Shown: positions 1 to 64,000, counted from the first letter of the stretch. The stretch is 64,000 bases of DNA from Lentisphaerota bacterium (GCA_015061915.1 SUVR01000006.1:1-64000); one strand, 5' to 3'. A program made the numbers and translations. The notes: generated by a model not told the origin, from the sequence alone.

Positions 1-165
1 ACGCCCTGAAACATGATTTTTCGTGACTTTTTCAAGAAAAAATCACAGCCGATGCGTCAAAATTGGTTTGACGCTGAAAAAATCAACTTTTTAACAAGAT
101 GAGCCAAAACGTTTTGAAATTGGCTCCAACATATATATGTGTGTGTCAAGCCTCCTTTCTTTTTT
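1..165. other. AT-rich intergenic region with two inverted repeats
   Basis: No convincing gene is seen. Two perfect inverted repeats lie here: GCGTCAAA/TTTGACGC (54-61 and 67-74, 5-nt loop) and GAGCCAA/TTGGCTC (101-107 and 120-126). They lie just downstream of the leftward HExxH/VWA gene and could help end its transcript, but neither has a clear T-tract on that strand. Bases 20-46 also hold a GAAAAAGTCA-like stretch on the minus strand that resembles the island promoter motif at 2535-2565. Confidence 0.4.
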
Positions 166-1389
166 TTACATTTTTTGTGTGGGAAGTTGACAGATCTCAC
201 CCCAGGGTGCGGGCGCTTTTCCGAAATCGGGCAGACACCACAGGACGGGGTACGAAGGGGATGTTTTGGGCGCGTCTCCATAACCATCGGTCAGATAGAT
301 CAGGATCTGGGTTTCGGGCAGATTTTTTTCCACATAAGAAAACACCGGTCTGAAATCGGTTCCGCCGCCGCCCCGGATCTTCAGCTGTTTCTCCGGCATG
401 GGAGAATCCGGCGTATAGGTCTGGACGGACTGGATCTTTGCATCACACTGGATCACAGTCAGTTCGTACTCACCGAAACTGCGGATCAGTCCGTTGATCT
501 CTGCCACAAAAAGGTCCAACCCCGCAATGGTGCTTCCGGAGGTATCCAGCGCCACAACCGCGTTGAGGCGGGTGCCGCGACGGCTCTGCAGATACAATCC
601 CTGATGAACAAAGCGTCTGTTGGGCGGCAGCCAGCGGCGACCTCCGTTGAAGCAGGAGGTAACGAACTGTGCCAGTTTCTCCCGCCAGTTGATCCGGGGT
701 TTGCAGAGTGGAGCCACGATCTTTTCCAAATCGCCGGGCAGATTGCCGTATTTCCGCACATATTCACCCCGGGCATCGTTGATCATTTCACGGATGGATT
801 CCGCCGTATCTTTTGAAAACTGCACCTGAAAATCGGCATCAAAGATCTTTTCATTGCCTTTGGCGAAAGAATTGATGTGGTCGCCGGGCTCGTAATGTTC
901 ATCCAGACACTCTTCTTTTCCGTTCAGTTCGTTTCTGTTTTCCTCCTTTTTCAGCCACTCGTAAAGCTGCTCAGCGTTCTCCGTGCTGTGCCACGGCGGA
1001 GGCAGGAGGCAGCCGCTGATCATTTCCATGCCGTTCTCCTTGAGCATCCGGTTGACCTCCATATCGCAGGCAATGTTGAACAGACCGCGATCCCGGTTCT
1101 CCCGGCGGAGGAAGTGCAGATAGACCACATGCCAGATCTCGTGCGCCAGAAGCATAACCCGTTGACCGGGTTTGAGATGATTGTAAAAACCGGCATGGAC
1201 AAAGACGCTGGAGCCATCGGTGCAGGCGGTCTGGCAGCGGCTGTCCCAGACCGGGACCATGCCCAACCGCATAGCAAGCATGCCGATGAAGGGCTGGGCA
1301 ATGAGCAGCGTAACACGATCGCGTGCAAGGGATTGAGCCGCAATGCTTTTCTGTTCTGTTTCGTATTCGTTCGGTTTGCGTACTTCCAT
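166..1389 (-). CDS. HExxH metallopeptidase-like / VWA-like protein (DUF2201 type)
   Basis: A 407-residue protein. Residues 82-90 carry HEIWH, an HExxH zinc-protease motif in the N-terminal half. The C-terminal third looks like a von Willebrand A domain with a MIDAS: DTSGS at about 282-286, GGGGTD at about 340-345 and LTDGYGD near 365. The HExxH plus VWA-like layout matches the family known as DUF2201 (putative metallopeptidase with VWA-like domain), usually encoded beside a MoxR ATPase, as here. The start is placed at the ATG preceded by AAGGAG; an upstream in-frame start would overlap the previous gene. It lies 17 nt after the MoxR gene and is surely cotranscribed. The likely role, by family analogy, is a partner or substrate-recruiting subunit of the ATPase; its substrate is unknown. 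Confidence 0.8.
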   Translation of the reverse strand: MEVRKPNEYETEQKSIAAQSLARDRVTLLIAQPFIGMLAMRLGMVPVWDSRCQTACTDGSSVFVHAGFYNHLKPGQRVMLLAHEIWHVVYLHFLRRENRDRGLFNIACDMEVNRMLKENGMEMISGCLLPPPWHSTENAEQLYEWLKKEENRNELNGKEECLDEHYEPGDHINSFAKGNEKIFDADFQVQFSKDTAESIREMINDARGEYVRKYGNLPGDLEKIVAPLCKPRINWREKLAQFVTSCFNGGRRWLPPNRRFVHQGLYLQSRRGTRLNAVVALDTSGSTIAGLDLFVAEINGLIRSFGEYELTVIQCDAKIQSVQTYTPDSPMPEKQLKIRGGGGTDFRPVFSYVEKNLPETQILIYLTDGYGDAPKTSPSYPVLWCLPDFGKAPAPWGEICQLPTQKM

Positions 1390-1406
1390 TTTGATCTTCT
1401 CCTTTC

Positions 1407-2489
1407 TCAGGCGCTGAAGGTGACGCCGTGAAGCTCCAGCCATTTGCTGTACATGGAGTGGTGATACATCTTTTCCGCCAGTGTATTGCCGCCGGCGGTG
1501 ATCGCTTCCGTCATCAGCAGGGCGGCAAAATCGCTTGGCATGGCGAGGGATACGCGGAAAAATCCATCAAGCAACGCAGCAGATTCCTCCTCCGTTTTTC
1601 CGTGAAGCAGATAGTAGGAGACCGCTGAACACATGGCGTAACGCTGATCTGCTTTTTCAGGAATTTTAATTTTTTTCTTCGGATTCAACAGCATTTCCCT
1701 GATATTTTCACTGTTGCCGAAGATTTTGTGAAACGCCATGAATTCTGCCGCTGCGCCCTTGCCAATCAGCCCGGAGACCGCCGATTCCAACTCCTTGCCG
1801 TTCAGAATCTTGACCATAGAGCTGACTTTTGCCCAGCTGCGGGGAGAGGGCCAACCCCGTTCCAGATCTTCCCCTTCCTGCGAGAAGAGCAGCGCGGGGC
1901 GATACTTGATGAACCCGGTCACGGCGGGGTGGATCCCGTTGTTCTGTGCCCATCTGACCCAATCCTCCGCATCGTTTTCCAATTCCAGGTGCATGAATCT
2001 GTTGGCAAGCGCGCTGGACATGGTGTAAGCGACCGCCCGATCGACAGCCCGATTGCCCGCGCCACAGATGTACCAGCCTTCCGGCACTTTGTAAAGATCG
2101 CCCAGTCTGCGATCCAGAATGATCTCATAGGCAGCGACTTGCAGGGATCTGTCTGCGGAGGTCAGCTCGTCAAAGAGGATGATCCCCTTGCTGTTGGGAT
2201 CTCTGGGCCACTCGGAGGAAACACGCCATTCCACGCCGTCTTGTGTGGGAACAGGCAGACCGCGGACATCCACCGGTTCGCGCTGGGAAAGGCGGATATC
2301 AATGAATCCCACGCCGAACTTTTTGGCAAGATTGCGGATAATGGTGGATTTTCCCACGCCGGGTGCGCCCCAGAGCATGACCGGCGGGATCTCGTCGGCA
2401 GAGAAGTTCCCGGACCAGAAGTTTTCCAGAATGTTGGAGAGAAGTTCATTGGCGCGATCGATCCTGATGACATTTTTTGCTTTGCTCAT
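1407..2489 (-). CDS. MoxR-type AAA+ ATPase
   Basis: A 360-residue P-loop ATPase. Walker A is GAPGVGKST at 41-49, Walker B is ILFDEL at about 104-109, and a GNR sensor-type segment follows near 146. The fold and order match the MoxR/AAA_5 group, which acts as a chaperone-like remodeller of VWA-domain partners. The next gene in the operon encodes such a VWA protein. The start has a good site (AAAGGAG, 8 nt upstream). Its leader contains a motif shared with two neighbouring promoters of the island (2535-2565). Confidence in the family is high; the process served is unknown. Confidence 0.88.
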   Translation of the reverse strand: MSKAKNVIRIDRANELLSNILENFWSGNFSADEIPPVMLWGAPGVGKSTIIRNLAKKFGVGFIDIRLSQREPVDVRGLPVPTQDGVEWRVSSEWPRDPNSKGIILFDELTSADRSLQVAAYEIILDRRLGDLYKVPEGWYICGAGNRAVDRAVAYTMSSALANRFMHLELENDAEDWVRWAQNNGIHPAVTGFIKYRPALLFSQEGEDLERGWPSPRSWAKVSSMVKILNGKELESAVSGLIGKGAAAEFMAFHKIFGNSENIREMLLNPKKKIKIPEKADQRYAMCSAVSYYLLHGKTEEESAALLDGFFRVSLAMPSDFAALLMTEAITAGGNTLAEKMYHHSMYSKWLELHGVTFSA

Positions 2490-2534
2490 TGTTTTTCTCC
2501 TTTCGTATTTTTGTTTGAAATTGTGAGCGTTATA

Positions 2535-2565
2535 CCCTATATGACTTTTTCAAAAAACTTTTTCG
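2535..2565 (-). promoter_or_regulatory. Island promoter-like motif, copy 1
   Basis: On the minus strand this reads AAAAAGTTTTTTGAAAAAG followed by TCATATAGGG, about 45 nt before the MoxR start. Nearly the same string lies before the tandem-AAA gene at 3801-3832. It lacks the TTGACA-N16-TATATT layout of the other promoters in the window. It could be an alternative promoter or an operator; this is inference from repetition and position. Confidence 0.5.
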
Positions 2566-2619
2566 CTATTTTTGAATTTTTTTGCTCTTTTTTTGTTTTT
2601 TTCTCCGTTACGCACAAAA

Positions 2620-3675
2620 TTACAGACTTTTTTTGATGGCTTCCGCCAGCGAATGGAACGAATAATGCTGCAAATTGCCAAAATCCGGGTCGCATCCGGC
2701 ATGGATCAGCGCATCAGAAAGAGCCGTGATCGTTTCGGGAGGATTGACGAACCACTTGGGATCGGCTTCAGCGATCCGGATGAACAGAGCGTGAAAACAG
2801 TTGCACTTGCAACTGTCGATATATTCCCCCGCAAAGGAGCCGGTCTTCTGAATAGCGTAGAGTGCCAGATCCGCCGGTGCGTTCATAATAAAATAAAGAA
2901 CCAGCGTTTCCGGTGCGAGCCGTTTCGTGAGCAGATCCGGTTGAAGTGTGATCACGCGGCGGATAAAATCCCATTTCTTCTGACGGATCTTTTTCCGGAG
3001 GAAATTTGTTGCGCCGGCGGGGTTCATCATGCTGAGCATCACAAAGGTTTCCGCCGATTCCGTTTCATCGCAAATTCTGAAAAGACCATTTTCCACCTCG
3101 CGGACAGGACGTTCCAATTCAGACTGGCGTTTGGTCAGCTCACAGAGCATACACATGGTCTGCCAGTCATATTTCCCGCTGTGAAAAATGTGGGAATAAA
3201 ACCAGTCCAGCGCGCGGCGTCTATCCGGTTGTTCAGGGAAATGGTCCGGATCCCAGAAGCGAATCATTTCCGGACATTTATCCAGCAGGATACTCCAGTG
3301 ACTTGCATTGAGTTTGTTCCAGTCACAGCGGTCCGCCAAACCGGGCAAACAACTCAGCAGGAGCGCCCAGGACGTGCCATCCAGCAGTGCAAGTCTCTGA
3401 TTGGTGACGGTTTCCGGATGATGAGCGAGCAGATGTTCGACTTTGATGGGGCTCATTCTTTTCCAATCGGGAAAATGATTGTGAAGCTGCGGGCGTTTCA
3501 GGATTAGCCAGAAGAGATCGTCTGACGAGAGAGCATCGGCAGGACAAAGTTCCGCAAGTTGAGGTTGCTCGATCAGGATCTTCACCCACTCGCTGCCGGT
3601 GATCATTGCAGCGTTTTCCGGCGCTGCATTGAGAAGATCGATCTTTTTCTGAATTGACATCGTTTTTTCCGGCAT
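2620..3675 (-). CDS. Helical tandem-repeat protein of unknown function
   Basis: A 351-residue protein with no recognised family. From about residue 18 to 140 it is built of five tandem units of about 24 residues with the pattern W..LL...P.l...c.w..l, for example GTSWALLLSCLPGL and ASHWSILLDKCPEM. Such units suggest a helical solenoid used for protein binding. The later part is also helical-looking and may hold more diverged units. The start is the ATG after AGAAAGGAA. It is divergently transcribed from the tandem-AAA gene and has its own copy of the island motif upstream, so it probably belongs to the same system. It may be an adaptor or a substrate sensor; that is inference. Confidence 0.65.
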   Translation of the reverse strand: MPEKTMSIQKKIDLLNAAPENAAMITGSEWVKILIEQPQLAELCPADALSSDDLFWLILKRPQLHNHFPDWKRMSPIKVEHLLAHHPETVTNQRLALLDGTSWALLLSCLPGLADRCDWNKLNASHWSILLDKCPEMIRFWDPDHFPEQPDRRRALDWFYSHIFHSGKYDWQTMCMLCELTKRQSELERPVREVENGLFRICDETESAETFVMLSMMNPAGATNFLRKKIRQKKWDFIRRVITLQPDLLTKRLAPETLVLYFIMNAPADLALYAIQKTGSFAGEYIDSCKCNCFHALFIRIAEADPKWFVNPPETITALSDALIHAGCDPDFGNLQHYSFHSLAEAIKKSL

Positions 3676-3717
3676 CGTGTTTCCTTTCTGTTTTTTTGTT
3701 ATTATGGATCGCACGTG

Positions 3718-3745
3718 TATATATGACCTTTTGAAAAAAATGCGC
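3718..3745 (-). promoter_or_regulatory. Island promoter-like motif, copy 2
   Basis: On the minus strand it reads TTTTTTTCAAAAGG followed by TCATATATACA, about 43 nt before the repeat-protein start. It is the most diverged of the three copies but keeps the T-run, the A-run and TCATATA in the same order. Confidence 0.4.
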
Positions 3746-3800
3746 AAAAAAAGGCGTTTTTGAAACAATTTTCATTTTTTTGCAAAAATTCAGAAAAATT

Positions 3801-3832
3801 CGCAAAAAGTTTTTTTGAAAAGTCATATAGGG
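3801..3832 (+). promoter_or_regulatory. Island promoter-like motif, copy 3
   Basis: Reads AAAAAGTTTTTTTGAAAAG followed by TCATATAGGG, about 55 nt before the tandem-AAA start. It matches copy 1 almost base for base with one-base shifts in the homopolymer runs. The intergenic region 3676-3886 is extremely AT-rich and divergent, so it is the likely control point for both arms of the island. Confidence 0.5.
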
Positions 3833-3886
3833 ATGTAAAAGCGATCATTTTTGAAACAAAAAAACGAAAATTGAAAGGAGAAATCA

Positions 3887-6307
3887 ATGAAAGAAGAAAT
3901 GGAAACGCAGTTCGGAGATGTCATGCCGGAAAAAGAAATCGACACGGAAACATGCAGCTTTGTGGATGATGCAAAAGAGGCGATCCTGAAGCTGGAGGAG
4001 GAACTGGAGGAAGAACGGATCTGGGGCAATAATACCGACTTGTTCTGCAACAGCTTCTGCACCCGTTTTCTGGGCAATCTTCTGGAAAGACTCGGCACCA
4101 CGGAGATCGAAAAAATGGATCTTTTTCAGACAATCCTCAAGTTTTTCACCAAAAGCGAGATCGAAGCCCTTTACAGCGAAATCATGCCGCCTTTTGATGA
4201 ACTGGCACGCTCGGAAATGAACTCCTCTGAAAAAATGCCGGATCTGCTGAAAGGATCCACGCCGTGGGATTATTTCTGCTACTTCAACAAACACATCGGG
4301 ACCCGCACAAAAATGTGGAAAGTCCTTGCCAAAGCGTGCACCGAGCGCTCTTTTGAATTTCTTGACCGCAGAAATTACGGAAAGGATCCCCGTGAGGCAA
4401 GTCTGCTGGAAAAACGTTTTTATGAGCTTCAGGAACTTTTCGGGCTGGAAGACCGGGAAATGGAAATGCTGCTCTGCATTTATCTCTGCCAGCGCGATGT
4501 ATTGGAATTGGGCGATCTCAACCACTTTTCTAACTACAGTGATCCGACGGCAGTGCCGACTCTGGCAAAACTGCTTGGCGTTCAGGTACTTGAGATCGAA
4601 GAGATGCTTCGCCCGGATCGCAATATCAGAAAGTTCGGACTGCTGGACGAGGATATGTGCATTGAAGAATCCTTTTCCTACTATCTGCAGGGAACATCCT
4701 CAGTCCCCCTGACCGATTGTTTCTGGACAAAGTATGAAGGCGCAGCCCTCCCGTGGAAATTTTACGGAAAGACTGTCGAAAAACACGGGGAGATTCTCAA
4801 GCAGATGATCCGCTGCAAAACACCGGATCAGGGCCACTCCGTGCTGCTTTACGGCGTTGCGGGTGCAGGTAAAACAAGTTTTGCCGTCTCGCTCGCCAGA
4901 GAAACGGGGAAAGAAGTTTACTTTATTGCTCACAGAAAGGAAGGTGAACGGAACCAGTGCAGCACCGCTTTCCGTTATGCCGCGCTGGCGGTAGCGCAGC
5001 GTCAGCTGGATCCGCAGAAGTGCATCCTCGTGGTGGATGAGTGCGATAAAATGGTGGAAAATCAGCACCTTCACCACGGCTTTTTCCAGGCGTTGGACTT
5101 GCCGATGATCCAGTCCCGCGACGGCGAGACCAAGGCGCGATTGAACATGGTCATGGATGAAAACTGCCATACTGTCCTCTGGATCTGCAACAGTATGCAG
5201 GATCTGATCGACCCCAGTTCACGCCGCCGCTTCGATTACTCGATCTTCTTTGACGAAATTTCACCCGCAGTACGGAAACAAATCTGGCACAATGTGTTGG
5301 AGCAGTACGCCTGCACGAAAAAAGTTTCGGAGGATTTTCTGCTGAAAGTCAGTCGATCCTGGCATGTCAATCCCGGCGGGATCGCCGTAGCGGTCAGAAA
5401 TGCAGCAGCGGTCTGCCCCGGCGACTGCGGAACTGCGGACTTTGAAGCGGTCCTGATGAACTATTTGCGCGCCCACTGCTCACTGCTGGGGATCCGCGAA
5501 ACGGCGGAAGAAAAATTTGAACCGGCACAGGATTATACGCTGGAAGGACTCAATATCCGCAGCGGGCTCAAGCTGCCCCGTCTCGTTTCCGCTTGCAGAA
5601 AATTTCTGGAGACATTGGAAAAACCGGAAAAAAATCCGGATCAGCCCCGTATGAACCTGCTGCTTTTCGGCGTGCCCGGTTCAGGAAAAACGGAATTTGT
5701 CAAGTTTCTGGCAAAAAAGCTGGGCAAAAGACTGAACGTGAAAAGCGCCGCCGATCTGTTGTCCCAATATGTGGGCGGCACGGAGGAACGTCTGGCAAGT
5801 GCCTTTGACGAGGCGGAAGCCAACGGGGAGATCCTGTTTATTGATGAGGGCGATTCCATGCTGGGCAGTCGCACCAATGCCCGCAATATGTGGGAGGTCA
5901 GTCAGGTCAACACCCTTCTTTCGGAGATGGAACGGTTTCGCGGAATCTTCATTGTGAGCACAAATCTGATCCAGAATCTGGATCCCGCCGCCATTCGCAG
6001 GTTCAATTTCCGCCTTCACTTTGATTATCTGGACAACCACGGGAAAGAGATTTTTTACGAAAACTTCTTTGCCGCGCTGAATCTGCCCGCCCTGACTGCA
6101 GCCGAAAAGAGAAAACTGAATGCGATCGAAAATCTGACACCCTCCGATTTCCGCAACGTACGTCAGCAGTATTTCTATCTGGAAGATGAGGTACTGACCA
6201 ATGGCGAAGTTCTGGAGGCTCTGGCAGCAGAGACCGCCGGAAAAAATGCCGCGGCGGACTACAAAAAACTCGGTGAAACCGCCAGTCGGATCGGATTCGG
6301 CTGCTGA
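3887..6307 (+). CDS. Tandem AAA+ ATPase (two P-loop modules)
   Basis: An 806-residue protein with two AAA+ modules. Module 1 has Walker A GVAGAGKTS near residue 322 and Walker B ILVVDECD near 380. Module 2 has Walker A GVPGSGKTE near 596 and Walker B ILFIDEGDS near 648, with RRFNFR after it as a likely arginine-finger region. The first about 300 residues are mostly helical and not recognised. The layout resembles CDC48/FtsH-like remodellers, in which hexamers unfold or move a substrate, but no protease domain is present. The start has AAAGGAG upstream. It heads a seven-gene run ending at 11669. Both Walker motifs look intact in each module, so both may be active. The substrate is unknown. Confidence 0.8.
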   Translation: MKEEMETQFGDVMPEKEIDTETCSFVDDAKEAILKLEEELEEERIWGNNTDLFCNSFCTRFLGNLLERLGTTEIEKMDLFQTILKFFTKSEIEALYSEIMPPFDELARSEMNSSEKMPDLLKGSTPWDYFCYFNKHIGTRTKMWKVLAKACTERSFEFLDRRNYGKDPREASLLEKRFYELQELFGLEDREMEMLLCIYLCQRDVLELGDLNHFSNYSDPTAVPTLAKLLGVQVLEIEEMLRPDRNIRKFGLLDEDMCIEESFSYYLQGTSSVPLTDCFWTKYEGAALPWKFYGKTVEKHGEILKQMIRCKTPDQGHSVLLYGVAGAGKTSFAVSLARETGKEVYFIAHRKEGERNQCSTAFRYAALAVAQRQLDPQKCILVVDECDKMVENQHLHHGFFQALDLPMIQSRDGETKARLNMVMDENCHTVLWICNSMQDLIDPSSRRRFDYSIFFDEISPAVRKQIWHNVLEQYACTKKVSEDFLLKVSRSWHVNPGGIAVAVRNAAAVCPGDCGTADFEAVLMNYLRAHCSLLGIRETAEEKFEPAQDYTLEGLNIRSGLKLPRLVSACRKFLETLEKPEKNPDQPRMNLLLFGVPGSGKTEFVKFLAKKLGKRLNVKSAADLLSQYVGGTEERLASAFDEAEANGEILFIDEGDSMLGSRTNARNMWEVSQVNTLLSEMERFRGIFIVSTNLIQNLDPAAIRRFNFRLHFDYLDNHGKEIFYENFFAALNLPALTAAEKRKLNAIENLTPSDFRNVRQQYFYLEDEVLTNGEVLEALAAETAGKNAAADYKKLGETASRIGFGC

Positions 6308-6332
6308 ACTCAAAATCAGAAAGGAGCAATTT

Positions 6333-6812
6333 ATGATGGGACAGAATGTATTAGAACGGTTCAGAGAATGGCGAACATTTTTGAGTGGAATGGGCTATGA
6401 ATATGTGCGTCAGGAGGAGGAAGATGGCAGCTTCCGGGCATATTTTATCCAGCCCGCCAAAGATTTGAAACTTGTGCTGCATCTCGGCAGAAGCCGGGAC
6501 CGGATCTGCGCAGATCATACACGAAATTTTAATACAGGATCATATGTCCTTCAGATGCCGCTTCCGGAAGATAAAAATGAATTTGCAGCTGCGGAAGCAC
6601 TGGCGTTCGGCAGTGGAACAGACGGGCATATCTGCAAGGGATGTCCCTGGTTTCGTGTCGCAGGAGCAGATCTGCTCCGCTGTGAAAAAGGAATGAAAAA
6701 TCCGCACGGGATCCTCGGTACCGGCGGCAGAAGCTGGAAAGTCGGCGAACGAGTGCGGTTCCTGCCGAACTGCGACCGGATGGATCTGATGAAAAAATAT
6801 TTCAGCAACTAA
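6333..6812 (+). CDS. Unknown protein with Cys pairs
   Basis: A 159-residue protein of unknown family. A CKGC pair near residue 109 and further cysteines (RCEKG, PNCDRM) in the second half could bind a metal. The start is the first of two adjacent ATGs, preceded by AAAGGAGC. It lies 25 nt after the tandem-AAA gene and 35 nt before the next gene, so it is part of the same transcript. No signal peptide or membrane segment is seen. Confidence 0.55.
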   Translation: MMGQNVLERFREWRTFLSGMGYEYVRQEEEDGSFRAYFIQPAKDLKLVLHLGRSRDRICADHTRNFNTGSYVLQMPLPEDKNEFAAAEALAFGSGTDGHICKGCPWFRVAGADLLRCEKGMKNPHGILGTGGRSWKVGERVRFLPNCDRMDLMKKYFSN

Positions 6813-6847
6813 GAAAAAACAATCAACTTAATAGAAAGGAATCACTT

Positions 6848-7438
6848 ATGGCAAAAACGCTGCAATTTGAACTGGCAGGCAGGCTCTTTGAGTCTGAACC
6901 GGTGAAACTGGACCGGAAAAAGATCTACGGTCACAAAGAGATCGCAGCATTTGATGCAGAGGGGAAAGAGTGCACCCAGTGTCAACTGGATGCCGCCGGG
7001 GAGTTGCTGATCCCCGCCGGAGCAGTCAAGATCGCTTCTCTGGATGAAAACGGAAACTCCATTGAACGTGATGAAATGATCCTGACGGATGCCAAAGGCA
7101 ATCTGCCGGAAAATCATACATCTTCCTTCGAGACGCCGCTGGTGCTGAAGGATACGGTCAGCGATGAGGCGTTTCTTGATCACATCTGGAAAGCTGTTTA
7201 TCAGATCAGCAACCCGGAACTGGCGGAAGCCGTTGGGGACAACATTTATTCCTTCCCCTTCAGTTTCCGCGGCGGGCACTCGCTGGATGAAGGTTTCCTG
7301 CTGGCTGCGGAAGGCGTGTGTTTTCTCTTTTCCGGCGAAAAAGTGGAGTTCCCCTTACTCGATGCACCGGATGCAGGAGTACTTGAAGATGAAGAGGATA
7401 ACAACGAAGATGATCTTTTGGAATTTGACTTGATGTAA
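6848..7438 (+). CDS. Unknown protein with acidic tail
   Basis: A 196-residue soluble protein not assigned to a family. The N-terminal half (MAKTLQFELAGRLFE..) looks beta-rich. The C-terminus is strongly acidic (EDEEDNNEDD), which is common in proteins that mimic or avoid nucleic acid or that serve as adaptors. It has an AAAGGAA site and sits inside the island operon, 9 nt before the next gene. Confidence 0.5.
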   Translation: MAKTLQFELAGRLFESEPVKLDRKKIYGHKEIAAFDAEGKECTQCQLDAAGELLIPAGAVKIASLDENGNSIERDEMILTDAKGNLPENHTSSFETPLVLKDTVSDEAFLDHIWKAVYQISNPELAEAVGDNIYSFPFSFRGGHSLDEGFLLAAEGVCFLFSGEKVEFPLLDAPDAGVLEDEEDNNEDDLLEFDLM

Positions 7439-7447
7439 AGGAGAAAA

Positions 7448-8080
7448 ATGATGCGTAAGATCAACATTACCAATGAAAAACGGCGCGATGCCCAGGTCGG
7501 CTTTGAGTTGAATCGTCCGCCGAAGATCTTTCACTACCGCACGCCGGCAGGAAAGAATGTCGCTTCCAAACGATATCTGCGCTACTCCAGCGAAACCACG
7601 CCGGAAAAACTTCTGGATCTGCCGGATCTGGAAAACGCTCTGCTGCAAAAGGATCCGGAAGTGGAAATGGAGCTTGCCGGCAAAGAACTGGAAGATCTTT
7701 CCCGGGTTTATACAGCGGCGGATGGCGGAATCATCTATTCCGCGCAGCTGATGGAGAAGATCTTTGCCCCGGACGGCAGCGAAAAGGAATGCCGCCCGGC
7801 TGTTATCCAGTTCGCCAATATTGCCGATGAAGATATGCCGCTGCTCTGGACCGGAAAGCAGTTCCCCAAAAAACAGGCGTTGCGGAAATTTGTATTCAGC
7901 CGGACTTATCAGTTGCGCCATATCAACGGGCTTACCTTCGATTTTCTTTATGAAATGGCAAAGAAACTCAGCGAAAGCAACACCCTGATGCTGATCGGAA
8001 GCGGTCCCAAGGGGAACGCCCCGCTGGTGATCAGCAACAACGGCACGCCTTACCGGGGATTTCTGGAGGGTCGTATTTAG
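7448..8080 (+). CDS. Unknown protein
   Basis: A 210-residue protein of unknown family. It lacks membrane segments and cysteine motifs. A glycine-rich segment (LIGSGPKGNAPLV) near the C-terminus resembles a loop in beta-rich domains but is not a P-loop. A strong AAAGGAG site precedes the ATG. It is followed by a 59-nt gap before the ligase gene with no obvious promoter or terminator, so it is probably cotranscribed. Confidence 0.5.
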   Translation: MMRKINITNEKRRDAQVGFELNRPPKIFHYRTPAGKNVASKRYLRYSSETTPEKLLDLPDLENALLQKDPEVEMELAGKELEDLSRVYTAADGGIIYSAQLMEKIFAPDGSEKECRPAVIQFANIADEDMPLLWTGKQFPKKQALRKFVFSRTYQLRHINGLTFDFLYEMAKKLSESNTLMLIGSGPKGNAPLVISNNGTPYRGFLEGRI

Positions 8081-8139
8081 GGCGAACGTTTCTGCCTGCT
8101 TCTGCACTTGACCAATCTTGAACTGAAAGGAATCTGAAT

Positions 8140-9504
8140 ATGAATGAAAAACTGAAAGATTTTTCCCTGAAAGCAAAGAATTACAAAAAACGGATCGCCG
8201 GTTGTTTCATGCTGGTGGAGCCGGATCTGCTGAAAAAAAGACTCGCCGGCAAAACCTATGCCGTCACCCGCAAGATCGATGGTCTGATGCAGTTGCTGAT
8301 GTACGAAAACGGCAAAGCGTATGCAGCCGGTTCCACCGGTATGATCCGGGAAGATCTTCCTTGTCTGGAAGAATTTGCATCGATCCTGAAACAGAAAGGG
8401 GTGAAATCGGCTCTGGTCGCAGCTGAACTTTATGTGCCGTCCCCCGATGGCCGCCCCAGATGCTATGATGTCAATTCGGCATTGGGCGAAAACGGGGATG
8501 TTGCCAAGTGCCGCCTTGCGCCCTTTGATCTGCTGGAACTGGATGGAGAAGAAGTGACGGCTTCTCACTATCAGGAGATCCACCGGCAGTTGAGCGCGTT
8601 GTTCGGGGCTTCTGCGCACATCACGCCCGTTGAGATGCGCGTGGTGAACAGTAAGGAAGAAGTTATGGAGATTTTTGAGGAGTGGGTCGGTGTTGAAAAT
8701 GCGGAAGGACTGGTCGTTCACTCCGAATGTCCGATCATCTGGAAGATCAAACCCAGACACACCATTGATGCAGTCATTGTGGGTTACAGCATGGAAGAAG
8801 GAGAGGTCCGGAATCTTCTGATGGCAGTTCGGGATGAAAACGGTATGTTCCGTATCTTCGGCAAATGTGCCAACGGGTTCAGCGATGAGGAAAGAAAAGC
8901 CCTGCCGGAAAATCTGAAACCGTGTAAATCCAACTATATCTATGTGGACGAAAATCAGCTGGCGTTCCGGATGGTCGAACCGGAGGTTGTCCTGGAAGTT
9001 TCTGTGACAGATCTGCTTACCGAAAATTCTGCCGGAAAGGAACGAAAAAATCCGTTGATCTCTTGGGATAACGGAATCTGGAATCCTGCCGGAATTGTGC
9101 CGGGCGTGTCGGTTCTGGGGATAAAAAACGAACGTTTCAGACCGGATAAATGTTGCAATCAGAGTGACATCCGCACAACTCAGCTTTCGGATATTGCCCC
9201 CTTTGCAACAGCGGAACTGCCGAAAAAATTACCGGAAAGCACGTTGCTTGACCGCCGTGTCTTCCGCAAGACATCCGGGGAAAAAGTGTTCATCCAGAAG
9301 TTTCTGATCTGGGCGAGCAACAAGGCTGACTTCGGCTACGGGAAGTACATTTTTTATCACACGGATTACAGTTCATCCCGGAAAGAGCCGCTCAAACGGG
9401 ATCTGAAGATCGCCGTCACCGAAGAACAGGTCCGCCGGTTCATGGAGCGGGCGATCGCTGAAAATGTCAAGAAAAATTATATGGAAGTGGAGCTTTGTGC
9501 ATAA
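8140..9504 (+). CDS. ATP-dependent DNA/RNA ligase family protein
   Basis: A 454-residue member of the covalent nucleotidyltransferase superfamily. Motif I is KIDG at 45-48, with Lys45 the expected AMP-accepting residue. Motif III-like AAELY is at 94-98, motif IV AEGLVV at 188-193, and motif V WKIKP at 201-205 followed by DAVIVGY. This is the order seen in ATP-dependent DNA ligases and RNA ligases. The region after about residue 220 fits an OB-fold followed by an unassigned tail of about 150 residues. By family, it would seal nicks in DNA or RNA through an adenylated intermediate. Whether it prefers DNA or RNA cannot be told here. It overlaps the next gene by one base. Confidence 0.75.
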   Translation: MNEKLKDFSLKAKNYKKRIAGCFMLVEPDLLKKRLAGKTYAVTRKIDGLMQLLMYENGKAYAAGSTGMIREDLPCLEEFASILKQKGVKSALVAAELYVPSPDGRPRCYDVNSALGENGDVAKCRLAPFDLLELDGEEVTASHYQEIHRQLSALFGASAHITPVEMRVVNSKEEVMEIFEEWVGVENAEGLVVHSECPIIWKIKPRHTIDAVIVGYSMEEGEVRNLLMAVRDENGMFRIFGKCANGFSDEERKALPENLKPCKSNYIYVDENQLAFRMVEPEVVLEVSVTDLLTENSAGKERKNPLISWDNGIWNPAGIVPGVSVLGIKNERFRPDKCCNQSDIRTTQLSDIAPFATAELPKKLPESTLLDRRVFRKTSGEKVFIQKFLIWASNKADFGYGKYIFYHTDYSSSRKEPLKRDLKIAVTEEQVRRFMERAIAENVKKNYMEVELCA

Positions 9505-10604
9505 TGACAGCAGTACAACCGAATTTTACCACGCCGGTTACGATCCAGCCGGACAAACTGAACAATTTCTGCCGCCGTTTTGAACTGGCAAAGATCAAAC
9601 TCTCGGAATTGGAGCCGATCGTACAGAAAACGGAGGAGACCCATACCCTTGCCGGTGTCCGTGTGGGGATCGATGCTTTTCATGTTTCCCCACGCTTTCT
9701 CCGGAGTCTGATGAGCCTCTTTGATTTTACGGAAAAAATCTTCAAATACTTTACGCCGGATGAACTCTTTGAACGGATCATCAAACGGCATGAAGACAAA
9801 CCCGTGCAGGTCTGCATTGATCAGAAAGAAAAGGCCATCCTTGCCGTGACGGGAAGCGATAACCACCTTTTCCCCCTTGAGAAGGTCGTTGATGCGGTCC
9901 AGCAGAATGAAAAACTCCATACGGTCCGCTACCGCCCGAAGAGCGGTCTGCTGGAAGCGGTCATTGATCTGCCGAACCAGTGGAATATGCGTGGAGACAG
10001 CGCTTATCAGGGGCGTATGCGGTTCAGCACGCCGGTGGATTGCTGGGGCGAAAGCCGTCTTACTCTCGGCACGATCCGGGAGATCTGTTCCAACGGCGCC
10101 GTGGTGACCAAAGATGTATATGCCAGCAAGGTCATTGTGGAAAAAGAACACGGGACCCACCTGCGTCATCTGCTGGAAACCTTCCGCAATGATCGTGCGT
10201 TTGCAGCGATGCAAAAACGTCTTCAGGAGGCCCGCACCATTCAGGTCAGTGCTGCCGAGTACCTGAAAGCCAGCCAGCTTTTCCTGCTTCACGGCGGATA
10301 TGCGGCAGAACAGATCGTTGCACATCTGGAAGAGTTTGCCGGCTACCCGGAACAGCAGTACCGGTGCGATTCGTTTGAAAACATCCCTCCCGCACGCCGC
10401 AGGGACCTGCCGGTCAACTTGAGCCTGCTCAATATGCTCAATATGATCAGCGAGATCATGACTCATCACCAGCAGGAAGATGGCTCCGATCTGGAAAACT
10501 TCTACACTGCTCTGATGACAAAAAAGACGGATCTGGAAGATGTTTACACCATTCATCAGCCGGTTAAGGATCTGTTTTTCAATGATTTGCTTCTGGAGGC
10601 ATAA
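9504..10604 (+). CDS. DUF932-like phage/plasmid-type protein
   Basis: A 366-residue protein. It carries LGTIREICSNGAVV near residue 195, resembling the conserved R-x-x-C-x-N segment of DUF932 proteins, which are common on phages and plasmids and have no settled function. The assignment is by motif only. The ATG overlaps the ligase stop (TAATG), and its stop abuts the helicase ATG, so the three genes are translationally linked. It lacks a signal peptide. If DUF932 is right, the island is likely derived from a mobile element. Confidence 0.5.
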   Translation: MTAVQPNFTTPVTIQPDKLNNFCRRFELAKIKLSELEPIVQKTEETHTLAGVRVGIDAFHVSPRFLRSLMSLFDFTEKIFKYFTPDELFERIIKRHEDKPVQVCIDQKEKAILAVTGSDNHLFPLEKVVDAVQQNEKLHTVRYRPKSGLLEAVIDLPNQWNMRGDSAYQGRMRFSTPVDCWGESRLTLGTIREICSNGAVVTKDVYASKVIVEKEHGTHLRHLLETFRNDRAFAAMQKRLQEARTIQVSAAEYLKASQLFLLHGGYAAEQIVAHLEEFAGYPEQQYRCDSFENIPPARRRDLPVNLSLLNMLNMISEIMTHHQQEDGSDLENFYTALMTKKTDLEDVYTIHQPVKDLFFNDLLLEA

Positions 10605-11669
10605 ATGAAGATCGAACACAGAGAATATCAGCAGCGCAGCATCGAAAAAGCGTTGGAACATTTCCGTAACGGCAGCAAATCTGTCCTGCTGGAAGCTCCC
10701 ACCGGGTCCGGCAAGACAGTCATGGGCTTGAAGATCGTGCAGAGCTTGATGCAGGAGGCTGCCGGAGAAAAACTTTCCTGTGCCTGGGTCGCACCGCGGC
10801 ATTATCTGCTCAATCAACTGCTGGAATCCAACAGTTCTTTCGACCTGCCGATCAAGCCGGTTTCCATGTTCACAAAGCCGGAGAATGCGGAACATTTCGA
10901 TATTGTGGTCATTGATGAAGCACACCACGAGGCGACCTCCAGTTTCATCAATCTCTATACGCAGATGCGCCCGAAATATCTTCTGGGACTTTCCGCCACG
11001 CCCCTGCGGACCGATAAGATCAAGCTCGCTTTTTCCGCAACGGTAAGCGAGTGCAATATCCACCAGCTGATCCGGGATGGATATTTGTGTAAATTCAATT
11101 CATACATCATTGACAGCTTTACGCCGGAAACGGTGGCGGAGCACTACTTACGGCAGGAAGATTTGTGGGGCAAGACACTCGTTTTCATGCCGACGCTGGA
11201 GGAATGTGCCCGTTTTCAATCCCTGATCCGGCATGCGGGCAGAGACTGCCTGTTCATCCGGAGCGGGAACGATGCTGCCCGGGAACAGTTTGAACAGGGT
11301 GCGGCACCTCTGGCGGTCAACTGCCAATTGCTGACGGAAGGTTTTGATATGCCACAGCTGCAGACCGTGTTTGTACGTAAGTCCGGCAGACTCCCCATGA
11401 TCCAGATGGCAGGGCGCATCCTGCGAAATCATCCGGGAAAGCGGATCGCCAACATCGTGCAGCCGAAAAACACACCATTTCCTGCAAAAAAAATGGCAGA
11501 ACCGGAACAGATCCTGCACTGGCGGAAGGACCGTTTTGTTGTCCTGAACGGCACAAGCAACATCCTCTGTCTCACGTTGCGTGAAACATTGAAACGGCGA
11601 AAAAAACTCAAAGAAGAAGATCCACCATTGATCCGCGAATATGACCAGATCTTCTATGTATCTGTGTAA
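10605..11669 (+). CDS. Superfamily 2 DEAH helicase
   Basis: A compact 354-residue SF2 helicase. Motif I is APTGSGKT at 31-38, motif II DEAH at 104-107, motif III SATP at 130-133, and motif VI QMAGRILR near 270. A Q-like segment (REYQQRSIEKAL) precedes motif I. The protein is close to the minimal two-RecA-domain core, with no accessory domains, like the RAD3/UvrB-type or ResIII helicases of mobile elements. It would unwind or translocate on nucleic acid with ATP. It starts on the base after the previous stop codon and ends the island operon; no clear T-tract terminator follows. Confidence 0.82.
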   Translation: MKIEHREYQQRSIEKALEHFRNGSKSVLLEAPTGSGKTVMGLKIVQSLMQEAAGEKLSCAWVAPRHYLLNQLLESNSSFDLPIKPVSMFTKPENAEHFDIVVIDEAHHEATSSFINLYTQMRPKYLLGLSATPLRTDKIKLAFSATVSECNIHQLIRDGYLCKFNSYIIDSFTPETVAEHYLRQEDLWGKTLVFMPTLEECARFQSLIRHAGRDCLFIRSGNDAAREQFEQGAAPLAVNCQLLTEGFDMPQLQTVFVRKSGRLPMIQMAGRILRNHPGKRIANIVQPKNTPFPAKKMAEPEQILHWRKDRFVVLNGTSNILCLTLRETLKRRKKLKEEDPPLIREYDQIFYVSV

Positions 11670-11764
11670 CGAGTCATCTTCATCTGATTATTCAGCTAAA
11701 CACATCATCATAAATAAAGACCAAAAAAATTGCAAGATATTGATAAAGTTTGTGTGATTTCTGA

Positions 11765-11793
11765 TTGATATTTGTGCGAAAGTGTGCTACATT
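11765..11793 (+). promoter_or_regulatory. Sigma70-type promoter of Gfo/Idh gene
   Basis: TTGATA, 17-nt spacer, TACATT. The predicted start lies near 11800, giving a leader of about 60 nt that ends in AAGGAGG before the ATG at 11859. Confidence 0.65.
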
Positions 11794-11858
11794 TTTACGG
11801 ATCGAAAAAAATCAGCATAAGTCGTTACAAACAAAAACAACACAAGGAGGCCATTTCT

Positions 11859-13373
11859 ATGGCAGGCAAATGTAAAAAAACGGCAGCAGCGAAGCAGCCC
11901 GCAGCCAAACAGGTTTCGGTGGCATTCATCGGATACGGGATCCAGGCACGTTCGGTGCTGGTCCCCAATATCATCAAACAGGAAAATGCAGTGGTGAAGG
12001 CGGTCTGCGACTGCGACCGGATCCGTTGCGAAGCCGGCGCACAGTTTGTGAACGACTATTACAAAAACAACAAGAAATCCAAACTTGCCAAGTGCAAAGC
12101 GATTGCCGATTTCCGTGATATTCTCTCCGATCCCGGCATCGATGCCGTTGTCATCGCCACGCCGGACCACTGGCACGCATATCTTGTCTGCGCAGCCATG
12201 AAGGCGGGCAAAGATGTGTATTGCGAAAAGCCGCTGACCTATTCCATTGAAGAAGCCCGGCTGGTGATGAAAGCACAAAAGAAATTCAAACGCGTGTTCC
12301 AGAACGGCTCCATGCAGCGCTCCTGGCGGGAATTCCGCACTGCCTGTATGATCGTCCGCAACGGCTTCATCGGCGATGTCAAGTATGTGGATTGCAACTA
12401 CGGCAACGCTTCTGCGCAGAACAACACCGATATCGCCAACTTCCCCGCCAATCTGGGCGGTCCTTCCCATCCCCACCGCTTCTTCTGCCAATGGGACGGC
12501 TTGAACGGCAAGGAACAGACTGTGGCAGTGGAATCCGCAGAAAATGCTGATATTGATTGGGATATGTGGCTCGGTCCCGCCCCCTGGTCTCCCTACTCCG
12601 ACCAGTGCGCACCCCGGGGCGTGGCAAACTTCTACCCTATGTTCTGGCGTTTCGATGACAACTACGGAACCGGCTACAACGGCGACTGGGGCGCACACCA
12701 CCTGGATATCGCCCAGTGGGGTCTTGACATGGATAAATCCGGTCCGGTGAAGATCATCCGGTCCAACGAACCCCACTCTGTGAACCCGCTCCACGGCGGA
12801 CGCCGTCAGTTCGGGATGCAGTTTATCATGTCCAACGGCTGCACCATCTACCACAATCCGTTCGGCACGTGGGGCACAGTCTTCTACGGGACCAAGGGGA
12901 TCGTGGCGGTGAACCGCGGCAGAATCGCCGTATGGCAGGGCAGAGGCGTGAAACCCACCGAAGCCAACCGCAAAGCCATCGCTGAAAACAAGTTCACCAA
13001 GATGAAACAGATCGCTGCCTGCACCGGTCTCGACTACGGTTTCGATACCGCACAGAAGAAGGACGATTCTCTGGTGGATGCGCTGGATACGCTGGATAAA
13101 GTGTTCAAACTGGATACCGCTCCGGTACAGCTTTACAAGAGCGCCCTGCAGGAAAAGAACTTCATCGATTGCTGCATCAGCCGTGAAGAAACGATCTGCA
13201 CGGCGGAAACCGGTGCCCGTTCCTCCATTCTCTGCGGACTTTGCAACATGAGTTATGTCTATGACACCGGCTTTGATTGGGATCCGGTCAAATGCACTTT
13301 TGCCAACGGCACAGGCGATCCCTCCTGGCTGAAGCGTGCAGTGTACCGCAAAGGCTGGGAAATCAAACTCTGA
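11859..13373 (+). CDS. Gfo/Idh/MocA family oxidoreductase
   Basis: A 504-residue NAD(P)-dependent oxidoreductase. The Rossmann fold begins after a Lys/Ala-rich leader of about 20 residues (VAFIGYGIQARS), and the family motif CEKPL is present near residue 124. The C-terminal region has the GDWGAHHLDIAQWG stretch typical of the long Planctomycetes/Lentisphaerae subgroup. Many of that subgroup carry a Tat signal, but this one has no twin arginine and is likely cytosolic. The substrate is probably a sugar, inositol or related polyol. The start is set by AAGGAGG. It is a single-gene unit with its own promoter and a strong terminator. Confidence 0.85.
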   Translation: MAGKCKKTAAAKQPAAKQVSVAFIGYGIQARSVLVPNIIKQENAVVKAVCDCDRIRCEAGAQFVNDYYKNNKKSKLAKCKAIADFRDILSDPGIDAVVIATPDHWHAYLVCAAMKAGKDVYCEKPLTYSIEEARLVMKAQKKFKRVFQNGSMQRSWREFRTACMIVRNGFIGDVKYVDCNYGNASAQNNTDIANFPANLGGPSHPHRFFCQWDGLNGKEQTVAVESAENADIDWDMWLGPAPWSPYSDQCAPRGVANFYPMFWRFDDNYGTGYNGDWGAHHLDIAQWGLDMDKSGPVKIIRSNEPHSVNPLHGGRRQFGMQFIMSNGCTIYHNPFGTWGTVFYGTKGIVAVNRGRIAVWQGRGVKPTEANRKAIAENKFTKMKQIAACTGLDYGFDTAQKKDDSLVDALDTLDKVFKLDTAPVQLYKSALQEKNFIDCCISREETICTAETGARSSILCGLCNMSYVYDTGFDWDPVKCTFANGTGDPSWLKRAVYRKGWEIKL

Positions 13374-13397
13374 TCTGATTTTTCCTGAAAAACAGAT

Positions 13398-13440
13398 TCC
13401 CGGATCACCGCAGAGAAAACGGCGATCCGGGATTTTTTTT
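13398..13440 (+). terminator. Rho-independent terminator
   Basis: Stem TCCCGGATC (13398-13406) pairs with GATCCGGGA (13424-13432), followed by eight T. It closes the Gfo/Idh gene and lies before the convergent isomerase gene. Confidence 0.85.
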
Positions 13441-13508
13441 GTATTATTCAGGCGGGGAAATGATACAGCTCCGGAAAAGCGTGTATTTTTCCCGCAATCC
13501 TTTGCAGG

Positions 13509-14330
13509 TTAAAGATATTTCGCCCGGAGAGCCGCCAGTTTTGCGCTGGCAACCGTAAGATCGCGGCAGCGTTCTTCGCCGAAGGGGATCTCCCGCTCAA
13601 TGATCAACGGACCGCGGAAGCCTTTTTTCAGCAGGGATTCCAGCAGGGCAAAAAAGTTCGTGCCGCCCTCCCCGAGGACCGTTTCCCTGCCGTGCCATTC
13701 CCCGCCGGGAACGGGGCGGACAGCATCCTTGCAATGGATCAGGCGGAAGTAGGGGAACAACATCTCAGCAAAGACAGCCGGATCGGTTTTGTTGTACCAC
13801 AGAAGATTGGCTGGGTCGAAATTGATCCCGGCATTTTTTTCATTCAGGTCTTCAAGCGCCTGTTTCAGGACTTCCGCCGGTTCCGGACCGGTCTCAAACA
13901 GAAAATCCTGCCCCATATCGGCAGCAAACCGGATCAATTCCTGCATATCTGCGATCCATCGGTCATAGTCTGCCGTTCCGTGTTCGGGAAACTCTCCCAC
14001 ATGACAGGAAATATATTTGACGCCGTAATGCGCCCCCCATGCCATCTGACGGCAGGCGGAAACAAACCGTGCGGGGCGCTCTGCATCCGAGACCAGTCCA
14101 TTTCCCCCTTCCCGCACGCGGGTGTGGAGGAAGATACTGACCGGTTCGATCTTTTTCGCCCGCAGATAGTTGATAAAGCGGTCCGATGCCGCCCGGTCAT
14201 TGAGCAGATCATCCGTTACACGGCAGATCTGACAGCTGGTCATGCCGAGGGATGCCATAAAATCAATATACGGATAAAGTGCTTCCTCCGTATGATCCAG
14301 GATCATTGTTCCGATGGATAATTTTTCCAT
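13509..14330 (-). CDS. Sugar phosphate isomerase/epimerase (xylose isomerase-like TIM barrel)
   Basis: A 273-residue TIM-barrel protein of the AP_endonuc_2/xylose isomerase-like group. Candidate metal ligands are the Glu of FETGP, the Asp of NFDPANLL, the His of LIHCKD and the Glu of IIEREI, spaced as in the family. The ATG at 14330 has AAAGGA upstream; a TTG two codons earlier is a weaker alternative. It directly follows a Gfo/Idh gene (2-nt gap), a common pairing in sugar or polyol catabolism, in which the oxidoreductase makes a keto-sugar that the isomerase then converts. The actual sugar is unknown. Confidence 0.8.
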   Translation of the reverse strand: MEKLSIGTMILDHTEEALYPYIDFMASLGMTSCQICRVTDDLLNDRAASDRFINYLRAKKIEPVSIFLHTRVREGGNGLVSDAERPARFVSACRQMAWGAHYGVKYISCHVGEFPEHGTADYDRWIADMQELIRFAADMGQDFLFETGPEPAEVLKQALEDLNEKNAGINFDPANLLWYNKTDPAVFAEMLFPYFRLIHCKDAVRPVPGGEWHGRETVLGEGGTNFFALLESLLKKGFRGPLIIEREIPFGEERCRDLTVASAKLAALRAKYL

Positions 14331-14332
14331 GC

Positions 14333-15331
14333 TCAAAGTCCTTTCACAAAATCAGCGTATCCGGGGATCGGATCCATCATGCAGAGAGCGGTGGCGGCGG
14401 AAAGGATCCCATCCTTGAGGGTGCAGGGCGGCTGAATACGGTCCGTCGTCATTTTCAGCATGAGGTCCATCTGGTCGGCATGAACATCAGCTGCAGGGAT
14501 GTTGTATGCGGTGCGGTAATCATTGGTCACTACGGAAACGGCGGAACCTTCGCAGAGCATTGTGCCGTTTTCGCCGTAGATCTCCATGTAGGTCCTGCCC
14601 ACGCCGTGACACTGGTAGGAGACATCGATCCCGCAGATGATATCGCCGTCATAGCGGACAAATCCGGAAACATAATCGCAGCGTTTTTCTTCCGGAAGGA
14701 GCGTCCGTTCCAGCCCCACATTTGCGCCGCCGGTTGCAACCGGACGCCCGAAATACCAGTTCAGCATATCAATAAAATGAGTCGCCATATCCAGCGTACA
14801 GCCGCCGGACCGGGCAAAATTTCCGAAATATCCTTCCGCCGTCTGTTTGAACGTGGCGACACAGGATTGGATGCGGCAGAAGTGGATGCGTCCGAGGATC
14901 CCGGAATCCAGGATCTCTTTCATCTTCAGCTGATCCGGAAAAACTCTGCGGACGTGTCCCACTGCGATGAGCGTCCCCGTTTCCGCCTGTTTTTTCAGCA
15001 GACCGGCGGCTTCATCCAGCTGGCGGATCACGGGTTTTTCGCAGAAAATGCTGCGGATCCCGGCATCCATTGCGGCGTGGAGTTCATCGGCGTGCTGGTG
15101 TCCGTAGTCACAGATCAGCAACAGTTCCACACCACATTCCGAAAGAAGTTCCGCCCGGGAGGTGCAGACTTTTTTTGCGCCGTAACGTTCTGCGAACTTC
15201 TCTGCTTTCGGCATATCGATATCGTAAACGCCTGCGATCTCCGCCGTTCCCAGCCGATTCAATGCCTCAATATGTGCTGTACCCATTCTACCGCAACCGA
15301 TCAGCCCGACTTTCACTTTCTTTTCCGTCAT
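14333..15331 (-). CDS. Gfo/Idh/MocA family oxidoreductase (inositol dehydrogenase-like)
   Basis: A 332-residue NAD(P)-dependent dehydrogenase. The Rossmann motif is VGLIGCGRMGTAH at about 7-19 and the CEKP catalytic Lys motif is near residue 95, followed by a beta-sheet domain with DMATHFIDMLNW holding the usual Asp/His. The start has GGAG 10 nt upstream. It is divergent from an AraC-type regulator gene (85-nt gap), which may control it. It forms an operon with the isomerase downstream. Confidence 0.85.
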   Translation of the reverse strand: MTEKKVKVGLIGCGRMGTAHIEALNRLGTAEIAGVYDIDMPKAEKFAERYGAKKVCTSRAELLSECGVELLLICDYGHQHADELHAAMDAGIRSIFCEKPVIRQLDEAAGLLKKQAETGTLIAVGHVRRVFPDQLKMKEILDSGILGRIHFCRIQSCVATFKQTAEGYFGNFARSGGCTLDMATHFIDMLNWYFGRPVATGGANVGLERTLLPEEKRCDYVSGFVRYDGDIICGIDVSYQCHGVGRTYMEIYGENGTMLCEGSAVSVVTNDYRTAYNIPAADVHADQMDLMLKMTTDRIQPPCTLKDGILSAATALCMMDPIPGYADFVKGL

Positions 15332-15415
15332 CTGATTTTCTCCGTAGTTTTTTGCAAATTTGATTTGATTTTTTCGTTCGTGCGGGTAATATATCATCAA
15401 ACAACAGGAATTAAA

Positions 15416-16303
15416 ATGTCAAAATTAACAAAAAACATATCTTTTTCAACACTCGTCCGGGAAGCGGAAAAATTGTTTCCCGATCATCAGAAAAAAGACA
15501 TCCGGATCTTTGATGTTGCCACACCCCGGATGCCTGAGCCGCAAAACATCCAGATTTCTTTGAACCAGTTGAACCATACACCGGGGAAAAAGGTTACCAG
15601 TGCGTTTCACCAGAAATTTGTGCTGAAGATCCATCTGACCGGCAGCAGTATCGGCTGTATTGAAAAAAATCAATACTGCTTCAAACCCGGCGAGGGAATT
15701 CTGGTGTTCCCTTTTCAGTTTCACCGGATCCTGGAGACACCGGAAAAAGAGGGGCAGTTCCGGCTGCTTGCCAATTTCACCCTGTCGCAGGAGGATCATG
15801 CACTGCTGGAACCACTGCGGGACAGGATCATCCGCTTCTCCCCCAAAGAAATATACCTGATCTCCCGGATGCTTCGGCACGCCGCCGGCAAACATCCGGA
15901 TGATGACCGGGAAGCGGTTTTTGCATTGAGTTCCCTGTTGGTATCGCTGCTGGATCGGGCGTCGGATGAAACGAAGAGCGGGACCACTCTTCTGCATCCG
16001 TTACAGGCGGCGATCGACTACATTCACGCCCATTTCCGCAAACATCTTACCGTAAAAGAGATCGCGTTTGCGCTGGGCTGCTCGGAAAGCGGTTTACGCA
16101 AAATGTTCCTTCACGGACTCGGTCAGACGCCGGGGAACCTGATGCAGGATCTGCGTCTGAACGATGCCGCAGAAAAATTGCGTTCGTCCGATCTTTCCAT
16201 ACAGGAAATCAGCCGTCTTTCCGGTTTTTCCAATCCTTATTCCTTCAGCCGCGCCTTCCACAAACGGTTCAAACTTTCACCCCGTGATTTCCGGAAGACC
16301 TGA
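15416..16303 (+). CDS. AraC-family transcriptional regulator
   Basis: A 295-residue protein. The N-terminal part resembles a cupin-like sensor (KPGEGILVFPFQFHRIL). The last about 100 residues hold two helix-turn-helix units (LTVKEIAFALGCSESGLRKMF and IQEISRLSGFSNPYSFSRAF), ending in the family's SPRDFR motif. It most likely senses a sugar and controls the divergent dehydrogenase/isomerase operon. A weak GGAATT site precedes the ATG. A possible promoter, TTGATT at 15365 with TAATAT 16 nt later, lies directly upstream. Confidence 0.88.
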   Translation: MSKLTKNISFSTLVREAEKLFPDHQKKDIRIFDVATPRMPEPQNIQISLNQLNHTPGKKVTSAFHQKFVLKIHLTGSSIGCIEKNQYCFKPGEGILVFPFQFHRILETPEKEGQFRLLANFTLSQEDHALLEPLRDRIIRFSPKEIYLISRMLRHAAGKHPDDDREAVFALSSLLVSLLDRASDETKSGTTLLHPLQAAIDYIHAHFRKHLTVKEIAFALGCSESGLRKMFLHGLGQTPGNLMQDLRLNDAAEKLRSSDLSIQEISRLSGFSNPYSFSRAFHKRFKLSPRDFRKT

Positions 16304-16329
16304 GAACAGGATTTTTTACAGATCCTCGG

Positions 16330-17355
16330 TCAAAGCTGCTGCCAGTCAAACACAACGCCCAGCGGCGGGTTCTTTTCCGTGTTCAGAAGCTGATACACTT
16401 CTGCCGCAGCACGGGGACTGACGATCCGGTTGGTCATGGGCTTGACATTGATCTTTCCGGCACGCAGCAGCTTGAGGAAGGTCTTGTAGTCGTCCATTTC
16501 CGTCCACAGCCCCGGTGCTGACTCCAGCGCGGACCGCGTGCAGGTGTGGGCGCCGATCAGGTTGATCCCCTTGCCGTGGATGTACTTGTAAACATTGATC
16601 GGCTGATCGGAAATGCGGGTACAGCCCAACAGGGAAATACGCCCCATCTGCGCCGTGTATTCCAACGCCTGCTGCAACCCGTTCAACACGCCGGTAACTT
16701 CCACAGTGGCGGCAGGACCTTTTCCATCAGTCAAAGCCCGGACCTGTTCAATAAAATCGGCATCCTGCGGGTTCAGCGCATAGTCTGCGCCCAACTGCAA
16801 CGCCAGTTCCCTGCGTTCTGCACTGAAATCGCAGGCAAGCACAGGATAGGCTCCGGAAAGTTTTGCAAACTGCACGGCAAAGAGCCCCAGCAGCCCCAAT
16901 CCAGCGACCATACAACTTTCCCCAAGTTCCAGACGCAGTTTGCGTACACCAAGCATGGGGAAGCTGGCAATGTGAGCAAAGGCGGCATCGATCAGATCCA
17001 CATCTTCCGGCAGTTTCAGCAGATCTTTTTCACGCTTGACGATCATGGAGCGGTGTCCGCCCCAACCGACGATCACTTTATCCCCGGGAACCAGAGACCG
17101 GACGCCGGGACCGCATGCAACGACTTCCGCCGAAAAGCTGTACCCCACGATCCGCGGAAACTTTCCCTGCACATCCTGCGCAACGCTGGTATTGGGCAGA
17201 TCGCGATAATTTGCCAGTTCCGTTCCGGTGCTGATGACATCGTAAATGGTCTTCACAAGGACTTCATCGCCGGTCAGGTTCAAGTCCAGTGTTTCCTCCA
17301 CCAGTTCTGCGGTTTCTTTTTTGGGAAACACAACATTATATCGTGTGATTTTCAT
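16330..17355 (-). CDS. MDR-family zinc-type alcohol/polyol dehydrogenase-like protein
   Basis: A 341-residue medium-chain dehydrogenase/reductase with a GroES-like N-terminal fold and a Rossmann motif GLGLLGLFAVQFAK at about 152-165. The catalytic-zinc Cys found in classical members (CGTD) is replaced by STGTE near residue 42, and the four-Cys structural zinc lobe is not seen. This matches the MDR subgroup annotated as zinc-binding or bacteriochlorophyllide-type dehydrogenases that lack zinc ligands. The substrate is unknown. The AAGGAAC site supports the start. Confidence 0.75.
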   Translation of the reverse strand: MKITRYNVVFPKKETAELVEETLDLNLTGDEVLVKTIYDVISTGTELANYRDLPNTSVAQDVQGKFPRIVGYSFSAEVVACGPGVRSLVPGDKVIVGWGGHRSMIVKREKDLLKLPEDVDLIDAAFAHIASFPMLGVRKLRLELGESCMVAGLGLLGLFAVQFAKLSGAYPVLACDFSAERRELALQLGADYALNPQDADFIEQVRALTDGKGPAATVEVTGVLNGLQQALEYTAQMGRISLLGCTRISDQPINVYKYIHGKGINLIGAHTCTRSALESAPGLWTEMDDYKTFLKLLRAGKINVKPMTNRIVSPRAAAEVYQLLNTEKNPPLGVVFDWQQL

Positions 17356-17425
17356 AAAAAAGTTCCTTTCTGTAAAGTTCGTAATACGATAAGCGCTTTT
17401 TCCGAAAAATCAAACTCCGCGCTCC

Positions 17426-17498
17426 GCATTTTTATACAAAATGCACCCTCATCGCGGTCCCGGGGTGTACTTCATTCCGGAACAACTGCAATGAGGGT
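17426..17498. other. Nested inverted repeats between pepT and the MDR gene
   Basis: GCATTTT/AAAATGC (17426-17432 and 17438-17444, 5-nt loop) lies beside ACCCTCAT (17445-17452), which pairs with ATGAGGGT (17491-17498). On the minus strand this is 3' to pepT and 5' to the MDR gene. It could end pepT transcription or act as an operator or leader structure for the MDR gene. No T-tract follows directly. Confidence 0.35.
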
Positions 17499-17511
17499 TC
17501 TGCGGGATCGT

Positions 17512-18753
17512 TTATTTTTCGCATCTCAGCTTATTGAAGGGCGGAGGATTGCTGACAAATGCCTGAGCAATATACAGGAGGACGCGCACAACTGCTTTCA
17601 TTCCATCAACATCGGCATATTCTGTTTCCCCGTGGGCGCCATAGCCGCCGTACCCCAGATTGGGACAGGGCAACCCCATAAAACTGAGATACGCACCGTC
17701 GGTACCGCCCCGGATGGGTTTCGTAGCGATATCCATTCCCGCAGCCGCAATGGCTTCTTTTGCCATCTCGATCAGGAACGGATATTGCTCAACGATTTCC
17801 GCCATATTGCGATAGCGTTCCTTGATTTGAACGGTGACCCGTTCCGTCCCGTATTTTTCATTCATATAGCGGGCGATCCGGAGCATTGTCTCTTCCTGCT
17901 TTTTCAGGATCCGGGCATCATGCTCCCGCAGGATGTAGTTCAACCGGGCGGAACTGACATCGCCGCAGCTTGTCACCAGGTGGTAGAACCCTTCCTTCCC
18001 GGCGGTATGGGCGGGCGTCTCACAGGGAGGCAGCATGGAATCGAACTCCATTGCCAGTTTCTGTGCGTTCACCATAACATTTTTGGAGTTGCCGGGATGG
18101 GTGGAAAAGCCTTTGAACAAGACCACGGCGTCGGCTGCGTTGAAGTTTTCCCATTCAATAAGATTCGCTGCGCCGCCATCGATGGTGTAGGCATAATCGG
18201 CACCGAAGAAGTCCACATCAAAGAAAGCAGTCCCCTCCCCGATCTCCTCATCCGGCGTAAAAGCAAAAGCAAGGGGACCATGGGGGATTTTTTCTTTCAG
18301 GATCTTCTCAATGGCAGTGACAATAATGGCGATACCCGCTTTGTCGTCCGCGCCCAGCAGTGTGGTGCCGTCGGTAGTGATGAGGGTATGTCCCTTGAGA
18401 TTTTCACCCGGCGTAATCACAAGACCGCTTTCACCGAGTGTGATCGGCTCACCGGACCAGTTTTCAATGATCTGCGGCTTGATGTCCGCTCCGGATGCGG
18501 CATCGGAGGTATCCAAATGGGCGATGAACCCCAAACCGGGGATGTTTTCACATCCCGGGGTGGCGGGGAGTTTGGCGTACACATAACATTTGTCGGTCAG
18601 CGTTACATCGTTCACGCCCAGTGCGAGGAGTTCATCCCGGATGAACTCTGCCAGTTTGAACTGTTTTTCCGTAGAGGGATGGGTCTGCGTGGTTCCGTCT
18701 GCCTGAGTGTCAAACGCCACATATTCAAGAAAGCGTGTTGTGATCTCTTTCAT
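17512..18753 (-). CDS. pepT: Peptidase T (tripeptide aminopeptidase)
   Basis: A 413-residue M20-family aminopeptidase that removes the N-terminal residue from tripeptides in the cytosol using two zinc ions. Motifs match PepT: GFIAHLDTSDAASG (metal His/Asp), LLGADDKAG (bridging Asp), FTPDEEIGEG (catalytic Glu pair), YTIDGG and a C-terminal GYGGYGAHGETEY (His ligand). The length is normal. The start is the ATG with AAGGAAC upstream, with a strong promoter further up. It is a monocistronic unit. Confidence 0.93.
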   Translation of the reverse strand: MKEITTRFLEYVAFDTQADGTTQTHPSTEKQFKLAEFIRDELLALGVNDVTLTDKCYVYAKLPATPGCENIPGLGFIAHLDTSDAASGADIKPQIIENWSGEPITLGESGLVITPGENLKGHTLITTDGTTLLGADDKAGIAIIVTAIEKILKEKIPHGPLAFAFTPDEEIGEGTAFFDVDFFGADYAYTIDGGAANLIEWENFNAADAVVLFKGFSTHPGNSKNVMVNAQKLAMEFDSMLPPCETPAHTAGKEGFYHLVTSCGDVSSARLNYILREHDARILKKQEETMLRIARYMNEKYGTERVTVQIKERYRNMAEIVEQYPFLIEMAKEAIAAAGMDIATKPIRGGTDGAYLSFMGLPCPNLGYGGYGAHGETEYADVDGMKAVVRVLLYIAQAFVSNPPPFNKLRCEK

Positions 18754-18788
18754 AATGTTCCTTTCGATTTTTCTGATCCGTTTCCAAT

Positions 18789-18816
18789 AATATAAAGCGA
18801 TATCCGGTTTTGTCAA
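18789..18816 (-). promoter_or_regulatory. Promoter of pepT
   Basis: On the minus strand TTGACA, 16-nt spacer, TATATT, about 36 nt before the pepT ATG. It is one of the best matches to the window's housekeeping consensus. Confidence 0.75.
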
Positions 18817-18835
18817 TAGCACCGCAGACCATTTC

Positions 18836-19101
18836 TCAAAAAGGAACGATCAACGGTCTTTCTTCTTGTCTGGAATTGGGGGTATGGACCACATAAAAAC
18901 GCTTGCCGTTCAGGTCGTGGAACACCATACCGTGTCCGCCATCGGTATCGCAAAGGGGCTTTTCGTGCTGGATCCAGGGTGCATCGCTTCCGTGGAACAG
19001 GGTGGCGTCAAAGAGTTCCGCAATGCAGGTGCTGCAGTAACTGTTTTCTGCATTTCCTTCCAGCGTATGCTCAAAGACGGGGTTGACCGGAGCATATTCT
19101 T
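18836..19101 (-). pseudogene. C-terminal remnant of a GH43-type glycosidase
   Basis: The reading frame ends with GSDAPWIQHEKPL, then DTDGGHGMVF and VVHTPNSRQEERP. These match the closing strands of family 43 arabinanases and xylosidases (GPW..., DGGHGM, H.PN...ERP). Only about 85 residues remain, there is no start codon or ribosome site, and the catalytic Asp/Glu blades are missing. The fragment begins right at the end of the AraC gene. It is probably the tail left after deletion of a full glycosidase that the AraC protein once controlled. Confidence 0.65.
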
Positions 19102-19929
19102 TCAGGCGGTCGGGGGAGTCGCGCTGTGTCGTAATTCCCGGCAAAGCCCGGATGGGGTCTTGCCGTAATGCGCCCGCAATAAACTGTTCAGATGTGTCAC
19201 ATTTTTCATTCCGACCGCAAAAGCGACCTCTTTGATCGAAAGATCACTTTCTGCGAACAGCGCATTGATCTTCTGCAGCCGCCGGGCTGTCCGGTATTCC
19301 CCCGGAGAGATCTTATAACGGGCACAAAATGCACGACGCATTGTATTACGCCCGATTCCTAAATCATGACAATGCTCGTCCAATGTTTTTTTCCATTGTT
19401 CGTCCTGATCAAGAGCGATCCGGAATTTTTCCACGGTATCGTTTGGGGAACACTCTTCATTTTCCAGAAAACGGCGCAACAATCCCAGCGTCATGATCTC
19501 TGCATCACAGATCTTTTTCGGGATGGCGCTGGCAAAATATTCTGCAATGGTCCGGAAGCGTTTCCGCAAGGCTGGTACCTCGGTTTCATTCAGTTCGATC
19601 ATATGTGGAAGCGGAAGCATTGTTCCCCGGTGATCCAGTAGAAAACGCCGTGATTCCGGGTCATACTGCAACGAATCAAATTTCATCATCACGATCCAGT
19701 TTTCCCTGTTTGTGCCATATTCCAAATCCGTTTTGAACCCCGGTGCGGCAAGACGCAGACACGGCGGCGTGGTGTGGTCTGCCTCATAGAGCAGATTTCC
19801 GGCGGAATCGTACGTGCGCCGCCACTTCAGCCCGCTGACATACAGGCAAATGTGCGGAGTATGAAAAGTCTGTTTCAGCAATTCCACCTTCGTGTAGACC
19901 GCTGCTGATATGAGATCCGGCAAATCCAT
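19102..19929 (-). CDS. AraC-family transcriptional regulator
   Basis: A 275-residue regulator. The C-terminal about 100 residues hold the two AraC helix-turn-helix units (LGIGRNTMRRAFCARYKISP and IKEVAFAVGMKNVTHLNSLL), ending in GKTPSGLCREL. The N-terminal domain has beta-rich sensor features. It lies beside a GH43 remnant downstream and is divergent from a Gfo/Idh gene, so carbohydrate control is likely. No strong ribosome site is seen before the ATG. Confidence 0.85.
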   Translation of the reverse strand: MDLPDLISAAVYTKVELLKQTFHTPHICLYVSGLKWRRTYDSAGNLLYEADHTTPPCLRLAAPGFKTDLEYGTNRENWIVMMKFDSLQYDPESRRFLLDHRGTMLPLPHMIELNETEVPALRKRFRTIAEYFASAIPKKICDAEIMTLGLLRRFLENEECSPNDTVEKFRIALDQDEQWKKTLDEHCHDLGIGRNTMRRAFCARYKISPGEYRTARRLQKINALFAESDLSIKEVAFAVGMKNVTHLNSLLRAHYGKTPSGLCRELRHSATPPTA

Positions 19930-20077
19930 ATCTTCTCCAATAGTGCAAATATATAATGTTTTGCATCAATCGTATAACAATTCTTTCCATAATAAAGTGG
20001 CATTTATAAAAATGTCAAGTAACTTATGGAAGAAAATCACCAGAAAACACAAAAAAACAAAACAAGGAATCCGGAGT

Positions 20078-21316
20078 ATGAGTGAAGAACGCAAGATCAA
20101 GATCGGGTTGTACGGAGCCGGCGGACGCGGCAGTTATCTGTTGAGTGTGGCGATTCAGAGGGGCTTTGAGGCGGTGGCTGTCTGTGACCTTATGCCCAGC
20201 CGCACAGAAAAGCTCAAGAAGGAACGACCCGAACTGACTATGTACAGCGATTACGATGAATTTCTGAAACACGATATGGACGCCGTGATCCTTGCCAATT
20301 ATGCCACAGAACACGCTCCGGCGGCAGTCAAGGCGCTGCGGGCGGGCAAACACGTGATCAGCGAATGTATGGCGTGCTTCACGATGGGTGAAGCGTTGGA
20401 TCTGGTGGAAGCCGTGGAAGAAACCGGTCTGGTCTATACCTTTGCGGAAAATTATCCTTATAACGCAAAGTGTCTGGAAATGAAACGGATCCAGGAATCC
20501 GGCGAGTTGGGTAAATTCATTTATGCTGAAGCAGAATATATGCATCCGTTTTCGATCCAGACCAACGCCGATCTGGCGCCCACTGCCGATCACTGGCGGT
20601 TGTGGCTGCCTTCCACTTACTACTGCACACACTCCATCGGTCCAGTGATGAAAATCACCGGAACCCGCCCGGTGAAAGTCAGCGGATTCGTTGTGCCGCA
20701 TGACTTTGATGACCCGCTGAATCAGGGTGCCGGGATCCATTATCACGACACCATGAGTGTTCTTATGTGCCAGATGGATAACGGCGCTCTTGCCAAGATC
20801 GTTCCCTGGGCACTCTGCCGCGACCACGGGTGCCGGGTGCGTATCTGCAACAATAAAGGAGCGATGGAGTACAATCAGGGGCATGACGGCATTTTGCGCG
20901 TCCGCAGAAGCAACCTGGATTTCCCCGCGAGTCAGCCGGAAGACACCTATTATCACCCGAAATTCCCCGCGGAATATGCAGAGGCGTTGGAGTACGGTCA
21001 CGGCGGCGGCGACTATTTCGGCTTCCATTATTTCCATGAAGCGATCCTCGGCAAATGCAAGCCCCATATTGATGTGTATGAGGCGATCGACATGACAGCG
21101 ATCGGCATCCTCGGCTGGAAATCGGTCCTGAACAACAGCGCATCTTATGAAATTGTGGACTTCCGCGATAAAAAAGCCCGTGAGATCTTCCGGAACGATG
21201 ATTGGAATCCCGACCCGGACCGTCCCTGCAGGGATAAGCCCCTCTGCAGCATTTGCGGCAAGATCGAGTACTCGGATGAAGACATCCGGAAATTTGAGGA
21301 ACTTCATAAAAAATAA
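20078..21316 (+). CDS. Gfo/Idh/MocA family oxidoreductase
   Basis: A 412-residue NAD(P)-dependent oxidoreductase with Rossmann motif IGLYGAGGRGSYLL at about 8-21. The usual CEKP motif is changed to SECMAC near residue 93, so the catalytic Lys of that loop is missing; the same change is known in some subgroups of this family. The C-terminus has a Cys-rich tail (CRDKPLCSICGK). The start is supported by GGAG and AAGGAA. It is followed 12 nt later by an acetyltransferase gene, in one operon. The substrate is unknown. Confidence 0.8.
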   Translation: MSEERKIKIGLYGAGGRGSYLLSVAIQRGFEAVAVCDLMPSRTEKLKKERPELTMYSDYDEFLKHDMDAVILANYATEHAPAAVKALRAGKHVISECMACFTMGEALDLVEAVEETGLVYTFAENYPYNAKCLEMKRIQESGELGKFIYAEAEYMHPFSIQTNADLAPTADHWRLWLPSTYYCTHSIGPVMKITGTRPVKVSGFVVPHDFDDPLNQGAGIHYHDTMSVLMCQMDNGALAKIVPWALCRDHGCRVRICNNKGAMEYNQGHDGILRVRRSNLDFPASQPEDTYYHPKFPAEYAEALEYGHGGGDYFGFHYFHEAILGKCKPHIDVYEAIDMTAIGILGWKSVLNNSASYEIVDFRDKKAREIFRNDDWNPDPDRPCRDKPLCSICGKIEYSDEDIRKFEELHKK

Positions 21317-21328
21317 GGAGATGACACG

Positions 21329-21913
21329 ATGAGTCAATTACGGATGATCTATCTGGTGGATGACATTGTTTCGATCCCGCAACCCATTGAAACGGAAGGT
21401 TTTCTTCTCCGGAATATGGACAAGAGCGAACTTATCCCGTATAGCGATTTGCGTGTTTCTGCATCTTTCAATCAATGGCAGGAAAGTGATTATGATGATC
21501 TCGCTGCCCGGCTGGTGGATGGCAGAAACGGTCATTTTGTGATTGAGGAGATCGCCACCGGTAATCTGGTGGCAGCTGCCGATGCAGAATACTTTGAAAC
21601 GGAACTGGTTGCAGGAATGGGAACTCTCGGCTGGGTTATGAGTTCTCCGCTCTACCGCGGCAAAAAACTGGGGTACAGCGTCTGCGCCGCCGTGATGCAG
21701 CATCTGGCGAAACACGGCTTCCGCACGTTCCACCTGTCAACGGACGATGGTCGTGTCCCGGCGATCAAGACTTACTTGAACCTGGGATGGCGTCCGTGGC
21801 TTTATGAAGATGATATGGAAAGCCGCTGGCGGGCGCTGGCAGAGATCTTCGGGCGCAGCTTTGAAGCACTCAAACCGCTGCCGCGCCACTTTGATTATGT
21901 CAGAAAAAGTTGA
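21329..21913 (+). CDS. GNAT family N-acetyltransferase
   Basis: A 194-residue acetyl-CoA-dependent acyltransferase. The acetyl-CoA-binding segment SSPLYRGKKLGYSVCAAVM near residues 108-126 has the R/Q-x-x-G-x-G/A-like turn (RGKKLG), and HLSTDDGRVPAIKTYLNLGW is the typical following strand. The acceptor is unknown. GGAG precedes the ATG. It is cotranscribed with the upstream oxidoreductase. Confidence 0.75.
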   Translation: MSQLRMIYLVDDIVSIPQPIETEGFLLRNMDKSELIPYSDLRVSASFNQWQESDYDDLAARLVDGRNGHFVIEEIATGNLVAAADAEYFETELVAGMGTLGWVMSSPLYRGKKLGYSVCAAVMQHLAKHGFRTFHLSTDDGRVPAIKTYLNLGWRPWLYEDDMESRWRALAEIFGRSFEALKPLPRHFDYVRKS

Positions 21914-21976
21914 TCTCCGGTGCAGGGCAGATTTTTCAGGCTGATATGAAAATTCTCTGTTTTTTCAAAAACTGTA

Positions 21977-22004
21977 TTGAATTACAGCATATCTGCATTA
22001 CATT
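21977..22004 (+). promoter_or_regulatory. Promoter of glutamine synthetase gene
   Basis: TTGAAT, 16-nt spacer, TACATT, giving a leader of about 55 nt before the ATG at 22066. Confidence 0.65.
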
Positions 22005-22065
22005 ATGGTTATGTTTATAAGTAAGTTGTTGTAATCAATCAAAAAACAGTAGAAGGAGAAAGTCC

Positions 22066-23562
22066 ATGAGTGCATCTTACAGTATGAATGCCGTGGCAGA
22101 AAAAATCGGGAAAGCGCCCGCCGATTTCACCAAGAAAGACATCATTGAGTTTATCATGGCGGAAGGGATCCGTCATATCAACTTCCAGTACCCCGCCGGT
22201 GACGGCAGACTGAAAACGCTGAACTTCGTCATCAATGATGGCGACTATCTGGATGAGATCCTCTCCTGCGGCGAACGCGTGGACGGCTCCAGCCTCTTCC
22301 CCTTCATCGAAGCCAATAACAGCGACCTGTATGTGGTTCCCCGCTTCCGTACGGCATATATGGATCCGTTCTGCGAACTGCCCACGCTGAACTTCCTCTG
22401 CTCCTTCTTCAATAAGGATGGTGATCCGCTGGAAAGCTCCCCGGAATACACCCTCCACAAAGCCTGCGAAGCCTTCAAAAAGTCCACCGGTCTGGAATTT
22501 CAGGCGATGGGCGAACTGGAATATTACGTGATCGCAGAAGACGACGGCTGCTTTGCCGCTGCCGACCAGAAAGGCTATCACGAATCTGCGCCGTACGCAA
22601 AATTCGGCGAATTCCGTCAACTCTGCATGAACTACATTGCCCGTGCCGGCGGCAGAATCAAATACGGTCACTCTGAAGTGGGCAACTTCTCCATCAAGGG
22701 TCTGATCTACGAACAGAATGAAATCGAATTTCTGCCTGTGAACGCAGAAGAAGCTGCCGAACAGCTGACCGTGGCAAAATGGATCATCCGCAATCTGGCA
22801 TATCAGAAAGGTCTGGATGTGACATTCGCACCGAAGATCACCGTCGGGAAAGCAGGTTCCGGTCTCCATGTCCACTTCCGCGTGATGAAGGACGGTGTGA
22901 ATCTGATGCAGAAAGACGGCGCCCTCTCCGATGAAGCAAAGAAAGCCATTGCCGGTCTGATGGTGCTTGCACCCTCCCTGACCGCTTTCGGAAACACCAA
23001 TCCCACATCTTACTTCCGTCTGGTTCCCCATCAGGAAGCCCCCACGAACGTCTGCTGGGGCGACCGCAACCGCTCCGTGCTGGTGCGCGTTCCCCTCGGC
23101 TGGACCAGTCAGAAGGACCTTTGCAGTCAGGCGAACCTCAACGAGGTTGCCGGCAAGTACAACACCAGCCAGAAACAGACGGTGGAAATGCGCTCTCCGG
23201 ACGGCTCCGCCAATGTGTACCTGCTGATGGCTGGTCTCGCTGTGGCGTGCCGTCACGGCTTTGAAACTGCCAACGCCCTGGAAATTGCAGAAAAGACCTA
23301 TGTGAACGTGAATATCCACAAAGCCGAAAATGCAGATATTCTCAACCGCTTGAGCGTGCTGCCGGACAGCTGCGCCGCTTCTGCCGACTGCCTCGCAGCT
23401 CAGCGTGCGGTGTACGAAGAAAACGGCGTGTTCATGCCCGCTATGCTGGACGGCATCATGGCCGGGCTGCGTGCATTTGATGACCGCACCCTGCGTCAGG
23501 ACATCGGCAACGATCAGGGCAAGATCCTTGAACTGGTGGAAAAATATTTCCATTGCGGCTGA
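22066..23562 (+). CDS. glnA: Glutamine synthetase (type I-like)
   Basis: A 498-residue enzyme of the GS family, which makes glutamine from glutamate, ammonia and ATP. Conserved blocks are visible: GELEYYV (metal Glu pair), NEIEFLP, GSGLHVHF (metal and ammonia site), NRSVLVRVP and VEMRSPDGSANVYL. It is slightly longer than GlnA of E. coli and diverged, so a related gamma-glutamyl ligase cannot be excluded. The adenylylation Tyr loop of GSI-beta is not evident. It has a good AGAAGGAG site and its own promoter, and is followed 33 nt later by a TIM-barrel amidohydrolase gene, an arrangement recalling fungal FluG. Confidence 0.85.
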   Translation: MSASYSMNAVAEKIGKAPADFTKKDIIEFIMAEGIRHINFQYPAGDGRLKTLNFVINDGDYLDEILSCGERVDGSSLFPFIEANNSDLYVVPRFRTAYMDPFCELPTLNFLCSFFNKDGDPLESSPEYTLHKACEAFKKSTGLEFQAMGELEYYVIAEDDGCFAAADQKGYHESAPYAKFGEFRQLCMNYIARAGGRIKYGHSEVGNFSIKGLIYEQNEIEFLPVNAEEAAEQLTVAKWIIRNLAYQKGLDVTFAPKITVGKAGSGLHVHFRVMKDGVNLMQKDGALSDEAKKAIAGLMVLAPSLTAFGNTNPTSYFRLVPHQEAPTNVCWGDRNRSVLVRVPLGWTSQKDLCSQANLNEVAGKYNTSQKQTVEMRSPDGSANVYLLMAGLAVACRHGFETANALEIAEKTYVNVNIHKAENADILNRLSVLPDSCAASADCLAAQRAVYEENGVFMPAMLDGIMAGLRAFDDRTLRQDIGNDQGKILELVEKYFHCG

Positions 23563-23595
23563 TCGCAAACGGACAATCAAGAGGAGTGTTTTTGA

Positions 23596-24501
23596 ATGAG
23601 TTTCATCTATGACAGCCACATTCACCTGATGCCGGATGGCAGACAGGACACTCCCCCGGAATTTCAGGCGAAAGCTGCTCAGGCAGGGATCGGCGGCGGC
23701 TTGATCTTCAGTCAGCCGCCTCCCGATGCGCAGGAATGGGAGACGGCCGCTCCCTGCTGGCAGGACCGCATTGCGCACGTACTGGATTTCTGTTCCAGAC
23801 TGGAACATTTCTATCCGGTTTACTGGATCAACCCCACGGAACCGGATGCGATCGAACAGATCGTCTATGCAAAAAATGCGGGGATCCGTGCCTTCAAAGT
23901 GCTGTGCAGCTTTTGTCATCCGGCAGACGGATTGGAAGCGTACCGCAAAATGGCGGAACTGCGCCTGCCTGTGATCTTCCATTCCGGGATTCTGTGGGAC
24001 GGGGTGAATTCCTCACCGTTCAATCGTCCTGCCAACTTTGAATGTATGCTGGATGTGCCGTATTCCCGGTTCGCGCTGGCGCACGTTTCCTGGCCGTGGA
24101 CGGACGAATGTATTGCCGTTTTCGGCAAGATCCTCTGCGCCCATACCCGTAAAAAATCCGCACCGGATATGTATATTGATACCGCACCGGGAGCGCCGGC
24201 GATTTATCGGGATGATATTTTCCGCAACATGATTCTGACAGGCTATGCCGGTCTGGAAGATAAACTGATGTTCGCGGTGGACGGCTTTGCCAACGATTAC
24301 GGTGTTGATTGGGCAAAGTTCACCGTGGAATATGACCGAGCCATGTTCCGGCGTCTTCAGGAAAAATACGGTAAGTGGCAGGGGTTCCGGGGCAATTCCT
24401 GTATGGCTGGCGACAATTCCATCACGGAAGAATATCCTTTTGTAAAGACCTGGGAAAACGCCACGCAGCGTAATATGCTGAACTTCATCGCTCCCTGGTA
24501 A
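23596..24501 (+). CDS. Amidohydrolase-2 family TIM-barrel hydrolase
   Basis: A 301-residue protein starting IYDSHIHL, the metal-binding HxH motif of the amidohydrolase superfamily. Further family features are FHSGI (His), LAHVSWPW (His) and AVDGFANDY (Asp). A paralog lies at 47181-48044 with the same signatures. It directly follows glnA with a GAGGAG site and is probably cotranscribed. The hydrolysed bond and substrate are unknown; the pairing suggests an amide or a gamma-glutamyl compound, which is inference. Confidence 0.75.
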   Translation: MSFIYDSHIHLMPDGRQDTPPEFQAKAAQAGIGGGLIFSQPPPDAQEWETAAPCWQDRIAHVLDFCSRLEHFYPVYWINPTEPDAIEQIVYAKNAGIRAFKVLCSFCHPADGLEAYRKMAELRLPVIFHSGILWDGVNSSPFNRPANFECMLDVPYSRFALAHVSWPWTDECIAVFGKILCAHTRKKSAPDMYIDTAPGAPAIYRDDIFRNMILTGYAGLEDKLMFAVDGFANDYGVDWAKFTVEYDRAMFRRLQEKYGKWQGFRGNSCMAGDNSITEEYPFVKTWENATQRNMLNFIAPW

Positions 24502-24587
24502 GCTGCCGGAACAGCTGCGCTGAACGATTGCGCCTGCCGTATTTTTGCTGTCTTCACAAAATGATATCTTTTTAATTTTTTTGTGTA

Positions 24588-24616
24588 TTGATTTTCCCGA
24601 TATACTGTGCTACATT
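24588..24616 (+). promoter_or_regulatory. Promoter of SGNH hydrolase / activase operon
   Basis: TTGATT, 17-nt spacer, TACATT, about 36 nt before the ATG at 24653. Confidence 0.65.
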
Positions 24617-24652
24617 ATGTCTTTGCAAAATCAAAAATAATTGAGGCATATC

Positions 24653-25300
24653 ATGAAAAATCTGCTTTTGATCGGCGATTCCATCCGTATGGGCTACGAC
24701 TCCTTCGTACAGGAAAAACTCGCAGGACGTATGAATGTTTATTTTCCGGCTGAAAACTGCCGGTTCGTCCAGTACACTCTGCGTACCCTGAGCGATTGGA
24801 AGGCACAACTCGAACTGCCGGAGATCGATGTGGTTCACTGGAACAACGGGCTGTGGGATGTTCTGCACTTGAACGCCTGTTCCGCCGGAGCAGACGGCGA
24901 AGCTGCCGGGGAAACGATCCGCCCCGAAAATGTGCCTCAGGAGTTTGTGTATGACAAAGATCCCCTCACCCCGCCGGAGATGTACCGTTATATGCTGAAC
25001 CGGACTCTGACCCGGATCCATCAGCTGTTTCCGAAGGCGGAAGTGATCTTCGCCACATCCACACCGGTCATCGAAGAACAGGCAAGCTGGGCATACCGTT
25101 CCAATGCAGAGATCGGGCAATACAACGCCATCGCGCGGGAGGAACTGGTCCCCCGGGGCGTCCGGATCAATGAGCTGGGCGCTTTTGCGGCGGAATATTG
25201 CGCCGATAAACACAGCGACTGGGTCCACTATCTGCCGGAAGGCTGCGACCTACTCGCCGGAGAGATCGTCCAGTACCTCGAAAAGGAAAATCTGATCTGA
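24653..25300 (+). CDS. SGNH/GDSL family hydrolase
   Basis: A 215-residue protein. Block I is LLIGDSIRMGY near residues 4-14, with the catalytic Ser of GDS. Block III-like HWNNGLWD follows near 64, and the terminal D-x-x-H motif is DWVHYLPEG near 191. The family are esterases or lipases, often removing acetyl groups from sugars. No signal peptide is seen, so it should act in the cytosol. It is followed 25 nt later by a glycyl-radical activase gene. Confidence 0.8.
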   Translation: MKNLLLIGDSIRMGYDSFVQEKLAGRMNVYFPAENCRFVQYTLRTLSDWKAQLELPEIDVVHWNNGLWDVLHLNACSAGADGEAAGETIRPENVPQEFVYDKDPLTPPEMYRYMLNRTLTRIHQLFPKAEVIFATSTPVIEEQASWAYRSNAEIGQYNAIAREELVPRGVRINELGAFAAEYCADKHSDWVHYLPEGCDLLAGEIVQYLEKENLI

Positions 25301-25325
25301 ACAGCTTGACCGCTGAATTTTTCTT

Positions 25326-26228
25326 ATGACCACCGTTCCTTACGTTGACATAAAGCGCTTCGCAGTCCATGACGGACCCGGTATCCGGACCACCCTTTTT
25401 CTCAAGGGCTGTCCCCTGCGGTGTATCTGGTGTCACAATCCGGAAAGCCGGAAAATGAAACCGGAACTGGCGCTGCGTCTGCACAAATGTTCCTCCTGCG
25501 GCGATTGCACGGAAGTATGCAGCAATCACAAAATTGCAGCAGGACAACACCTTTTCGACCGCAAAAATTGTACCGCCTGCGGAAAATGCGAGGAGATCTG
25601 CCTCAACGGCGCACTGGAACTTTACGGGAAAAACATCTCCGTGGACGAAGCATTTGAAAAGCTGGTCGAGGACCGGATCTTTTACGGCGACAACGGCGGG
25701 ATCACTCTTTCCGGCGGCGAGCCCCTGCTTCAACCCGGCTTCTGCGCAGAACTGTTGAAAAAATTGAAAGAAAACGGCTTCCATACGGCTGTCGATACCT
25801 GCGGCGAAGTGCCCTGGAGCGCATTCGAGGCGGTCCTGCCGGATACCGATCTGTTCCTTTATGACTTCAAGTGCGCAGATCCTGTTCAGCACGAAAAACT
25901 GACCGGATGCCGGAACGAACGGATCCTGGAGAATCTCAAGCAACTGGACAAAACCGGAAAGCCTATCGAGGTCCGCATGATCCTGGTCCCGCAGTACAAT
26001 ATGGATGAAGCATACCTGCGTCAGGCGGGAGATTTTTTGAGTACCTTGAACAACATCACGGCAGTCCGGCTCCTTGCATATCATTCTCTGGCACGGGCAA
26101 AGTTCACCGCAGTCGGCGTCCCCGATACCATGCCGGATGTGCCATCCCCCTCCCCCGCAGAACTGGAACAGGCGGCAGACATCCTCCGCTCCTGCGGCGT
26201 GAAAAATGTGATCACGCCCGGGAAGTGA
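25326..26228 (+). CDS. Glycyl-radical enzyme activating protein (radical SAM)
   Basis: A 300-residue radical-SAM activase. The SAM cluster motif is CPLRCIWC (CxxxCxxC) near residues 29-36. Two ferredoxin-type cluster motifs follow, [11 protein letters not shown] near 55-65 and [11 protein letters not shown] near 79-89, as in the PflA-related activases of dehydratases and decarboxylases. [10 protein letters not shown] is present near 124. The enzyme would place a glycyl radical on a partner such as a pyruvate-formate-lyase-like enzyme. No such partner gene is in this window. The ATG lacks a strong ribosome site, consistent with coupling to the gene before it. Confidence 0.88.
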
Positions 26229-26299
26229 CAGCGGTTCGGGCAACTCCGGGCAGATTCCGTAAAAAAGCCGGGATTCGCGGAAAAAATTTTCTTATTGGC

Positions 26300-26353
26300 T
26301 TGACAAGTCTGTTTTTTGCGCTACATTATATAAACATTTGCTTATATGTTTAT
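26300..26353 (+). promoter_or_regulatory. Promoter and ArsR-type operator
   Basis: TTGACA (26300-26305), 16-nt spacer, TACATT (26322-26327). A perfect inverted repeat ATAAACAT / ATGTTTAT (26330-26337 and 26346-26353, 8-nt spacer) covers the expected transcription start. Its base content and position fit an ArsR/SmtB operator, so the regulator probably represses its own operon until metal binds. Confidence 0.7.
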
Positions 26354-26376
26354 TTATCAATAAAAGGAATTTTGAT

Positions 26377-26745
26377 ATGACGAATGAAAACTGCGAATGT
26401 ACCGGACATCATACCCATCCGGTCAAACGGATCACCCCGGAACTGACCGGCGACCTGGAACTGGCACGGATGGCGGAGATCTTTCAATGTTTTTCCGATC
26501 CCACGCGCCTCAAGATCATCAACGCCCTGCTGCTCTCGGAACTGTGCGTGTGTGATCTGGTGAAGCTGATGCACATGACCCAGCCGGCGGTGTCTCACCA
26601 CCTGAAACAGCTGCGCCAGATGAGGCTGGTCAAGTGCCGTCGCGCGGGGAAATCCATTTTCTACTCGCTGGATGACTACCACATCCAGCTGTTGTTCGAT
26701 CTCTGCCGCACCCACCTGAACGAAGTCCACGGGAAGGAGGCGTAA
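26377..26745 (+). CDS. ArsR/SmtB family metal-responsive repressor
   Basis: A 122-residue winged-helix repressor. Two sensing motifs are visible: ELCVCDLV in the alpha-3 helix (residues near 55-62), the CxC site of thiol-type sensors, and D-x-H-x10-H-x2-E near 101-117, the alpha-5 zinc site of SmtB/CzrA. The N-terminus adds CECTGHHTH as further possible ligands. It is encoded directly before a CDF efflux pump (1-nt gap), so it likely responds to zinc or a similar ion and derepresses the pump. Confidence 0.88.
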   Translation: MTNENCECTGHHTHPVKRITPELTGDLELARMAEIFQCFSDPTRLKIINALLLSELCVCDLVKLMHMTQPAVSHHLKQLRQMRLVKCRRAGKSIFYSLDDYHIQLLFDLCRTHLNEVHGKEA

Positions 26746-26746
26746 C

Positions 26747-27649
26747 ATGCACGATCATCACCACGATCATCATGACCACCATCATCACGGATTTTCGCCG
26801 GAGACGGGGACGCGTTTTCTCATTGCCATTGCTCTGAACCTGCTGTTTGTGATTGCGGAATTCGCCCTCGGTTTCCGGTATGATTCCGCCGGCCTTCTGG
26901 CAGATGCGGGGCATAATCTGGGAGATGTGGGCGGGCTGGTCATTTCTCTTGCGGCGTTCTTCATGCTGAAAAAGAAAGCGGATCAAATCTTTACTTACGG
27001 CTTCAAAAAGGTAACCGTTCTTGCGGCGTTCATCAACTCTCTGCTGCTGACGGCGGCGGTGGTACTGATCGTATGGGAAAGTATGGAAAAATTCCGGAGC
27101 GGGGCGGCGGTGAACGGTCTGGCAGTCACGGGGACGGCTGCCGCCGGGATCGCGGTCAACGGCTTCACGGTCCTCCTGCTCTTCAGGGGACAGGAGCGCG
27201 ACATCAATATCAAGGGCGCATACCTGCATATGCTGGCGGATACGCTGGTCTCCATCGGCGTGGTGGTATCCGGCGCGCTGATTCTGTGGACCGGGGCGCC
27301 GTGGATCGATCCGGTGATCGGTCTGGTGATCGCAGGGATCATCTGCTGGAGCGGGGCGGGGCTTTTCCGGGAAAGTCTGCACCTGATCCTGGACGGCGTT
27401 CCGGAGTCGGTAAATCTTCCTCATCTTTCCGCAGAACTGAATGAGATCGAAAACGTTGCAGAAATCCACCACCTGCACGTCTGGGCGATCAGCACCACGG
27501 AGAACGCCCTGACCGCCCACATAAAGTTGAAGGACCTTGCCCGTATGGAAGACACCCGGTCCCTGCTGAAGGATTTTCTTCATCATCACGGGATCAGCCA
27601 CGCCACGCTGGAATTTGAGTCCGCATCCTACCCCTGCCCCGAGGCATAA
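26747..27649 (+). CDS. Cation diffusion facilitator efflux transporter (CzcD/ZitB-like)
   Basis: A 300-residue inner-membrane metal/proton antiporter with about six membrane segments. It opens with a His/Asp-rich stretch of about 14 residues. The metal site Asps are LLADAGHNLGD near residues 45-55 and HMLADTLVS near 164, each giving the HxxxD/DxxxD pattern. A cytosolic C-terminal domain begins after ILDGVPES and contains IHHLHVWAI. It exports zinc or a related ion and is controlled by the ArsR-type gene with which it forms an operon. Confidence 0.9.
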   Translation: MHDHHHDHHDHHHHGFSPETGTRFLIAIALNLLFVIAEFALGFRYDSAGLLADAGHNLGDVGGLVISLAAFFMLKKKADQIFTYGFKKVTVLAAFINSLLLTAAVVLIVWESMEKFRSGAAVNGLAVTGTAAAGIAVNGFTVLLLFRGQERDINIKGAYLHMLADTLVSIGVVVSGALILWTGAPWIDPVIGLVIAGIICWSGAGLFRESLHLILDGVPESVNLPHLSAELNEIENVAEIHHLHVWAISTTENALTAHIKLKDLARMEDTRSLLKDFLHHHGISHATLEFESASYPCPEA

Positions 27650-27675
27650 AAAGAGGATTTTTTCCGTTGCCAGAC

Positions 27676-27703
27676 TTGATTTCACCATTCCCGGTGTTAT
27701 ATT
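27676..27703 (+). promoter_or_regulatory. Promoter of GHL-type glycosidase gene
   Basis: TTGATT, 16-nt spacer, TATATT, about 34 nt before the ATG at 27738, which has a CCGGAGGA site. Confidence 0.7.
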
Positions 27704-27737
27704 GTAGGACAAAATAAAAAAACATCCGGAGGATCTT

Positions 27738-29288
27738 ATGAGCGGCATTGTGATCAATGAAGATAGTTCCCATTATTTCTACTCCCGTGGCATTGAAGGA
27801 GCAAGTCAGGAAAAACTCCGGGAACTGGTTGCCCATTACTGCACCGGACAGGTGGAGGAAGTAACCTACTGTTTCATGGCGCAGCGTGCCAATGTGGACG
27901 GTCTGAATGTGGACCCGGTCTGGCACGGGATCGAGGACCGGGGAGAAGAAGGTATGTTCTTCCGGGGCAACCGGTTGGATGATCATTTTGCAGGCTGGAT
28001 ACGCTGCGCAAAAAAACTGAACGACATGGGGATCGATCCCTATCAGGTCTGGCTGGAGGAGACACGGAAAGCCGGCAGACGCGGCACGCTCTCCATCCGT
28101 ATGAACGATTGCCACAACATCTGGGAGGATGATCACTTTTTCCATGCGGAATTCTGGCGGGAACACCCGGAGTTCCGTCTGGATCCGGTCTCCCGTGCGT
28201 CGGGCTATCCCTGTCACCGGGTGGCGGCGCTGGATTATACCTTTGAAGATGTCCGGGCATACAAACTCAATATCATCCAAGCCGTTCTGGAACGGTACGA
28301 TACGGACGGACTGGAGATCGACTGGATGCGGCACGGGGACAATGTGGGCTTCCGCAATACGGATGCCGGACGCGCTGCACTGACCGATTTCCACCGGAAG
28401 GTACGGGCAATGGCAGACAAAGCGGAAAAACGGCTCGGTCATCCGGTGCGGATCACGGCCCGCATTTCCGCCACGCCGGACGACGCCTTCGCCCGGGGTA
28501 TGGATGTGGCAGCGTGGACACGGGAAGGATTGGTTCAGGGGATCGTACCGACTGCGTTCTTTTCGACCTCCGATACCGGTATGCCCATCGCCCTCTGGCG
28601 CAGCATCCTCGGGAAAGAGGTGGAGATCTGCGCCGGACTGGAACTGCTGATCCGTCCTTATCCCGCCAGCGACTATATGCCGGAAACATCATCTCTGCTG
28701 GCAGGTCAGGCATCCGATTATTTCTATCAGGGTGCGGACCGGATCTACCTTTTCAATCACATGGATTCCCAAACCGCCATGCGGGAACCGGAGGATTATC
28801 AAAAGGCACTGAACACCATCGGATCGCCGTCAACGGCACACGCCGCCCGACGCCGCCATGTGGTCACGTTTCAGGATACCCATGCCTACGGTCAGCCCGT
28901 TGCACACACGCTTCCGGCATATCTGCCGCCAAACGGGTTCGCCGGTCATCTGCGGATCCATGCCGGACCCAAGCCGGAACCCGGACGGTGCTGCAGCCTG
29001 ATCCTTGGCTTTGATACGGCGGACATCCCGGAACTGGAAGTCTGGCTGAACAATACGCCCCTCACCCTTGCCCGCACCTTTGCCAACGAAGATATGGGAA
29101 CGGATGAGAGAGTCCTCGGTACCTTTCAGTCCAAACAGGTTTACCCCAAGAGCAGCGTTCTGCTGGCGGAGTTTGATGCGGCGGATGCGGTCGTTTCCGG
29201 CACGAACATCCTGCTGGTGAAAAACCGGAACGGCGAAAAAAGCTGCAACCTCACCTGGTGCGAGATCGAAGTCGCCCCGGCAGAGTAA
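27738..29288 (+). CDS. Glycoside-hydrolase-like protein (GHL10-type)
   Basis: A 516-residue protein. The central region has DTDGLEIDWMRHG near residues 192-204, the acid-rich strand end seen in hypothetical glycosidase families with a TIM barrel, and VRAYKLNIIQAVLERY before it. The C-terminal about 120 residues look like a beta-sandwich accessory domain. There is no signal peptide, so it would act on imported sugars. The assignment is by motif; the substrate is not predicted. Confidence 0.6.
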   Translation: MSGIVINEDSSHYFYSRGIEGASQEKLRELVAHYCTGQVEEVTYCFMAQRANVDGLNVDPVWHGIEDRGEEGMFFRGNRLDDHFAGWIRCAKKLNDMGIDPYQVWLEETRKAGRRGTLSIRMNDCHNIWEDDHFFHAEFWREHPEFRLDPVSRASGYPCHRVAALDYTFEDVRAYKLNIIQAVLERYDTDGLEIDWMRHGDNVGFRNTDAGRAALTDFHRKVRAMADKAEKRLGHPVRITARISATPDDAFARGMDVAAWTREGLVQGIVPTAFFSTSDTGMPIALWRSILGKEVEICAGLELLIRPYPASDYMPETSSLLAGQASDYFYQGADRIYLFNHMDSQTAMREPEDYQKALNTIGSPSTAHAARRRHVVTFQDTHAYGQPVAHTLPAYLPPNGFAGHLRIHAGPKPEPGRCCSLILGFDTADIPELEVWLNNTPLTLARTFANEDMGTDERVLGTFQSKQVYPKSSVLLAEFDAADAVVSGTNILLVKNRNGEKSCNLTWCEIEVAPAE

Positions 29289-29326
29289 AAACTCCTCACC
29301 GCGACTGGCAGAATGATTTGACGCAC

Positions 29327-29358
29327 AGCTCCTTTTCAAAAACATCAGAAAAGGAGCT
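29327..29358 (+). promoter_or_regulatory. Hairpin that contains the ribosome-binding site
   Basis: AGCTCCTTTTC (29327-29337) pairs perfectly with GAAAAGGAGCT (29348-29358) over 11 bp with a 10-nt loop. The second arm contains the AAGGAG site of the gene starting at 29365. In the folded RNA the site would be masked. It may also help end the upstream transcript, but no T-tract follows. Confidence 0.6.
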
Positions 29359-29364
29359 TGTGCT

Positions 29365-29586
29365 ATGCTGAATCTTACCATCAACCAATCTCTGCAGAAA
29401 GAATTTGAAAAACGGGATCACCTTTCCAACCTGTTTCCCGGGGTTCATTGCGGCAATCCGGAGTGCGCTGCCCAATGTGCAGAAGCACTGGAAGTTGCCC
29501 GGAAATTGAATCTGAATGAAAAGGATCATCTTCTTGCTGTTATTGAAGGATATCTCCTATCAGGGGGTCAATGCGTTAGGAATTGA
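29365..29586 (+). CDS. Small Cys-containing protein of unknown function
   Basis: A 73-residue soluble protein with HCGNPECAAQC near residues 28-38, a cluster that could bind metal or an iron-sulfur centre; a single Cys lies near the C-terminus. No family is recognised. The AAGGAG site 8 nt before the ATG lies inside a perfect hairpin (29327-29358). The gene lies between the glycosidase and the MWKK peptide cluster and could belong to either. Confidence 0.55.
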   Translation: MLNLTINQSLQKEFEKRDHLSNLFPGVHCGNPECAAQCAEALEVARKLNLNEKDHLLAVIEGYLLSGGQCVRN

Positions 29587-29612
29587 TTGGGGTTTTTGGG
29601 AAAATAATTAAA

Positions 29613-29653
29613 AAAAGCAAAACACGCCTTGAAATATCCGTTCCCGGTGGTAT
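29613..29653 (+). repeat. 41-bp direct repeat, copy 1
   Basis: Identical to 29873-29913. It carries the fossil C-terminus of an MWKK-type peptide (codons for K-Q-N-T-P-stop) and the promoter of the next copy: TTGAAA at 29629-29634, 16 nt, then TATTTG, weaker than the TATATT of copy 2. It shows that a further family member once lay upstream. Confidence 0.8.
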
Positions 29654-29688
29654 TTGCATCAACAGGCAACCAAAAAAAGGAGACTGTT

Positions 29689-29892
29689 ATGTGGAAAAAG
29701 TTGAGATATTTTGCTCTGATCAGTACCGTTCTGACGCCAATCGCGTGTATTCGTACATGTTGTGCAGATGACACAGATTTGTTGTGCGCTGGAATAGGTT
29801 GTTACGAAGACGGGAAGGGTGTTGTTCGCGAAGAAAATTCCGGCATCGAAGGCGAGCCTGCCACTCCCGCAGAAAAGCAAAACACGCCTTGA
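29689..29892 (+). CDS. Small exported MWKK-family peptide 1
   Basis: A 67-residue protein starting MWKKLRYFALISTVLTPIAC, a short signal-like hydrophobic segment after two Lys. The Cys at about 20 could be a lipidation site, but the preceding residues fit a lipobox only loosely. The mature part holds a Cys pair and an acidic, Pro/Glu-rich tail ending PATPAEKQNTP. Three close relatives follow at 29949, 30888 and 31131. AAAAAAGGAG precedes the ATG. Function is unknown; the family is treated as one tandem cluster. Confidence 0.65.
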   Translation: MWKKLRYFALISTVLTPIACIRTCCADDTDLLCAGIGCYEDGKGVVREENSGIEGEPATPAEKQNTP

Positions 29893-29916
29893 AATATCCG
29901 TTCCCGGTGGTATATT
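29873..29916 (+). repeat. 41-bp direct repeat, copy 2, with embedded promoter
   Basis: Bases 29873-29913 are identical to 29613-29653 (offset 260). Within it TTGAAA (29889-29894), a 16-nt spacer and TATATT (29911-29916) form the promoter of the second peptide gene. The TGA inside TTGAAA is the stop codon of the first peptide gene. Confidence 0.8.
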
Positions 29917-29948
29917 GCATCCATAGGAAACCGGAAAAGGAGGTTATT

Positions 29949-30188
29949 ATGTGGAAAAAATTGAGATACGTTGCACTGATCGCTACTGTTCTGACGCCAA
30001 TCGCACATATTCATACGTGTTGTCCTTCGGATCATTTGCTCCCCCCCCCCGTTGATTTTTACGAAATTTATGAGAATACGCCCGCAGATTGTAATGAATC
30101 CGAAAGGGGCAAGGAACAAAAAGAAACGCAGGAACTTCAGCAGAAGCAAACTCCTGCCACTCCCGCAGAAAAACAGAACACGCCTTGA
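29949..30188 (+). CDS. Small exported MWKK-family peptide 2
   Basis: A 79-residue paralog starting MWKKLRYVALIATVLTPIAH, then HTCC. The tail is Glu/Gln-rich and ends with the same PATPAEKQNTP as peptide 1, which supports a recent tandem duplication. A run of ten C (30042-30051) encodes PPP and is a likely slippage site for phase variation. AAAAGGAGG precedes the ATG. Function is unknown. Confidence 0.65.
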   Translation: MWKKLRYVALIATVLTPIAHIHTCCPSDHLLPPPVDFYEIYENTPADCNESERGKEQKETQELQQKQTPATPAEKQNTP

Positions 30189-30212
30189 CAAGTCCGTTTT
30201 CTGTAATACATT
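30185..30212 (+). promoter_or_regulatory. Promoter of lipoprotein gene, overlapping a stop codon
   Basis: TTGACA, 16-nt spacer, TACATT. The TGA within TTGACA is the stop of the second MWKK peptide gene, the same layout as at 29889. Confidence 0.7.
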
Positions 30213-30249
30213 ATCCCCGGAATTAAGTTTACAAGAAAAGAGAGCAGCA

Positions 30250-30777
30250 ATGGCTTTCAGGTTTTTTCTGTTTTACATTTTCGCCGGCATCCTTCTTTCG
30301 ATATTGTTGTCGGGCTGTTTTTTCCTGCCGGGTACGAACAAGGTTGCACCGGCACTCCGGGGGCGGATCATCAATGACCGGTCCGGACAGCCGGTTTGCG
30401 GGGCTCGCATCTATTACACTGTCACTGCCGAAGAAAATTCCTATGTAGAATATGCGGTAAGCGATGAAAATGGTATCTTCCAGCTCGAAGCCCCCACACA
30501 ATGGCACTACATCATCTATATAGGATCACCGGGATATTATCCCGTCCCGGATTTTCTCCGTTCTCAGAAAAAATCCATTACGATTCAGAAAGTTGGATAT
30601 GAACCACTGGAATTTTCTTATTCCAATAAGCTTGCCGATAAGCTTGCCGATCAGATAATGTTCCCACTCTTTGGGACACCAAAAAATAAATTGACAGACC
30701 CGCAGATCCGGATTCTGCGGGAGAATGGTTCCGACTTGGGGCCCATTGCCCTGACTCCGGACAACGATCCCCATTGA
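30250..30777 (+). CDS. Lipoprotein with carboxypeptidase-regulatory-like domain
   Basis: A 175-residue protein. A hydrophobic segment ends in the lipobox LLSGC at about 20-24, so it is probably a lipoprotein of the envelope. The next about 80 residues (LRGRIINDRSGQPVCGARIY ... VSDENGIFQLEAP) match the CarboxypepD_reg/SpaA-like beta-sandwich. The rest is unassigned. It is set within the MWKK cluster but is not homologous to those peptides. No strong ribosome site; the ATG is preceded by AGAGAGC. Confidence 0.7.
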   Translation: MAFRFFLFYIFAGILLSILLSGCFFLPGTNKVAPALRGRIINDRSGQPVCGARIYYTVTAEENSYVEYAVSDENGIFQLEAPTQWHYIIYIGSPGYYPVPDFLRSQKKSITIQKVGYEPLEFSYSNKLADKLADQIMFPLFGTPKNKLTDPQIRILRENGSDLGPIALTPDNDPH

Positions 30778-30887
30778 AAAATCGCTCTTTTCAGGACACC
30801 CCGTTAAATAAAAATCTGAAAACCTTGACAACAGCTATTCGTATGACATATCAGGTGAAGGAACTATAACAAAAGGAGGCAGTTGAT

Positions 30888-31112
30888 ATGTGGAAAAAAA
30901 TCAGAATCGTTGCTTTGATCGGTACGGTGTTTCTCCCGATGTCGTGTTGTCGTTGTTGTTGTATGGAAGATGAGAAAGCCGCTTTTTACAATTCGGTGGA
31001 GTTTCAGAATGCAATGCAGGAACTTGCAGTGATAGCCGAGGAACGTGAAAAAAAATCCACTGAAAACCAGACTGCCGGAGAAATTCAAATGCAGCCGGAT
31101 GAGAAAAAATAA
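30888..31112 (+). CDS. Small exported MWKK-family peptide 3
   Basis: A 74-residue paralog starting MWKKIRIVALIGTVFLPMSC followed by CRCCC, an unusual run of six Cys in seven residues, at the end of the hydrophobic segment. The tail is acidic and Gln/Glu-rich. AAAAGGAGG lies 8 nt before the ATG. A TTGACA box at 30825 gives it its own promoter with a weak -10. Peptide 4 follows 18 nt later. Confidence 0.65.
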   Translation: MWKKIRIVALIGTVFLPMSCCRCCCMEDEKAAFYNSVEFQNAMQELAVIAEEREKKSTENQTAGEIQMQPDEKK

Positions 31113-31130
31113 GAGAGTATGGCAGTTGAT

Positions 31131-31331
31131 ATGTGGAAAAAAATCCGGATTGTTGTGTTGATCTGTACAGTAATGGCGCCCGTTGCATTTGTCGAATCGT
31201 GTCATAAGTTTATGCATCCGCAATGCTGTATGGAGGCAATACCGGATGAGATGTATTTTTATTATCTGGATGATGAACCGGTGACAAATCAGGAACATTC
31301 GCCTGAAAAAAACGACAAAACGAATGACTGA
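31131..31331 (+). CDS. Small exported MWKK-family peptide 4
   Basis: A 66-residue paralog starting MWKKIRIVVLICTVMAPVAF, with Cys pairs later (ESCHKF, QCCME) and an acidic tail. The leader copies GCAGTTGATATGTGG from peptide 3, but the Shine-Dalgarno core is lost (GAGAGTAT). An in-frame ATG at 31119 is an alternative start. It is probably read with peptide 3. Confidence 0.55.
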   Translation: MWKKIRIVVLICTVMAPVAFVESCHKFMHPQCCMEAIPDEMYFYYLDDEPVTNQEHSPEKNDKTND

Positions 31332-31413
31332 AGATTTGTGAAAAAGATTCCAAATCTCCGGCTGCTGATTCGCAGGAAGGGCAGAAAACCTGCATAAAAA
31401 AGGGGACGCCGGG

Positions 31414-31442
31414 TTGTTTTTCCATCGTGCGCGTGGTATATT
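31414..31442 (+). promoter_or_regulatory. Promoter of the isomerase pair
   Basis: TTGTTT, 17-nt spacer, TATATT, about 35 nt before the ATG at 31478. Confidence 0.6.
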
Positions 31443-31477
31443 ATGCCGTTGACAGCAAACAGGAAAGGCATCTCAAC

Positions 31478-32377
31478 ATGGCAGCACCTGCACCGATCTC
31501 GTATTATGTGGAATTTCAGACCTTGAACGACCAGACCCGCCCGGTCTATCTGCACGAACTGGCAGTCCACGGGGCAAAACATATCGTTCTCACCTCCCCC
31601 CTGATCCGGATGATCATGGATACTCCGGCATTTCTGAAAACGGTCCAACAGGAACTGGCAGCAGAAGGCTTGACTTTCTGCGACGTCCACGCGCCCTATG
31701 CCGTGCCTTACGACCTGAACTGCCCTTTTGAAGAACTGCGCCCCTTCCTCACCGCCCGTTTCCGCACCTCCATGGAACTGGCGGCAAGTCTGGGACTGGA
31801 TACCATGACGTTTCACACGGGCCACGATGGCGCCGATCCGGCGATCCCCCGGGAAAAGCATATCGAACGGGTCTGCTCCATGCTGGATCAGCTGCTGCCC
31901 GACGCAGAACGGCTGGGGATCACCCTTTGTATCGAAAACGGCATGAGTCAGAACAACAGTACGGATGTTCTGCTGACCGTGCGGGATCACTTTGCTTCGG
32001 ATTATCTGGGCTTCTGTTTTGATGCAGGCCATGGGAATCTGATGGAAAAAGGGATCACATTCCCCGGAAGTTCCCCCCGGATCCAGTGGCAAAAGATCGG
32101 TCAGGAACCGAAGTGGGAAAGCGTACAGGAGAAAATGAACCGGATGCTGCCCCACATTGTAAACTGTCACCTCCATGACAATCAGGGCGAATGGGACCAG
32201 CACACCCTGCCCGGTCGCGGGACTGTGGACTGGAAACTGGTCACCGGGATGCTGAAAAAAGCGCCCCGTCTGCGTGCGATCCAGTGCGAAGCACTGTCGA
32301 TCCGGAACGGCTTCACCGTGGCGGAACTGGTCCGGACGATGGAAAATCTTTTTGATCAGCCGGAGGAGAAAAAATGA
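31478..32377 (+). CDS. Sugar phosphate isomerase/epimerase-like TIM barrel, copy A
   Basis: A 299-residue xylose-isomerase-like TIM-barrel protein. Likely metal ligands are the Glu of CIENGM, the Asp/His of CFDAGHGN, the His of NCHLHDN and the Glu of IQCEAL. It overlaps copy B by ATGA, and the two proteins align along their whole length (AKH.VLTSPL, CFD.GH.N, HLHDN, HTLPGRGT). They are a tandem duplication that may act as a heterodimer or on two sugars. A dicarboxylate transporter gene follows. Confidence 0.78.
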   Translation: MAAPAPISYYVEFQTLNDQTRPVYLHELAVHGAKHIVLTSPLIRMIMDTPAFLKTVQQELAAEGLTFCDVHAPYAVPYDLNCPFEELRPFLTARFRTSMELAASLGLDTMTFHTGHDGADPAIPREKHIERVCSMLDQLLPDAERLGITLCIENGMSQNNSTDVLLTVRDHFASDYLGFCFDAGHGNLMEKGITFPGSSPRIQWQKIGQEPKWESVQEKMNRMLPHIVNCHLHDNQGEWDQHTLPGRGTVDWKLVTGMLKKAPRLRAIQCEALSIRNGFTVAELVRTMENLFDQPEEKK

Positions 32378-33258
32378 GCGCCCCTGTTCCCATTACATTT
32401 TATGTCAAATTTCAGGAATTGAACGATCAGAACCGCTTTGCCTATCTGCTGGAACTGGCGGAAAATGGTGCAAAACACGTGGTTCTGACTTCCCCCCTTC
32501 TGGCACGGATCATCGGTGAACCGGATCTGCTGGGGAAAGTCTGCGATGAACTGAAAACAGTGGGCATGAGTTTTCTCGATACCCACGCACCGTACGGTCC
32601 CCACTGGGACCTGAACTCCCCCTTTGAATCGGAACGCCCTGCCCTGACCGCACGGCTGAAGACTGCTCTGGAGATCGCGGCAAGTCTGGGACAGAATACC
32701 ATGACCATCCACATGGGAACAGACCTGATGGCGCCGGAACTGCCCGCACAGGTTCATTTCGACCGCGCCTGCGCTATGCTGGACTCCATTCTGCCAACGG
32801 CGGAACGGCTGGGCATCACCCTCTGCCTCGAAAACGGCATGATCCGGAACTATCGGACCGGTACGCTGCTCGCTATGCTGGAAAAATTCCGGTCGGATTA
32901 TCTGGGCTTCTGTTTCGATTCCGGTCACGCCAACGTGATGGACAACGGCAGATATTTTGATGAGTGCTCAGCCAAAAAGAACTGGGCGCGGCTGAACGAC
33001 GGCGAACCGGAATGGGAGACCATGGCGGAAAAGATGGAAAAGATGCTGCCCTACGCTGTGAATTGTCATCTCCATGACAACAACGGGATTGATGACCAGC
33101 ATACTCTGCCCGGACGGGGAACGATTGACTGGGCGCTGGTGACTGCCGCCCTGCGGAAAGCCCCCAGACTGCGGGTGATCCAGAGCGAAGTGGATCCGCT
33201 GAAAAATCATATCGCCGTTTCCGAACTGGTGCAGACATTTGACCGGATCTTTCAGTAA
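32374..33258 (+). CDS. Sugar phosphate isomerase/epimerase-like TIM barrel, copy B
   Basis: A 294-residue paralog of the previous gene, with the same motifs: CLENGM, CFDSGHAN, NCHLHDNN, HTLPGRGT and IQSEVD, all candidate ligands kept. The ATG overlaps the stop of copy A (ATGA), so translation is coupled. A GGAGG-like site (CCGGAGGAG) lies in the end of copy A. The reaction is not known. Confidence 0.78.
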   Translation: MSAPVPITFYVKFQELNDQNRFAYLLELAENGAKHVVLTSPLLARIIGEPDLLGKVCDELKTVGMSFLDTHAPYGPHWDLNSPFESERPALTARLKTALEIAASLGQNTMTIHMGTDLMAPELPAQVHFDRACAMLDSILPTAERLGITLCLENGMIRNYRTGTLLAMLEKFRSDYLGFCFDSGHANVMDNGRYFDECSAKKNWARLNDGEPEWETMAEKMEKMLPYAVNCHLHDNNGIDDQHTLPGRGTIDWALVTAALRKAPRLRVIQSEVDPLKNHIAVSELVQTFDRIFQ

Positions 33259-33262
33259 GTGC

Positions 33263-33291
33263 TTGTAATTGACCGTTTCCGGGTGTATATT
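33263..33291 (+). promoter_or_regulatory. Promoter of the symporter gene
   Basis: TTGTAA, 17-nt spacer, TATATT, beginning 5 nt after the isomerase stop codon; the ATG is at 33340. Confidence 0.6.
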
Positions 33292-33339
33292 ATACGGATA
33301 AATATCTGAATCATAAACACCAACACAAGGAAACAACAG

Positions 33340-34677
33340 ATGAAATTACTGAACTGGTACTTCCGGATCCCCCTGATCTACCTGAACCTTGGCGCATTCG
33401 TGATCGGCTGCGCCGGCGGTCTGCTGCTCTACTGGCTGGGCGGCATTCTCGGCGAAGACTTTTTGAGTACAGCGACCAACATTCTTGCTCCCTTCGGCAA
33501 CATTCTGGTGAATATGCTCAAGATGATCGTGATGCCGATCATTTTCTGCACCATCATCTGCGGTGCGGCAAGTCTTCCCCTCAAGACATTCGGAAAAATG
33601 GGGCTGGGCGTCTGCGTATGGTATTTCTTTACATCTCTTTTTGCTGCAGTGTTCGGGTGCATTATCTCTGTCCTGTTCAACCCCTCTCTTTCTGTTGCGC
33701 CGGAAAAAATGGTGGATGAAAGCCTGATGAGCCGGGCGGGTGAAATGGCAGAAAAAGCTGCCACCACCAGCGGGTCCAAAGCATTTCTGGATGTGATCTA
33801 CAGTCTCTTCAGCAACCCCTTTGAAGCTCTTGCAAACGGACAGTTCCTGCCGGTGATCGTGTTTGCGATCCTGTTCGGTCTGGCAGCCCGTATGGTGCTG
33901 GATCTGGCATCTGAAAAAGATGATCTGCGCACCGTTCAGCAGATCAACAGTATGCTGGATCTCTTTGAAGCATTCCAGAAAACGATTTTCAAGATCGTGG
34001 ACTGGGTCCTGAAATACTTTCCCGTCGGCGTGTTCGCCCTGACAGCGTTCTGCTTCGCAAAATTCGGCGTGGCTTTGTTCCAGTCCTATCTCCAGGTGGC
34101 AGGCTGCGTGATCTGCGGGATCCTGCTGATGATCCTGGTCTGCTATCCGCTGTTTATCGCCATCATCTGCCGGGAAAATCCTTATCCGATCCTCTGGAAA
34201 CTGCGTGAGCCGATCCTGACCGCTTTTGTGACCCGGTCCAGCGCAGCAACATTGCCCGTCTCACTGAAAACCGCCGAAGAAAAACTCCATGTGCGCAAGG
34301 AACTCTCCGGATTCACCTTGAGTCTCGGCTCCACCGTCAACATGGACGGCGTGTGCATCCATCTTCCCGTGTTCGCCGTTCTCGCCTCCAACCTGTTCCT
34401 CGGCGGGGAAATGACGATGACGCAGATCCTGTTGATGGTGCTTGGCGTGGTGTTTGCATCCGTGGGCGCCGGCGGGATCCCCGGCGGCAGCGTGTTCCTC
34501 CTGTTCCTGGTCCTCGCCGGTTTCAACCTGACCGAAGCACAGACCGCCGTGATCGTTGCCCTCGCCCTCGGTATCAATCCGCTGCTGGATATGTTTGAAA
34601 CCGCTTGCAACGTAGCTGGCGATAACGTGGGTACATACGTCGTCGGCAAAAAGATGAACATGGTCAATAACGATTGA
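33340..34677 (+). CDS. Dicarboxylate/amino acid:cation symporter (DAACS family)
   Basis: A 445-residue inner-membrane protein with eight or so membrane segments and two re-entrant loops. The family's Ser-rich loop appears as VTRSSAATLPVS near residues 297-308, and NMDGVCIH near 334 is the cation-binding NMDGT motif. GAGGIPGG near 381 is the second loop, and the substrate-binding Asp region LDMFETACNVAGDN is near 417. It resembles GltP/DctA carriers that import glutamate, aspartate or C4-dicarboxylates with protons or sodium. AAGGAAA precedes the ATG. Confidence 0.9.
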   Translation: MKLLNWYFRIPLIYLNLGAFVIGCAGGLLLYWLGGILGEDFLSTATNILAPFGNILVNMLKMIVMPIIFCTIICGAASLPLKTFGKMGLGVCVWYFFTSLFAAVFGCIISVLFNPSLSVAPEKMVDESLMSRAGEMAEKAATTSGSKAFLDVIYSLFSNPFEALANGQFLPVIVFAILFGLAARMVLDLASEKDDLRTVQQINSMLDLFEAFQKTIFKIVDWVLKYFPVGVFALTAFCFAKFGVALFQSYLQVAGCVICGILLMILVCYPLFIAIICRENPYPILWKLREPILTAFVTRSSAATLPVSLKTAEEKLHVRKELSGFTLSLGSTVNMDGVCIHLPVFAVLASNLFLGGEMTMTQILLMVLGVVFASVGAGGIPGGSVFLLFLVLAGFNLTEAQTAVIVALALGINPLLDMFETACNVAGDNVGTYVVGKKMNMVNND

Positions 34678-34695
34678 TAAGATACCGTTGTAACG

Positions 34696-34834
34696 GTACG
34701 GAGCGCGAAGGCGCAGACGCGCGGTGAAAACCGCGCGTTCTTTTTTTCCGGACGGACGGCTTCCGTCCGGAAAAAAAGAAGCACAGCCGGATCGCGTGCG
34801 ATCCGGCTGTGGTCTGCGCCTTCGCACGTCGTAC
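34696..34834. terminator. Three-hairpin cloverleaf element 1 between convergent genes
   Basis: An outer stem (perfect over 13 bp, 34705-34717 with 34813-34825; weaker out to 34696/34834) encloses three perfect hairpins: 34718-34725/34730-34737 with a GAAA loop, 34738-34755/34763-34780 (18 bp, T-tract on one arm and A-tract on the other), and 34782-34795/34798-34811. Linkers are zero or one base. It lies between the convergent symporter and esterase genes and could end transcription both ways. Element 2 at 48043-48182 has the same plan. Confidence 0.75.
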
Positions 34835-34845
34835 CTGCGCCATCC

Positions 34846-35742
34846 TCAAAGATATTTCCGGAAGAACGCCATGATCTCCCGTCTCATTTCCGGCACTTCC
34901 TGATGCTGCACGGGGTACTTGATCATCTTCCAATGTTCCGGACATCCGGCTTGCTGATAGACTTCTTTCAGGGCAGCATCCACTTTGTCCAGCCCGATCT
35001 CCGGCGTCAAGCCGTCATACATCCCGTTGACGGAGATATGGGGCCGTGGGGCGATCAGGGCATTGATTGCTGCGGTATTAAAAAACTTCAGCAGGCGCGG
35101 CACAAAGTAATACGTTCCATGTCCGCAAAGATGTTCTGCCTTGATCAGTTCCTCAAAATCGGTCATGCAGCAGATGTCGGCGCAGACGTTTATCCGTTCA
35201 TCCACAGCGGCAAGATACCATGCCATGGTACTGCCCATCGACATTCCGACTGTCCCGATCCGCTTTGCATCCACTTCGTCCCGACTGCAGAGATAATCCA
35301 GGGCACGCACGGAATCATAAAGCATCATTCCCCACAGGACCTGCCCGCGCCAGAGCATCTCTTTAAAAATGTCATCGATCTTCTTATCGGACCGTGACCC
35401 GAACGCCCGGTGATCGATCGTCAGTACGGCATAACCCGCCTTTAACAGATCCGGCAAATATGGACCATTCTGATAGGGCGCGCCCTGCAGCAACTCATCC
35501 TTGCCCAAATGAAACAGACTGCCGTGCGAATGATTATACAGAATCGCCGGGACTTTCCCTTTCCGCCCGTCCGGCAGCACAAAATATCCCTGAAAAGCGG
35601 GTTCATCCGGATATTTGAACTGAAGCAGCTCCAGTGTACCGCCTTCAATTTTTTCCACCTTCAGCGTCTGCACATCCACGGGCATATCCCGATCCGGCAG
35701 ATCCCCCATCAGAGACCAGAGCTGCTTTCTCTTTTCCTGCAT
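34846..35742 (-). CDS. Alpha/beta hydrolase (acetyl-xylan-esterase-like)
   Basis: A 298-residue alpha/beta hydrolase. The nucleophile elbow is GMSMGS near residues 167-172, the oxyanion region YNHSHGS near 69, the acid candidate is the Asp of NGMYDGLTPE near 243, and the His is in PVQHQEVPE near 281. No signal peptide, so cytosolic. The gene overlaps the GH172 stop by one base, so the two enzymes likely work together on acylated sugars; the substrate is inference. Confidence 0.8.
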   Translation of the reverse strand: MQEKRKQLWSLMGDLPDRDMPVDVQTLKVEKIEGGTLELLQFKYPDEPAFQGYFVLPDGRKGKVPAILYNHSHGSLFHLGKDELLQGAPYQNGPYLPDLLKAGYAVLTIDHRAFGSRSDKKIDDIFKEMLWRGQVLWGMMLYDSVRALDYLCSRDEVDAKRIGTVGMSMGSTMAWYLAAVDERINVCADICCMTDFEELIKAEHLCGHGTYYFVPRLLKFFNTAAINALIAPRPHISVNGMYDGLTPEIGLDKVDAALKEVYQQAGCPEHWKMIKYPVQHQEVPEMRREIMAFFRKYL

Positions 35743-36842
35743 CAGATCACTTCCAGTTCATTGCGGTCCGGCAGATCCGGCAATTTTGCATGAGGTTCAT
35801 CCTGATACCAGTATGCGATAGCGGAAATATCATCCTTCAGCGGCAGGAACCGCCCTTCGCTGCGCCAGCCGAGCGCCTGCATGGTAACTTTCAGTTCAGA
35901 GTGGAACCAGAGAGGATCCGCCAGATGGAACCGGTACATGGCATGACGATCCCCCACGTGAGAAGGTCCGCCGCAGATCAGACCGGCATACGGGGAGAAG
36001 TATGTGCGATCGCCAAAGCTCCAGGCACCACAGAAATAATCTTCCGTTCCGGTTCCGCAGATGGACGGAAATTCTTTATCGCCATCCAGATACATCTTGA
36101 CTTCGCCTTCGCCCCACCAGCCTTCGTTGTTCTGCTGCCAGGTCATATAACAACCGGCAAAGGAACCGCAGCCGCGGATGCCGTCTGCGATCACAAAATC
36201 CTCCCCGTATTTCAGAGGATTGGTACGGCGGAACGATGCATGGAAATAGGCGGCATCTTCCGGAATCTCCTGCTGCGTCAGATTGATGGTATAATAGATA
36301 TGATCCGTCCGGGTATCGCCCAGATATTCCAATGTCACCCGGGCGTGTTTCCGGAAGGGCATCTGCCAGTAGCAGTTCATGGCATTCTTGGCATTGACGC
36401 AAACGGCAAGGGACTGGAATTCACCGTAGTATCCGGGCGCAGAACAGAAGAAGTCGCCCACAGGCACCTGAACACTGGGCTGTTCCTCGTTATCCCAATA
36501 CATCCGGAGAACCAGCATCCGGAGCAGACGCGGCGGAAATGCGATCCAGATATGACGGATCATGCCGGGACCATCCATATCCAGAAGTGCCGTTTCTTTC
36601 CGGGACTCCAAAAAAATCCACGGACGGATCTTGCCGCCGACCCCGATCTCTCGACCGGGATGAGGCTGCTGCAGATCCGGAACCTGTCCAATGGCAAGCA
36701 CATCATCCTGCGGAGACGCACCGGGTGTGGGATCTGCCATCCCGCCGACACCGGGTTTGCCGAATACATTTTCGCCGGAAACAGAAATCGTTTTACCGGC
36801 AGGGGGACGGGTCAGATTGCCAAGCATATCATTGAACATCAT
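35742..36842 (-). CDS. GH172 (DUF2961) family glycosidase
   Basis: A 366-residue protein. The conserved block GWWGEGEVKMYLDGD near residues 243-257, followed by GTGTEDYFCGAW near 264-275, is the signature of DUF2961, now glycoside hydrolase family 172, whose characterised members act on fructofuranosides and arabinofuranosides. Glu residues in GEGEVK and GTEDY are the expected catalytic acids. No signal peptide is seen. Two adjacent ATGs could serve as the start; the first is used. It forms an operon with the esterase. Confidence 0.85.
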   Translation of the reverse strand: MMFNDMLGNLTRPPAGKTISVSGENVFGKPGVGGMADPTPGASPQDDVLAIGQVPDLQQPHPGREIGVGGKIRPWIFLESRKETALLDMDGPGMIRHIWIAFPPRLLRMLVLRMYWDNEEQPSVQVPVGDFFCSAPGYYGEFQSLAVCVNAKNAMNCYWQMPFRKHARVTLEYLGDTRTDHIYYTINLTQQEIPEDAAYFHASFRRTNPLKYGEDFVIADGIRGCGSFAGCYMTWQQNNEGWWGEGEVKMYLDGDKEFPSICGTGTEDYFCGAWSFGDRTYFSPYAGLICGGPSHVGDRHAMYRFHLADPLWFHSELKVTMQALGWRSEGRFLPLKDDISAIAYWYQDEPHAKLPDLPDRNELEVI

Positions 36843-36888
36843 TATTTCTCCTGTTGATCGTTGTTCTTATATGTTTGATTCCGGAAAT

Positions 36889-36916
36889 AATATAATCCGG
36901 TGCTGGTGGAGTTCAA
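36889..36916 (-). promoter_or_regulatory. Promoter of GH172/esterase operon
   Basis: On the minus strand TTGAAC, 16-nt spacer, TATATT, about 47 nt before the GH172 ATG. Confidence 0.7.
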
Positions 36917-36980
36917 CCGGAGTTTTCCTGGAAAAAGTAAAAAATTCAAATAAATCCAGACATCCAGACAATTTTGCCTG

Positions 36981-37056
36981 CAAAAATCCGCTGTTGTCAA
37001 GAGTGTCGTCATTGAAAAGTAAAACCCGGCGGTCAGCACGAAGCCAACCGCCGGGG
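36981..37056 (-). repeat. 76-bp terminator/promoter repeat, copy A
   Basis: Identical to 37566-37641. On the minus strand a hairpin (CCCGGCGGT/ACCGCCGGG at 37047-37055 and 37025-37033) runs into GGGTTTTACTTTT, a terminator, then into TTGACA and the spacer of a promoter. In copy A the repeat ends before a -10 box, so the promoter half seems dead. It ends the gene at 37068-37448. Confidence 0.8.
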
Positions 37057-37067
37057 GAGGGAGGAGG

Positions 37068-37448
37068 TCACTCTACATCGTGAAGCCCGGTATCATTATC
37101 AGGTAGCGATGTAACAGAAACACGATACTTCGAATCGGGATATGTTGTTCTCATATATTCGTCTATCCTTTGTTTAATTGCCTGTTTTTGAGCTTCAGAT
37201 CTGTTCTGTGTGGTTACAAAAAGATGGATGCGATCATCGCCCTTGAAGTTAAAAGTTACTTGTGCCTGATCATCTAAAAGGAACTCTTCCGGGTACTCTA
37301 AGATATGTTCTACCACATTCCTCGCAATCTTCCCGTCCTCTGAAAATGGGTGATAAAGGGCAACATAGAGGTGTCCCCAGGCAAAAAGCCAGAGAAGTAT
37401 CAATACCGTGATGATTGTAAAAATCGTCTTCAGAATAATCTTTTTCAT
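37068..37448 (-). CDS. Small membrane-anchored protein of unknown function
   Basis: A 126-residue protein with one N-terminal membrane segment (IILKTIFTIITVLILLWLFA after MKK) and a soluble domain of about 95 residues with alternating strands and a helix rich in Lys/Gln. No family is recognised. No strong ribosome site precedes the ATG, and the 5' leader from the promoter at 37557-37585 is over 100 nt. That leader holds a small reading frame of 18 codons starting ATGAAAGGAGCAGC at 37548. It is flanked by two copies of the 76-bp repeat. Confidence 0.55.
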   Translation of the reverse strand: MKKIILKTIFTIITVLILLWLFAWGHLYVALYHPFSEDGKIARNVVEHILEYPEEFLLDDQAQVTFNFKGDDRIHLFVTTQNRSEAQKQAIKQRIDEYMRTTYPDSKYRVSVTSLPDNDTGLHDVE

Positions 37449-37556
37449 CTTATGAACATTCTGCGCCTATGAGATTATGACTCTATTGTCTAATTACCCT
37501 GACGCTCTCTTCTCGGCAGAGATCGGGACTTGACTTGCTGCTCCTTTCATAGCGGT

Positions 37557-37585
37557 ACTATAATACAAAAATCCGCTGTTGTCAA
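37557..37585 (-). promoter_or_regulatory. Promoter within the 76-bp repeat, copy B side
   Basis: On the minus strand TTGACA, 17-nt spacer, TATAGT. The -35 and most of the spacer are in the repeat; the -10 is in unique sequence just beyond it. Confidence 0.6.
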
Positions 37586-37641
37586 GAGTGTCGTCATTGA
37601 AAAGTAAAACCCGGCGGTCAGCACGAAGCCAACCGCCGGGG
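37566..37641 (-). repeat. 76-bp terminator/promoter repeat, copy B
   Basis: Identical to 36981-37056 (offset 585). Here the hairpin would end the gene at 37677-38087, and the following TTGACA starts the next transcription unit. The repeat therefore acts as a boundary between tandem small genes. Confidence 0.8.
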
Positions 37642-37676
37642 AAGGAAATAGCGTATTGGGATTCACATTCAGGATG

Positions 37677-38087
37677 TCATTTATCTCTTATGGTTAACAT
37701 CCGACAGAGCGACTTGTTAGGACTTTTCCATTCAACGATCAGTTTATCCTCGTGTATGTACCATTTAATAAGACCGAGTACGTGGTCCCCGTAATAGCGT
37801 GTCCGCAGATGCTCTTGCTTAATTTTTGCAGGCTCCAGGTCCTGAGGCAACGTGCCTGTTTTCTGATATTCATCTGCGACAATCTCAAGGATTTCCTGCA
37901 GATAGAACTCATCTGTACACTCTTCCGGTATCCGATGTCCAAAGAGCAGAGTTATAGTTACTTCAAAAAACAGCAACAGAAAAATCGCAATGATACAGTT
38001 CTTGGCGATCCATTTTTTACGTTTAGAGAAACTGGCAAGTTCACCGGATTTTCCTTTAAATTTCTTGTCGATCCATTTTTCATGCAT
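37677..38087 (-). CDS. Small membrane protein of unknown function
   Basis: A 136-residue protein with a basic N-terminus of about 28 residues, one membrane segment (NCIIAIFLLLFFEVTITLLF) and a soluble tail of about 85 residues ending in WKSPNKSLCRMLTIRDK. No family is recognised. AAGGAG lies 6 nt before the ATG. It overlaps the upstream frame at 38080 by 8 nt and is followed by the 76-bp repeat. Confidence 0.55.
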   Translation of the reverse strand: MHEKWIDKKFKGKSGELASFSKRKKWIAKNCIIAIFLLLFFEVTITLLFGHRIPEECTDEFYLQEILEIVADEYQKTGTLPQDLEPAKIKQEHLRTRYYGDHVLGLIKWYIHEDKLIVEWKSPNKSLCRMLTIRDK

Positions 38088-38478
38088 AGAAAAACTCCTT
38101 TTGCGAATATTTACGGCAGTTATGATTCAATACAGAATATATATCTTCTGTACCAACTCGCCGCTCCATCTTCTCATACCAAACGACATCCCTGATGGGA
38201 GACGTCTTTTTTACTTTTTTTACATCGCCGATGGGAGCATCTCGATATATCTCCCCTTTTGCTGATACACCACCTGAAACAAAATCAGGCCAACCTAACC
38301 AATACGTTCTTACAGACCATCTGAAAGTAACACCACTTAATGCAAACGAATAGCATTGCAAGTCCAGCTTCTGAGGTATTGTGTTCCACATAAGATAAAA
38401 CAAAATCCAACAAATTTCAAGTTGAATTTGAAAAATGTTGAGTATTTTCCTAAGCGCACCTATAAAGACACCGTACAC
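38080..38478 (-). CDS. Hypothetical membrane-associated protein
   Basis: Up to 132 residues, with a hydrophobic N-terminal part and a soluble tail with two similar segments (DAPIGDV and TSPIRDV). The GTG start used here has no ribosome site; an internal ATG at 38391 is an alternative. Support comes from an open frame in a compact leftward gene row and an overlap with the next gene, which has a good ribosome site. It may be a real gene or the remnant of one. Confidence 0.35.
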   Translation of the reverse strand: MYGVFIGALRKILNIFQIQLEICWILFYLMWNTIPQKLDLQCYSFALSGVTFRWSVRTYWLGWPDFVSGGVSAKGEIYRDAPIGDVKKVKKTSPIRDVVWYEKMERRVGTEDIYSVLNHNCRKYSQKEFFYA

Positions 38479-38572
38479 AAAATATACAGCGGTATAAAAT
38501 CTGAAAAAAAACGAAGCTGATGCCGTTTGAAGTGCACCGGCTCCGGTTGTTTGTTGTTGCTATTGTGCAGGA

Positions 38573-41500
38573 TCAGGCGATGGTGGTCACCTTGATCCCC
38601 GCGTTTTTGAACTTGGATTTCAGACTGTCGTCCACGCTGCCGGAACCGCTGATGATCACTTCACCGTTGCCGACCACCGTTTCCAGTCCGCTGATCAGAC
38701 CGCAATCCACTTCCAGCGTACCATTCAGCACCAGTTTATCGCTGCCTGCACCGAAGTCAAGTCCGGCGATGTCCAGATCCAGCGTCGCACCTTTTTCGAT
38801 GATCAGTGTATCGTTGCCGAGTCCGAGATCCAGCGCAGATTCCAGTTCCGTATTCGCTTCCAGACGGACAAGGTCGTTGCCCGCTCCGAGGTCCATCAAA
38901 CCGTATCCACTCAACGGATCCACATCCACAACGGACGGCGTCCCGGACTGTTCCAGAATCACCGTGTCATTGCCTGCACCGAGGGACATCCCGTCAAGAT
39001 AGCGGCTCAGATCGGCGGCAAATTCCACCACATCCGCACCCGCTGTCCCGCTGATAAAGCCCTTCAACGCCGCTCCCGGTGCCGCATTGTTCCGTTCGTC
39101 CGGCAGACGGGCAAAGGAGTTGGAGGCGATCCCGCCGATCTCCAGATCCAGCGGTCCTTCCGGCATACTCCGGGCTGCAGGTGCCGCTTTGATCTTGAGC
39201 GTGGCGTTCTTCGCTTTGGACACATTCCCGGCAGCATCCACCGCCATCACGGAGAATTTCAGCGATCCGGAAAGGGCAGAACCGCCCTTGTACGTGAAGC
39301 TGTTGGTGCTGGTGGAGCCGACTTTCCCACCGTTCAGATAGATGTCATAGCGGGCAACCTTCACATTGTCCGTGAACCCGCTGATGGAAACACGGACGCT
39401 GTTGGCATTCAGCTGACTCAAGCTCACTTTTCCGCCCTTGGGAGCCGTGCCGTCCAGTACCGTGAACTTCACAGACTGAGATACCACACTCCGGTTCTTC
39501 GCCTTGTCGATCGCCGTCACCGTGAAGGTGTGAGCTCCGGCGGAAAGTTTCTTGATCGTGATGCTGGTCGTCTTGCTCTTGTAGACCTTGCTGCTGCCGG
39601 AAACACGGATCTCATATTGAGTTACGCCAACGTTGTCGCCTGCACGGTTCCAGGAAAGGGTCGTCACCTTTTCGTTTGCCTTGCCCACAACTCGCAAGCC
39701 GACCACACGATCCGGTGCAGTGGCATCCTTGATCTTGATCGTAGCTTTCTTGTCCTTTGCGGCATTGCCGGCGGCGTCAAAAGCACGCACGGAGAACTTC
39801 AGCGATCCGGCAAGGTTTGTGCCGTTGTAAACATAGCTGTTCGACGTGGTTGAACCCACCTTTCTGCCGTTCAGATAGATGTCATAGCGGGCGACTTTCA
39901 CATTGTCCTTATAGCCGCTGATGGAAACCAGCACGCTGTTCTGATTCCGCTGGGACAACTTCACTTTGCCGCCCTTGGGAGCCGTGATGTCGTTCACATA
40001 CAGCGGGGCGCCGGACGCCACCAGAACACGCTGTTTCGCCTTATCGACAGCATACACCGTAACCGTATGCGATCCTGCCGCCAGTTTCTTAACGGTAATA
40101 CTGGTGGTCTTGCTCTTATAAACTTTCTTGTTTCCGGCAAAAGTGACCTCATAACGCACTGTACCAAAAACCTGCGCCCAGCGGATCGATGTGGTCTTCT
40201 CGGTGGCTCTGCCAACAACAGTAACCGCCGGTTTGACCGTCAATGATGCTGAAGCTGCTGCTGAGATATTTTCAACAATGTCCGCCGTCTTCACTGAGAA
40301 ATTCAGTGTACCGGTGAGATTCGATGCGCTGTTGTATGTAAAGATCCCGTTCGTGCTGGAACCGATCTTTTTCCCGGCAAGATAAAAGTCATAACGGGCG
40401 ATCTTGTTATTATCCGTAAATCCGCCGGCAGTCAGCAGCACCTTGTTCTGATCCTGCTGCTTCACCGTCAGTCTGCCGACAGCCGGTGCGTCCTTGTCGA
40501 TCCGGTTCACAACAACGCTTTGAGTCGTAATATTTCCGGCGTTGTCCGTGGCGCGGAAGTAGACCGTTCCGTTCTTGCTGACAGAAACCGATTCACCTTT
40601 TATCCAGTCGACATTGTCAAGGCTGTATTCGATCGAGGCAAGCCCGCTGGGGCTGTCGCTGGCAGATGCCGTAAGAACCACATCCCGGTTGGTCCATCCG
40701 GTGGGATTCCCGGAGATCTCCAGGATCGGTCCGGCAATATCCGAATACGCCGCATTGAGCGAAAGAGAGCTGCCGTCCAACACCAGGGAATAGGCATATT
40801 TCCCGACAGTGATCCCTACACCGTTGACCGTGAGGGTGCCGTAAGATTCCAGCTCCGTTCCGATGGTAATGACCTGATCAAAGTTCGCTGCCCCCTGTGC
40901 CAGTTTGTATATACCGACTGCCTGATCTGCAGAGACCGTAATGGTATAGGTCGGTGCTCCGGAGATCGCAGAAAGATCGTTGATCAGATAACCATCTTCC
41001 GGCGTCCGGTCTGTGAGAGTAAAGTCGATGGTGGAACCTTCATAAGCGGAGACAACAGCCCCGGATGCGATTTGCAGGCCGCCCCGATGTACGCTTCCGG
41101 AAGAAAGATACATCTTCCCGCCGGAGGTAACAGTGGTATCGCTTGCCACGCCGCCCTCGAAGATCGTCATGTTCCCGCCGGAATTGACCGTGGTATCACT
41201 TGCCACACCGCCCTCGAAGATCGTCATGGACCCGCCGGAACTGACAGTGGTCTCCGATGCCACGCCGCCGGAAACAAGCATGGATCCGCCGGACTTGACT
41301 TCTGTTGTGCTTGCCACACCGCCCTTGAAGATCGTCATGGACCCGCCGGAACTGACAGTGGTCTCCGATGCCACGCCGCCGGAAACAAGCATAGACCCGC
41401 CGGAATTAACTGTGGTATCCGATGCCACTGCACCTTCGGGAACAGTCAGTTTTTCGCCGGAAACCTGCGTACCGCTGATAACCGATCCGGAGGAAATAAT

Positions 41501-43663
41501 GACATTATGATTGCGAACATTCAGCTGCAGGTCGCCGTCTGTTTTCAACAAGTTGAACGAGAGATCACCGGATTTCAACGCTTCTCCGTTTACCGTGAGG
41601 GTGCCGTAGTTTTCCGTCTCCGTACCGATGGTGATCGATCCGGTAAACGCACTTGCGCCTTGTGCCAGTTTGTATACTCCGCTTGCCTGATTTGCAGAAA
41701 CGGTAATGGTATAGGTCGGAGCCCCCTGAATCAACGAAAGATCGTTGATCAGATAACCATCTTCCGGTGTTCGATCTGTGAGCGTAAAGTCAATGGTAGA
41801 ACCTTCATAAGCGGAGACCACGGCACCGGATGCGGTTTGCAAGCCTCCCCGATGTACGCTTCCGGATGAAAGATACATCTTCCCGCCGGAGGTGACAGTG
41901 GTATCATTCGCCACACCGCCCTCGAAGATCGTCATGTTCCCGCCGGAACTCACCGTAGTGTTGGTCGCTTCGCCACCGCTGTAGATGTACATGTAGCCGG
42001 AATTCATCGTGGTGCTGTTCGCTACGCCGCCACTGGAGATAAACATTGTGGCACTATCTGTTATGACAGTATCTAAAGCTGTTGTTCCTGAATGAACAGT
42101 CGCTGCCAGTGCGGCACTCAAACGAGCTCCACTGAATGTGTTGGAAACGAATGTAACCTCCGCTCCATCTTCAATATCTACGAAACCACCATTTTCTTTA
42201 ACTTCTGTTGCTGTTCCTCCACTGGAAATATACACCTTTCCTTTAGGATTCACTGTAGTGCTGTTTGCTGTGCCACCACTGGAGATGTGTATAAAGCCAC
42301 CGTTAACAGTATTACTTGCAATACCCCCATCGAGAACGTATAAGTAAGAGGCTGCGTCCAATGTTGTATCACTTGCAACCCCTCCTGAAGAAATTCGCAT
42401 CGCCCCTCCGCAATTAACAGCCGTATCAGTTGCAATCCCACCTGATGATATTGATACCCGCCCCCAATTAATCTCTGTTTTTTGCGCTATCCCGCTGCTA
42501 CATACAAACAGACAACCGTTGTCGTATACGGTAGTGTTGTTCAGCATTCCTCCGGAAGAAATATGTGCCGACGCGTATGCACTCACCACAGTGTTATTCG
42601 CAACACCTCCATCATAAACATGCATTTCACCTGGGATAGGAATAACTCCGTCATTGAGCATGGTTCCACCGGACAAAATTGTATCTACTGCAATCCCCCC
42701 CCTCGAAATATATATTGCCCCCTTGGATTTTACCTCTGTGTTAAACGCAGTTCCTCCGCTGGTTATGTGCATTGAATTACTTGCATTCAGAATTACGCCA
42801 GATACTTCCATACCCGCTGAAGTTAAAGTCCCACTGCTGTAGATAAATACTGCTGGCAGATCAATTTTCAACAACAGGTTTCCTTCATCTTTTACGAGGG
42901 AATAAAGCGCGTCTTGGTGATTCAACGCTTCACCATTGACCGTAAGGGTACCGTAAGATTCTGTTTCCGTGCCGATTGTAATCGATCCGGTGAACGAGCT
43001 TGCGCCCTGCGCCAGTTTATAAGTACCGGCCGCCTGATCCGCAGAAACGGTGATGGTATAGGTCGGCGTTCCGGAAATCAACGAAAGATCGTTGATCAGA
43101 TAACCGTCTTCCGGTGTTCGATCTGTGAGCGTAAAGTCAATGGTAGAACCTTCATAAGCGGAGACCACGGCACCGGATGCGGTTTGCAAGCCTCCCCGAT
43201 GTACGCTTCCGGATGAAAGATACATCTTCCCGCCGGAGGTGACAGTGGTATCATTCGCCATACCACCGCTGGAGATGCTCATCTTGCCTTCGGAATTGAC
43301 TGTGGTGCTGTTTGCTATACCACCATTGCTGATATGCAAAAAAGCTGTTCCATTGTCATTTCCATTTACCGTTGTGCGATTCATGATTCCTCCACTGGAA
43401 ACTATGCATCTACCACTTCCGTATATTGCGGTATTGTTGGCTTCTCCCCTTTCGTAAACGTACATCGTACCGCCGGAAAGGACACGAGTCACATTTGCAA
43501 TACCACCGCTCACAACTCGAGCTGATCCACTATCTGTTATTGTGGTATCGGTTGCAATTCCTGAACTTGTAATCCAAATAGCATAGCCTGAAGAAATCAG
43601 CTCTCCAGTTGTTTCCGCCCTCTCGCGTATGCTTACACCACCTCTTAAGATTTTTACTGACAT
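38573..43663 (-). CDS. Giant strand-loop-strand repeat surface protein
   Basis: A 1696-residue protein. The first about 1000 residues are strand-loop-strand repeats of about 19 residues (SSGG.A..TTV.SGG), the type glycosylated on Ser/Thr by BAHT heptosyltransferases in AIDA-I/TibA autotransporters. Three long units (GSVHRGGLQ ... GYLINDLS ... YGTLTVNGE) punctuate them. Ig-like and fibronectin-like repeats follow (about 1020-1500), then GAGND-type Ca-binding-like repeats (SLGAGNDTVIL, DLGAGNDLVRL). No signal peptide and no beta-barrel domain is seen, so it is not a classical autotransporter; C-terminal GAGND repeats suggest type I-like secretion (inference). Its ATG is 3 nt after the heptosyltransferase stop, with AAAGGAG inside that gene. 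Confidence 0.8.
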   Translation of the reverse strand: MSVKILRGGVSIRERAETTGELISSGYAIWITSSGIATDTTITDSGSARVVSGGIANVTRVLSGGTMYVYERGEANNTAIYGSGRCIVSSGGIMNRTTVNGNDNGTAFLHISNGGIANSTTVNSEGKMSISSGGMANDTTVTSGGKMYLSSGSVHRGGLQTASGAVVSAYEGSTIDFTLTDRTPEDGYLINDLSLISGTPTYTITVSADQAAGTYKLAQGASSFTGSITIGTETESYGTLTVNGEALNHQDALYSLVKDEGNLLLKIDLPAVFIYSSGTLTSAGMEVSGVILNASNSMHITSGGTAFNTEVKSKGAIYISRGGIAVDTILSGGTMLNDGVIPIPGEMHVYDGGVANNTVVSAYASAHISSGGMLNNTTVYDNGCLFVCSSGIAQKTEINWGRVSISSGGIATDTAVNCGGAMRISSGGVASDTTLDAASYLYVLDGGIASNTVNGGFIHISSGGTANSTTVNPKGKVYISSGGTATEVKENGGFVDIEDGAEVTFVSNTFSGARLSAALAATVHSGTTALDTVITDSATMFISSGGVANSTTMNSGYMYIYSGGEATNTTVSSGGNMTIFEGGVANDTTVTSGGKMYLSSGSVHRGGLQTASGAVVSAYEGSTIDFTLTDRTPEDGYLINDLSLIQGAPTYTITVSANQASGVYKLAQGASAFTGSITIGTETENYGTLTVNGEALKSGDLSFNLLKTDGDLQLNVRNHNVIISSGSVISGTQVSGEKLTVPEGAVASDTTVNSGGSMLVSGGVASETTVSSGGSMTIFKGGVASTTEVKSGGSMLVSGGVASETTVSSGGSMTIFEGGVASDTTVNSGGNMTIFEGGVASDTTVTSGGKMYLSSGSVHRGGLQIASGAVVSAYEGSTIDFTLTDRTPEDGYLINDLSAISGAPTYTITVSADQAVGIYKLAQGAANFDQVITIGTELESYGTLTVNGVGITVGKYAYSLVLDGSSLSLNAAYSDIAGPILEISGNPTGWTNRDVVLTASASDSPSGLASIEYSLDNVDWIKGESVSVSKNGTVYFRATDNAGNITTQSVVVNRIDKDAPAVGRLTVKQQDQNKVLLTAGGFTDNNKIARYDFYLAGKKIGSSTNGIFTYNSASNLTGTLNFSVKTADIVENISAAASASLTVKPAVTVVGRATEKTTSIRWAQVFGTVRYEVTFAGNKKVYKSKTTSITVKKLAAGSHTVTVYAVDKAKQRVLVASGAPLYVNDITAPKGGKVKLSQRNQNSVLVSISGYKDNVKVARYDIYLNGRKVGSTTSNSYVYNGTNLAGSLKFSVRAFDAAGNAAKDKKATIKIKDATAPDRVVGLRVVGKANEKVTTLSWNRAGDNVGVTQYEIRVSGSSKVYKSKTTSITIKKLSAGAHTFTVTAIDKAKNRSVVSQSVKFTVLDGTAPKGGKVSLSQLNANSVRVSISGFTDNVKVARYDIYLNGGKVGSTSTNSFTYKGGSALSGSLKFSVMAVDAAGNVSKAKNATLKIKAAPAARSMPEGPLDLEIGGIASNSFARLPDERNNAAPGAALKGFISGTAGADVVEFAADLSRYLDGMSLGAGNDTVILEQSGTPSVVDVDPLSGYGLMDLGAGNDLVRLEANTELESALDLGLGNDTLIIEKGATLDLDIAGLDFGAGSDKLVLNGTLEVDCGLISGLETVVGNGEVIISGSGSVDDSLKSKFKNAGIKVTTIA
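41731..41912 (+). repeat. Long in-gene DNA repeat, copy 1
   Basis: About 180 bp nearly identical (one mismatch noted) to 43078-43259, offset 1347 bp, which is a multiple of three and keeps the frame. It encodes the GSVHRGGLQ...YEGS...DRTPEDG unit of the giant protein. A third, more diverged copy lies near 40960-41140. Confidence 0.75.
43078..43259 (+). repeat. Long in-gene DNA repeat, copy 2
   Basis: Partner of 41731-41912. The near identity at DNA level, in contrast to the diverged sequence around it, points to recent duplication or gene conversion within the gene. Confidence 0.75.
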
Positions 43664-43666
43664 AGA

Positions 43667-44965
43667 TTATTGCTCCTTTTCTGCAGTGTATTCCTGAAAC
43701 GCCGGGATCTTGCGGATGGTGGTGATCACCTGTTCCGCAGAGATCAGCTTGGTACATTCAAAGTGGCGGTCCGTGCCTTTGTGTCGCGGACACCACAGGA
43801 AGTCGAAGTGGTCGAAGTCCAGCCGCATATCGTTCCAGCAGCTGTGACAGGTATGATAGTTGATCACCCGGTAGGGCGTTTCAAATTCGTTGGTCGGATG
43901 GGTGAAACCGGAGATCATCACCACCGGCACTTTACAGCACCAGGCAAGCCAGCTCAGACCGGAACTCAACCCGATGAAGAAATCCGCATCCTTGATCAGG
44001 TCGATCCGTTCCTGCAGGGGGATGTCGCCGGTAAAATCTTCCGCACCATAGGGGATGAAGTTCCAGTTCAGACCCGTGCCGTGGACTTTTTCCTTATCGA
44101 TGCACAGCACCCGGTAGCCGTTGTCCTTCAGGAACTGGACAACCGTCATCCAGCCGTAGGGGTTGTTCCAATATTTCGCCTGACTGGAACTCTGCGCCGC
44201 AATACAGACATAACGCTCTTTTATCTTCCGGGGCGCAGAAAGATCCACCCGCGGCGGCTCATCCTTGGGATCGACACCCAGAATGTACCCCGCGGTGCGG
44301 TGCAGTCCGATGTAACGGAAGTCGATGGGCTGGTTGTCCACGTTGCCCTTGAAGAACAAGCCCATGTAATAGCAGGCATACGGCGTGTAGTTCTTCGTTT
44401 CTTCCGGCGCAATGAAGGTGATGTCCGGATACTGATTCTTCACGATGTCTGCGATCCACGGCGTCATGACGCAGATGACCCGGCAGCCGTGCTTCTTCTG
44501 GAACCGTTCCACATAACTGAACCAGCCGATGCTGTCGCCCAGGGTCCCGACGGGCAGCTGGATCATGACATCTTTATCCTTGCAGTCGTAATCGTGGGTG
44601 AAGATCGGCTCCCTGCCACCCTTTTCGTGAATGATCAGGCGGAAACGGATGTAAAATTTCTTGACGCTGGTCACATACGCCCCCGGCACGGTGTCGGCGC
44701 TGTAGAGGATCACACCGGTGTCGATGTCGGTGAAGGTAACATGATATTCTTTGCCGTTGTGGGGAAACAGGATACGGATCCCTTCGTTGAAGTCGAACTT
44801 GATCCCTTCCACGGCATCCAGCACGGGGATCTGCGGGACTTCGCCGTAGATGCTGGGCTGTTTGGGCGCAGGTGCCGGGGCGGGCACAGGCTTCGCCGCC
44901 GGAGTGGTGTTGATCCCGATCGTAAGATCGCTGTTCACGCTGTCGTTGACTGTCAGGTTGTTCAT
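43667..44965 (-). CDS. Autotransporter strand-loop-strand O-heptosyltransferase (BAHT family)
   Basis: A 432-residue glycosyltransferase related to TibC/Aah, which transfer heptose from ADP-heptose to Ser/Thr of strand-loop-strand repeats in the cytosol. The GT9-like C-terminal half has LIKDADFFIGLSSGLSWLAW and the Cys cluster CHSC...C...C near the end (CHSCWNDMRL, LWCPRH, HFECTK), which matches the iron-binding finger of TibC. A Pro/Ala-rich stretch near residue 25 links an extra N-terminal part. The ATG at 44965 is preferred over one four codons earlier because AAGG lies at the right spacing. It is cotranscribed with its likely substrate downstream. Confidence 0.85.
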   Translation of the reverse strand: MNNLTVNDSVNSDLTIGINTTPAAKPVPAPAPAPKQPSIYGEVPQIPVLDAVEGIKFDFNEGIRILFPHNGKEYHVTFTDIDTGVILYSADTVPGAYVTSVKKFYIRFRLIIHEKGGREPIFTHDYDCKDKDVMIQLPVGTLGDSIGWFSYVERFQKKHGCRVICVMTPWIADIVKNQYPDITFIAPEETKNYTPYACYYMGLFFKGNVDNQPIDFRYIGLHRTAGYILGVDPKDEPPRVDLSAPRKIKERYVCIAAQSSSQAKYWNNPYGWMTVVQFLKDNGYRVLCIDKEKVHGTGLNWNFIPYGAEDFTGDIPLQERIDLIKDADFFIGLSSGLSWLAWCCKVPVVMISGFTHPTNEFETPYRVINYHTCHSCWNDMRLDFDHFDFLWCPRHKGTDRHFECTKLISAEQVITTIRKIPAFQEYTAEKEQ

Positions 44966-45037
44966 GTTCGCCTTCATCCGTTTCTATGTAAACTTTTTTC
45001 CTTCAAAATACACAATAAAGAGACGTGCCACTGATAT

Positions 45038-45066
45038 ACTATAAACATAAAAACGAAAAAATGCAA
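45038..45066 (-). promoter_or_regulatory. Promoter of heptosyltransferase/repeat protein operon
   Basis: On the minus strand TTGCAT, 17-nt spacer, TATAGT, about 70 nt before the ATG. Confidence 0.55.
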
Positions 45067-45256
45067 GTAAAAAAAAGCAAAGAGATCATGTATTTACAGG
45101 TATAAAAATATCCTTTTTGCCTTCTGTTTTTGACGGCACGACTGAAAGTATTTTTGAAATTTAATGGATGAGTACGGACTGGCACGAAAAAATATCCGCC
45201 AGTATCTTTTATGTTGCGCCGGAGTTTTTTCGCATTCCAACAAAAAGGTAAAAAAA

Positions 45257-45331
45257 TGGAGCCAGCAGCAGGATTTGAACCCGCGACCCACTGATTACAA
45301 ATCAGTAGCTCTACCACTGAGCTATGCTGGC
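45257..45331 (-). tRNA. tRNA-Thr (anticodon UGU)
   Basis: On the minus strand the acceptor stem GCCAGCA (45325-45331) pairs with TGCTGGC (45261-45267). The D arm has AGCTCAGTGGTAGAGCT, the anticodon arm is ACTGA-TTTGTAA-TCAGT with TGT, and the T arm is GCGGGTTCAAATCCTGC, one mismatch or wobble allowed. The discriminator is T and CCA is encoded (45257-45259). All features of a functional tRNA are present. Confidence 0.95.
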
Positions 45332-45398
45332 TCGAACATACGTCCTGCATATAATATGCCATTTCTTTGGATTTTTTCAAGTGCAAGTTGTATTTTTT

Positions 45399-45427
45399 TT
45401 GGCATTTCTGCAAAATCATGTTATATT
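45399..45427 (+). promoter_or_regulatory. Promoter giving an almost leaderless lpxH mRNA
   Basis: TTGGCA, 17-nt spacer, TATATT. The expected transcription start, about 7 nt after the -10, is near 45434, only 3 nt before the ATG at 45437. Confidence 0.55.
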
Positions 45428-45436
45428 AAGGGCATT

Positions 45437-46177
45437 ATGGAGACAAAAACGCAAACATATTTTATGATCGCCGACGCCCACATCACGGGCGGTGAGGTGG
45501 AACAGGAGTTCTTCCGGATGTTGGAACGGCTCTCTGCCCTGCCTCCGTCCGTTGCGGTCGTTTTTCTTGGTGATATTTTTGAGCTTTGGATCGCACTGGG
45601 GAAATATGAAGCCGGTCTGCACCGCCGTTTCATTCAGTGGTGCGAAACGGAAAAGCAGAAACGGCAGATCATCTTCACGGAGGGCAATCACGAATTTTTC
45701 CTGCCGGGCAAGCTGTTCACCCGATCCGGCAGAGGAGATATCCGGATCGGCGATCTGCTGTTCACGCACGGTGACCGGATCAACCCGAAGGACATTCCGT
45801 ATCTTTTCTTCCGGATGGGCGTACGGAACTTTTTTACAAAAAGCGTACTTTATCTGACCGGTCCGGCGTTCGGACCGAAGGTGGCAGACAACATCCGGCT
45901 CTCTCTCAAGACAAGAAAAAATATTTACAAGAAGGCATTTCCGGAAAAAGCGATCCGGAAGCTGATGCAGAACGCACAGAAAAAAGGGATCAAACGCATT
46001 TTTCTCGGACATTTTCACGACTGCAGAGATTTTGAAATTGGCGGGATCCGGCTCCACGCCCTGCCCGCTTTTCAGAATACCGGCATTGCAGCCATATACG
46101 ACACAGAACAGGATGTATTTCAAGCCGGTGCATGGCACGAGATACTGTCTGCTCTGGAACAAAAACACAAGCAGTAA
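45437..46177 (+). CDS. lpxH: UDP-2,3-diacylglucosamine pyrophosphatase-like metallophosphoesterase
   Basis: A 246-residue calcineurin-like phosphoesterase. The motifs are IADAHI (D-x-H) near residue 11, FLGDIFELW (GD-x-x-E) near 43-51, GNHEFF (GNH) near 80, THGDR near 108 and GHFHD (GHxH) near 195. FELW fits LpxH, which splits UDP-diacylglucosamine to lipid X in lipid A synthesis at the inner membrane. Family enzymes usually have FDLW or FE(A/V)W. The start has only a weak AAGGG site. It is followed by coaD. Confidence 0.75.
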   Translation: METKTQTYFMIADAHITGGEVEQEFFRMLERLSALPPSVAVVFLGDIFELWIALGKYEAGLHRRFIQWCETEKQKRQIIFTEGNHEFFLPGKLFTRSGRGDIRIGDLLFTHGDRINPKDIPYLFFRMGVRNFFTKSVLYLTGPAFGPKVADNIRLSLKTRKNIYKKAFPEKAIRKLMQNAQKKGIKRIFLGHFHDCRDFEIGGIRLHALPAFQNTGIAAIYDTEQDVFQAGAWHEILSALEQKHKQ

Positions 46178-46191
46178 GGAGAACAGGCAGC

Positions 46192-46683
46192 ATGAGTTCC
46201 ATTCTTTACCCCGGCAGTTTCGATCCGGTCACAAACGGACATCTGGATGTGGCGTTCCGTGCGGCGCGGATCTTTGATAAAGTCATTATCGCAGTTGCGG
46301 TCAACTCGGAAAAGAAACCGCTTTTTTCCTTTGATGAGCGGATCGAATTGCTGAAACACGCCTGCCGCGATCACAAAAATATTGAGATCACCAGCTTTCA
46401 GGGACTGCTGGTCAATGCGGTCAACGAATTCAAAACGGATGCGGTCCTCCGCGGTTTGCGCGCTGTCTCCGACTTTGAATACGAATTTCAGATGGCGCTG
46501 ATGAACCGTCAGCTCAACGATAAATGTGAAACGATCTTCCTGATGCCCAGCCCGGAATATTCCTATGTCAGCTCCCGTCTGATCAAGGAAATCGCTTTCT
46601 GCGGCGGTGATATTTCCGAGTTTGTGCCGGATTTCGTCACGGGAGCGATCAAAGCAAAAAGAGAGAAAGGAAGTGTCCTGTGA
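46192..46683 (+). CDS. coaD: Phosphopantetheine adenylyltransferase
   Basis: A 163-residue enzyme of normal length that makes dephospho-CoA from 4'-phosphopantetheine and ATP in the fourth step from pantothenate to CoA. Motifs are YPGSFDPVTNGHLDV at 6-20 (nucleotidyltransferase TxGH-like), VLRGLRAVSDFEYE near 83 and SSRLIKEIA near 127 (KMSKS-like). AAGGAGAACAGGC precedes the ATG. Its end overlaps the GTG start of yceD. Confidence 0.95.
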   Translation: MSSILYPGSFDPVTNGHLDVAFRAARIFDKVIIAVAVNSEKKPLFSFDERIELLKHACRDHKNIEITSFQGLLVNAVNEFKTDAVLRGLRAVSDFEYEFQMALMNRQLNDKCETIFLMPSPEYSYVSSRLIKEIAFCGGDISEFVPDFVTGAIKAKREKGSVL

Positions 46684-47168
46684 TCAAAGTCAATACCTGC
46701 CATATCGGCGATGAACCGCTGCCCGTAAACGGAACAGAAAGCAGTGACATTCTCGACATCAATGCAGCACCGGAAGCGCCGGAGATGAAAGCTGTTTCGG
46801 ACATCCGGTACGATCTTTATGCCGCAAAAACCGGACAGGATCTGCTGGTCACCGGGAAAGCCTCTTTTGATCTGGAAACACTCTGTTCCCGCTGTATGAA
46901 GCAGATCGTGGTTCCGGTCACAGCTGAAAAAATAACGCTGTTCTTTGAAAAAGTACCTGAACAGGAAGTGGAACTGACGGATGATATCCGGGAAGAACTG
47001 CTCCTCGCCCTGCCGGACTACATCCGGTGTTCCGATGACTGCCGGGGGCTGTGTCCCCGTTGCGGCGCCAACCTGAATGATGGCGACTGCGGCTGCAGCA
47101 GCGAAGATGAGGAAAAAGAACTTCCGCCGGAAGAGAATCCGTGGAGCGCTTTGGATCAACTGAAATGA
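46680..47168 (+). CDS. YceD/DUF177 family protein with C-terminal zinc ribbon
   Basis: A 162-residue protein. The DUF177 core contains CSRCMKQIVVPV near residues 76-87. The C-terminal CRGLCPRCGANLNDGDCGC is a Cys-rich segment typical of the family, likely binding zinc. YceD is linked to 23S rRNA and ribosome assembly and is normally followed by rpmF (L32); here an amidohydrolase gene follows instead. The GTG start overlaps the coaD stop (GTGA). Confidence 0.85.
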   Translation: MIKVNTCHIGDEPLPVNGTESSDILDINAAPEAPEMKAVSDIRYDLYAAKTGQDLLVTGKASFDLETLCSRCMKQIVVPVTAEKITLFFEKVPEQEVELTDDIREELLLALPDYIRCSDDCRGLCPRCGANLNDGDCGCSSEDEEKELPPEENPWSALDQLK

Positions 47169-47180
47169 AGGAGATGAAAC

Positions 47181-48044
47181 ATGATCTATGACGGACACAT
47201 CCATCAGCATTACAGCTGCCCCGATGACCCCGCAGACTTTATGAAGGCAGTCGCAAAATGCGGCATCGGCGGCGGGAACGTTATCAGCGAAAAACCGAAA
47301 CCGCAGATGGGCAACAGCGTGGGCGATTTCCGCTGGCAGGCAAGACTGGAAAAAGTTCTGGCATTTACAGAACAGACACCCGGATTCCATCCGTTTTTCT
47401 GGATCGATCCGCTGGCAGCCGATGCCGAAGAACAGGTGAAGACTGCCGTGGAACGGGGGATCTGCGGCTTCAAGATCATTTGCGATTCCTTCTATCCCTG
47501 CGAAACGATCCGTACCTGCAGCGTCATCGGCGAAGCTGGAAAACCTCTCATGTTCCACAGCGGCATCCTTTGCGGCGGACGGGATAAACTTTGCGGAAAG
47601 TACAATAAGCCGATTGAGTTTGAATGTCTGTTCGCCGTCCGGGGACTGAGATTTTCGCTGGCGCATATCGGTTGGCCGTGGGTGGAGGACTACATGGCAA
47701 TGGTGGCAAAAGCAAGTTTCACCTACGATCCGGATTTCGGGAACGAAATGTTTTACGACATCACTCCCGGCACCCCCGGCATCAACCGCGCCGAGGCATT
47801 GCGGAAACTTTATCTGACCGGATACAATGTAAAGCATAAGGTCCTCTGGGGCGTCGATGGCACCACCGGCGATTACCCCGAATTCCTGCCCCGGTTCTGG
47901 CTGGAACAGGATCAGAAGATCATGGCGCAGATCGAAAAAGATGCCGAACTCGCCATGCTTCCCCACATGACCGAAGCCCCCGATCTCTCCGGCATCTTCA
48001 AGATGGCAACCGGGGAAAATTATAAGCGCTTCCTCGGAATCTGA
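47181..48044 (+). CDS. Amidohydrolase-2 family TIM-barrel hydrolase
   Basis: A 287-residue paralog of the gene at 23596. It begins IYDGHIHQH (metal HxH) and keeps MFHSGI, LAHIGWPW and GVDGTTGDY as ligand-bearing segments. AAGGAGATG precedes the ATG. It is probably the last gene of the lpxH-coaD-yceD run. Its TGA stop lies inside the first arm of the cloverleaf element at 48043. Confidence 0.75.
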   Translation: MIYDGHIHQHYSCPDDPADFMKAVAKCGIGGGNVISEKPKPQMGNSVGDFRWQARLEKVLAFTEQTPGFHPFFWIDPLAADAEEQVKTAVERGICGFKIICDSFYPCETIRTCSVIGEAGKPLMFHSGILCGGRDKLCGKYNKPIEFECLFAVRGLRFSLAHIGWPWVEDYMAMVAKASFTYDPDFGNEMFYDITPGTPGINRAEALRKLYLTGYNVKHKVLWGVDGTTGDYPEFLPRFWLEQDQKIMAQIEKDAELAMLPHMTEAPDLSGIFKMATGENYKRFLGI

Positions 48045-48182
48045 CGCCGCTGGGCGCAGGACAAGCCGTTCATCGCAGCTGCGATGAACGGCTTTTTGCT
48101 TTTTCCGGTACACGCCGGAAAAAGCAAAGGGAGCCTGGCAGGATCTCATTCCTGCCAGGCTCCCGTCCTGCGCCGCGGCGTC
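48043..48182. terminator. Three-hairpin cloverleaf element 2 between convergent genes
   Basis: The outer stem GACGCCGC...GCGCAGGAC (48043-48050, 48054-48062) pairs with GTCCTGCGC...GCGGCGTC (48165-48173, 48175-48182). Inside are three hairpins: a perfect 16-bp palindrome (48063-48078/48079-48094), a CTTTTTCCGG/CCGGAAAAAG stem (48096-48108/48115-48127), and GGGAGCCTGGCAGG/CCTGCCAGGCTCCC (48129-48142/48151-48164). Linkers are zero to one base. The middle arm has T on one strand and A on the other, so it can end transcription both ways. Confidence 0.75.
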
Positions 48183-48186
48183 CCGC

Positions 48187-48756
48187 TTACCGGGCTGTCC
48201 AGTTCATCCGGGGCAGCCCCGCCTTGAACTCATCCAGACTGGGCGCTTTTCCGGTGGCGGCGTACTCGTTCTGAACCGCCAGACCGTATTCCAATACAGC
48301 GGTAAAAAATGCTTTCCAGTCGACGGCATCGCTTGCCCATCGTGCATTGGGAGAGTTGTCATAGGTCGGCGACGGCTCCCGCAGCGTGTAGCCTCTGGCG
48401 ACACGGGTTGCCAGCAGATGCGCTTCCATGGCGGCGTCATAGTCATCGGCAGTGACCGGTTTTTCGGGCTGATCGTGCGTCCATCCGGTGGGGATCGGTC
48501 CCATCTCCCGGATCTCCATGCTTTCTTTATGTGACTTCCAGACGGTTTCGCCCCGGTGGTCCTCGATCTGTTCCCATTCCGTCCCGTTCCAGATGACAGC
48601 ATATCCTTCCAACTTTTCCGGCGGCTGAATTGTCGTTCCGTTTGCAGAGAGCAGATAAACATCCGCCCCCTGCTTTTTGCTTTCCAGCGGGTTGAGATGA
48701 GCTTCCTGTTCCCGGATAAATTCACCTGTCGTGCGGTCAAAAATATATTCTTTCAT
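48187..48756 (-). CDS. Phage tail-fibre-associated protein, possible assembly chaperone
   Basis: A 189-residue protein starting MKEYIFDRTTGEF, with many Trp/Tyr and charged residues (VIWNGTEWEQIEDHRGETVW). This resembles the small proteins encoded just after tail-fibre genes of phages, some of which are fibre-assembly chaperones. The C-terminal half has WKAFFTAVLEYGLAVQNEYA. GAGGAG precedes the ATG, 11 nt after the tail-fibre gene. No other phage gene is near. Confidence 0.5.
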   Translation of the reverse strand: MKEYIFDRTTGEFIREQEAHLNPLESKKQGADVYLLSANGTTIQPPEKLEGYAVIWNGTEWEQIEDHRGETVWKSHKESMEIREMGPIPTGWTHDQPEKPVTADDYDAAMEAHLLATRVARGYTLREPSPTYDNSPNARWASDAVDWKAFFTAVLEYGLAVQNEYAATGKAPSLDEFKAGLPRMNWTAR

Positions 48757-48767
48757 ACTTTTTCTCC

Positions 48768-49985
48768 TCAATATTTGATACAGTAGATCATAGTAAGAGC
48801 CGGGGGCTGAACGGTGGTGCTGTTACCATAGATGGAACTGGAACGGGATGCGTTGAACTCAACAGGGTTATATGTTGTGCCGGTCGTTGAGCCCATATCG
48901 AAAGCTGTCGCTGTAATATTACCCTGTGCGCCCATACTGAAAGCACCTGTTATGCCGAAAAAGCCGTTCATCCCGGAACTGTTCGGCCGCAGCTTAATAT
49001 CACCTGTAATATTCGGCAGACCGGCGGCGAGAGTTGTACCGGCGGTTGCGCTGCCCTGCACCACGCGGTCGGTCAGATCCGGCAGGTTGAAGGTGGTCGA
49101 TCCGTCCCCTTCGCCGTACAGCGTACCGATTGCGGCAAAGAGATCGGCGTATGTCGTTCTGCTCACTGCGGCACCGTTACACGCAATAAACCCCTCCGGC
49201 GCGATGCTTCCGGCGTATGCAATAACCGTACCGGCGGGAACGGCAACAGAAATACATTCTTTTACATAATCCGCTTCGACATACCGGTCATGTGTATGTG
49301 TCTTCTCTGCTTTTTGCCCGATCTTTTCCGCCAACTGCTGCTCCACTGCTTCGATCTGATCAGCAACAACATCTGCAAGTCCGCTGATTTGTTCATAGTT
49401 ATGCGAATGTTCTTCTTCCGCTTTGGTATTCAGCCGCGCCTCGATCTGGGCAGCAGTGTAATATTCGGGCAAAACCGCTTCGGGAATTTCACCGTCGGAA
49501 TGGATCGTATTCACTGCAGTTGCTTCCGTACGGAGCAGAATGGATCGTGTCACTGCATCTGCTGCAGTCATCCGGACTTCCAGAAAAACAGGCAGTTGCG
49601 TACGGTCTTCCAGTTTTGCCGTAAAATTTTCTGTATTGCAGTTGACACGGAGCGATATTTTCCCTTGAGCCGGATCCGATTCTGCCCAATCTCCGGGCAG
49701 ATTCATCTGATCGGGTCCGGCATAAAACATCAACCCCGTCTTATGATCGTAGTCACTGTCTCCGGAAAGCTCAAAAATCTCGTTGCCGGAAAAAACGACC
49801 GGCGTTCCATCCGGATTCAGGAAAGACAGACAGAACACAACCGTTTCGCCGACAACAAGTTCCGGCAGTTCTCCGCTTCGCAGTTCGGTATCCGGGTCAT
49901 CCGGCATAACCGGTCTCTGGGTGCTGCTGTTGACGGACAGCGGGATCCGGCGGCAGGGTACCGCATTTTTTTGCATTTCAGACAT
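48768..49985 (-). CDS. Phage tail fibre / tail-collar domain protein
   Basis: A 405-residue protein. The N-terminal about 150 residues look like a beta-rich BppU-type baseplate domain. A short coiled stretch with HSHNYEQI and HTHDRY follows. The C-terminal part has a tail-collar domain: AGSIAPEGFIACNGAAVSR near 260-278, then FAAIGTLYGEGDGSTTFNLP and LTDRVVQG. The family forms receptor-binding fibres of phages or contractile injection systems. AAAGGAG precedes the ATG. The pair stands alone, with no capsid, tail-tube or integrase genes. Confidence 0.8.
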   Translation of the reverse strand: MSEMQKNAVPCRRIPLSVNSSTQRPVMPDDPDTELRSGELPELVVGETVVFCLSFLNPDGTPVVFSGNEIFELSGDSDYDHKTGLMFYAGPDQMNLPGDWAESDPAQGKISLRVNCNTENFTAKLEDRTQLPVFLEVRMTAADAVTRSILLRTEATAVNTIHSDGEIPEAVLPEYYTAAQIEARLNTKAEEEHSHNYEQISGLADVVADQIEAVEQQLAEKIGQKAEKTHTHDRYVEADYVKECISVAVPAGTVIAYAGSIAPEGFIACNGAAVSRTTYADLFAAIGTLYGEGDGSTTFNLPDLTDRVVQGSATAGTTLAAGLPNITGDIKLRPNSSGMNGFFGITGAFSMGAQGNITATAFDMGSTTGTTYNPVEFNASRSSSIYGNSTTVQPPALTMIYCIKY

Positions 49986-50039
49986 GATCCATTCTCCTTT
50001 GGTTGGATTCTTATACTGAAATGCAGAGCGTCAAAGAAG

Positions 50040-50831
50040 TTATGTATCGAAAGAGCCGGAACGGAATCCGGCAAGATCAAGTGTCGTATGAGAAAAACCA
50101 AGTTTTTTGAATGCTTTTGCAACCGTATTTCCGACCTCAAGCAGAGATTGAAAATCCTGTTTTTCCACTTCGATCCGTGCCAGATCTCCATGAACACGAA
50201 CCCGGAGATGTCCGGAGAGGAAACGGCGTAAAAAGTCTTCTGCCTGCGCAACGCGCTGCAAAGCATCCGGCGTCAAAGGAACATCATAAGGAAAACGGGT
50301 CGCTAAACAGGCAGAGGCGGGCAGGAACGCCTCATCCAATCCGTATTCTGCCGCAAGCCGCCGCACCTCCCGTTTTGTAAGTCCGGCTTCTGCAAGAGGG
50401 CTGAAAATACCAAGCTCCGCAAGCGCCTGCCGCCCGGGACGGTTTTCCAGACAATCATCCGCATTGGTCCCGTCGATCACCAGCGGGATCTGATGCGCTT
50501 CTGCGACTTCACGCACAGCAGTAAAGATCAATTTTTTGCAATGATAGCAGCGATCCCGCCGATTCCCGCAGACAGCAGGCAGCGCCAGTACATCCGGCGA
50601 TACTGTGACCAGTTCCACCTGAAAACGGACAGCAAGTTTCCGGCACCGCTCCGCTTCCTCCGCTGTCTGCAATGGCGTTTGGATGTGTACAGCAAAAAAC
50701 GGAAAGGCTTTTTCCTGCCGGAGACGGGCAAGGACCGCAAGCAGCAAGGCGCTGTCACACCCGCCTGAAAGAGCCAGTACAACACCATAACAACAACGGT
50801 TACGCAACAGATCAAGCAAGCCGGAACTCAT
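50040..50831 (-). CDS. larE: Sulfur-insertion enzyme of NPN cofactor synthesis
   Basis: A 263-residue PP-loop ATPase of the LarE family, which inserts sulfur into the pyridinium bis-acid for the nickel-pincer cofactor. The PP-loop is SGGCDSALL near residues 22-30. RDRCYHCKK near 93 gives a CxxC, and SACLATRFPY near 172 gives a third Cys. A three-Cys set is what iron-sulfur LarE types use to hold a 4Fe-4S cluster for catalytic sulfur transfer, rather than a sacrificial Cys; that choice is inference. It overlaps larC by ATGA. Confidence 0.88.
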   Translation of the reverse strand: MSSGLLDLLRNRCCYGVVLALSGGCDSALLLAVLARLRQEKAFPFFAVHIQTPLQTAEEAERCRKLAVRFQVELVTVSPDVLALPAVCGNRRDRCYHCKKLIFTAVREVAEAHQIPLVIDGTNADDCLENRPGRQALAELGIFSPLAEAGLTKREVRRLAAEYGLDEAFLPASACLATRFPYDVPLTPDALQRVAQAEDFLRRFLSGHLRVRVHGDLARIEVEKQDFQSLLEVGNTVAKAFKKLGFSHTTLDLAGFRSGSFDT

Positions 50832-52054
50832 TGATTTTCTTCCCGTTCTGCAATTTTTAATGCAGCCTTGTAAAGATCTGTAAACGGGATACCGGATTTT
50901 TCGGAAAGCGCCTTCACACTTTCAAATTCCGGCGCACAGATCACGCCACCGCTCCAGCGGGAACGTTTCACAGCCACTGCCCCGACCGGCAGTTGTACAT
51001 CGGATACAGTCCGTTCCAGGCAAACCCGTTCGATCAACTGTTTCCGCAGTCCGATTGCCGTTGTTTCCCGGAAAATGATCTGTTCCATTTCAACACCTTT
51101 TTCCGGTTCGCACAATACCCGCAATAAAACGCCGGGTCGATTTTTTTTCATATAACAGGGAATCGTGTGAACATCTCTTGCTCCGGCTTCAAAAAGTCTG
51201 CCGGATGCCAGCCCGATCTGTTCGCCGGTGCAATCATCCAGATTGGTCTCAATCAGCAGGATCCGGTCATCTGCAGGCTTTTCCCCGGTCTGTTCCTCAA
51301 GCAGCATGGCGCGCAAAAGATTGGGACGCTGAAACGCCTTTTTACCGAAACCGACTCCTGTTTTCCGGATCACATATTGTTCCGGCAGAATGGATTGCGT
51401 CCGGAGTGCAGCAGCGATTGCGATCCCGGTCGGAGTCGTCATCTCACCGTTTTCATCGGTCCGGCGCAGCGGAATGGCATATTTTTCTGCGACTTTCAGG
51501 ACAGCAGGCACCGGCACCGGCAGATCGCCGTGCGCACAATGAACAAAACCGCTTCCTTCTGAAAGAGATGTAACAACCACCTCATCAACACCAAGCTGAT
51601 CCGCACAATACGCTGCCGCTGCAATATCCGCAATGGAATCCACTGCCCCGACTTCATGAAAATGGACTTCGTTCAATGGTTTTCCGTGGACTTCAGCCTC
51701 TGCTTCCGCCACGATCGTAAAAATCTTTTCTGCAAGAATATACGCCCCCTCCGAAAGACCGCCCCGCCGGATCACTTCCAGTACATCGGCAAGGTTACGG
51801 TGTTCATGGTGATGATGTTCGTGGTGATCATGGTGGTGATGCTCATGGTGATGCTCATGGATCTCCACTTCAAAATCCGTTCCGGAAAATCCGTTCTTAC
51901 AAACTTTTTCCAGTTTGAACGAAACCTGTTCCAACTGAAGTTTTTCCAACATGGCAAGCAGACCGGTCCGGTCCACGCCCAAATCCACCATCGCAGCAAC
52001 AAACATATCGCCGCTGATACCGGATGCACACTCAAGATACAGAATTTTTTTCAT
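50828..52054 (-). CDS. larC: Nickel-inserting cyclometallase of NPN cofactor synthesis
   Basis: A 408-residue LarC (DUF111) in one uninterrupted frame, unlike Lactiplantibacillus plantarum, in which larC is split by a programmed frameshift. Motifs include ECASGISGDMFVAAM at 9-23, LNEVHFHEVGAVDSIADI near 131, and TNLDDCTGEQIG near 275. A His-rich loop of about 20 residues (66-85) could hold nickel. The enzyme inserts nickel using CTP. It overlaps both neighbours by ATGA, so the three lar genes are translationally coupled. Confidence 0.92.
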   Translation of the reverse strand: MKKILYLECASGISGDMFVAAMVDLGVDRTGLLAMLEKLQLEQVSFKLEKVCKNGFSGTDFEVEIHEHHHEHHHHDHHEHHHHEHRNLADVLEVIRRGGLSEGAYILAEKIFTIVAEAEAEVHGKPLNEVHFHEVGAVDSIADIAAAAYCADQLGVDEVVVTSLSEGSGFVHCAHGDLPVPVPAVLKVAEKYAIPLRRTDENGEMTTPTGIAIAAALRTQSILPEQYVIRKTGVGFGKKAFQRPNLLRAMLLEEQTGEKPADDRILLIETNLDDCTGEQIGLASGRLFEAGARDVHTIPCYMKKNRPGVLLRVLCEPEKGVEMEQIIFRETTAIGLRKQLIERVCLERTVSDVQLPVGAVAVKRSRWSGGVICAPEFESVKALSEKSGIPFTDLYKAALKIAEREENQ

Positions 52055-52746
52055 TTTGCAGGACCTCCATTCACGATCAGACGATTGATCTGGGCAGCCA
52101 GATACCCTGCCCCGAAACCGTTATCAATATTCACAACGCTGATTCCTTCGGCGCAGGAATTCAGCATAGTCAGCAGCGGCGCAATCCCTTCAAACGAGGC
52201 ACCGTATCCCACCGAAGTGGGGACGGCGATCACCGGCACTGAAACAAGCCCGGCAACCACACTGCCGAGCGCACCTTCCATGCCTGCAACTGCGATCACC
52301 GCATTGACACTGCGCAGTTTTTCCTCTTTCCCCAACAGACGGTGCAGCCCCGCAACGCCCACATCATACAGCCGTTCCACGCGGGCGCCGAAAAACTCCG
52401 CCGTCAGAGCCGCCTCCTCCGCCACCGGCAGATCACTGGTACCGGCACAGCAGATTGCCACCGCTCCGATCTGTTCTTCTGCCTGACAGGGTCCAAGTGT
52501 CAGCAGATGCGCCGTTTCATCATACCGGAGATCCGGTAGACGCTTCCGCACATATTCAAACTGCTCCTGCGTGGCACGGGTACCGAGTACCCGCTGACCG
52601 AATTCTGAAAACCGTTCAAAAATCGCGGCGATCTGCTCCGGCGTCTTCCCCTGACAAAATACCGTCTCCGGGCAGCCGCGACGGCGCATCCGGTCCAGAT
52701 CCAGTTGAGCAAATCCAAGATCTGTGCTTTTCTGTTCGTTGTCCAT
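52051..52746 (-). CDS. larB: Carboxylase/hydrolase of NPN cofactor synthesis
   Basis: A 231-residue LarB, related to PurE, which carboxylates nicotinic acid adenine dinucleotide at C5 and releases AMP. PurE-like features are ICCAGTSDLPVAEEA near residues 100-114, AGMEGALGSVVAGL near 153 and GYGASFEG near 177. The start is the ATG at 52746; the weak site is only GAAAGCAG. It heads the larB-larC-larE operon. No larA-type enzyme that would use the cofactor lies in the window. Confidence 0.9.
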   Translation of the reverse strand: MDNEQKSTDLGFAQLDLDRMRRRGCPETVFCQGKTPEQIAAIFERFSEFGQRVLGTRATQEQFEYVRKRLPDLRYDETAHLLTLGPCQAEEQIGAVAICCAGTSDLPVAEEAALTAEFFGARVERLYDVGVAGLHRLLGKEEKLRSVNAVIAVAGMEGALGSVVAGLVSVPVIAVPTSVGYGASFEGIAPLLTMLNSCAEGISVVNIDNGFGAGYLAAQINRLIVNGGPAK

Positions 52747-52785
52747 AGAATGACTGCTTTCTTTATTTAACCGTTTCACGTATGT

Positions 52786-52814
52786 ACTATATAACATATC
52801 AAGAAAAAAAGCAA
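52786..52814 (-). promoter_or_regulatory. Promoter of the lar operon
   Basis: On the minus strand TTGCTT, 17-nt spacer, TATAGT, about 40 nt before the larB ATG. It is divergent from the promoter at 52845. Confidence 0.55.
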
Positions 52815-52844
52815 AGAAAAAAGGTTAAAAAAAAGGAAGTTGGC

Positions 52845-52872
52845 TTGATTTTTTAAGATATAGTTTTATATT
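52845..52872 (+). promoter_or_regulatory. Promoter of the glycerol-phosphate-dehydrogenase-like operon
   Basis: TTGATT, 16-nt spacer, TATATT, about 38 nt before the ATG at 52910, which has CAAGGAGAA upstream. Confidence 0.7.
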
Positions 52873-52909
52873 AGTAAACATCAAGCTAAACAAACAAGGA
52901 GAATCAGTC

Positions 52910-54316
52910 ATGATCTATGATACTGCCATCATCGGTGCAGGCGCCTGCGGAGCGGCAACTGCATGGCAGCTTTCCCACACGGAAAGCAAAACGATCCTGC
53001 TGGAAAAAGAAACGGATGCCGCATTCGGCGTATCCAAAGCAAACTCCGGCATTGTGCATGGAGGTTTTCACCATCCTTCCGACACGCTGAAAACGAAACT
53101 GGAACTGCGCGGCAACAAACTCTTTGATGTTCTGCATGAAGAACTTGGATTTCCGTACCACAAGTGCGGGATCCTGGTTGCAGCATACAGCGAAGAGCAG
53201 ATGGAAACGGTGAAAAAGCTGTATCAGCGCGGACTGGATAACGGTGTGACCAATCTGGAACTTTGTGACCGCGCCCGGATGCTGGAACTGGAACCGAAAC
53301 TGAACGATGCCGTTTGCGGTGGATTTTTCGCTCCCGATGGCGGTACGATCGAACCTTACGGTTATGTGTTCAGTCTGGTGGAATCCGCCATCAAAAACGG
53401 CGTAGATGTCTCCTACAATTTCAAAGTTTGCAACGGGAAATATGAAAATGGCGTTTGGACGCTGACCAGCGCTGACGGCAGAACCGTTCAGGCAAAATAT
53501 GTCGTCAACGCCGCCGGTCTCTACGCAGACGAGATCTCACGGGTCTGCGGCGGTGAAGAATTCCGGATCATCCCCCGGAAAGGCGAAGAATATCTGCTGG
53601 ATAAAACCTGCGCGTGCCGCCCGGAACACGTACTTTTCCCGGTCCCGACAAAACACTCCAAAGGCGTATTGGTCATCCCCACTGCAGGTGGCACGACGAT
53701 GATCGGACCAACAGCAGATCCCGTTGAAAGCAAAGATGATACTGAAACCACATCCAGCCATCTCAAGCGGATCGCCGGACTGGTGAGCGATATGATCAAC
53801 GGCGTTTCTCTGCGGGATTTGATCACCTCTTTTGCCGGTCTGCGCCCTGTGTTGGAAACGGAAGATTTCTATATCGAACCCTCCAAACGGATCCCCGCCT
53901 TCATTCAGGTCGCCGGGATCCAGTCCCCCGGTCTGACCGCCTCTCCGGCAATCGGGGAATATGTGGTGGAACTGCTGAAGAAAGAAGGTCTTGAGCTGAA
54001 AGCAAAAACCGCAGAACGGGTAAAGAATTACAAGATCGATCCTGCCGACCCGGCATGGAACCGGATCGTGTGCCGTTGCGAAAAGATCTCGGAAGCGGAG
54101 ATCGTGGAAGCGATCCGCAAGGGGCATACGACTGTCGACGGGATCAAGTTCCACACCCGTTCGGGTATGGGACGGTGTCAGGGCGGTTTCTGTGCGGTGG
54201 AGATCCTGAAGATCATCAGCCGCGAAACAGGAATGAGTGTGGAAGAATTGACCAAGCGGGGCGGCGGATCCAGGATCATCGCCGGAAAACTCGGCTCGCT
54301 GGAGGTGAAAGCATAA
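52910..54316 (+). CDS. FAD-dependent glycerol-3-phosphate dehydrogenase-like protein
   Basis: A 468-residue flavoprotein. The FAD-binding motif is AIIGAGACGAATA at 6-18, with KANSGIVHGGFHH near 43, a DAO-fold signature. The last about 90 residues form a BFD-like [2Fe-2S] domain with CRCEKI and RCQGGFC, as in anaerobic GlpA. It likely oxidises glycerol 3-phosphate or a related hydroxy acid and passes electrons to its neighbours. It is the first of three overlapping genes (DAO protein, FAD/NAD oxidoreductase, DUF1667), a conserved set. Confidence 0.85.
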   Translation: MIYDTAIIGAGACGAATAWQLSHTESKTILLEKETDAAFGVSKANSGIVHGGFHHPSDTLKTKLELRGNKLFDVLHEELGFPYHKCGILVAAYSEEQMETVKKLYQRGLDNGVTNLELCDRARMLELEPKLNDAVCGGFFAPDGGTIEPYGYVFSLVESAIKNGVDVSYNFKVCNGKYENGVWTLTSADGRTVQAKYVVNAAGLYADEISRVCGGEEFRIIPRKGEEYLLDKTCACRPEHVLFPVPTKHSKGVLVIPTAGGTTMIGPTADPVESKDDTETTSSHLKRIAGLVSDMINGVSLRDLITSFAGLRPVLETEDFYIEPSKRIPAFIQVAGIQSPGLTASPAIGEYVVELLKKEGLELKAKTAERVKNYKIDPADPAWNRIVCRCEKISEAEIVEAIRKGHTTVDGIKFHTRSGMGRCQGGFCAVEILKIISRETGMSVEELTKRGGGSRIIAGKLGSLEVKA

Positions 54317-55572
54317 TGAAGATGATGAGTAAAGAGTTCTATGATGTTGCCGTGATCGGTGCCGGCGCTGCCGGGCTTGCCGCAGCAGCAGAAACAGCCG
54401 CCGCCGGTTTCAATACACTGGTGATCGACCGTCAGGACCGCGCAGGCGGGATCCTCCGCCAGTGCATCCACAACGGTTTCGGTCTCCATTGTTTCAAAGA
54501 AGAACTGACCGGACCGGAATATGCGGAACGGGCAGCCGAAAAGGCAATCGCCGCCGGTGCCGAATTTGCACTTTGCAGCACGGTAACCGATCTGAAGAAA
54601 CGGGATGACGGCACCTTTGAACTGGTTTTGCGTTCCAAAGAATACGGTACAAAAAATATCGTGGCAAAAACCGTGATTCTTGCGATGGGATGCCGGGAAC
54701 GGAACCGGGGCAATCTGGCGATCCCCGGCACAAGACCCGCCGGCGTCTTCACTGCCGGTGCCGCCCAGAAGCTCCTGAACTGCGAAGGATTCCTGCCCGG
54801 CAAAACAGCTGTGATCGTTGGATCCGGCGATATCGGTCTGATTATGGCACGCCGCCTCCAGTGGTGCGGGATCAAGGTCAAAGCTGTGGTGGAGATCATG
54901 CCCCATCCCTCCGGACTTACCCGGAATATTGTGCAATGCCTGCACGACTTCAATATTCCCCTGTATCTCTCCCATTCCGTGACCCGCATCTGCGGAAAAG
55001 ACCGGGTGGACGGCGTGGATGTTGCTCCGCTTTCCGATCCGGAAAACAGTTTTCACATCGACTGCGATACGGTTCTCTTTTCCACGGGTCTGATCCCCGA
55101 AATGGAACTGGGCAAGATGATCGGCGTGGAGATCGATCCCTCCACAGGCGGTGCAAAAGTCAATGCCAACTACGAAACCAGCGTGCCGGGCGTGTTCTCC
55201 GCAGGGAATGTGCTGCACGTTCATGACCTGGTGGACTTTGTATCCGAAGAATCCGTGCGTATGGCAAAGAAAGTCATCCGCCACCTGAACGGGGAAAAGG
55301 ACGGCGAAACGGTAAAAGTGTGCGTCAACGAAAAACTCAAGTATGCCGTTCCCTCCACGTTCTTCCCCGGCAGAGATACTGTATTTGCGTTCCGTCCGCT
55401 GGTCGTGACCAATAACGGAACCCTGACCGCTGAACAGGATGGCAATGTGATCTGGAAGAAAAAGATCCCGTTCGTCCGCCCTGCAGAAATGATCTGCTTT
55501 GAACTGAAGGGTGATCTGATCAACGGCAAAGGCGAACTGACATTCCGTCTTGAGGAAGGAGAAAAAGCATGA
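54316..55572 (+). CDS. FAD/NAD(P)-dependent oxidoreductase
   Basis: A 418-residue pyridine nucleotide-disulfide-type flavoprotein. The FAD motif is VAVIGAGAAGLAAAAE near residues 11-26, ATG-like AMGCRERNRGN near 127, the NAD(P) motif VIVGSGDIGLIMA near 170, and SAGNVLHVHDLVD near 296 closes the FAD site. The ATG overlaps the previous stop (TAATG). It probably works as a subunit with the GlpA-like protein and the DUF1667 protein in electron transfer. Confidence 0.85.
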   Translation: MKMMSKEFYDVAVIGAGAAGLAAAAETAAAGFNTLVIDRQDRAGGILRQCIHNGFGLHCFKEELTGPEYAERAAEKAIAAGAEFALCSTVTDLKKRDDGTFELVLRSKEYGTKNIVAKTVILAMGCRERNRGNLAIPGTRPAGVFTAGAAQKLLNCEGFLPGKTAVIVGSGDIGLIMARRLQWCGIKVKAVVEIMPHPSGLTRNIVQCLHDFNIPLYLSHSVTRICGKDRVDGVDVAPLSDPENSFHIDCDTVLFSTGLIPEMELGKMIGVEIDPSTGGAKVNANYETSVPGVFSAGNVLHVHDLVDFVSEESVRMAKKVIRHLNGEKDGETVKVCVNEKLKYAVPSTFFPGRDTVFAFRPLVVTNNGTLTAEQDGNVIWKKKIPFVRPAEMICFELKGDLINGKGELTFRLEEGEKA

Positions 55573-55928
55573 AAAAAGAATTGATCTGCATCAGCTGTCC
55601 CCAGGGATGCCATCTGACTGCCGAACAGGATAACACCGGTGCGTGGCTTGTCAGCGGAAACAAATGCCCCCGCGGAAAAGTCTACGCTGAACAGGAAATG
55701 ACAGCACCGCGCCGCACCGTGACCGCCGTCATTGCAACCGGTTCCGCCAAACAGCCTTTCCTCGCAGTCCGGACCGACAACACCTATCCCAAAGAAGCGA
55801 TCCCCGCCCTGCTGAACAAGCTTTATACCATGAAAGCAGAACTGCCCGTCAAGCGCGGCGATGTGATCTGGGAAAATGTGGAAGGCTCCGGCGTCAATGT
55901 GATCGCCAGTGAAAGTCTGGACGCATAA
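55569..55928 (+). CDS. DUF1667 family protein
   Basis: A 119-residue protein with CISCPQGCHL near residues 7-16 and GNKCPRGKVYAEQE near 32-45, giving four Cys likely to hold an iron-sulfur cluster. DUF1667 proteins are the third member of GlpA-like operons. The ATG overlaps the previous stop (ATGA). A strong terminator follows. Confidence 0.9.
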   Translation: MKKELICISCPQGCHLTAEQDNTGAWLVSGNKCPRGKVYAEQEMTAPRRTVTAVIATGSAKQPFLAVRTDNTYPKEAIPALLNKLYTMKAELPVKRGDVIWENVEGSGVNVIASESLDA

Positions 55929-55956
55929 CAACCGGGACAATTTTTCAAAAACATTT

Positions 55957-55997
55957 CAGGGATTGCTCTGTTCAACGGAGCAATCCCTGTTTTTTTT
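55957..55997 (+). terminator. Rho-independent terminator
   Basis: CAGGGATTGCTC (55957-55968) pairs with GAGCAATCCCTG (55978-55989), 12 bp, followed by eight T. It ends the DUF1667 operon. Confidence 0.9.
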
Positions 55998-56016
55998 GAC
56001 TTGATCAAAGGGAATT

Positions 56017-56190
56017 TCACTTTTCCGGACTTGCGATATCACCCAATCGCCTGAAGATAACAGCCGGTAAAATGAAAAGAAACAATGGAACAGGATTGAG
56101 CATCCCCAGTGAAAAGCCGATTGCCGCTGCATAACACAAAATGGACGCCCCATAAAAAACAAGACACAGTATGTTCCGTAAAACGACCAC
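56017..56190 (-). CDS. Small two-helix membrane protein
   Basis: A 57-residue protein with two membrane segments (ILCLVFYGASILCYAAAIGF and PVPLFLFILPAVIF) and a charged tail RRLGDIASPEK. The GTG start is chosen because AAAAGGAGG lies just upstream; an in-frame ATG at 56211 lacks such a site. It is the last of four leftward genes starting with the coiled-coil protein. Function is unknown. Confidence 0.45.
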   Translation of the reverse strand: MVVLRNILCLVFYGASILCYAAAIGFSLGMLNPVPLFLFILPAVIFRRLGDIASPEK

Positions 56191-56220
56191 CTCTCCTCCT
56201 TTTCCCGCCATCCCTGCTGA

Positions 56221-56382
56221 TCAGTTCCGCAACTGATAATTCTGATAAGGCTGTATTTCCCACCCGGCAGGTGAATTAAACGGCTTCGGGTTATAGCCGT
56301 CACGTTCGTACTGGGTACAGGAAATACCGGCAAACAAAAGAACCGCCATACCAATGATCAGCAAGATGATCTTTTTCAGCAT
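56221..56382 (-). CDS. Small lipoprotein of unknown function
   Basis: A 53-residue protein: MLKKIILLIIGMAVLLFAGI then SC, a good lipobox (AGISC), so a lipoprotein anchored at Cys22. The mature part of 32 residues is polar and aromatic (TQYERDGYNPKPFNSP, EIQPYQNYQ). The weak site is GGAAGAACC. It lies between the 34-residue membrane peptide gene (33 nt upstream) and the two-helix protein gene. Function is unknown. Confidence 0.65.
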   Translation of the reverse strand: MLKKIILLIIGMAVLLFAGISCTQYERDGYNPKPFNSPAGWEIQPYQNYQLRN

Positions 56383-56415
56383 AGCGGTTCTTCCGTTTTA
56401 TGGAAATCCGGACTT

Positions 56416-56520
56416 TTAATAAGTCCCGAATTCCATGACCTGCACCACGATCGTCGCAACCAGGGCGACCAGAGCAATGGCAGCAGTCACAGTCAATACA
56501 AGATCGGATGTATTCTTCAT
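56416..56520 (-). CDS. 34-residue single-pass membrane peptide
   Basis: The peptide begins MKNTSDLVLTVTAAIALV and ends with VMEFGTY, a single membrane helix with short polar ends. A strong AAGGAG site lies 9 nt before the ATG, and the gene starts 26 nt after the coiled-coil protein gene, so it is likely real and cotranscribed. It may modulate or anchor the coiled-coil protein; that is inference. Confidence 0.6.
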   Translation of the reverse strand: MKNTSDLVLTVTAAIALVALVATIVVQVMEFGTY

Positions 56521-56546
56521 ATTATATACTCCTTATCCTGTAACTC

Positions 56547-57935
56547 TTATTTGTTTTCAGCAGACTTGCTGTTTGCAATGTCGGATGCGGAGAAGTAGAC
56601 GATATCGCCGACCTTCGGGAGCGCATTGCCGGGGAGGATGTTTGCCATTGCGCGCGTGGCTGCAACCTGATAGACCTGAATCTTGCAGACGAACTTGGCA
56701 GTTGCCGGGTCAAGGCTGGTTGCGACCGTCATGATCGCATTGGCAGGCATCACAAGGGCTGTTTTCACTTTATTGCCCTTGGCATCTTTCACTTCCACCT
56801 GCGTTTCCGAACCGATATTCAGAACAACGAAACCGGATTCCTTATCAACATAGATGATCTTGCCTTCGACCTTGTTGAGCGCAGCAGCCTGCAGAGAGAC
56901 CTGTGCGGGAGTGGGGGCAGCGGTAACACCGGCAGGAGCGCCTGCAGGAGCAGCGGCAATACCCATTTTTTCCATATCTTTCAGCTTCTTTTCAATCTTG
57001 GAAAGCTTTTCATTCAGCTGATTGTTTTCATTCTGCAGTTTCTCTTTGGCTTCTCTTTCCGCTTCAAAGTTTGCTTTATACTGATCTCTTTCTTCGGTCA
57101 GCTTTTCCACTTTGGCAGTCAGTTCTTCCACCTTGGCAGTCAGTTCTTCCACCTTGGCAGTCAGTTCTTCCACCTGCTTGACCAGCTGATCAAAACGGGC
57201 TTTGAAGGCTTCCATATTGGTCTTCTGATCCTGCAGATAGCTCTTGTAATCTTCTGCGCTCATGCTGCCATCTTTGACCTTGTAATCATCGGGAACGATG
57301 TCATTCAGGGAAGTGATATGGCTGTACATCAGGCGGATCTTCTGATCCATTGCCCGGAGACCGGCATCAATTGCGGAGAAATCCGGATTCTTGGGATCCA
57401 GCACAGAATCACCCATGGTCTGCATATTCAGAGCATTTTCAAAAAGCTTCACAGCCGCAATATAGGATTCGCGGGTCTGTTTGTAGAGAGCAATCACCTT
57501 CTCTGCCTTTGCCTTGATTTCCGCAAACTTTTCTGCGTTGGTCTTGACATCTGCCAGATCGGCGCTCTGGAATTCGGCATATTCGCCATTGTCGGAATTG
57601 TGTTCCGCCAGAATGGACGTCAATTCCACGACCTGAGCGGCAAGTTCATTACGCTGTTTGAGGATCGCTTTTGTGACATCATCAAACTTTTTCAAAGCGC
57701 CAAGAACATCCTGCCCCTTGTCTACGCCCATTTCAGCGGGATCGATCTCGACTTTTTTAGGATTTTCGGTAGCTGTCTTTGACATTTTGTTAGAATTGTC
57801 AGCAATCGCCTGTGCCATATTGTTACGACCAGCCACGACACCTTCACGCTTGTTAAAAAGCATGGTGGCGAGGACGATTGCACCAATTGATGCAAGCAGC
57901 ACGAGGACACTGAGGATCCGGTTTGCGGTACTCAT
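56547..57935 (-). CDS. Membrane-anchored coiled-coil protein
   Basis: A 462-residue protein with one N-terminal membrane segment (ILSVLVLLASIGAIVLATML, residues about 7-26), then a mostly helical region with a long coiled coil at about 235-335. Three copies of the heptad VEELTAK are encoded by near-identical 21-bp DNA repeats (57112-57176). An Ala/Pro linker follows, then a beta-rich domain of about 120 residues (GKIIYVDKESGFVVLNIG). The protein probably lies in the periplasm. CAGGAG precedes the ATG. It heads an operon with three tiny envelope genes; its role is unknown. Confidence 0.7.
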   Translation of the reverse strand: MSTANRILSVLVLLASIGAIVLATMLFNKREGVVAGRNNMAQAIADNSNKMSKTATENPKKVEIDPAEMGVDKGQDVLGALKKFDDVTKAILKQRNELAAQVVELTSILAEHNSDNGEYAEFQSADLADVKTNAEKFAEIKAKAEKVIALYKQTRESYIAAVKLFENALNMQTMGDSVLDPKNPDFSAIDAGLRAMDQKIRLMYSHITSLNDIVPDDYKVKDGSMSAEDYKSYLQDQKTNMEAFKARFDQLVKQVEELTAKVEELTAKVEELTAKVEKLTEERDQYKANFEAEREAKEKLQNENNQLNEKLSKIEKKLKDMEKMGIAAAPAGAPAGVTAAPTPAQVSLQAAALNKVEGKIIYVDKESGFVVLNIGSETQVEVKDAKGNKVKTALVMPANAIMTVATSLDPATAKFVCKIQVYQVAATRAMANILPGNALPKVGDIVYFSASDIANSKSAENK

Positions 57936-58063
57936 TTGTTCAAACTCCTGTTCTATATTATTATTTACTTGTTATTTTTCATTCGTCATTACGGTAACTT
58001 ATAATCAGAAATGCCATCTGTCAAATGGAAAATGCTCTGAAAACGCAAAAAAATCGTTTTTTT

Positions 58064-58633
58064 TCAACTTTCCACGCATTTCATGACAAGAAAACGACCG
58101 GGACCGCACGTTTTCACCGACAAAATTTTCCAGGGAGCTGCCGGAATTTCCAAAGTATAATCCCTGTCCGGCAGTTCCCAGAAGAAAGTTGCGCCATCCG
58201 CCCAAACCCGGAATCGGGGATCTGCTGTAACATTTTTGAAGAAGTCCATAGATGCGGCATAAGGAGGATCTGCGAAAACGATATCCGGTTTTGCAAGGCG
58301 GGCGAGATCCGTGCGGAACGGGGGAATCGCTCCGGCAATGACCTTCATTTCTGCCGTCACGCCGGTCCGTGCGACCCGATTGCAGTTCTTTTCGATCATT
58401 TTAATGACTTGCGGTGCCTGTTCAAAGAAATATACCTTCTCTGCGCCACGGCTTGCTGCTTCCAGCCCCATAGCTCCGGATCCGGCAAAAAGATCCGCAA
58501 ATACCAGCCCGGAAAGATCCCCCAGGCTGTCAAAAAAAGCTCGCCTTGCCCGTACAGATGTCGGGCGGACTTCATCATTTTCTCCCGGGGAAGAAAGGAT
58601 CAACCCCCTTGCAGTGCCGGCAACGATTTCCAT
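58064..58633 (-). CDS. rsmD: 16S rRNA (guanine966-N2)-methyltransferase
   Basis: A 189-residue SAM-dependent methyltransferase that methylates G966 of 16S rRNA during 30S assembly. Motifs are GTARG at 6-10, RPTSVRARRAFFDSL near 23-37, DLFAGSGAMGLEAASRGA near 47-64 (SAM site) and the catalytic DPPY near 121. The length is normal for the family. GGAGTATTCTGTT precedes the ATG. Confidence 0.93.
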   Translation of the reverse strand: MEIVAGTARGLILSSPGENDEVRPTSVRARRAFFDSLGDLSGLVFADLFAGSGAMGLEAASRGAEKVYFFEQAPQVIKMIEKNCNRVARTGVTAEMKVIAGAIPPFRTDLARLAKPDIVFADPPYAASMDFFKNVTADPRFRVWADGATFFWELPDRDYTLEIPAAPWKILSVKTCGPGRFLVMKCVES

Positions 58634-58735
58634 AACAGAATACTCCTTAAAACAACAGTTTCATCTTAATATAGATGCGCACACCGTTTTTTCCAGTAAA
58701 AGTCCGCTAAAATACCGAAAAAAAGCCGGGAAAAC

Positions 58736-58764
58736 TTGACATTTTCTGCGGAAGCGGTTATTTT
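58736..58764 (+). promoter_or_regulatory. Promoter of antiporter gene
   Basis: TTGACA, 17-nt spacer, TATTTT, about 46 nt before the ATG at 58811. Confidence 0.55.
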
Positions 58765-58810
58765 ATAAAGAGGTAAACATTTTACAAAACAATAGAAGGA
58801 TTACGAAAGT

Positions 58811-59818
58811 ATGGATATTCCCTTTTGCACCGCCAATGTTTTTCTGAACATTGCAATTTTTCTTGCAGGCTCCTATATTCTGATCAAGGGCAGCGATATC
58901 TTTGTGGATTCCGCTGCGGCGATCGCCCGGAGCTGGCACGTTTCAGAACTGGTGATCGGTCTGACGCTTGTCAGTATCGGAACCAGTATCCCGGAGCTTG
59001 CCACCAGTATCATCGCACAGATCAGAGCCGACAGCGACTTTGTAATCGGGAATGTGGCAGGCAGCAATGTGACCAATATTTCTCTGATCCTCGGCGCTGC
59101 GCTGGCAATCGGCGGCACCATGCCGTTCCAGAAATCCCTACTGAAACGGGACACGCTTTTTATGAATGCCCTGTTCATCGTGACAATCGTCATGTTTTAT
59201 ATCACACCGCAGGTTGCCGGAAAAAACGGTCCGGTTTACGGTCTGGACTGGATCGGCGGGATCATTTTGCTGATCGGTGCCGGCATCTACTCTTATGCGC
59301 TGTTCAAAACGACACCGCCGGAAGAAGAGGAAGGTGCGTCTGACGAAAAGATCTCCCAGCTGAAAGAATTTGCGCTGCTGATTATGAGTCTGCTTATGGT
59401 TGCAGGCGGGTCAAAAGCCATGGTGGATACGGTCCAGTGGGGCGCGGAAGCCCTCGGGATCAGTACCGTGATCATTTCCGCCACGATCGTGGCATTCGGA
59501 ACAAGCGTGCCGGAACTGGCAGTTACGATCACCGGCGTGCTGAAGAAGAAAGCTGATATGGCGATCGGCAACATTGTGGGCAGCTGTATCTTCAACATTC
59601 TGCTGATTTTCGGTGCGGCGGCGGTCATCCATCCGCTGGGCATCAACAGCGGTCTGCCTGGCTGGGTCACGCTGATCGCCATGGTTCCCGTGGGGCTGCT
59701 GCTGATCGGGTTCATGCTGATCGGGTACAAAAAACAGGAACTCCCCCGCTGGACCGGCTTTGTTTTTCTGGCGCTTTACGCCGGTTTCCTCACCTTCAAT
59801 GTGATGAAAGCAATCTGA
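58811..59818 (+). CDS. CaCA family sodium/calcium antiporter (YrbG-like)
   Basis: A 335-residue inner-membrane exchanger with about ten helices. The two alpha repeats are visible: LVSIGTSIPELATSI with GNVAGSNVTNISLILG in the first half, and VAFGTSVPELAVTI with GNIVGSCIFNILLIFG in the second. These carry the acidic and Asn residues that bind Ca/Na. A cytosolic loop (PPEEEEGASDEK) lies between the halves. It probably exports calcium. Confidence 0.92.
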   Translation: MDIPFCTANVFLNIAIFLAGSYILIKGSDIFVDSAAAIARSWHVSELVIGLTLVSIGTSIPELATSIIAQIRADSDFVIGNVAGSNVTNISLILGAALAIGGTMPFQKSLLKRDTLFMNALFIVTIVMFYITPQVAGKNGPVYGLDWIGGIILLIGAGIYSYALFKTTPPEEEEGASDEKISQLKEFALLIMSLLMVAGGSKAMVDTVQWGAEALGISTVIISATIVAFGTSVPELAVTITGVLKKKADMAIGNIVGSCIFNILLIFGAAAVIHPLGINSGLPGWVTLIAMVPVGLLLIGFMLIGYKKQELPRWTGFVFLALYAGFLTFNVMKAI

Positions 59819-59842
59819 TCCGGCAAATCAAATCCAACACTT

Positions 59843-59876
59843 AAAAGCCGCTTTTCTTCAGAGGAGAGCGGCTTTT
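59843..59876. terminator. Bidirectional terminator
   Basis: AAAAGCCGCT (59843-59852) pairs with AGCGGCTTTT (59867-59876), with T after it on the plus strand and on the minus strand. It lies between the convergent antiporter and MATE genes and overlaps the last codons of the MATE gene. Confidence 0.8.
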
Positions 59877-61237
59877 TTGTGCCGTTTGCGGTTGATGTGA
59901 TAAAGAATCACAAAAAGAGCGCCGCTGGCAATCGTATTCATTGTCCAGGTGATCGGATAGGACCAGATGAGATTTTCCAGCGTCCGGTAGTGAGGGAACA
60001 CCCAGAAAACCCAGCCGACACGCACCACGCAGACGCAGAAGACGGTGATACAGGCGGACTGGATCGAATATCCCATGCCGCGCAACGCCCCGCTGAATAC
60101 ATCCATAGCGGCACAGATCCCATACACGGTCAGCATGATCGTGATCCTGGTGCAGCCGCTCTCCAGCGCCACGGGGTTGACTTCATCCATAAACAGCATA
60201 AGCAGCGGTTTCTGGAACAGGACAACGGTCCACGCAAAGACGGAAACGATCAGGAACGACAGGAGCGTACAATAGATCACGGAGCGTTTCAATCGTTCAT
60301 ATTTGCCCGCGCCAAAGTTCTGCCCCACAAAACTCAATGCCGTCTGATGGAACGCGTAGGACGCCAGATAAACGATCCCTTCCAGCGTCATACCTGCCGT
60401 ATTGCCCGCCAGGACCGCTGTTCCGAGGCTGTTGACTGAAGACTGGATGATCACGTTTGAGATGGAGAAACAGGAACTCTGCAGTCCGGCAGGCAGACCG
60501 ATCCAGAGCATCCGTTTGAGGATCGGGAAGTCCAGCCGCAGGTGTTTGAAACGCAGCCGCCATGCCTCTTTCGCCCGGTGCAGTGCCCGGAGAACCAGCA
60601 CCATGGCAAGCAGATTCCCGATGCCGGAAGCCACAGCAACCCCGGCGACATCCCATTTGAAAACGGTCACAAAAAGCAGACTCAGCAGCATATTCACCGC
60701 GCCGGCGGCGAGCAGATAATAGAGAGGTCTGCGGGTATCTCCTGCGCCACGCATGATCGCCGCGCCAAAGTTATAGACCACGTTCAGCGGCACGGCTGCA
60801 AAGTAGATCTGCATATAGGTGCAGGCAAGATCGATCACATCGTCCGGCGCCTTTGTCCAAATCAGAAGTTGACGGGAGAGCAGGACACCGGTGACCGCCA
60901 CGATCCCCCCGACAATAAGAGAAAGCAGCAGTGCGGTGTGGGTGGTGCGGCTGACTTTTTTCCATTCCCGGGATCCGATATAGTTGGCGATCAGCACATT
61001 GGCGCCGATCGCAAGACCGAGGGATGTATTGATCAGAAGTCCGCAGAGCGAAGCTGTCGCCCCCACAGCACCGAGGGATTGCTGGGAGGAAAATTTGCCC
61101 AGCACCATCATATTGGTGGCGTGAAACAGGAGCTGCAGCATACCGGTTGCCATCAATGGCAGAGCAAAAAGAACGATACGCGAGAACAGAGGCCCGTGCG
61201 TCATATCAATACTGTATCTGGCTGCCGCTTTGGACAT
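59858..61237 (-). CDS. MATE family efflux transporter
   Basis: A 459-residue membrane protein with about twelve helices in two homologous halves, for example LPLMATGMLQLLFHATNMMVLG in part and GLPAGLQSSCFSISNVIIQ in the second. MATE carriers export drugs or cationic metabolites using Na or H gradients. AAAGG lies 8 nt before the ATG at 61237; an in-frame upstream ATG is less likely. It has its own promoter and is divergent from nudC. Confidence 0.9.
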   Translation of the reverse strand: MSKAAARYSIDMTHGPLFSRIVLFALPLMATGMLQLLFHATNMMVLGKFSSQQSLGAVGATASLCGLLINTSLGLAIGANVLIANYIGSREWKKVSRTTHTALLLSLIVGGIVAVTGVLLSRQLLIWTKAPDDVIDLACTYMQIYFAAVPLNVVYNFGAAIMRGAGDTRRPLYYLLAAGAVNMLLSLLFVTVFKWDVAGVAVASGIGNLLAMVLVLRALHRAKEAWRLRFKHLRLDFPILKRMLWIGLPAGLQSSCFSISNVIIQSSVNSLGTAVLAGNTAGMTLEGIVYLASYAFHQTALSFVGQNFGAGKYERLKRSVIYCTLLSFLIVSVFAWTVVLFQKPLLMLFMDEVNPVALESGCTRITIMLTVYGICAAMDVFSGALRGMGYSIQSACITVFCVCVVRVGWVFWVFPHYRTLENLIWSYPITWTMNTIASGALFVILYHINRKRHKKAALL

Positions 61238-61268
61238 AAGAAAAACCTTTCCGGATATGTGAGCATTT

Positions 61269-61297
61269 AATATACACCAAACTGCATCCGTTTTCAA
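61269..61297 (-). promoter_or_regulatory. Promoter of MATE gene
   Basis: On the minus strand TTGAAA, 17-nt spacer, TATATT, about 32 nt before the ATG. Confidence 0.65.
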
Positions 61298-61307
61298 GTT
61301 TCACCGC

Positions 61308-61335
61308 TTGCTATTTTGTAAAAATGATGTATAGT
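61308..61335 (+). promoter_or_regulatory. Promoter of nudC
   Basis: TTGCTA, 16-nt spacer, TATAGT, about 35 nt before the ATG at 61370. Confidence 0.55.
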
Positions 61336-61369
61336 AAAAAAGCAACAACACAAGATATGGATAATCAAA

Positions 61370-62182
61370 ATGGCTAATTTTATTCCGGCATCCGCTCCGG
61401 TTTTAACGGCGGATTGGCAGCAATGCCCGGACGCTCATATGATCCTTTTCTGCGGAAAAGATATTCTCCTGCGGAGAGAATCGGATGACCGTTGCTCCTT
61501 CCCCACACCGAAAGCAGCTCCGTTATCCGGCGAAGCGCTGTTGGTCGGACATCGGGAAAATATACCATGTTTTGCGGCAGAAACAGAAAACATCCCTGAA
61601 AATGTCGACCTTATCCCGCTCCGGTCGGCGGTGGCGCTGCTGCCGGAAGAAGATTTTTTTGCCGCCTGCCGCGCAAAAGAACTGCTCCACTGGCGGAAAC
61701 AACATCAATTCTGCGGACGCTGCGGCACTCCGCTGGCAGAACCGGAAAGCGATGCCGCTCTGATCTGCCCGGTGTGTAACGAATATTACTATCCCCAGAT
61801 CGCCCCGGCGGTCATTGTGGCGATTATCAGGGGGGATCAGATCCTGCTTGCCCACAACAAACGCTTTCAGGGAAAGATCCACGGCTTGATCGCCGGTTTT
61901 GTGGAGGCGGGTGAATCGGTAGAACAGGCGATCCACCGGGAGATCCGGGAGGAAACGGGGATCACGGTAAAAAATCTCCGTTATTTTTCCAGTCAGTGCT
62001 GGCCCTTCCCCAACTCTCTCATGCTGGGATTTTATGCGGAATATGAATCCGGCGAGGCGCATCCGGATGGAGACGAGTGGGAAACACTGGGCTGGTTCAC
62101 GGCAGATGCCCTGCCCGAGATCCCGCCCCACGGAAGTATCGCAAGAAAATTGATCGATCATTGGCGGGGTGAAACATGCTGA
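61370..62182 (+). CDS. nudC: NAD(H) pyrophosphatase / NAD-decapping Nudix hydrolase
   Basis: A 270-residue Nudix enzyme that splits NADH, and NAD caps on RNA, into NMN(H) and AMP. A zinc ribbon (CGRCGTPL ... CPVCNEYYYPQIAPAVI) at about 115-146 precedes the Nudix box GFVEAGESVEQAIHREIREE near 179. The NudC signature is usually SQPWPFPxS; here it is SQCWPFPNS near 203, with Pro changed to Cys. The ribosome site is weak. It overlaps the next gene by 7 nt. Confidence 0.9.
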   Translation: MANFIPASAPVLTADWQQCPDAHMILFCGKDILLRRESDDRCSFPTPKAAPLSGEALLVGHRENIPCFAAETENIPENVDLIPLRSAVALLPEEDFFAACRAKELLHWRKQHQFCGRCGTPLAEPESDAALICPVCNEYYYPQIAPAVIVAIIRGDQILLAHNKRFQGKIHGLIAGFVEAGESVEQAIHREIREETGITVKNLRYFSSQCWPFPNSLMLGFYAEYESGEAHPDGDEWETLGWFTADALPEIPPHGSIARKLIDHWRGETC

Positions 62183-63072
62183 CTTTCCACATTGCTCCAT
62201 GGGTCTTGCCGATCCTCGGTTCCGCCCTCATGCTGGGGATCTACGACATCTCCAAAAAACAGGCGGTCAAGGACAACTCTGTTCTGCCGGTGCTTTTCTG
62301 GGCAACCGCGATCGGCAGCATTTTCTTCCTGCTGCTCACGCTGATCCGGGGCAATTTTGTTTCCTGTTTCATGCAGTATGACACCGCATTTCTGCCCGTG
62401 CTGTTGAAGTCGGTCATCGTGGGATCCAGCTGGATCTGCATTTATTACGCCATGCGGGAGCTGCCCATCAGCATCGGGGCACCGATCGGAGCAACTTCCC
62501 CGCTGTGGGTGTTCATCGGTGGTTTTTTCCTCTACCACGAAGTGCCGAATCTTTGGCAGGGAATCGCTATGTTCCTGATCTTTGCAGGATATTACCTTTT
62601 CTCCATCCTCGGAAAACTGGAGGGGTTCTCCCTGAAAAATCTCAAAGGAATTCCCCTGATTTTGCTGGGTACGATCATTACCGCCTGCTCCGCTCTGTAT
62701 GACAAATATCTGCTCGGTGTGATCCGGATCCCCCCCGATACCGTTCAGTTCTGGTTTTCCATCGACATCATTTTCGTTCTCGGTCTGGCGGTCCTGATCC
62801 GGCAGAAAAACTTCGGGGAACACCATACCTTCCGCTGGACACTTGCGATCCCCCTTACCGGCGTATTGATGGCTCTGGCAGACATCTGTTATTTTTATGC
62901 TGTATCCCTGCCGGACACCCCGATCTCTATGCTCTCACTGCTGCGACGGAGCAACTGTATTGTGGCGTTCGTTGCGGGCAGTATCTGGTTCCACGAACGG
63001 AATCAATGGAAAAAAGCCGTCGCGCTCGTCCTGGTGCTGCTGGGCGTGGCAATGCTGACCCTGTTCAAATAA
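62176..63072 (+). CDS. EamA/DMT family transporter
   Basis: A 298-residue membrane protein with ten predicted helices in two repeated halves, typical of the drug/metabolite transporter superfamily (MREL..S.GAPIGATSPLWVFIGGFFLYHE in part, and LSLLRRSNCIVAFVAGSIWF). It likely exports small metabolites such as amino acids or sugars. Translation is coupled to nudC by overlap. Its end overlaps the convergent ferredoxin-type gene by 8 nt. Confidence 0.85.
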   Translation: MLTFHIAPWVLPILGSALMLGIYDISKKQAVKDNSVLPVLFWATAIGSIFFLLLTLIRGNFVSCFMQYDTAFLPVLLKSVIVGSSWICIYYAMRELPISIGAPIGATSPLWVFIGGFFLYHEVPNLWQGIAMFLIFAGYYLFSILGKLEGFSLKNLKGIPLILLGTIITACSALYDKYLLGVIRIPPDTVQFWFSIDIIFVLGLAVLIRQKNFGEHHTFRWTLAIPLTGVLMALADICYFYAVSLPDTPISMLSLLRRSNCIVAFVAGSIWFHERNQWKKAVALVLVLLGVAMLTLFK

Positions 63073-63820
63073 AGAGTTCATTTACCCGGTCGCCCGCACA
63101 AAGCGGTGCAAGCCGTTTTTCAACTGCCGCCAGAACTTCCGCTTTCAGATTCCGCGCCCTCGCCGGACAACGGTATATGCACCGCATACAGGTAATACAC
63201 CGCACCGGATCCGTTGTCTCCGGTTTGTCTGCGGGGATCGCCCCCACCGGACACGCCGCCGCACAGGTCCCGCACCGGGTACAGGCACCGGACGCCTCCG
63301 GTTTTGCCGGAACGCCGTTATAGATCCGGTACGGCACATTGCCGGGAACATCCACCGCTGAATCGTTGCCGGACTGATATTTTTCCATAATCTTCTTTCC
63401 GAAAGCGGAAAGTTCGGTACAGTCTGCGGCATCCGGTCTTCCGGCGGCGATAGCGGGGACGATCGTATGTTCCGCCAGAGCGGCAACGGCGGCGATCATC
63501 ACAAAACCGCACGCCGTCAGGATCTCTTTCATTTCCAACAGGGTATCATCATACGCCCGTCTTCCGTAGGAGACCAGCGCCACCGCCTTCGCCCCTGCCC
63601 CGTTCAGCTGCTTCATGCGGTCCACCGCGACCCCGGGGACCCGTCCGCCATAGGACGGGACCGCCCAGAGCAGCAGATCTTCCTTCGTAAAAGTATATTT
63701 TGAAAAATCGGTATCCCGTCTGCTGAAATCGATCGTCACCCATGTTCCGAACGGTTCTGCCACTGCTTCTGCTGCCGTTGCGCTGTGTCCTGCCGGGCTG
63801 AAAATACAAAGATAAATCAT
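63065..63820 (-). CDS. EFR1-type flavodoxin/ferredoxin protein
   Basis: A 251-residue protein. The N-terminal about 150 residues form a flavodoxin-like domain (FSPAGHSATAAEAVAE phosphate loop; AVPSYGGRVP). The C-terminal part has two 4Fe-4S motifs: CTRCGTCAAACPVGA near 179-193 and CITCMRCIYRCPA near 206-218. This matches the EFR1 family ferredoxins of anaerobes, which move electrons between flavin and iron-sulfur partners. AAGGAGAAATA precedes the ATG. Confidence 0.88.
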   Translation of the reverse strand: MIYLCIFSPAGHSATAAEAVAEPFGTWVTIDFSRRDTDFSKYTFTKEDLLLWAVPSYGGRVPGVAVDRMKQLNGAGAKAVALVSYGRRAYDDTLLEMKEILTACGFVMIAAVAALAEHTIVPAIAAGRPDAADCTELSAFGKKIMEKYQSGNDSAVDVPGNVPYRIYNGVPAKPEASGACTRCGTCAAACPVGAIPADKPETTDPVRCITCMRCIYRCPARARNLKAEVLAAVEKRLAPLCAGDRVNELFI

Positions 63821-63886
63821 TGCTTATTTCTCCTTATCAGTTTCTTAAACGATACTGCGCCGCACGTGCTTTTTCAAGGAAAAATC

Positions 63887-63914
63887 TTGACTTTCCGAAA
63901 AAAAATGCTATACT
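63887..63914 (+). promoter_or_regulatory. Promoter of the phosphatase gene
   Basis: TTGACT, 16-nt spacer, TATACT, about 28 nt before the ATG at 63942, which has GAAGGAG upstream. Confidence 0.7.
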
Positions 63915-63941
63915 AAACGGATCAAATGAAGGAGAAAAACC

Positions 63942-64000
63942 ATGCACAGGATCCTGTTCGTATGCCACGGAAATATCTGCCGCAGTACCATGGCGGAGTT
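63942..64000 (+). CDS. Low-molecular-weight protein-tyrosine-phosphatase (5' part only)
   Basis: The first 19 residues, MHRILFVCHGNICRSTMAE, contain the P-loop CxxxxxR-S (CHGNICRS) at the exact N-terminal place seen in LMW phosphatases and related arsenate reductases. The window ends here, so the two cannot be told apart by the catalytic Asp. Good promoter and GAAGGAG ribosome site. Confidence 0.8.
   Translation, partial: MHRILFVCHGNICRSTMAE

Follow-up and report, generated by a model that had tools for sequence, protein, structure and literature searches.

Do the ten genes packed at the end of this contig form a single functional unit, and if so, what might it do? Contig C21, one of 31 in a 2.49-Mb genome, opens with the window, i.e., the whole 64-kb stretch of DNA that was analysed; the island of ten genes spans positions 166–11669, next to a gene at 11772 which, from our own reading of its sequence, we take to be of the Gfo/Idh type. 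Because the window starts at the contig end, the island may extend leftwards. The initial annotation had described ten genes with intact motifs; all of these ORFs were found and the domain calls made for A, B, D, H and J hold in Pfam. In window coordinates, the island comprises:

166–1389, minus strand: A, DUF2201 protein with a HExxH metallopeptidase-like domain and a VWA domain (Pfam PF13203 and PF09967; PHROG 1314; ORF open to 1443)
1407–2489, minus strand: B, MoxR-type AAA+ ATPase (Pfam AAA_5/AAA_3; PHROG 1297)
2538–2557, minus strand: private promoter-like motif TTTTTTGAAAAAGTCATATA, upstream of B-A (motif scan)
2620–3675, minus strand: C, helical-repeat protein, single copy in the window's genome
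3720–3739, minus strand: private promoter-like motif, upstream of C (motif scan)
3810–3829, plus strand: private promoter-like motif, upstream of D and the D-J arm (motif scan)
3887–6307, plus strand: D, tandem Cdc48-like AAA+ unfoldase with a ClpP-docking-type tail, C-terminus SRIGFGC (Pfam, sequence comparison)
6330–6812, plus strand: E, small cysteine-containing protein, no family match
6848–7438, plus strand: F, conserved protein, no family match, with homologs accompanying G-H-I-J in L014 and L019
7448–8080, plus strand: G, conserved protein, no family match, with homologs in relatives
8140–9504, plus strand: H, ATP-dependent DNA-ligase-like protein with an extra conserved C-terminal domain (Pfam)
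9495–10604, plus strand: I, DUF932-like protein (predicted fold)
10605–11669, plus strand: J, minimal SF2 helicase, XPB/RadD/type I restriction-like (Pfam ResIII/DEAD/Helicase_C)

The A protein matches the DUF2201_N metallopeptidase-like and DUF2201 VWA-like families (2.5e-34 and 9e-26, respectively) and carries the motifs LLAHEIWH (HExxH) and DTSGST (MIDAS). D comprises two AAA domains (Pfam, 5.7e-38), and H scores above the cut-offs of DNA_ligase_A_M (PF01068) and DNA_ligase_A_C (PF04679), with the RKIDG motif conserved. No Pfam match was obtained for C, E, F, G and I, and E, F and G have no recognised fold, the structure model of G (pLDDT 38) having been discarded. Gene A probably starts near 1389; thus, among the gene overlaps described initially, the 37-bp one between A and B probably arises only from the choice of start codon. 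The most likely start of E is at 6330/6333. In several relatives, repeat proteins akin to C are encoded close to the block, and F-, G- and H-like proteins may be present in gammaproteobacteria too.

To what extent do these genes belong together? The genomes compared are mostly MAGs with short contigs and include 137 genomes of the order, with the window's own genome as G000, and a partial sample of the phylum. The relatives named here are Lentisphaeria MAGs, several of them from rumen or gut samples; genes outside the window were called by a simple ORF finder, and for several co-occurrence figures the loci were picked by the presence of one of the genes. We found that the island is a mosaic of recurring modules, of which the whole set was seen once. 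I is encoded in 11/137 genomes of the order, five further genomes outside the order within the phylum sample and one Desulfobulbus MAG. At 18/18 loci, covering Lentisphaeria, two other families of the phylum and one Desulfobulbus MAG, it is followed by J on the same strand, at a spacing of −8 to +59 bp in the 18 loci measured, and the trees of both proteins match (r = 0.96, a value reached in 0/2000 permutations). The F-G-H-I-J module is contiguous in G000, G097 and G030 only (3/137 genomes of the order, two families), while D is present in 40/137. Recurrence as a block, the check proposed initially, was seen for sub-blocks, which keep their order in other, unrelated genomes, but not for the full ten-gene set, which was found in the window only. 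The initial annotation had named as its counter-case homologs that are scattered and never co-located, and the side-by-side I-J pairs and contiguous F-G-H-I-J runs contradict it.

A chance neighbourhood of independent modules would account for a full set that occurs only once and for the many genomes in which MoxR-VWA and D are each found on their own. Yet, MoxR-VWA adjoins D in 5/49 D loci and D adjoins I-J in 6/18 I-J loci, and a private motif that is absent elsewhere in the genome is common to both arms. As the sub-blocks recur in the same order and each of the three transcription units has the 20-bp motif ahead of it, the island appears to be more than chance, and we regard a fortuitous arrangement as very unlikely.

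The I protein of the window shares 70% identity with that of G097, which belongs to a different family, and ~30–34% with those of G030, G036 and G031 from its own family or genus. The closer relation across families argues for horizontal spread. No tRNA that could serve as an insertion site was found in the first 30 kb of the window, and the base composition shows no clear step at the border of the island. The flanking gene K, taken as an anchor in the search for an empty site, is kept in 14/36 family genomes, its neighbours being without synteny, and the left flank of the window is the contig end. Descent from a phage or plasmid replication module, the other counter-case named initially, would fit the matches of A and B to phage families (PHROG 1314 and 1297) and the fact that DUF932-like proteins are common in phages. 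However, homologs close to A-B (up to 63%) come from bacteria, so that by sequence the pair appears bacterial rather than phage-derived, and the island contains no structural or integrase genes. At the sensitivity used, no relatives of I, G and H were detected in phage records or IMG/VR, nor relatives of I, G and F in plasmids, where H gave LigD-like matches only. We rejected this origin since no homologous cluster occurs in the phages or plasmids searched, and consider a remnant of this kind extremely unlikely.

What, then, connects the two arms? B, C and D each have TTTTTTNAAAARGTCATATA ~44–57 bp before their start codon, pointing outward. Elsewhere in the 64-kb window the 20-bp motif is absent at ≤3 mismatches (0.01 expected), and in the whole genome its only three sites at ≤1 mismatch are those in the island; at ≤3 mismatches, the genome contains 37 sites compared to 35 for a reversed control pattern. 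Since the motif is private to the island and common to all three transcription units, both arms look like one regulon, with the motif as a candidate promoter or operator element. Seven copies precede genes of the G097 block; besides these, one weak copy was found, before F in G030.

In turn, several relatives link the same genes to sigma54. With a weight matrix approximated from the known TGGCACG-N4-TTGCW consensus, and a score of ≥15.5 defining a strong site, such sites lie directly upstream of D in 16/48 relatives' loci and upstream of I in L025, L050 and L054, the overall density being one per 42 kb of strand. RtcR-domain activators adjoin D or I-J in six loci (L051, L052, L053, L158, L174, and L184; Pfam was run for one of the six). 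The window, by comparison, has no site ≥15.5 in its 64 kb and its genome no match to RtcR (PF06956), which excludes RtcR as a direct regulator here. For the same reasons, it seems that in this genome the private motif has taken the place of the sigma54/RtcR wiring.

The sigma54/RtcR link in relatives hints at which stress might induce the module, and it could indicate RNA rather than DNA damage. The genes might then constitute a response akin to Rtc, in which cleaved RNA or stalled ribonucleoprotein would be the target of D, I and J, and H would join RNA. The RtcR-domain activators at the six loci are consistent with this, as is PMC7790460, in which tRNA fragments ending in a cyclic phosphate are the signal for RtcR. 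Against it, that work also ties RtcR activation to DNA damage, after which such fragments build up as well. Some relatives resemble the Rtc operon (RtcR-RtcA-RtcB) in combining an RtcR-type activator and sigma54 promoters with D or I-J, but the island lacks rtcA and rtcB and its genome lacks RtcR. Moreover, among proteins of solved structure, the nearest relatives of J include the DNA translocases RadD, XPBII and LlaGI, and those of H are DNA ligases, which makes DNA the likelier substrate. An RNA-damage response is accordingly unlikely.

Several observations concern regulators in relatives. The 'RtcR' tblastn matches beside many D genes proved to come from another sigma54 activator, one that lacks the RtcR domain. 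A second kind of activator for sigma54 was seen near D or I-J at 13 loci (L146:11798-13405, L160:7100-8578, L161:2654-4147, L178:4555-6057, L050:17498-19054, and eight others); its N-terminal region of ~190 residues starts like TLILTGWGWKDYACAAALALRH, matches nothing in Pfam and is possibly a new sensor domain. A sigma70-family gene is located near I-J at L051:5971-7302 and L052:12071-13522, and both loci also contain RtcR, D and clpP.

The initial assignment of I as DUF932-like agrees with its predicted fold but not with profile searches, as neither I nor its L037 homolog matches the Pfam DUF932 profile. The AlphaFold model (mean pLDDT 83, pTM 0.74) finds in Foldseek, as best matches, predicted viral/phage DUF932-type structures at E-values of 5.7e-13 and 1.2e-11 (TM ~0.55–0.59), the latter being a named DUF932 model; the likeness is thus one between predicted models, and against the PDB nothing was found at E≤0.001. 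I differs from the DUF932 proteins of phages and plasmids, which it resembles in predicted fold, in falling below Pfam detection, in its invariable pairing with J and, in some relatives, in ankyrin fusions. Homologs of ~500 residues with N-terminal ankyrin-like repeats, as judged by eye, were noted in L020, L021, L022, L023, L024 and L025. To our knowledge, no function has been assigned to DUF932-like proteins, and the constant partner J opens a way into their role. J is a distant relative of the RadD/XPBII/LlaGI helicases without extra domains, whereas H, a distant relative of LigD-type ligases, has an additional conserved C-terminal domain.

Other genes were observed around these blocks in relatives. 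Immediately ahead of I-J, at L016:6498-7160, lies a gene for a SprT-like (Spartan-type) protease, small PLD-family nuclease-like genes lie near D or I-J (L100:15904-16425, L145, L154, L177, L182, and L050:16741-17259), and proteins that by eye look like DUF262/GmrSD are encoded near I-J blocks (L014:3497-6316 and L050:12612-16744).

As for D, its best matches are Cdc48/VCP, and scores for ClpX and ClpA are far under their cut-offs. Both Walker motifs are kept and the YVG pore loop is conserved in the second ring (D2). We found that the protein terminates in [ILMVF]GF in 51/56 complete D proteins, as opposed to 0/768 other proteins of the same loci. In the first set this end occurs in 38/40, and the remaining two carry IGL or an IGF placed nine residues before the C-terminus; in a distant set, a looser pattern recovers the tail in 17/20. 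The linker before the tail varies in length and sequence. The D of the window ends with SRIGFGC and so contains a docking tripeptide of the form [ILV]G[FL]. In addition, 7/69 loci from several families have clpP as a same-strand neighbour of D, its products matching PF00574 at E ~1e-82 where tested; no clpP is next to D in the window. The tail together with the clpP linkage leads us to infer from sequence that D feeds ClpP, which makes it a predicted ClpP partner.

ClpX and ClpA dock on ClpP via IGF/IGL in internal loops. Loops with conserved tripeptides are described in part of PMC8745299. D resembles ClpXP, ClpAP and ClpCP in that it is a ring unfoldase, has an [IL]G[FL] tripeptide by which it is predicted to dock on ClpP and, in seven loci, is encoded beside clpP; unlike these, it is a tandem Cdc48-like AAA protein, not of the Hsp100/ClpX type, and a variable linker places its tripeptide at the very C-terminus instead of in an internal loop. 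With Cdc48/VCP and PAN it shares the classical AAA fold, the YVG pore loop of D2 and a predicted mode of docking by a C-terminal tail, as with HbYX, yet the tail itself is of the ClpP type, not HbYX. Cdc48-type ATPases feed the 20S proteasome, and all ClpP partners known to us belong to the ClpX/Hsp100 branches. We found no open-access paper that describes a Cdc48-type ATPase with a ClpP tripeptide at its C-terminus. It may be, although we would not yet count on it, that D stands for a class of ClpP protease, widespread yet undescribed, in which a Cdc48-type tandem unfoldase docks by a C-terminal [ILMV]GF tail, and that D and the obligate DUF932-like/SF2-helicase pair together make up the core of a new, inducible system which clears and repairs, or attacks, protein-bound DNA. 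If true, such an ATPase would cross the line between Hsp100-ClpP and Cdc48-20S. A protein with the look of pentapeptide repeats, as judged by eye, is encoded ahead of the ~770-residue form of D in four genomes, at L156, L157, L162 and L169.

How might the island work? Our leading reading, which is plausible but still tentative, is that of a horizontally spread, inducible island coupling protein unfolding and degradation to DNA processing. A stress signal would switch on all three transcription units via the common private promoter element, a task that in relatives would fall to sigma54 promoters with RtcR-type or other activators. D, as a tandem AAA+ ring, would thread proteins and dock on ClpP by its C-terminal IGF tail, comparable to the internal IGF loop of ClpX, while the MoxR protein B and the VWA/HExxH protein A would provide a second remodelling machine. 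C is a possible substrate adaptor, a role that would suit both C and the ankyrin fusions of I as these are repeat proteins. I would bind nucleic acid or position J, which would translocate on DNA, and the ligase H, along with F and G, would seal breaks. As a net effect, damaged or foreign DNA would be freed of proteins and then processed. Against this reading count the missing clpP beside D and the missing strong sigma54 site in the window, the missing RtcR gene, the MoxR-VWA modules found without D or I-J, the three proteins without a recognised fold and the possible RNA signal behind the RtcR linkage. Overall, the observations of the initial annotation were confirmed and its interpretation is partly supported: the set looks like a real, so far undescribed damage-response or anti-invader system, genome maintenance or repair being slightly favoured over defence.

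In the case of anti-phage or anti-plasmid defence, I-J, with the ligase, would recognise and process invader DNA, and the AAA machines would control activation or degrade invader proteins. The patchy, horizontally spread distribution suits such a role, as do the resemblance of J to PbeA, Dnd and type I restriction helicases and that of the D2 AAA domain of D to IetA (106 bits vs. a curated cut-off of 510); unlike in IetAS, D has two AAA domains and no subtilisin-like partner is found among the ten genes. RtcR homologs stand at the head of predicted defence superoperons in a section of PMC11090510, and PMC7159879 places MoxR-VWA pairs at the core of predicted conflict systems. In line with the initial statement, we found no named system with this set: PADLOC and NCBIfam gave partial domain matches only. 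The island encodes no recognised nuclease or toxin domain either, and its ligase suggests repair, not destruction. Defence is possible but rather doubtful, and we place repair-oriented coupling of unfolding and DNA processing slightly ahead of it.

The place of the MoxR-VWA pair in the island, as proposed initially, stands insofar as the pair is present according to Pfam. Yet, A-B proved to be an independent, often multi-copy module, with pairs in 28/137 genomes and up to eight DUF2201 matches in a single genome; MoxR-VWA is thus an exchangeable module and no fixed part of the set. The MoxR plus VWA core is shared with the MoxR-vWA ternary conflict systems (VMAP, iSTAND, FtsH, beta-propeller), but the VWA protein of the island belongs to the DUF2201 type and also carries a HExxH domain. 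No island gene matches a model for such a third component, C having no Pfam match, and among open-access papers we found none that pairs MoxR with DUF2201. In five loci (L097, L098, L099, L103, and L104), a gene for a zinc-ribbon UvrD-type helicase precedes A-B-related pairs in the order helicase-MoxR-VWA; L104 is also included in the count of MoxR-VWA modules adjoining D.
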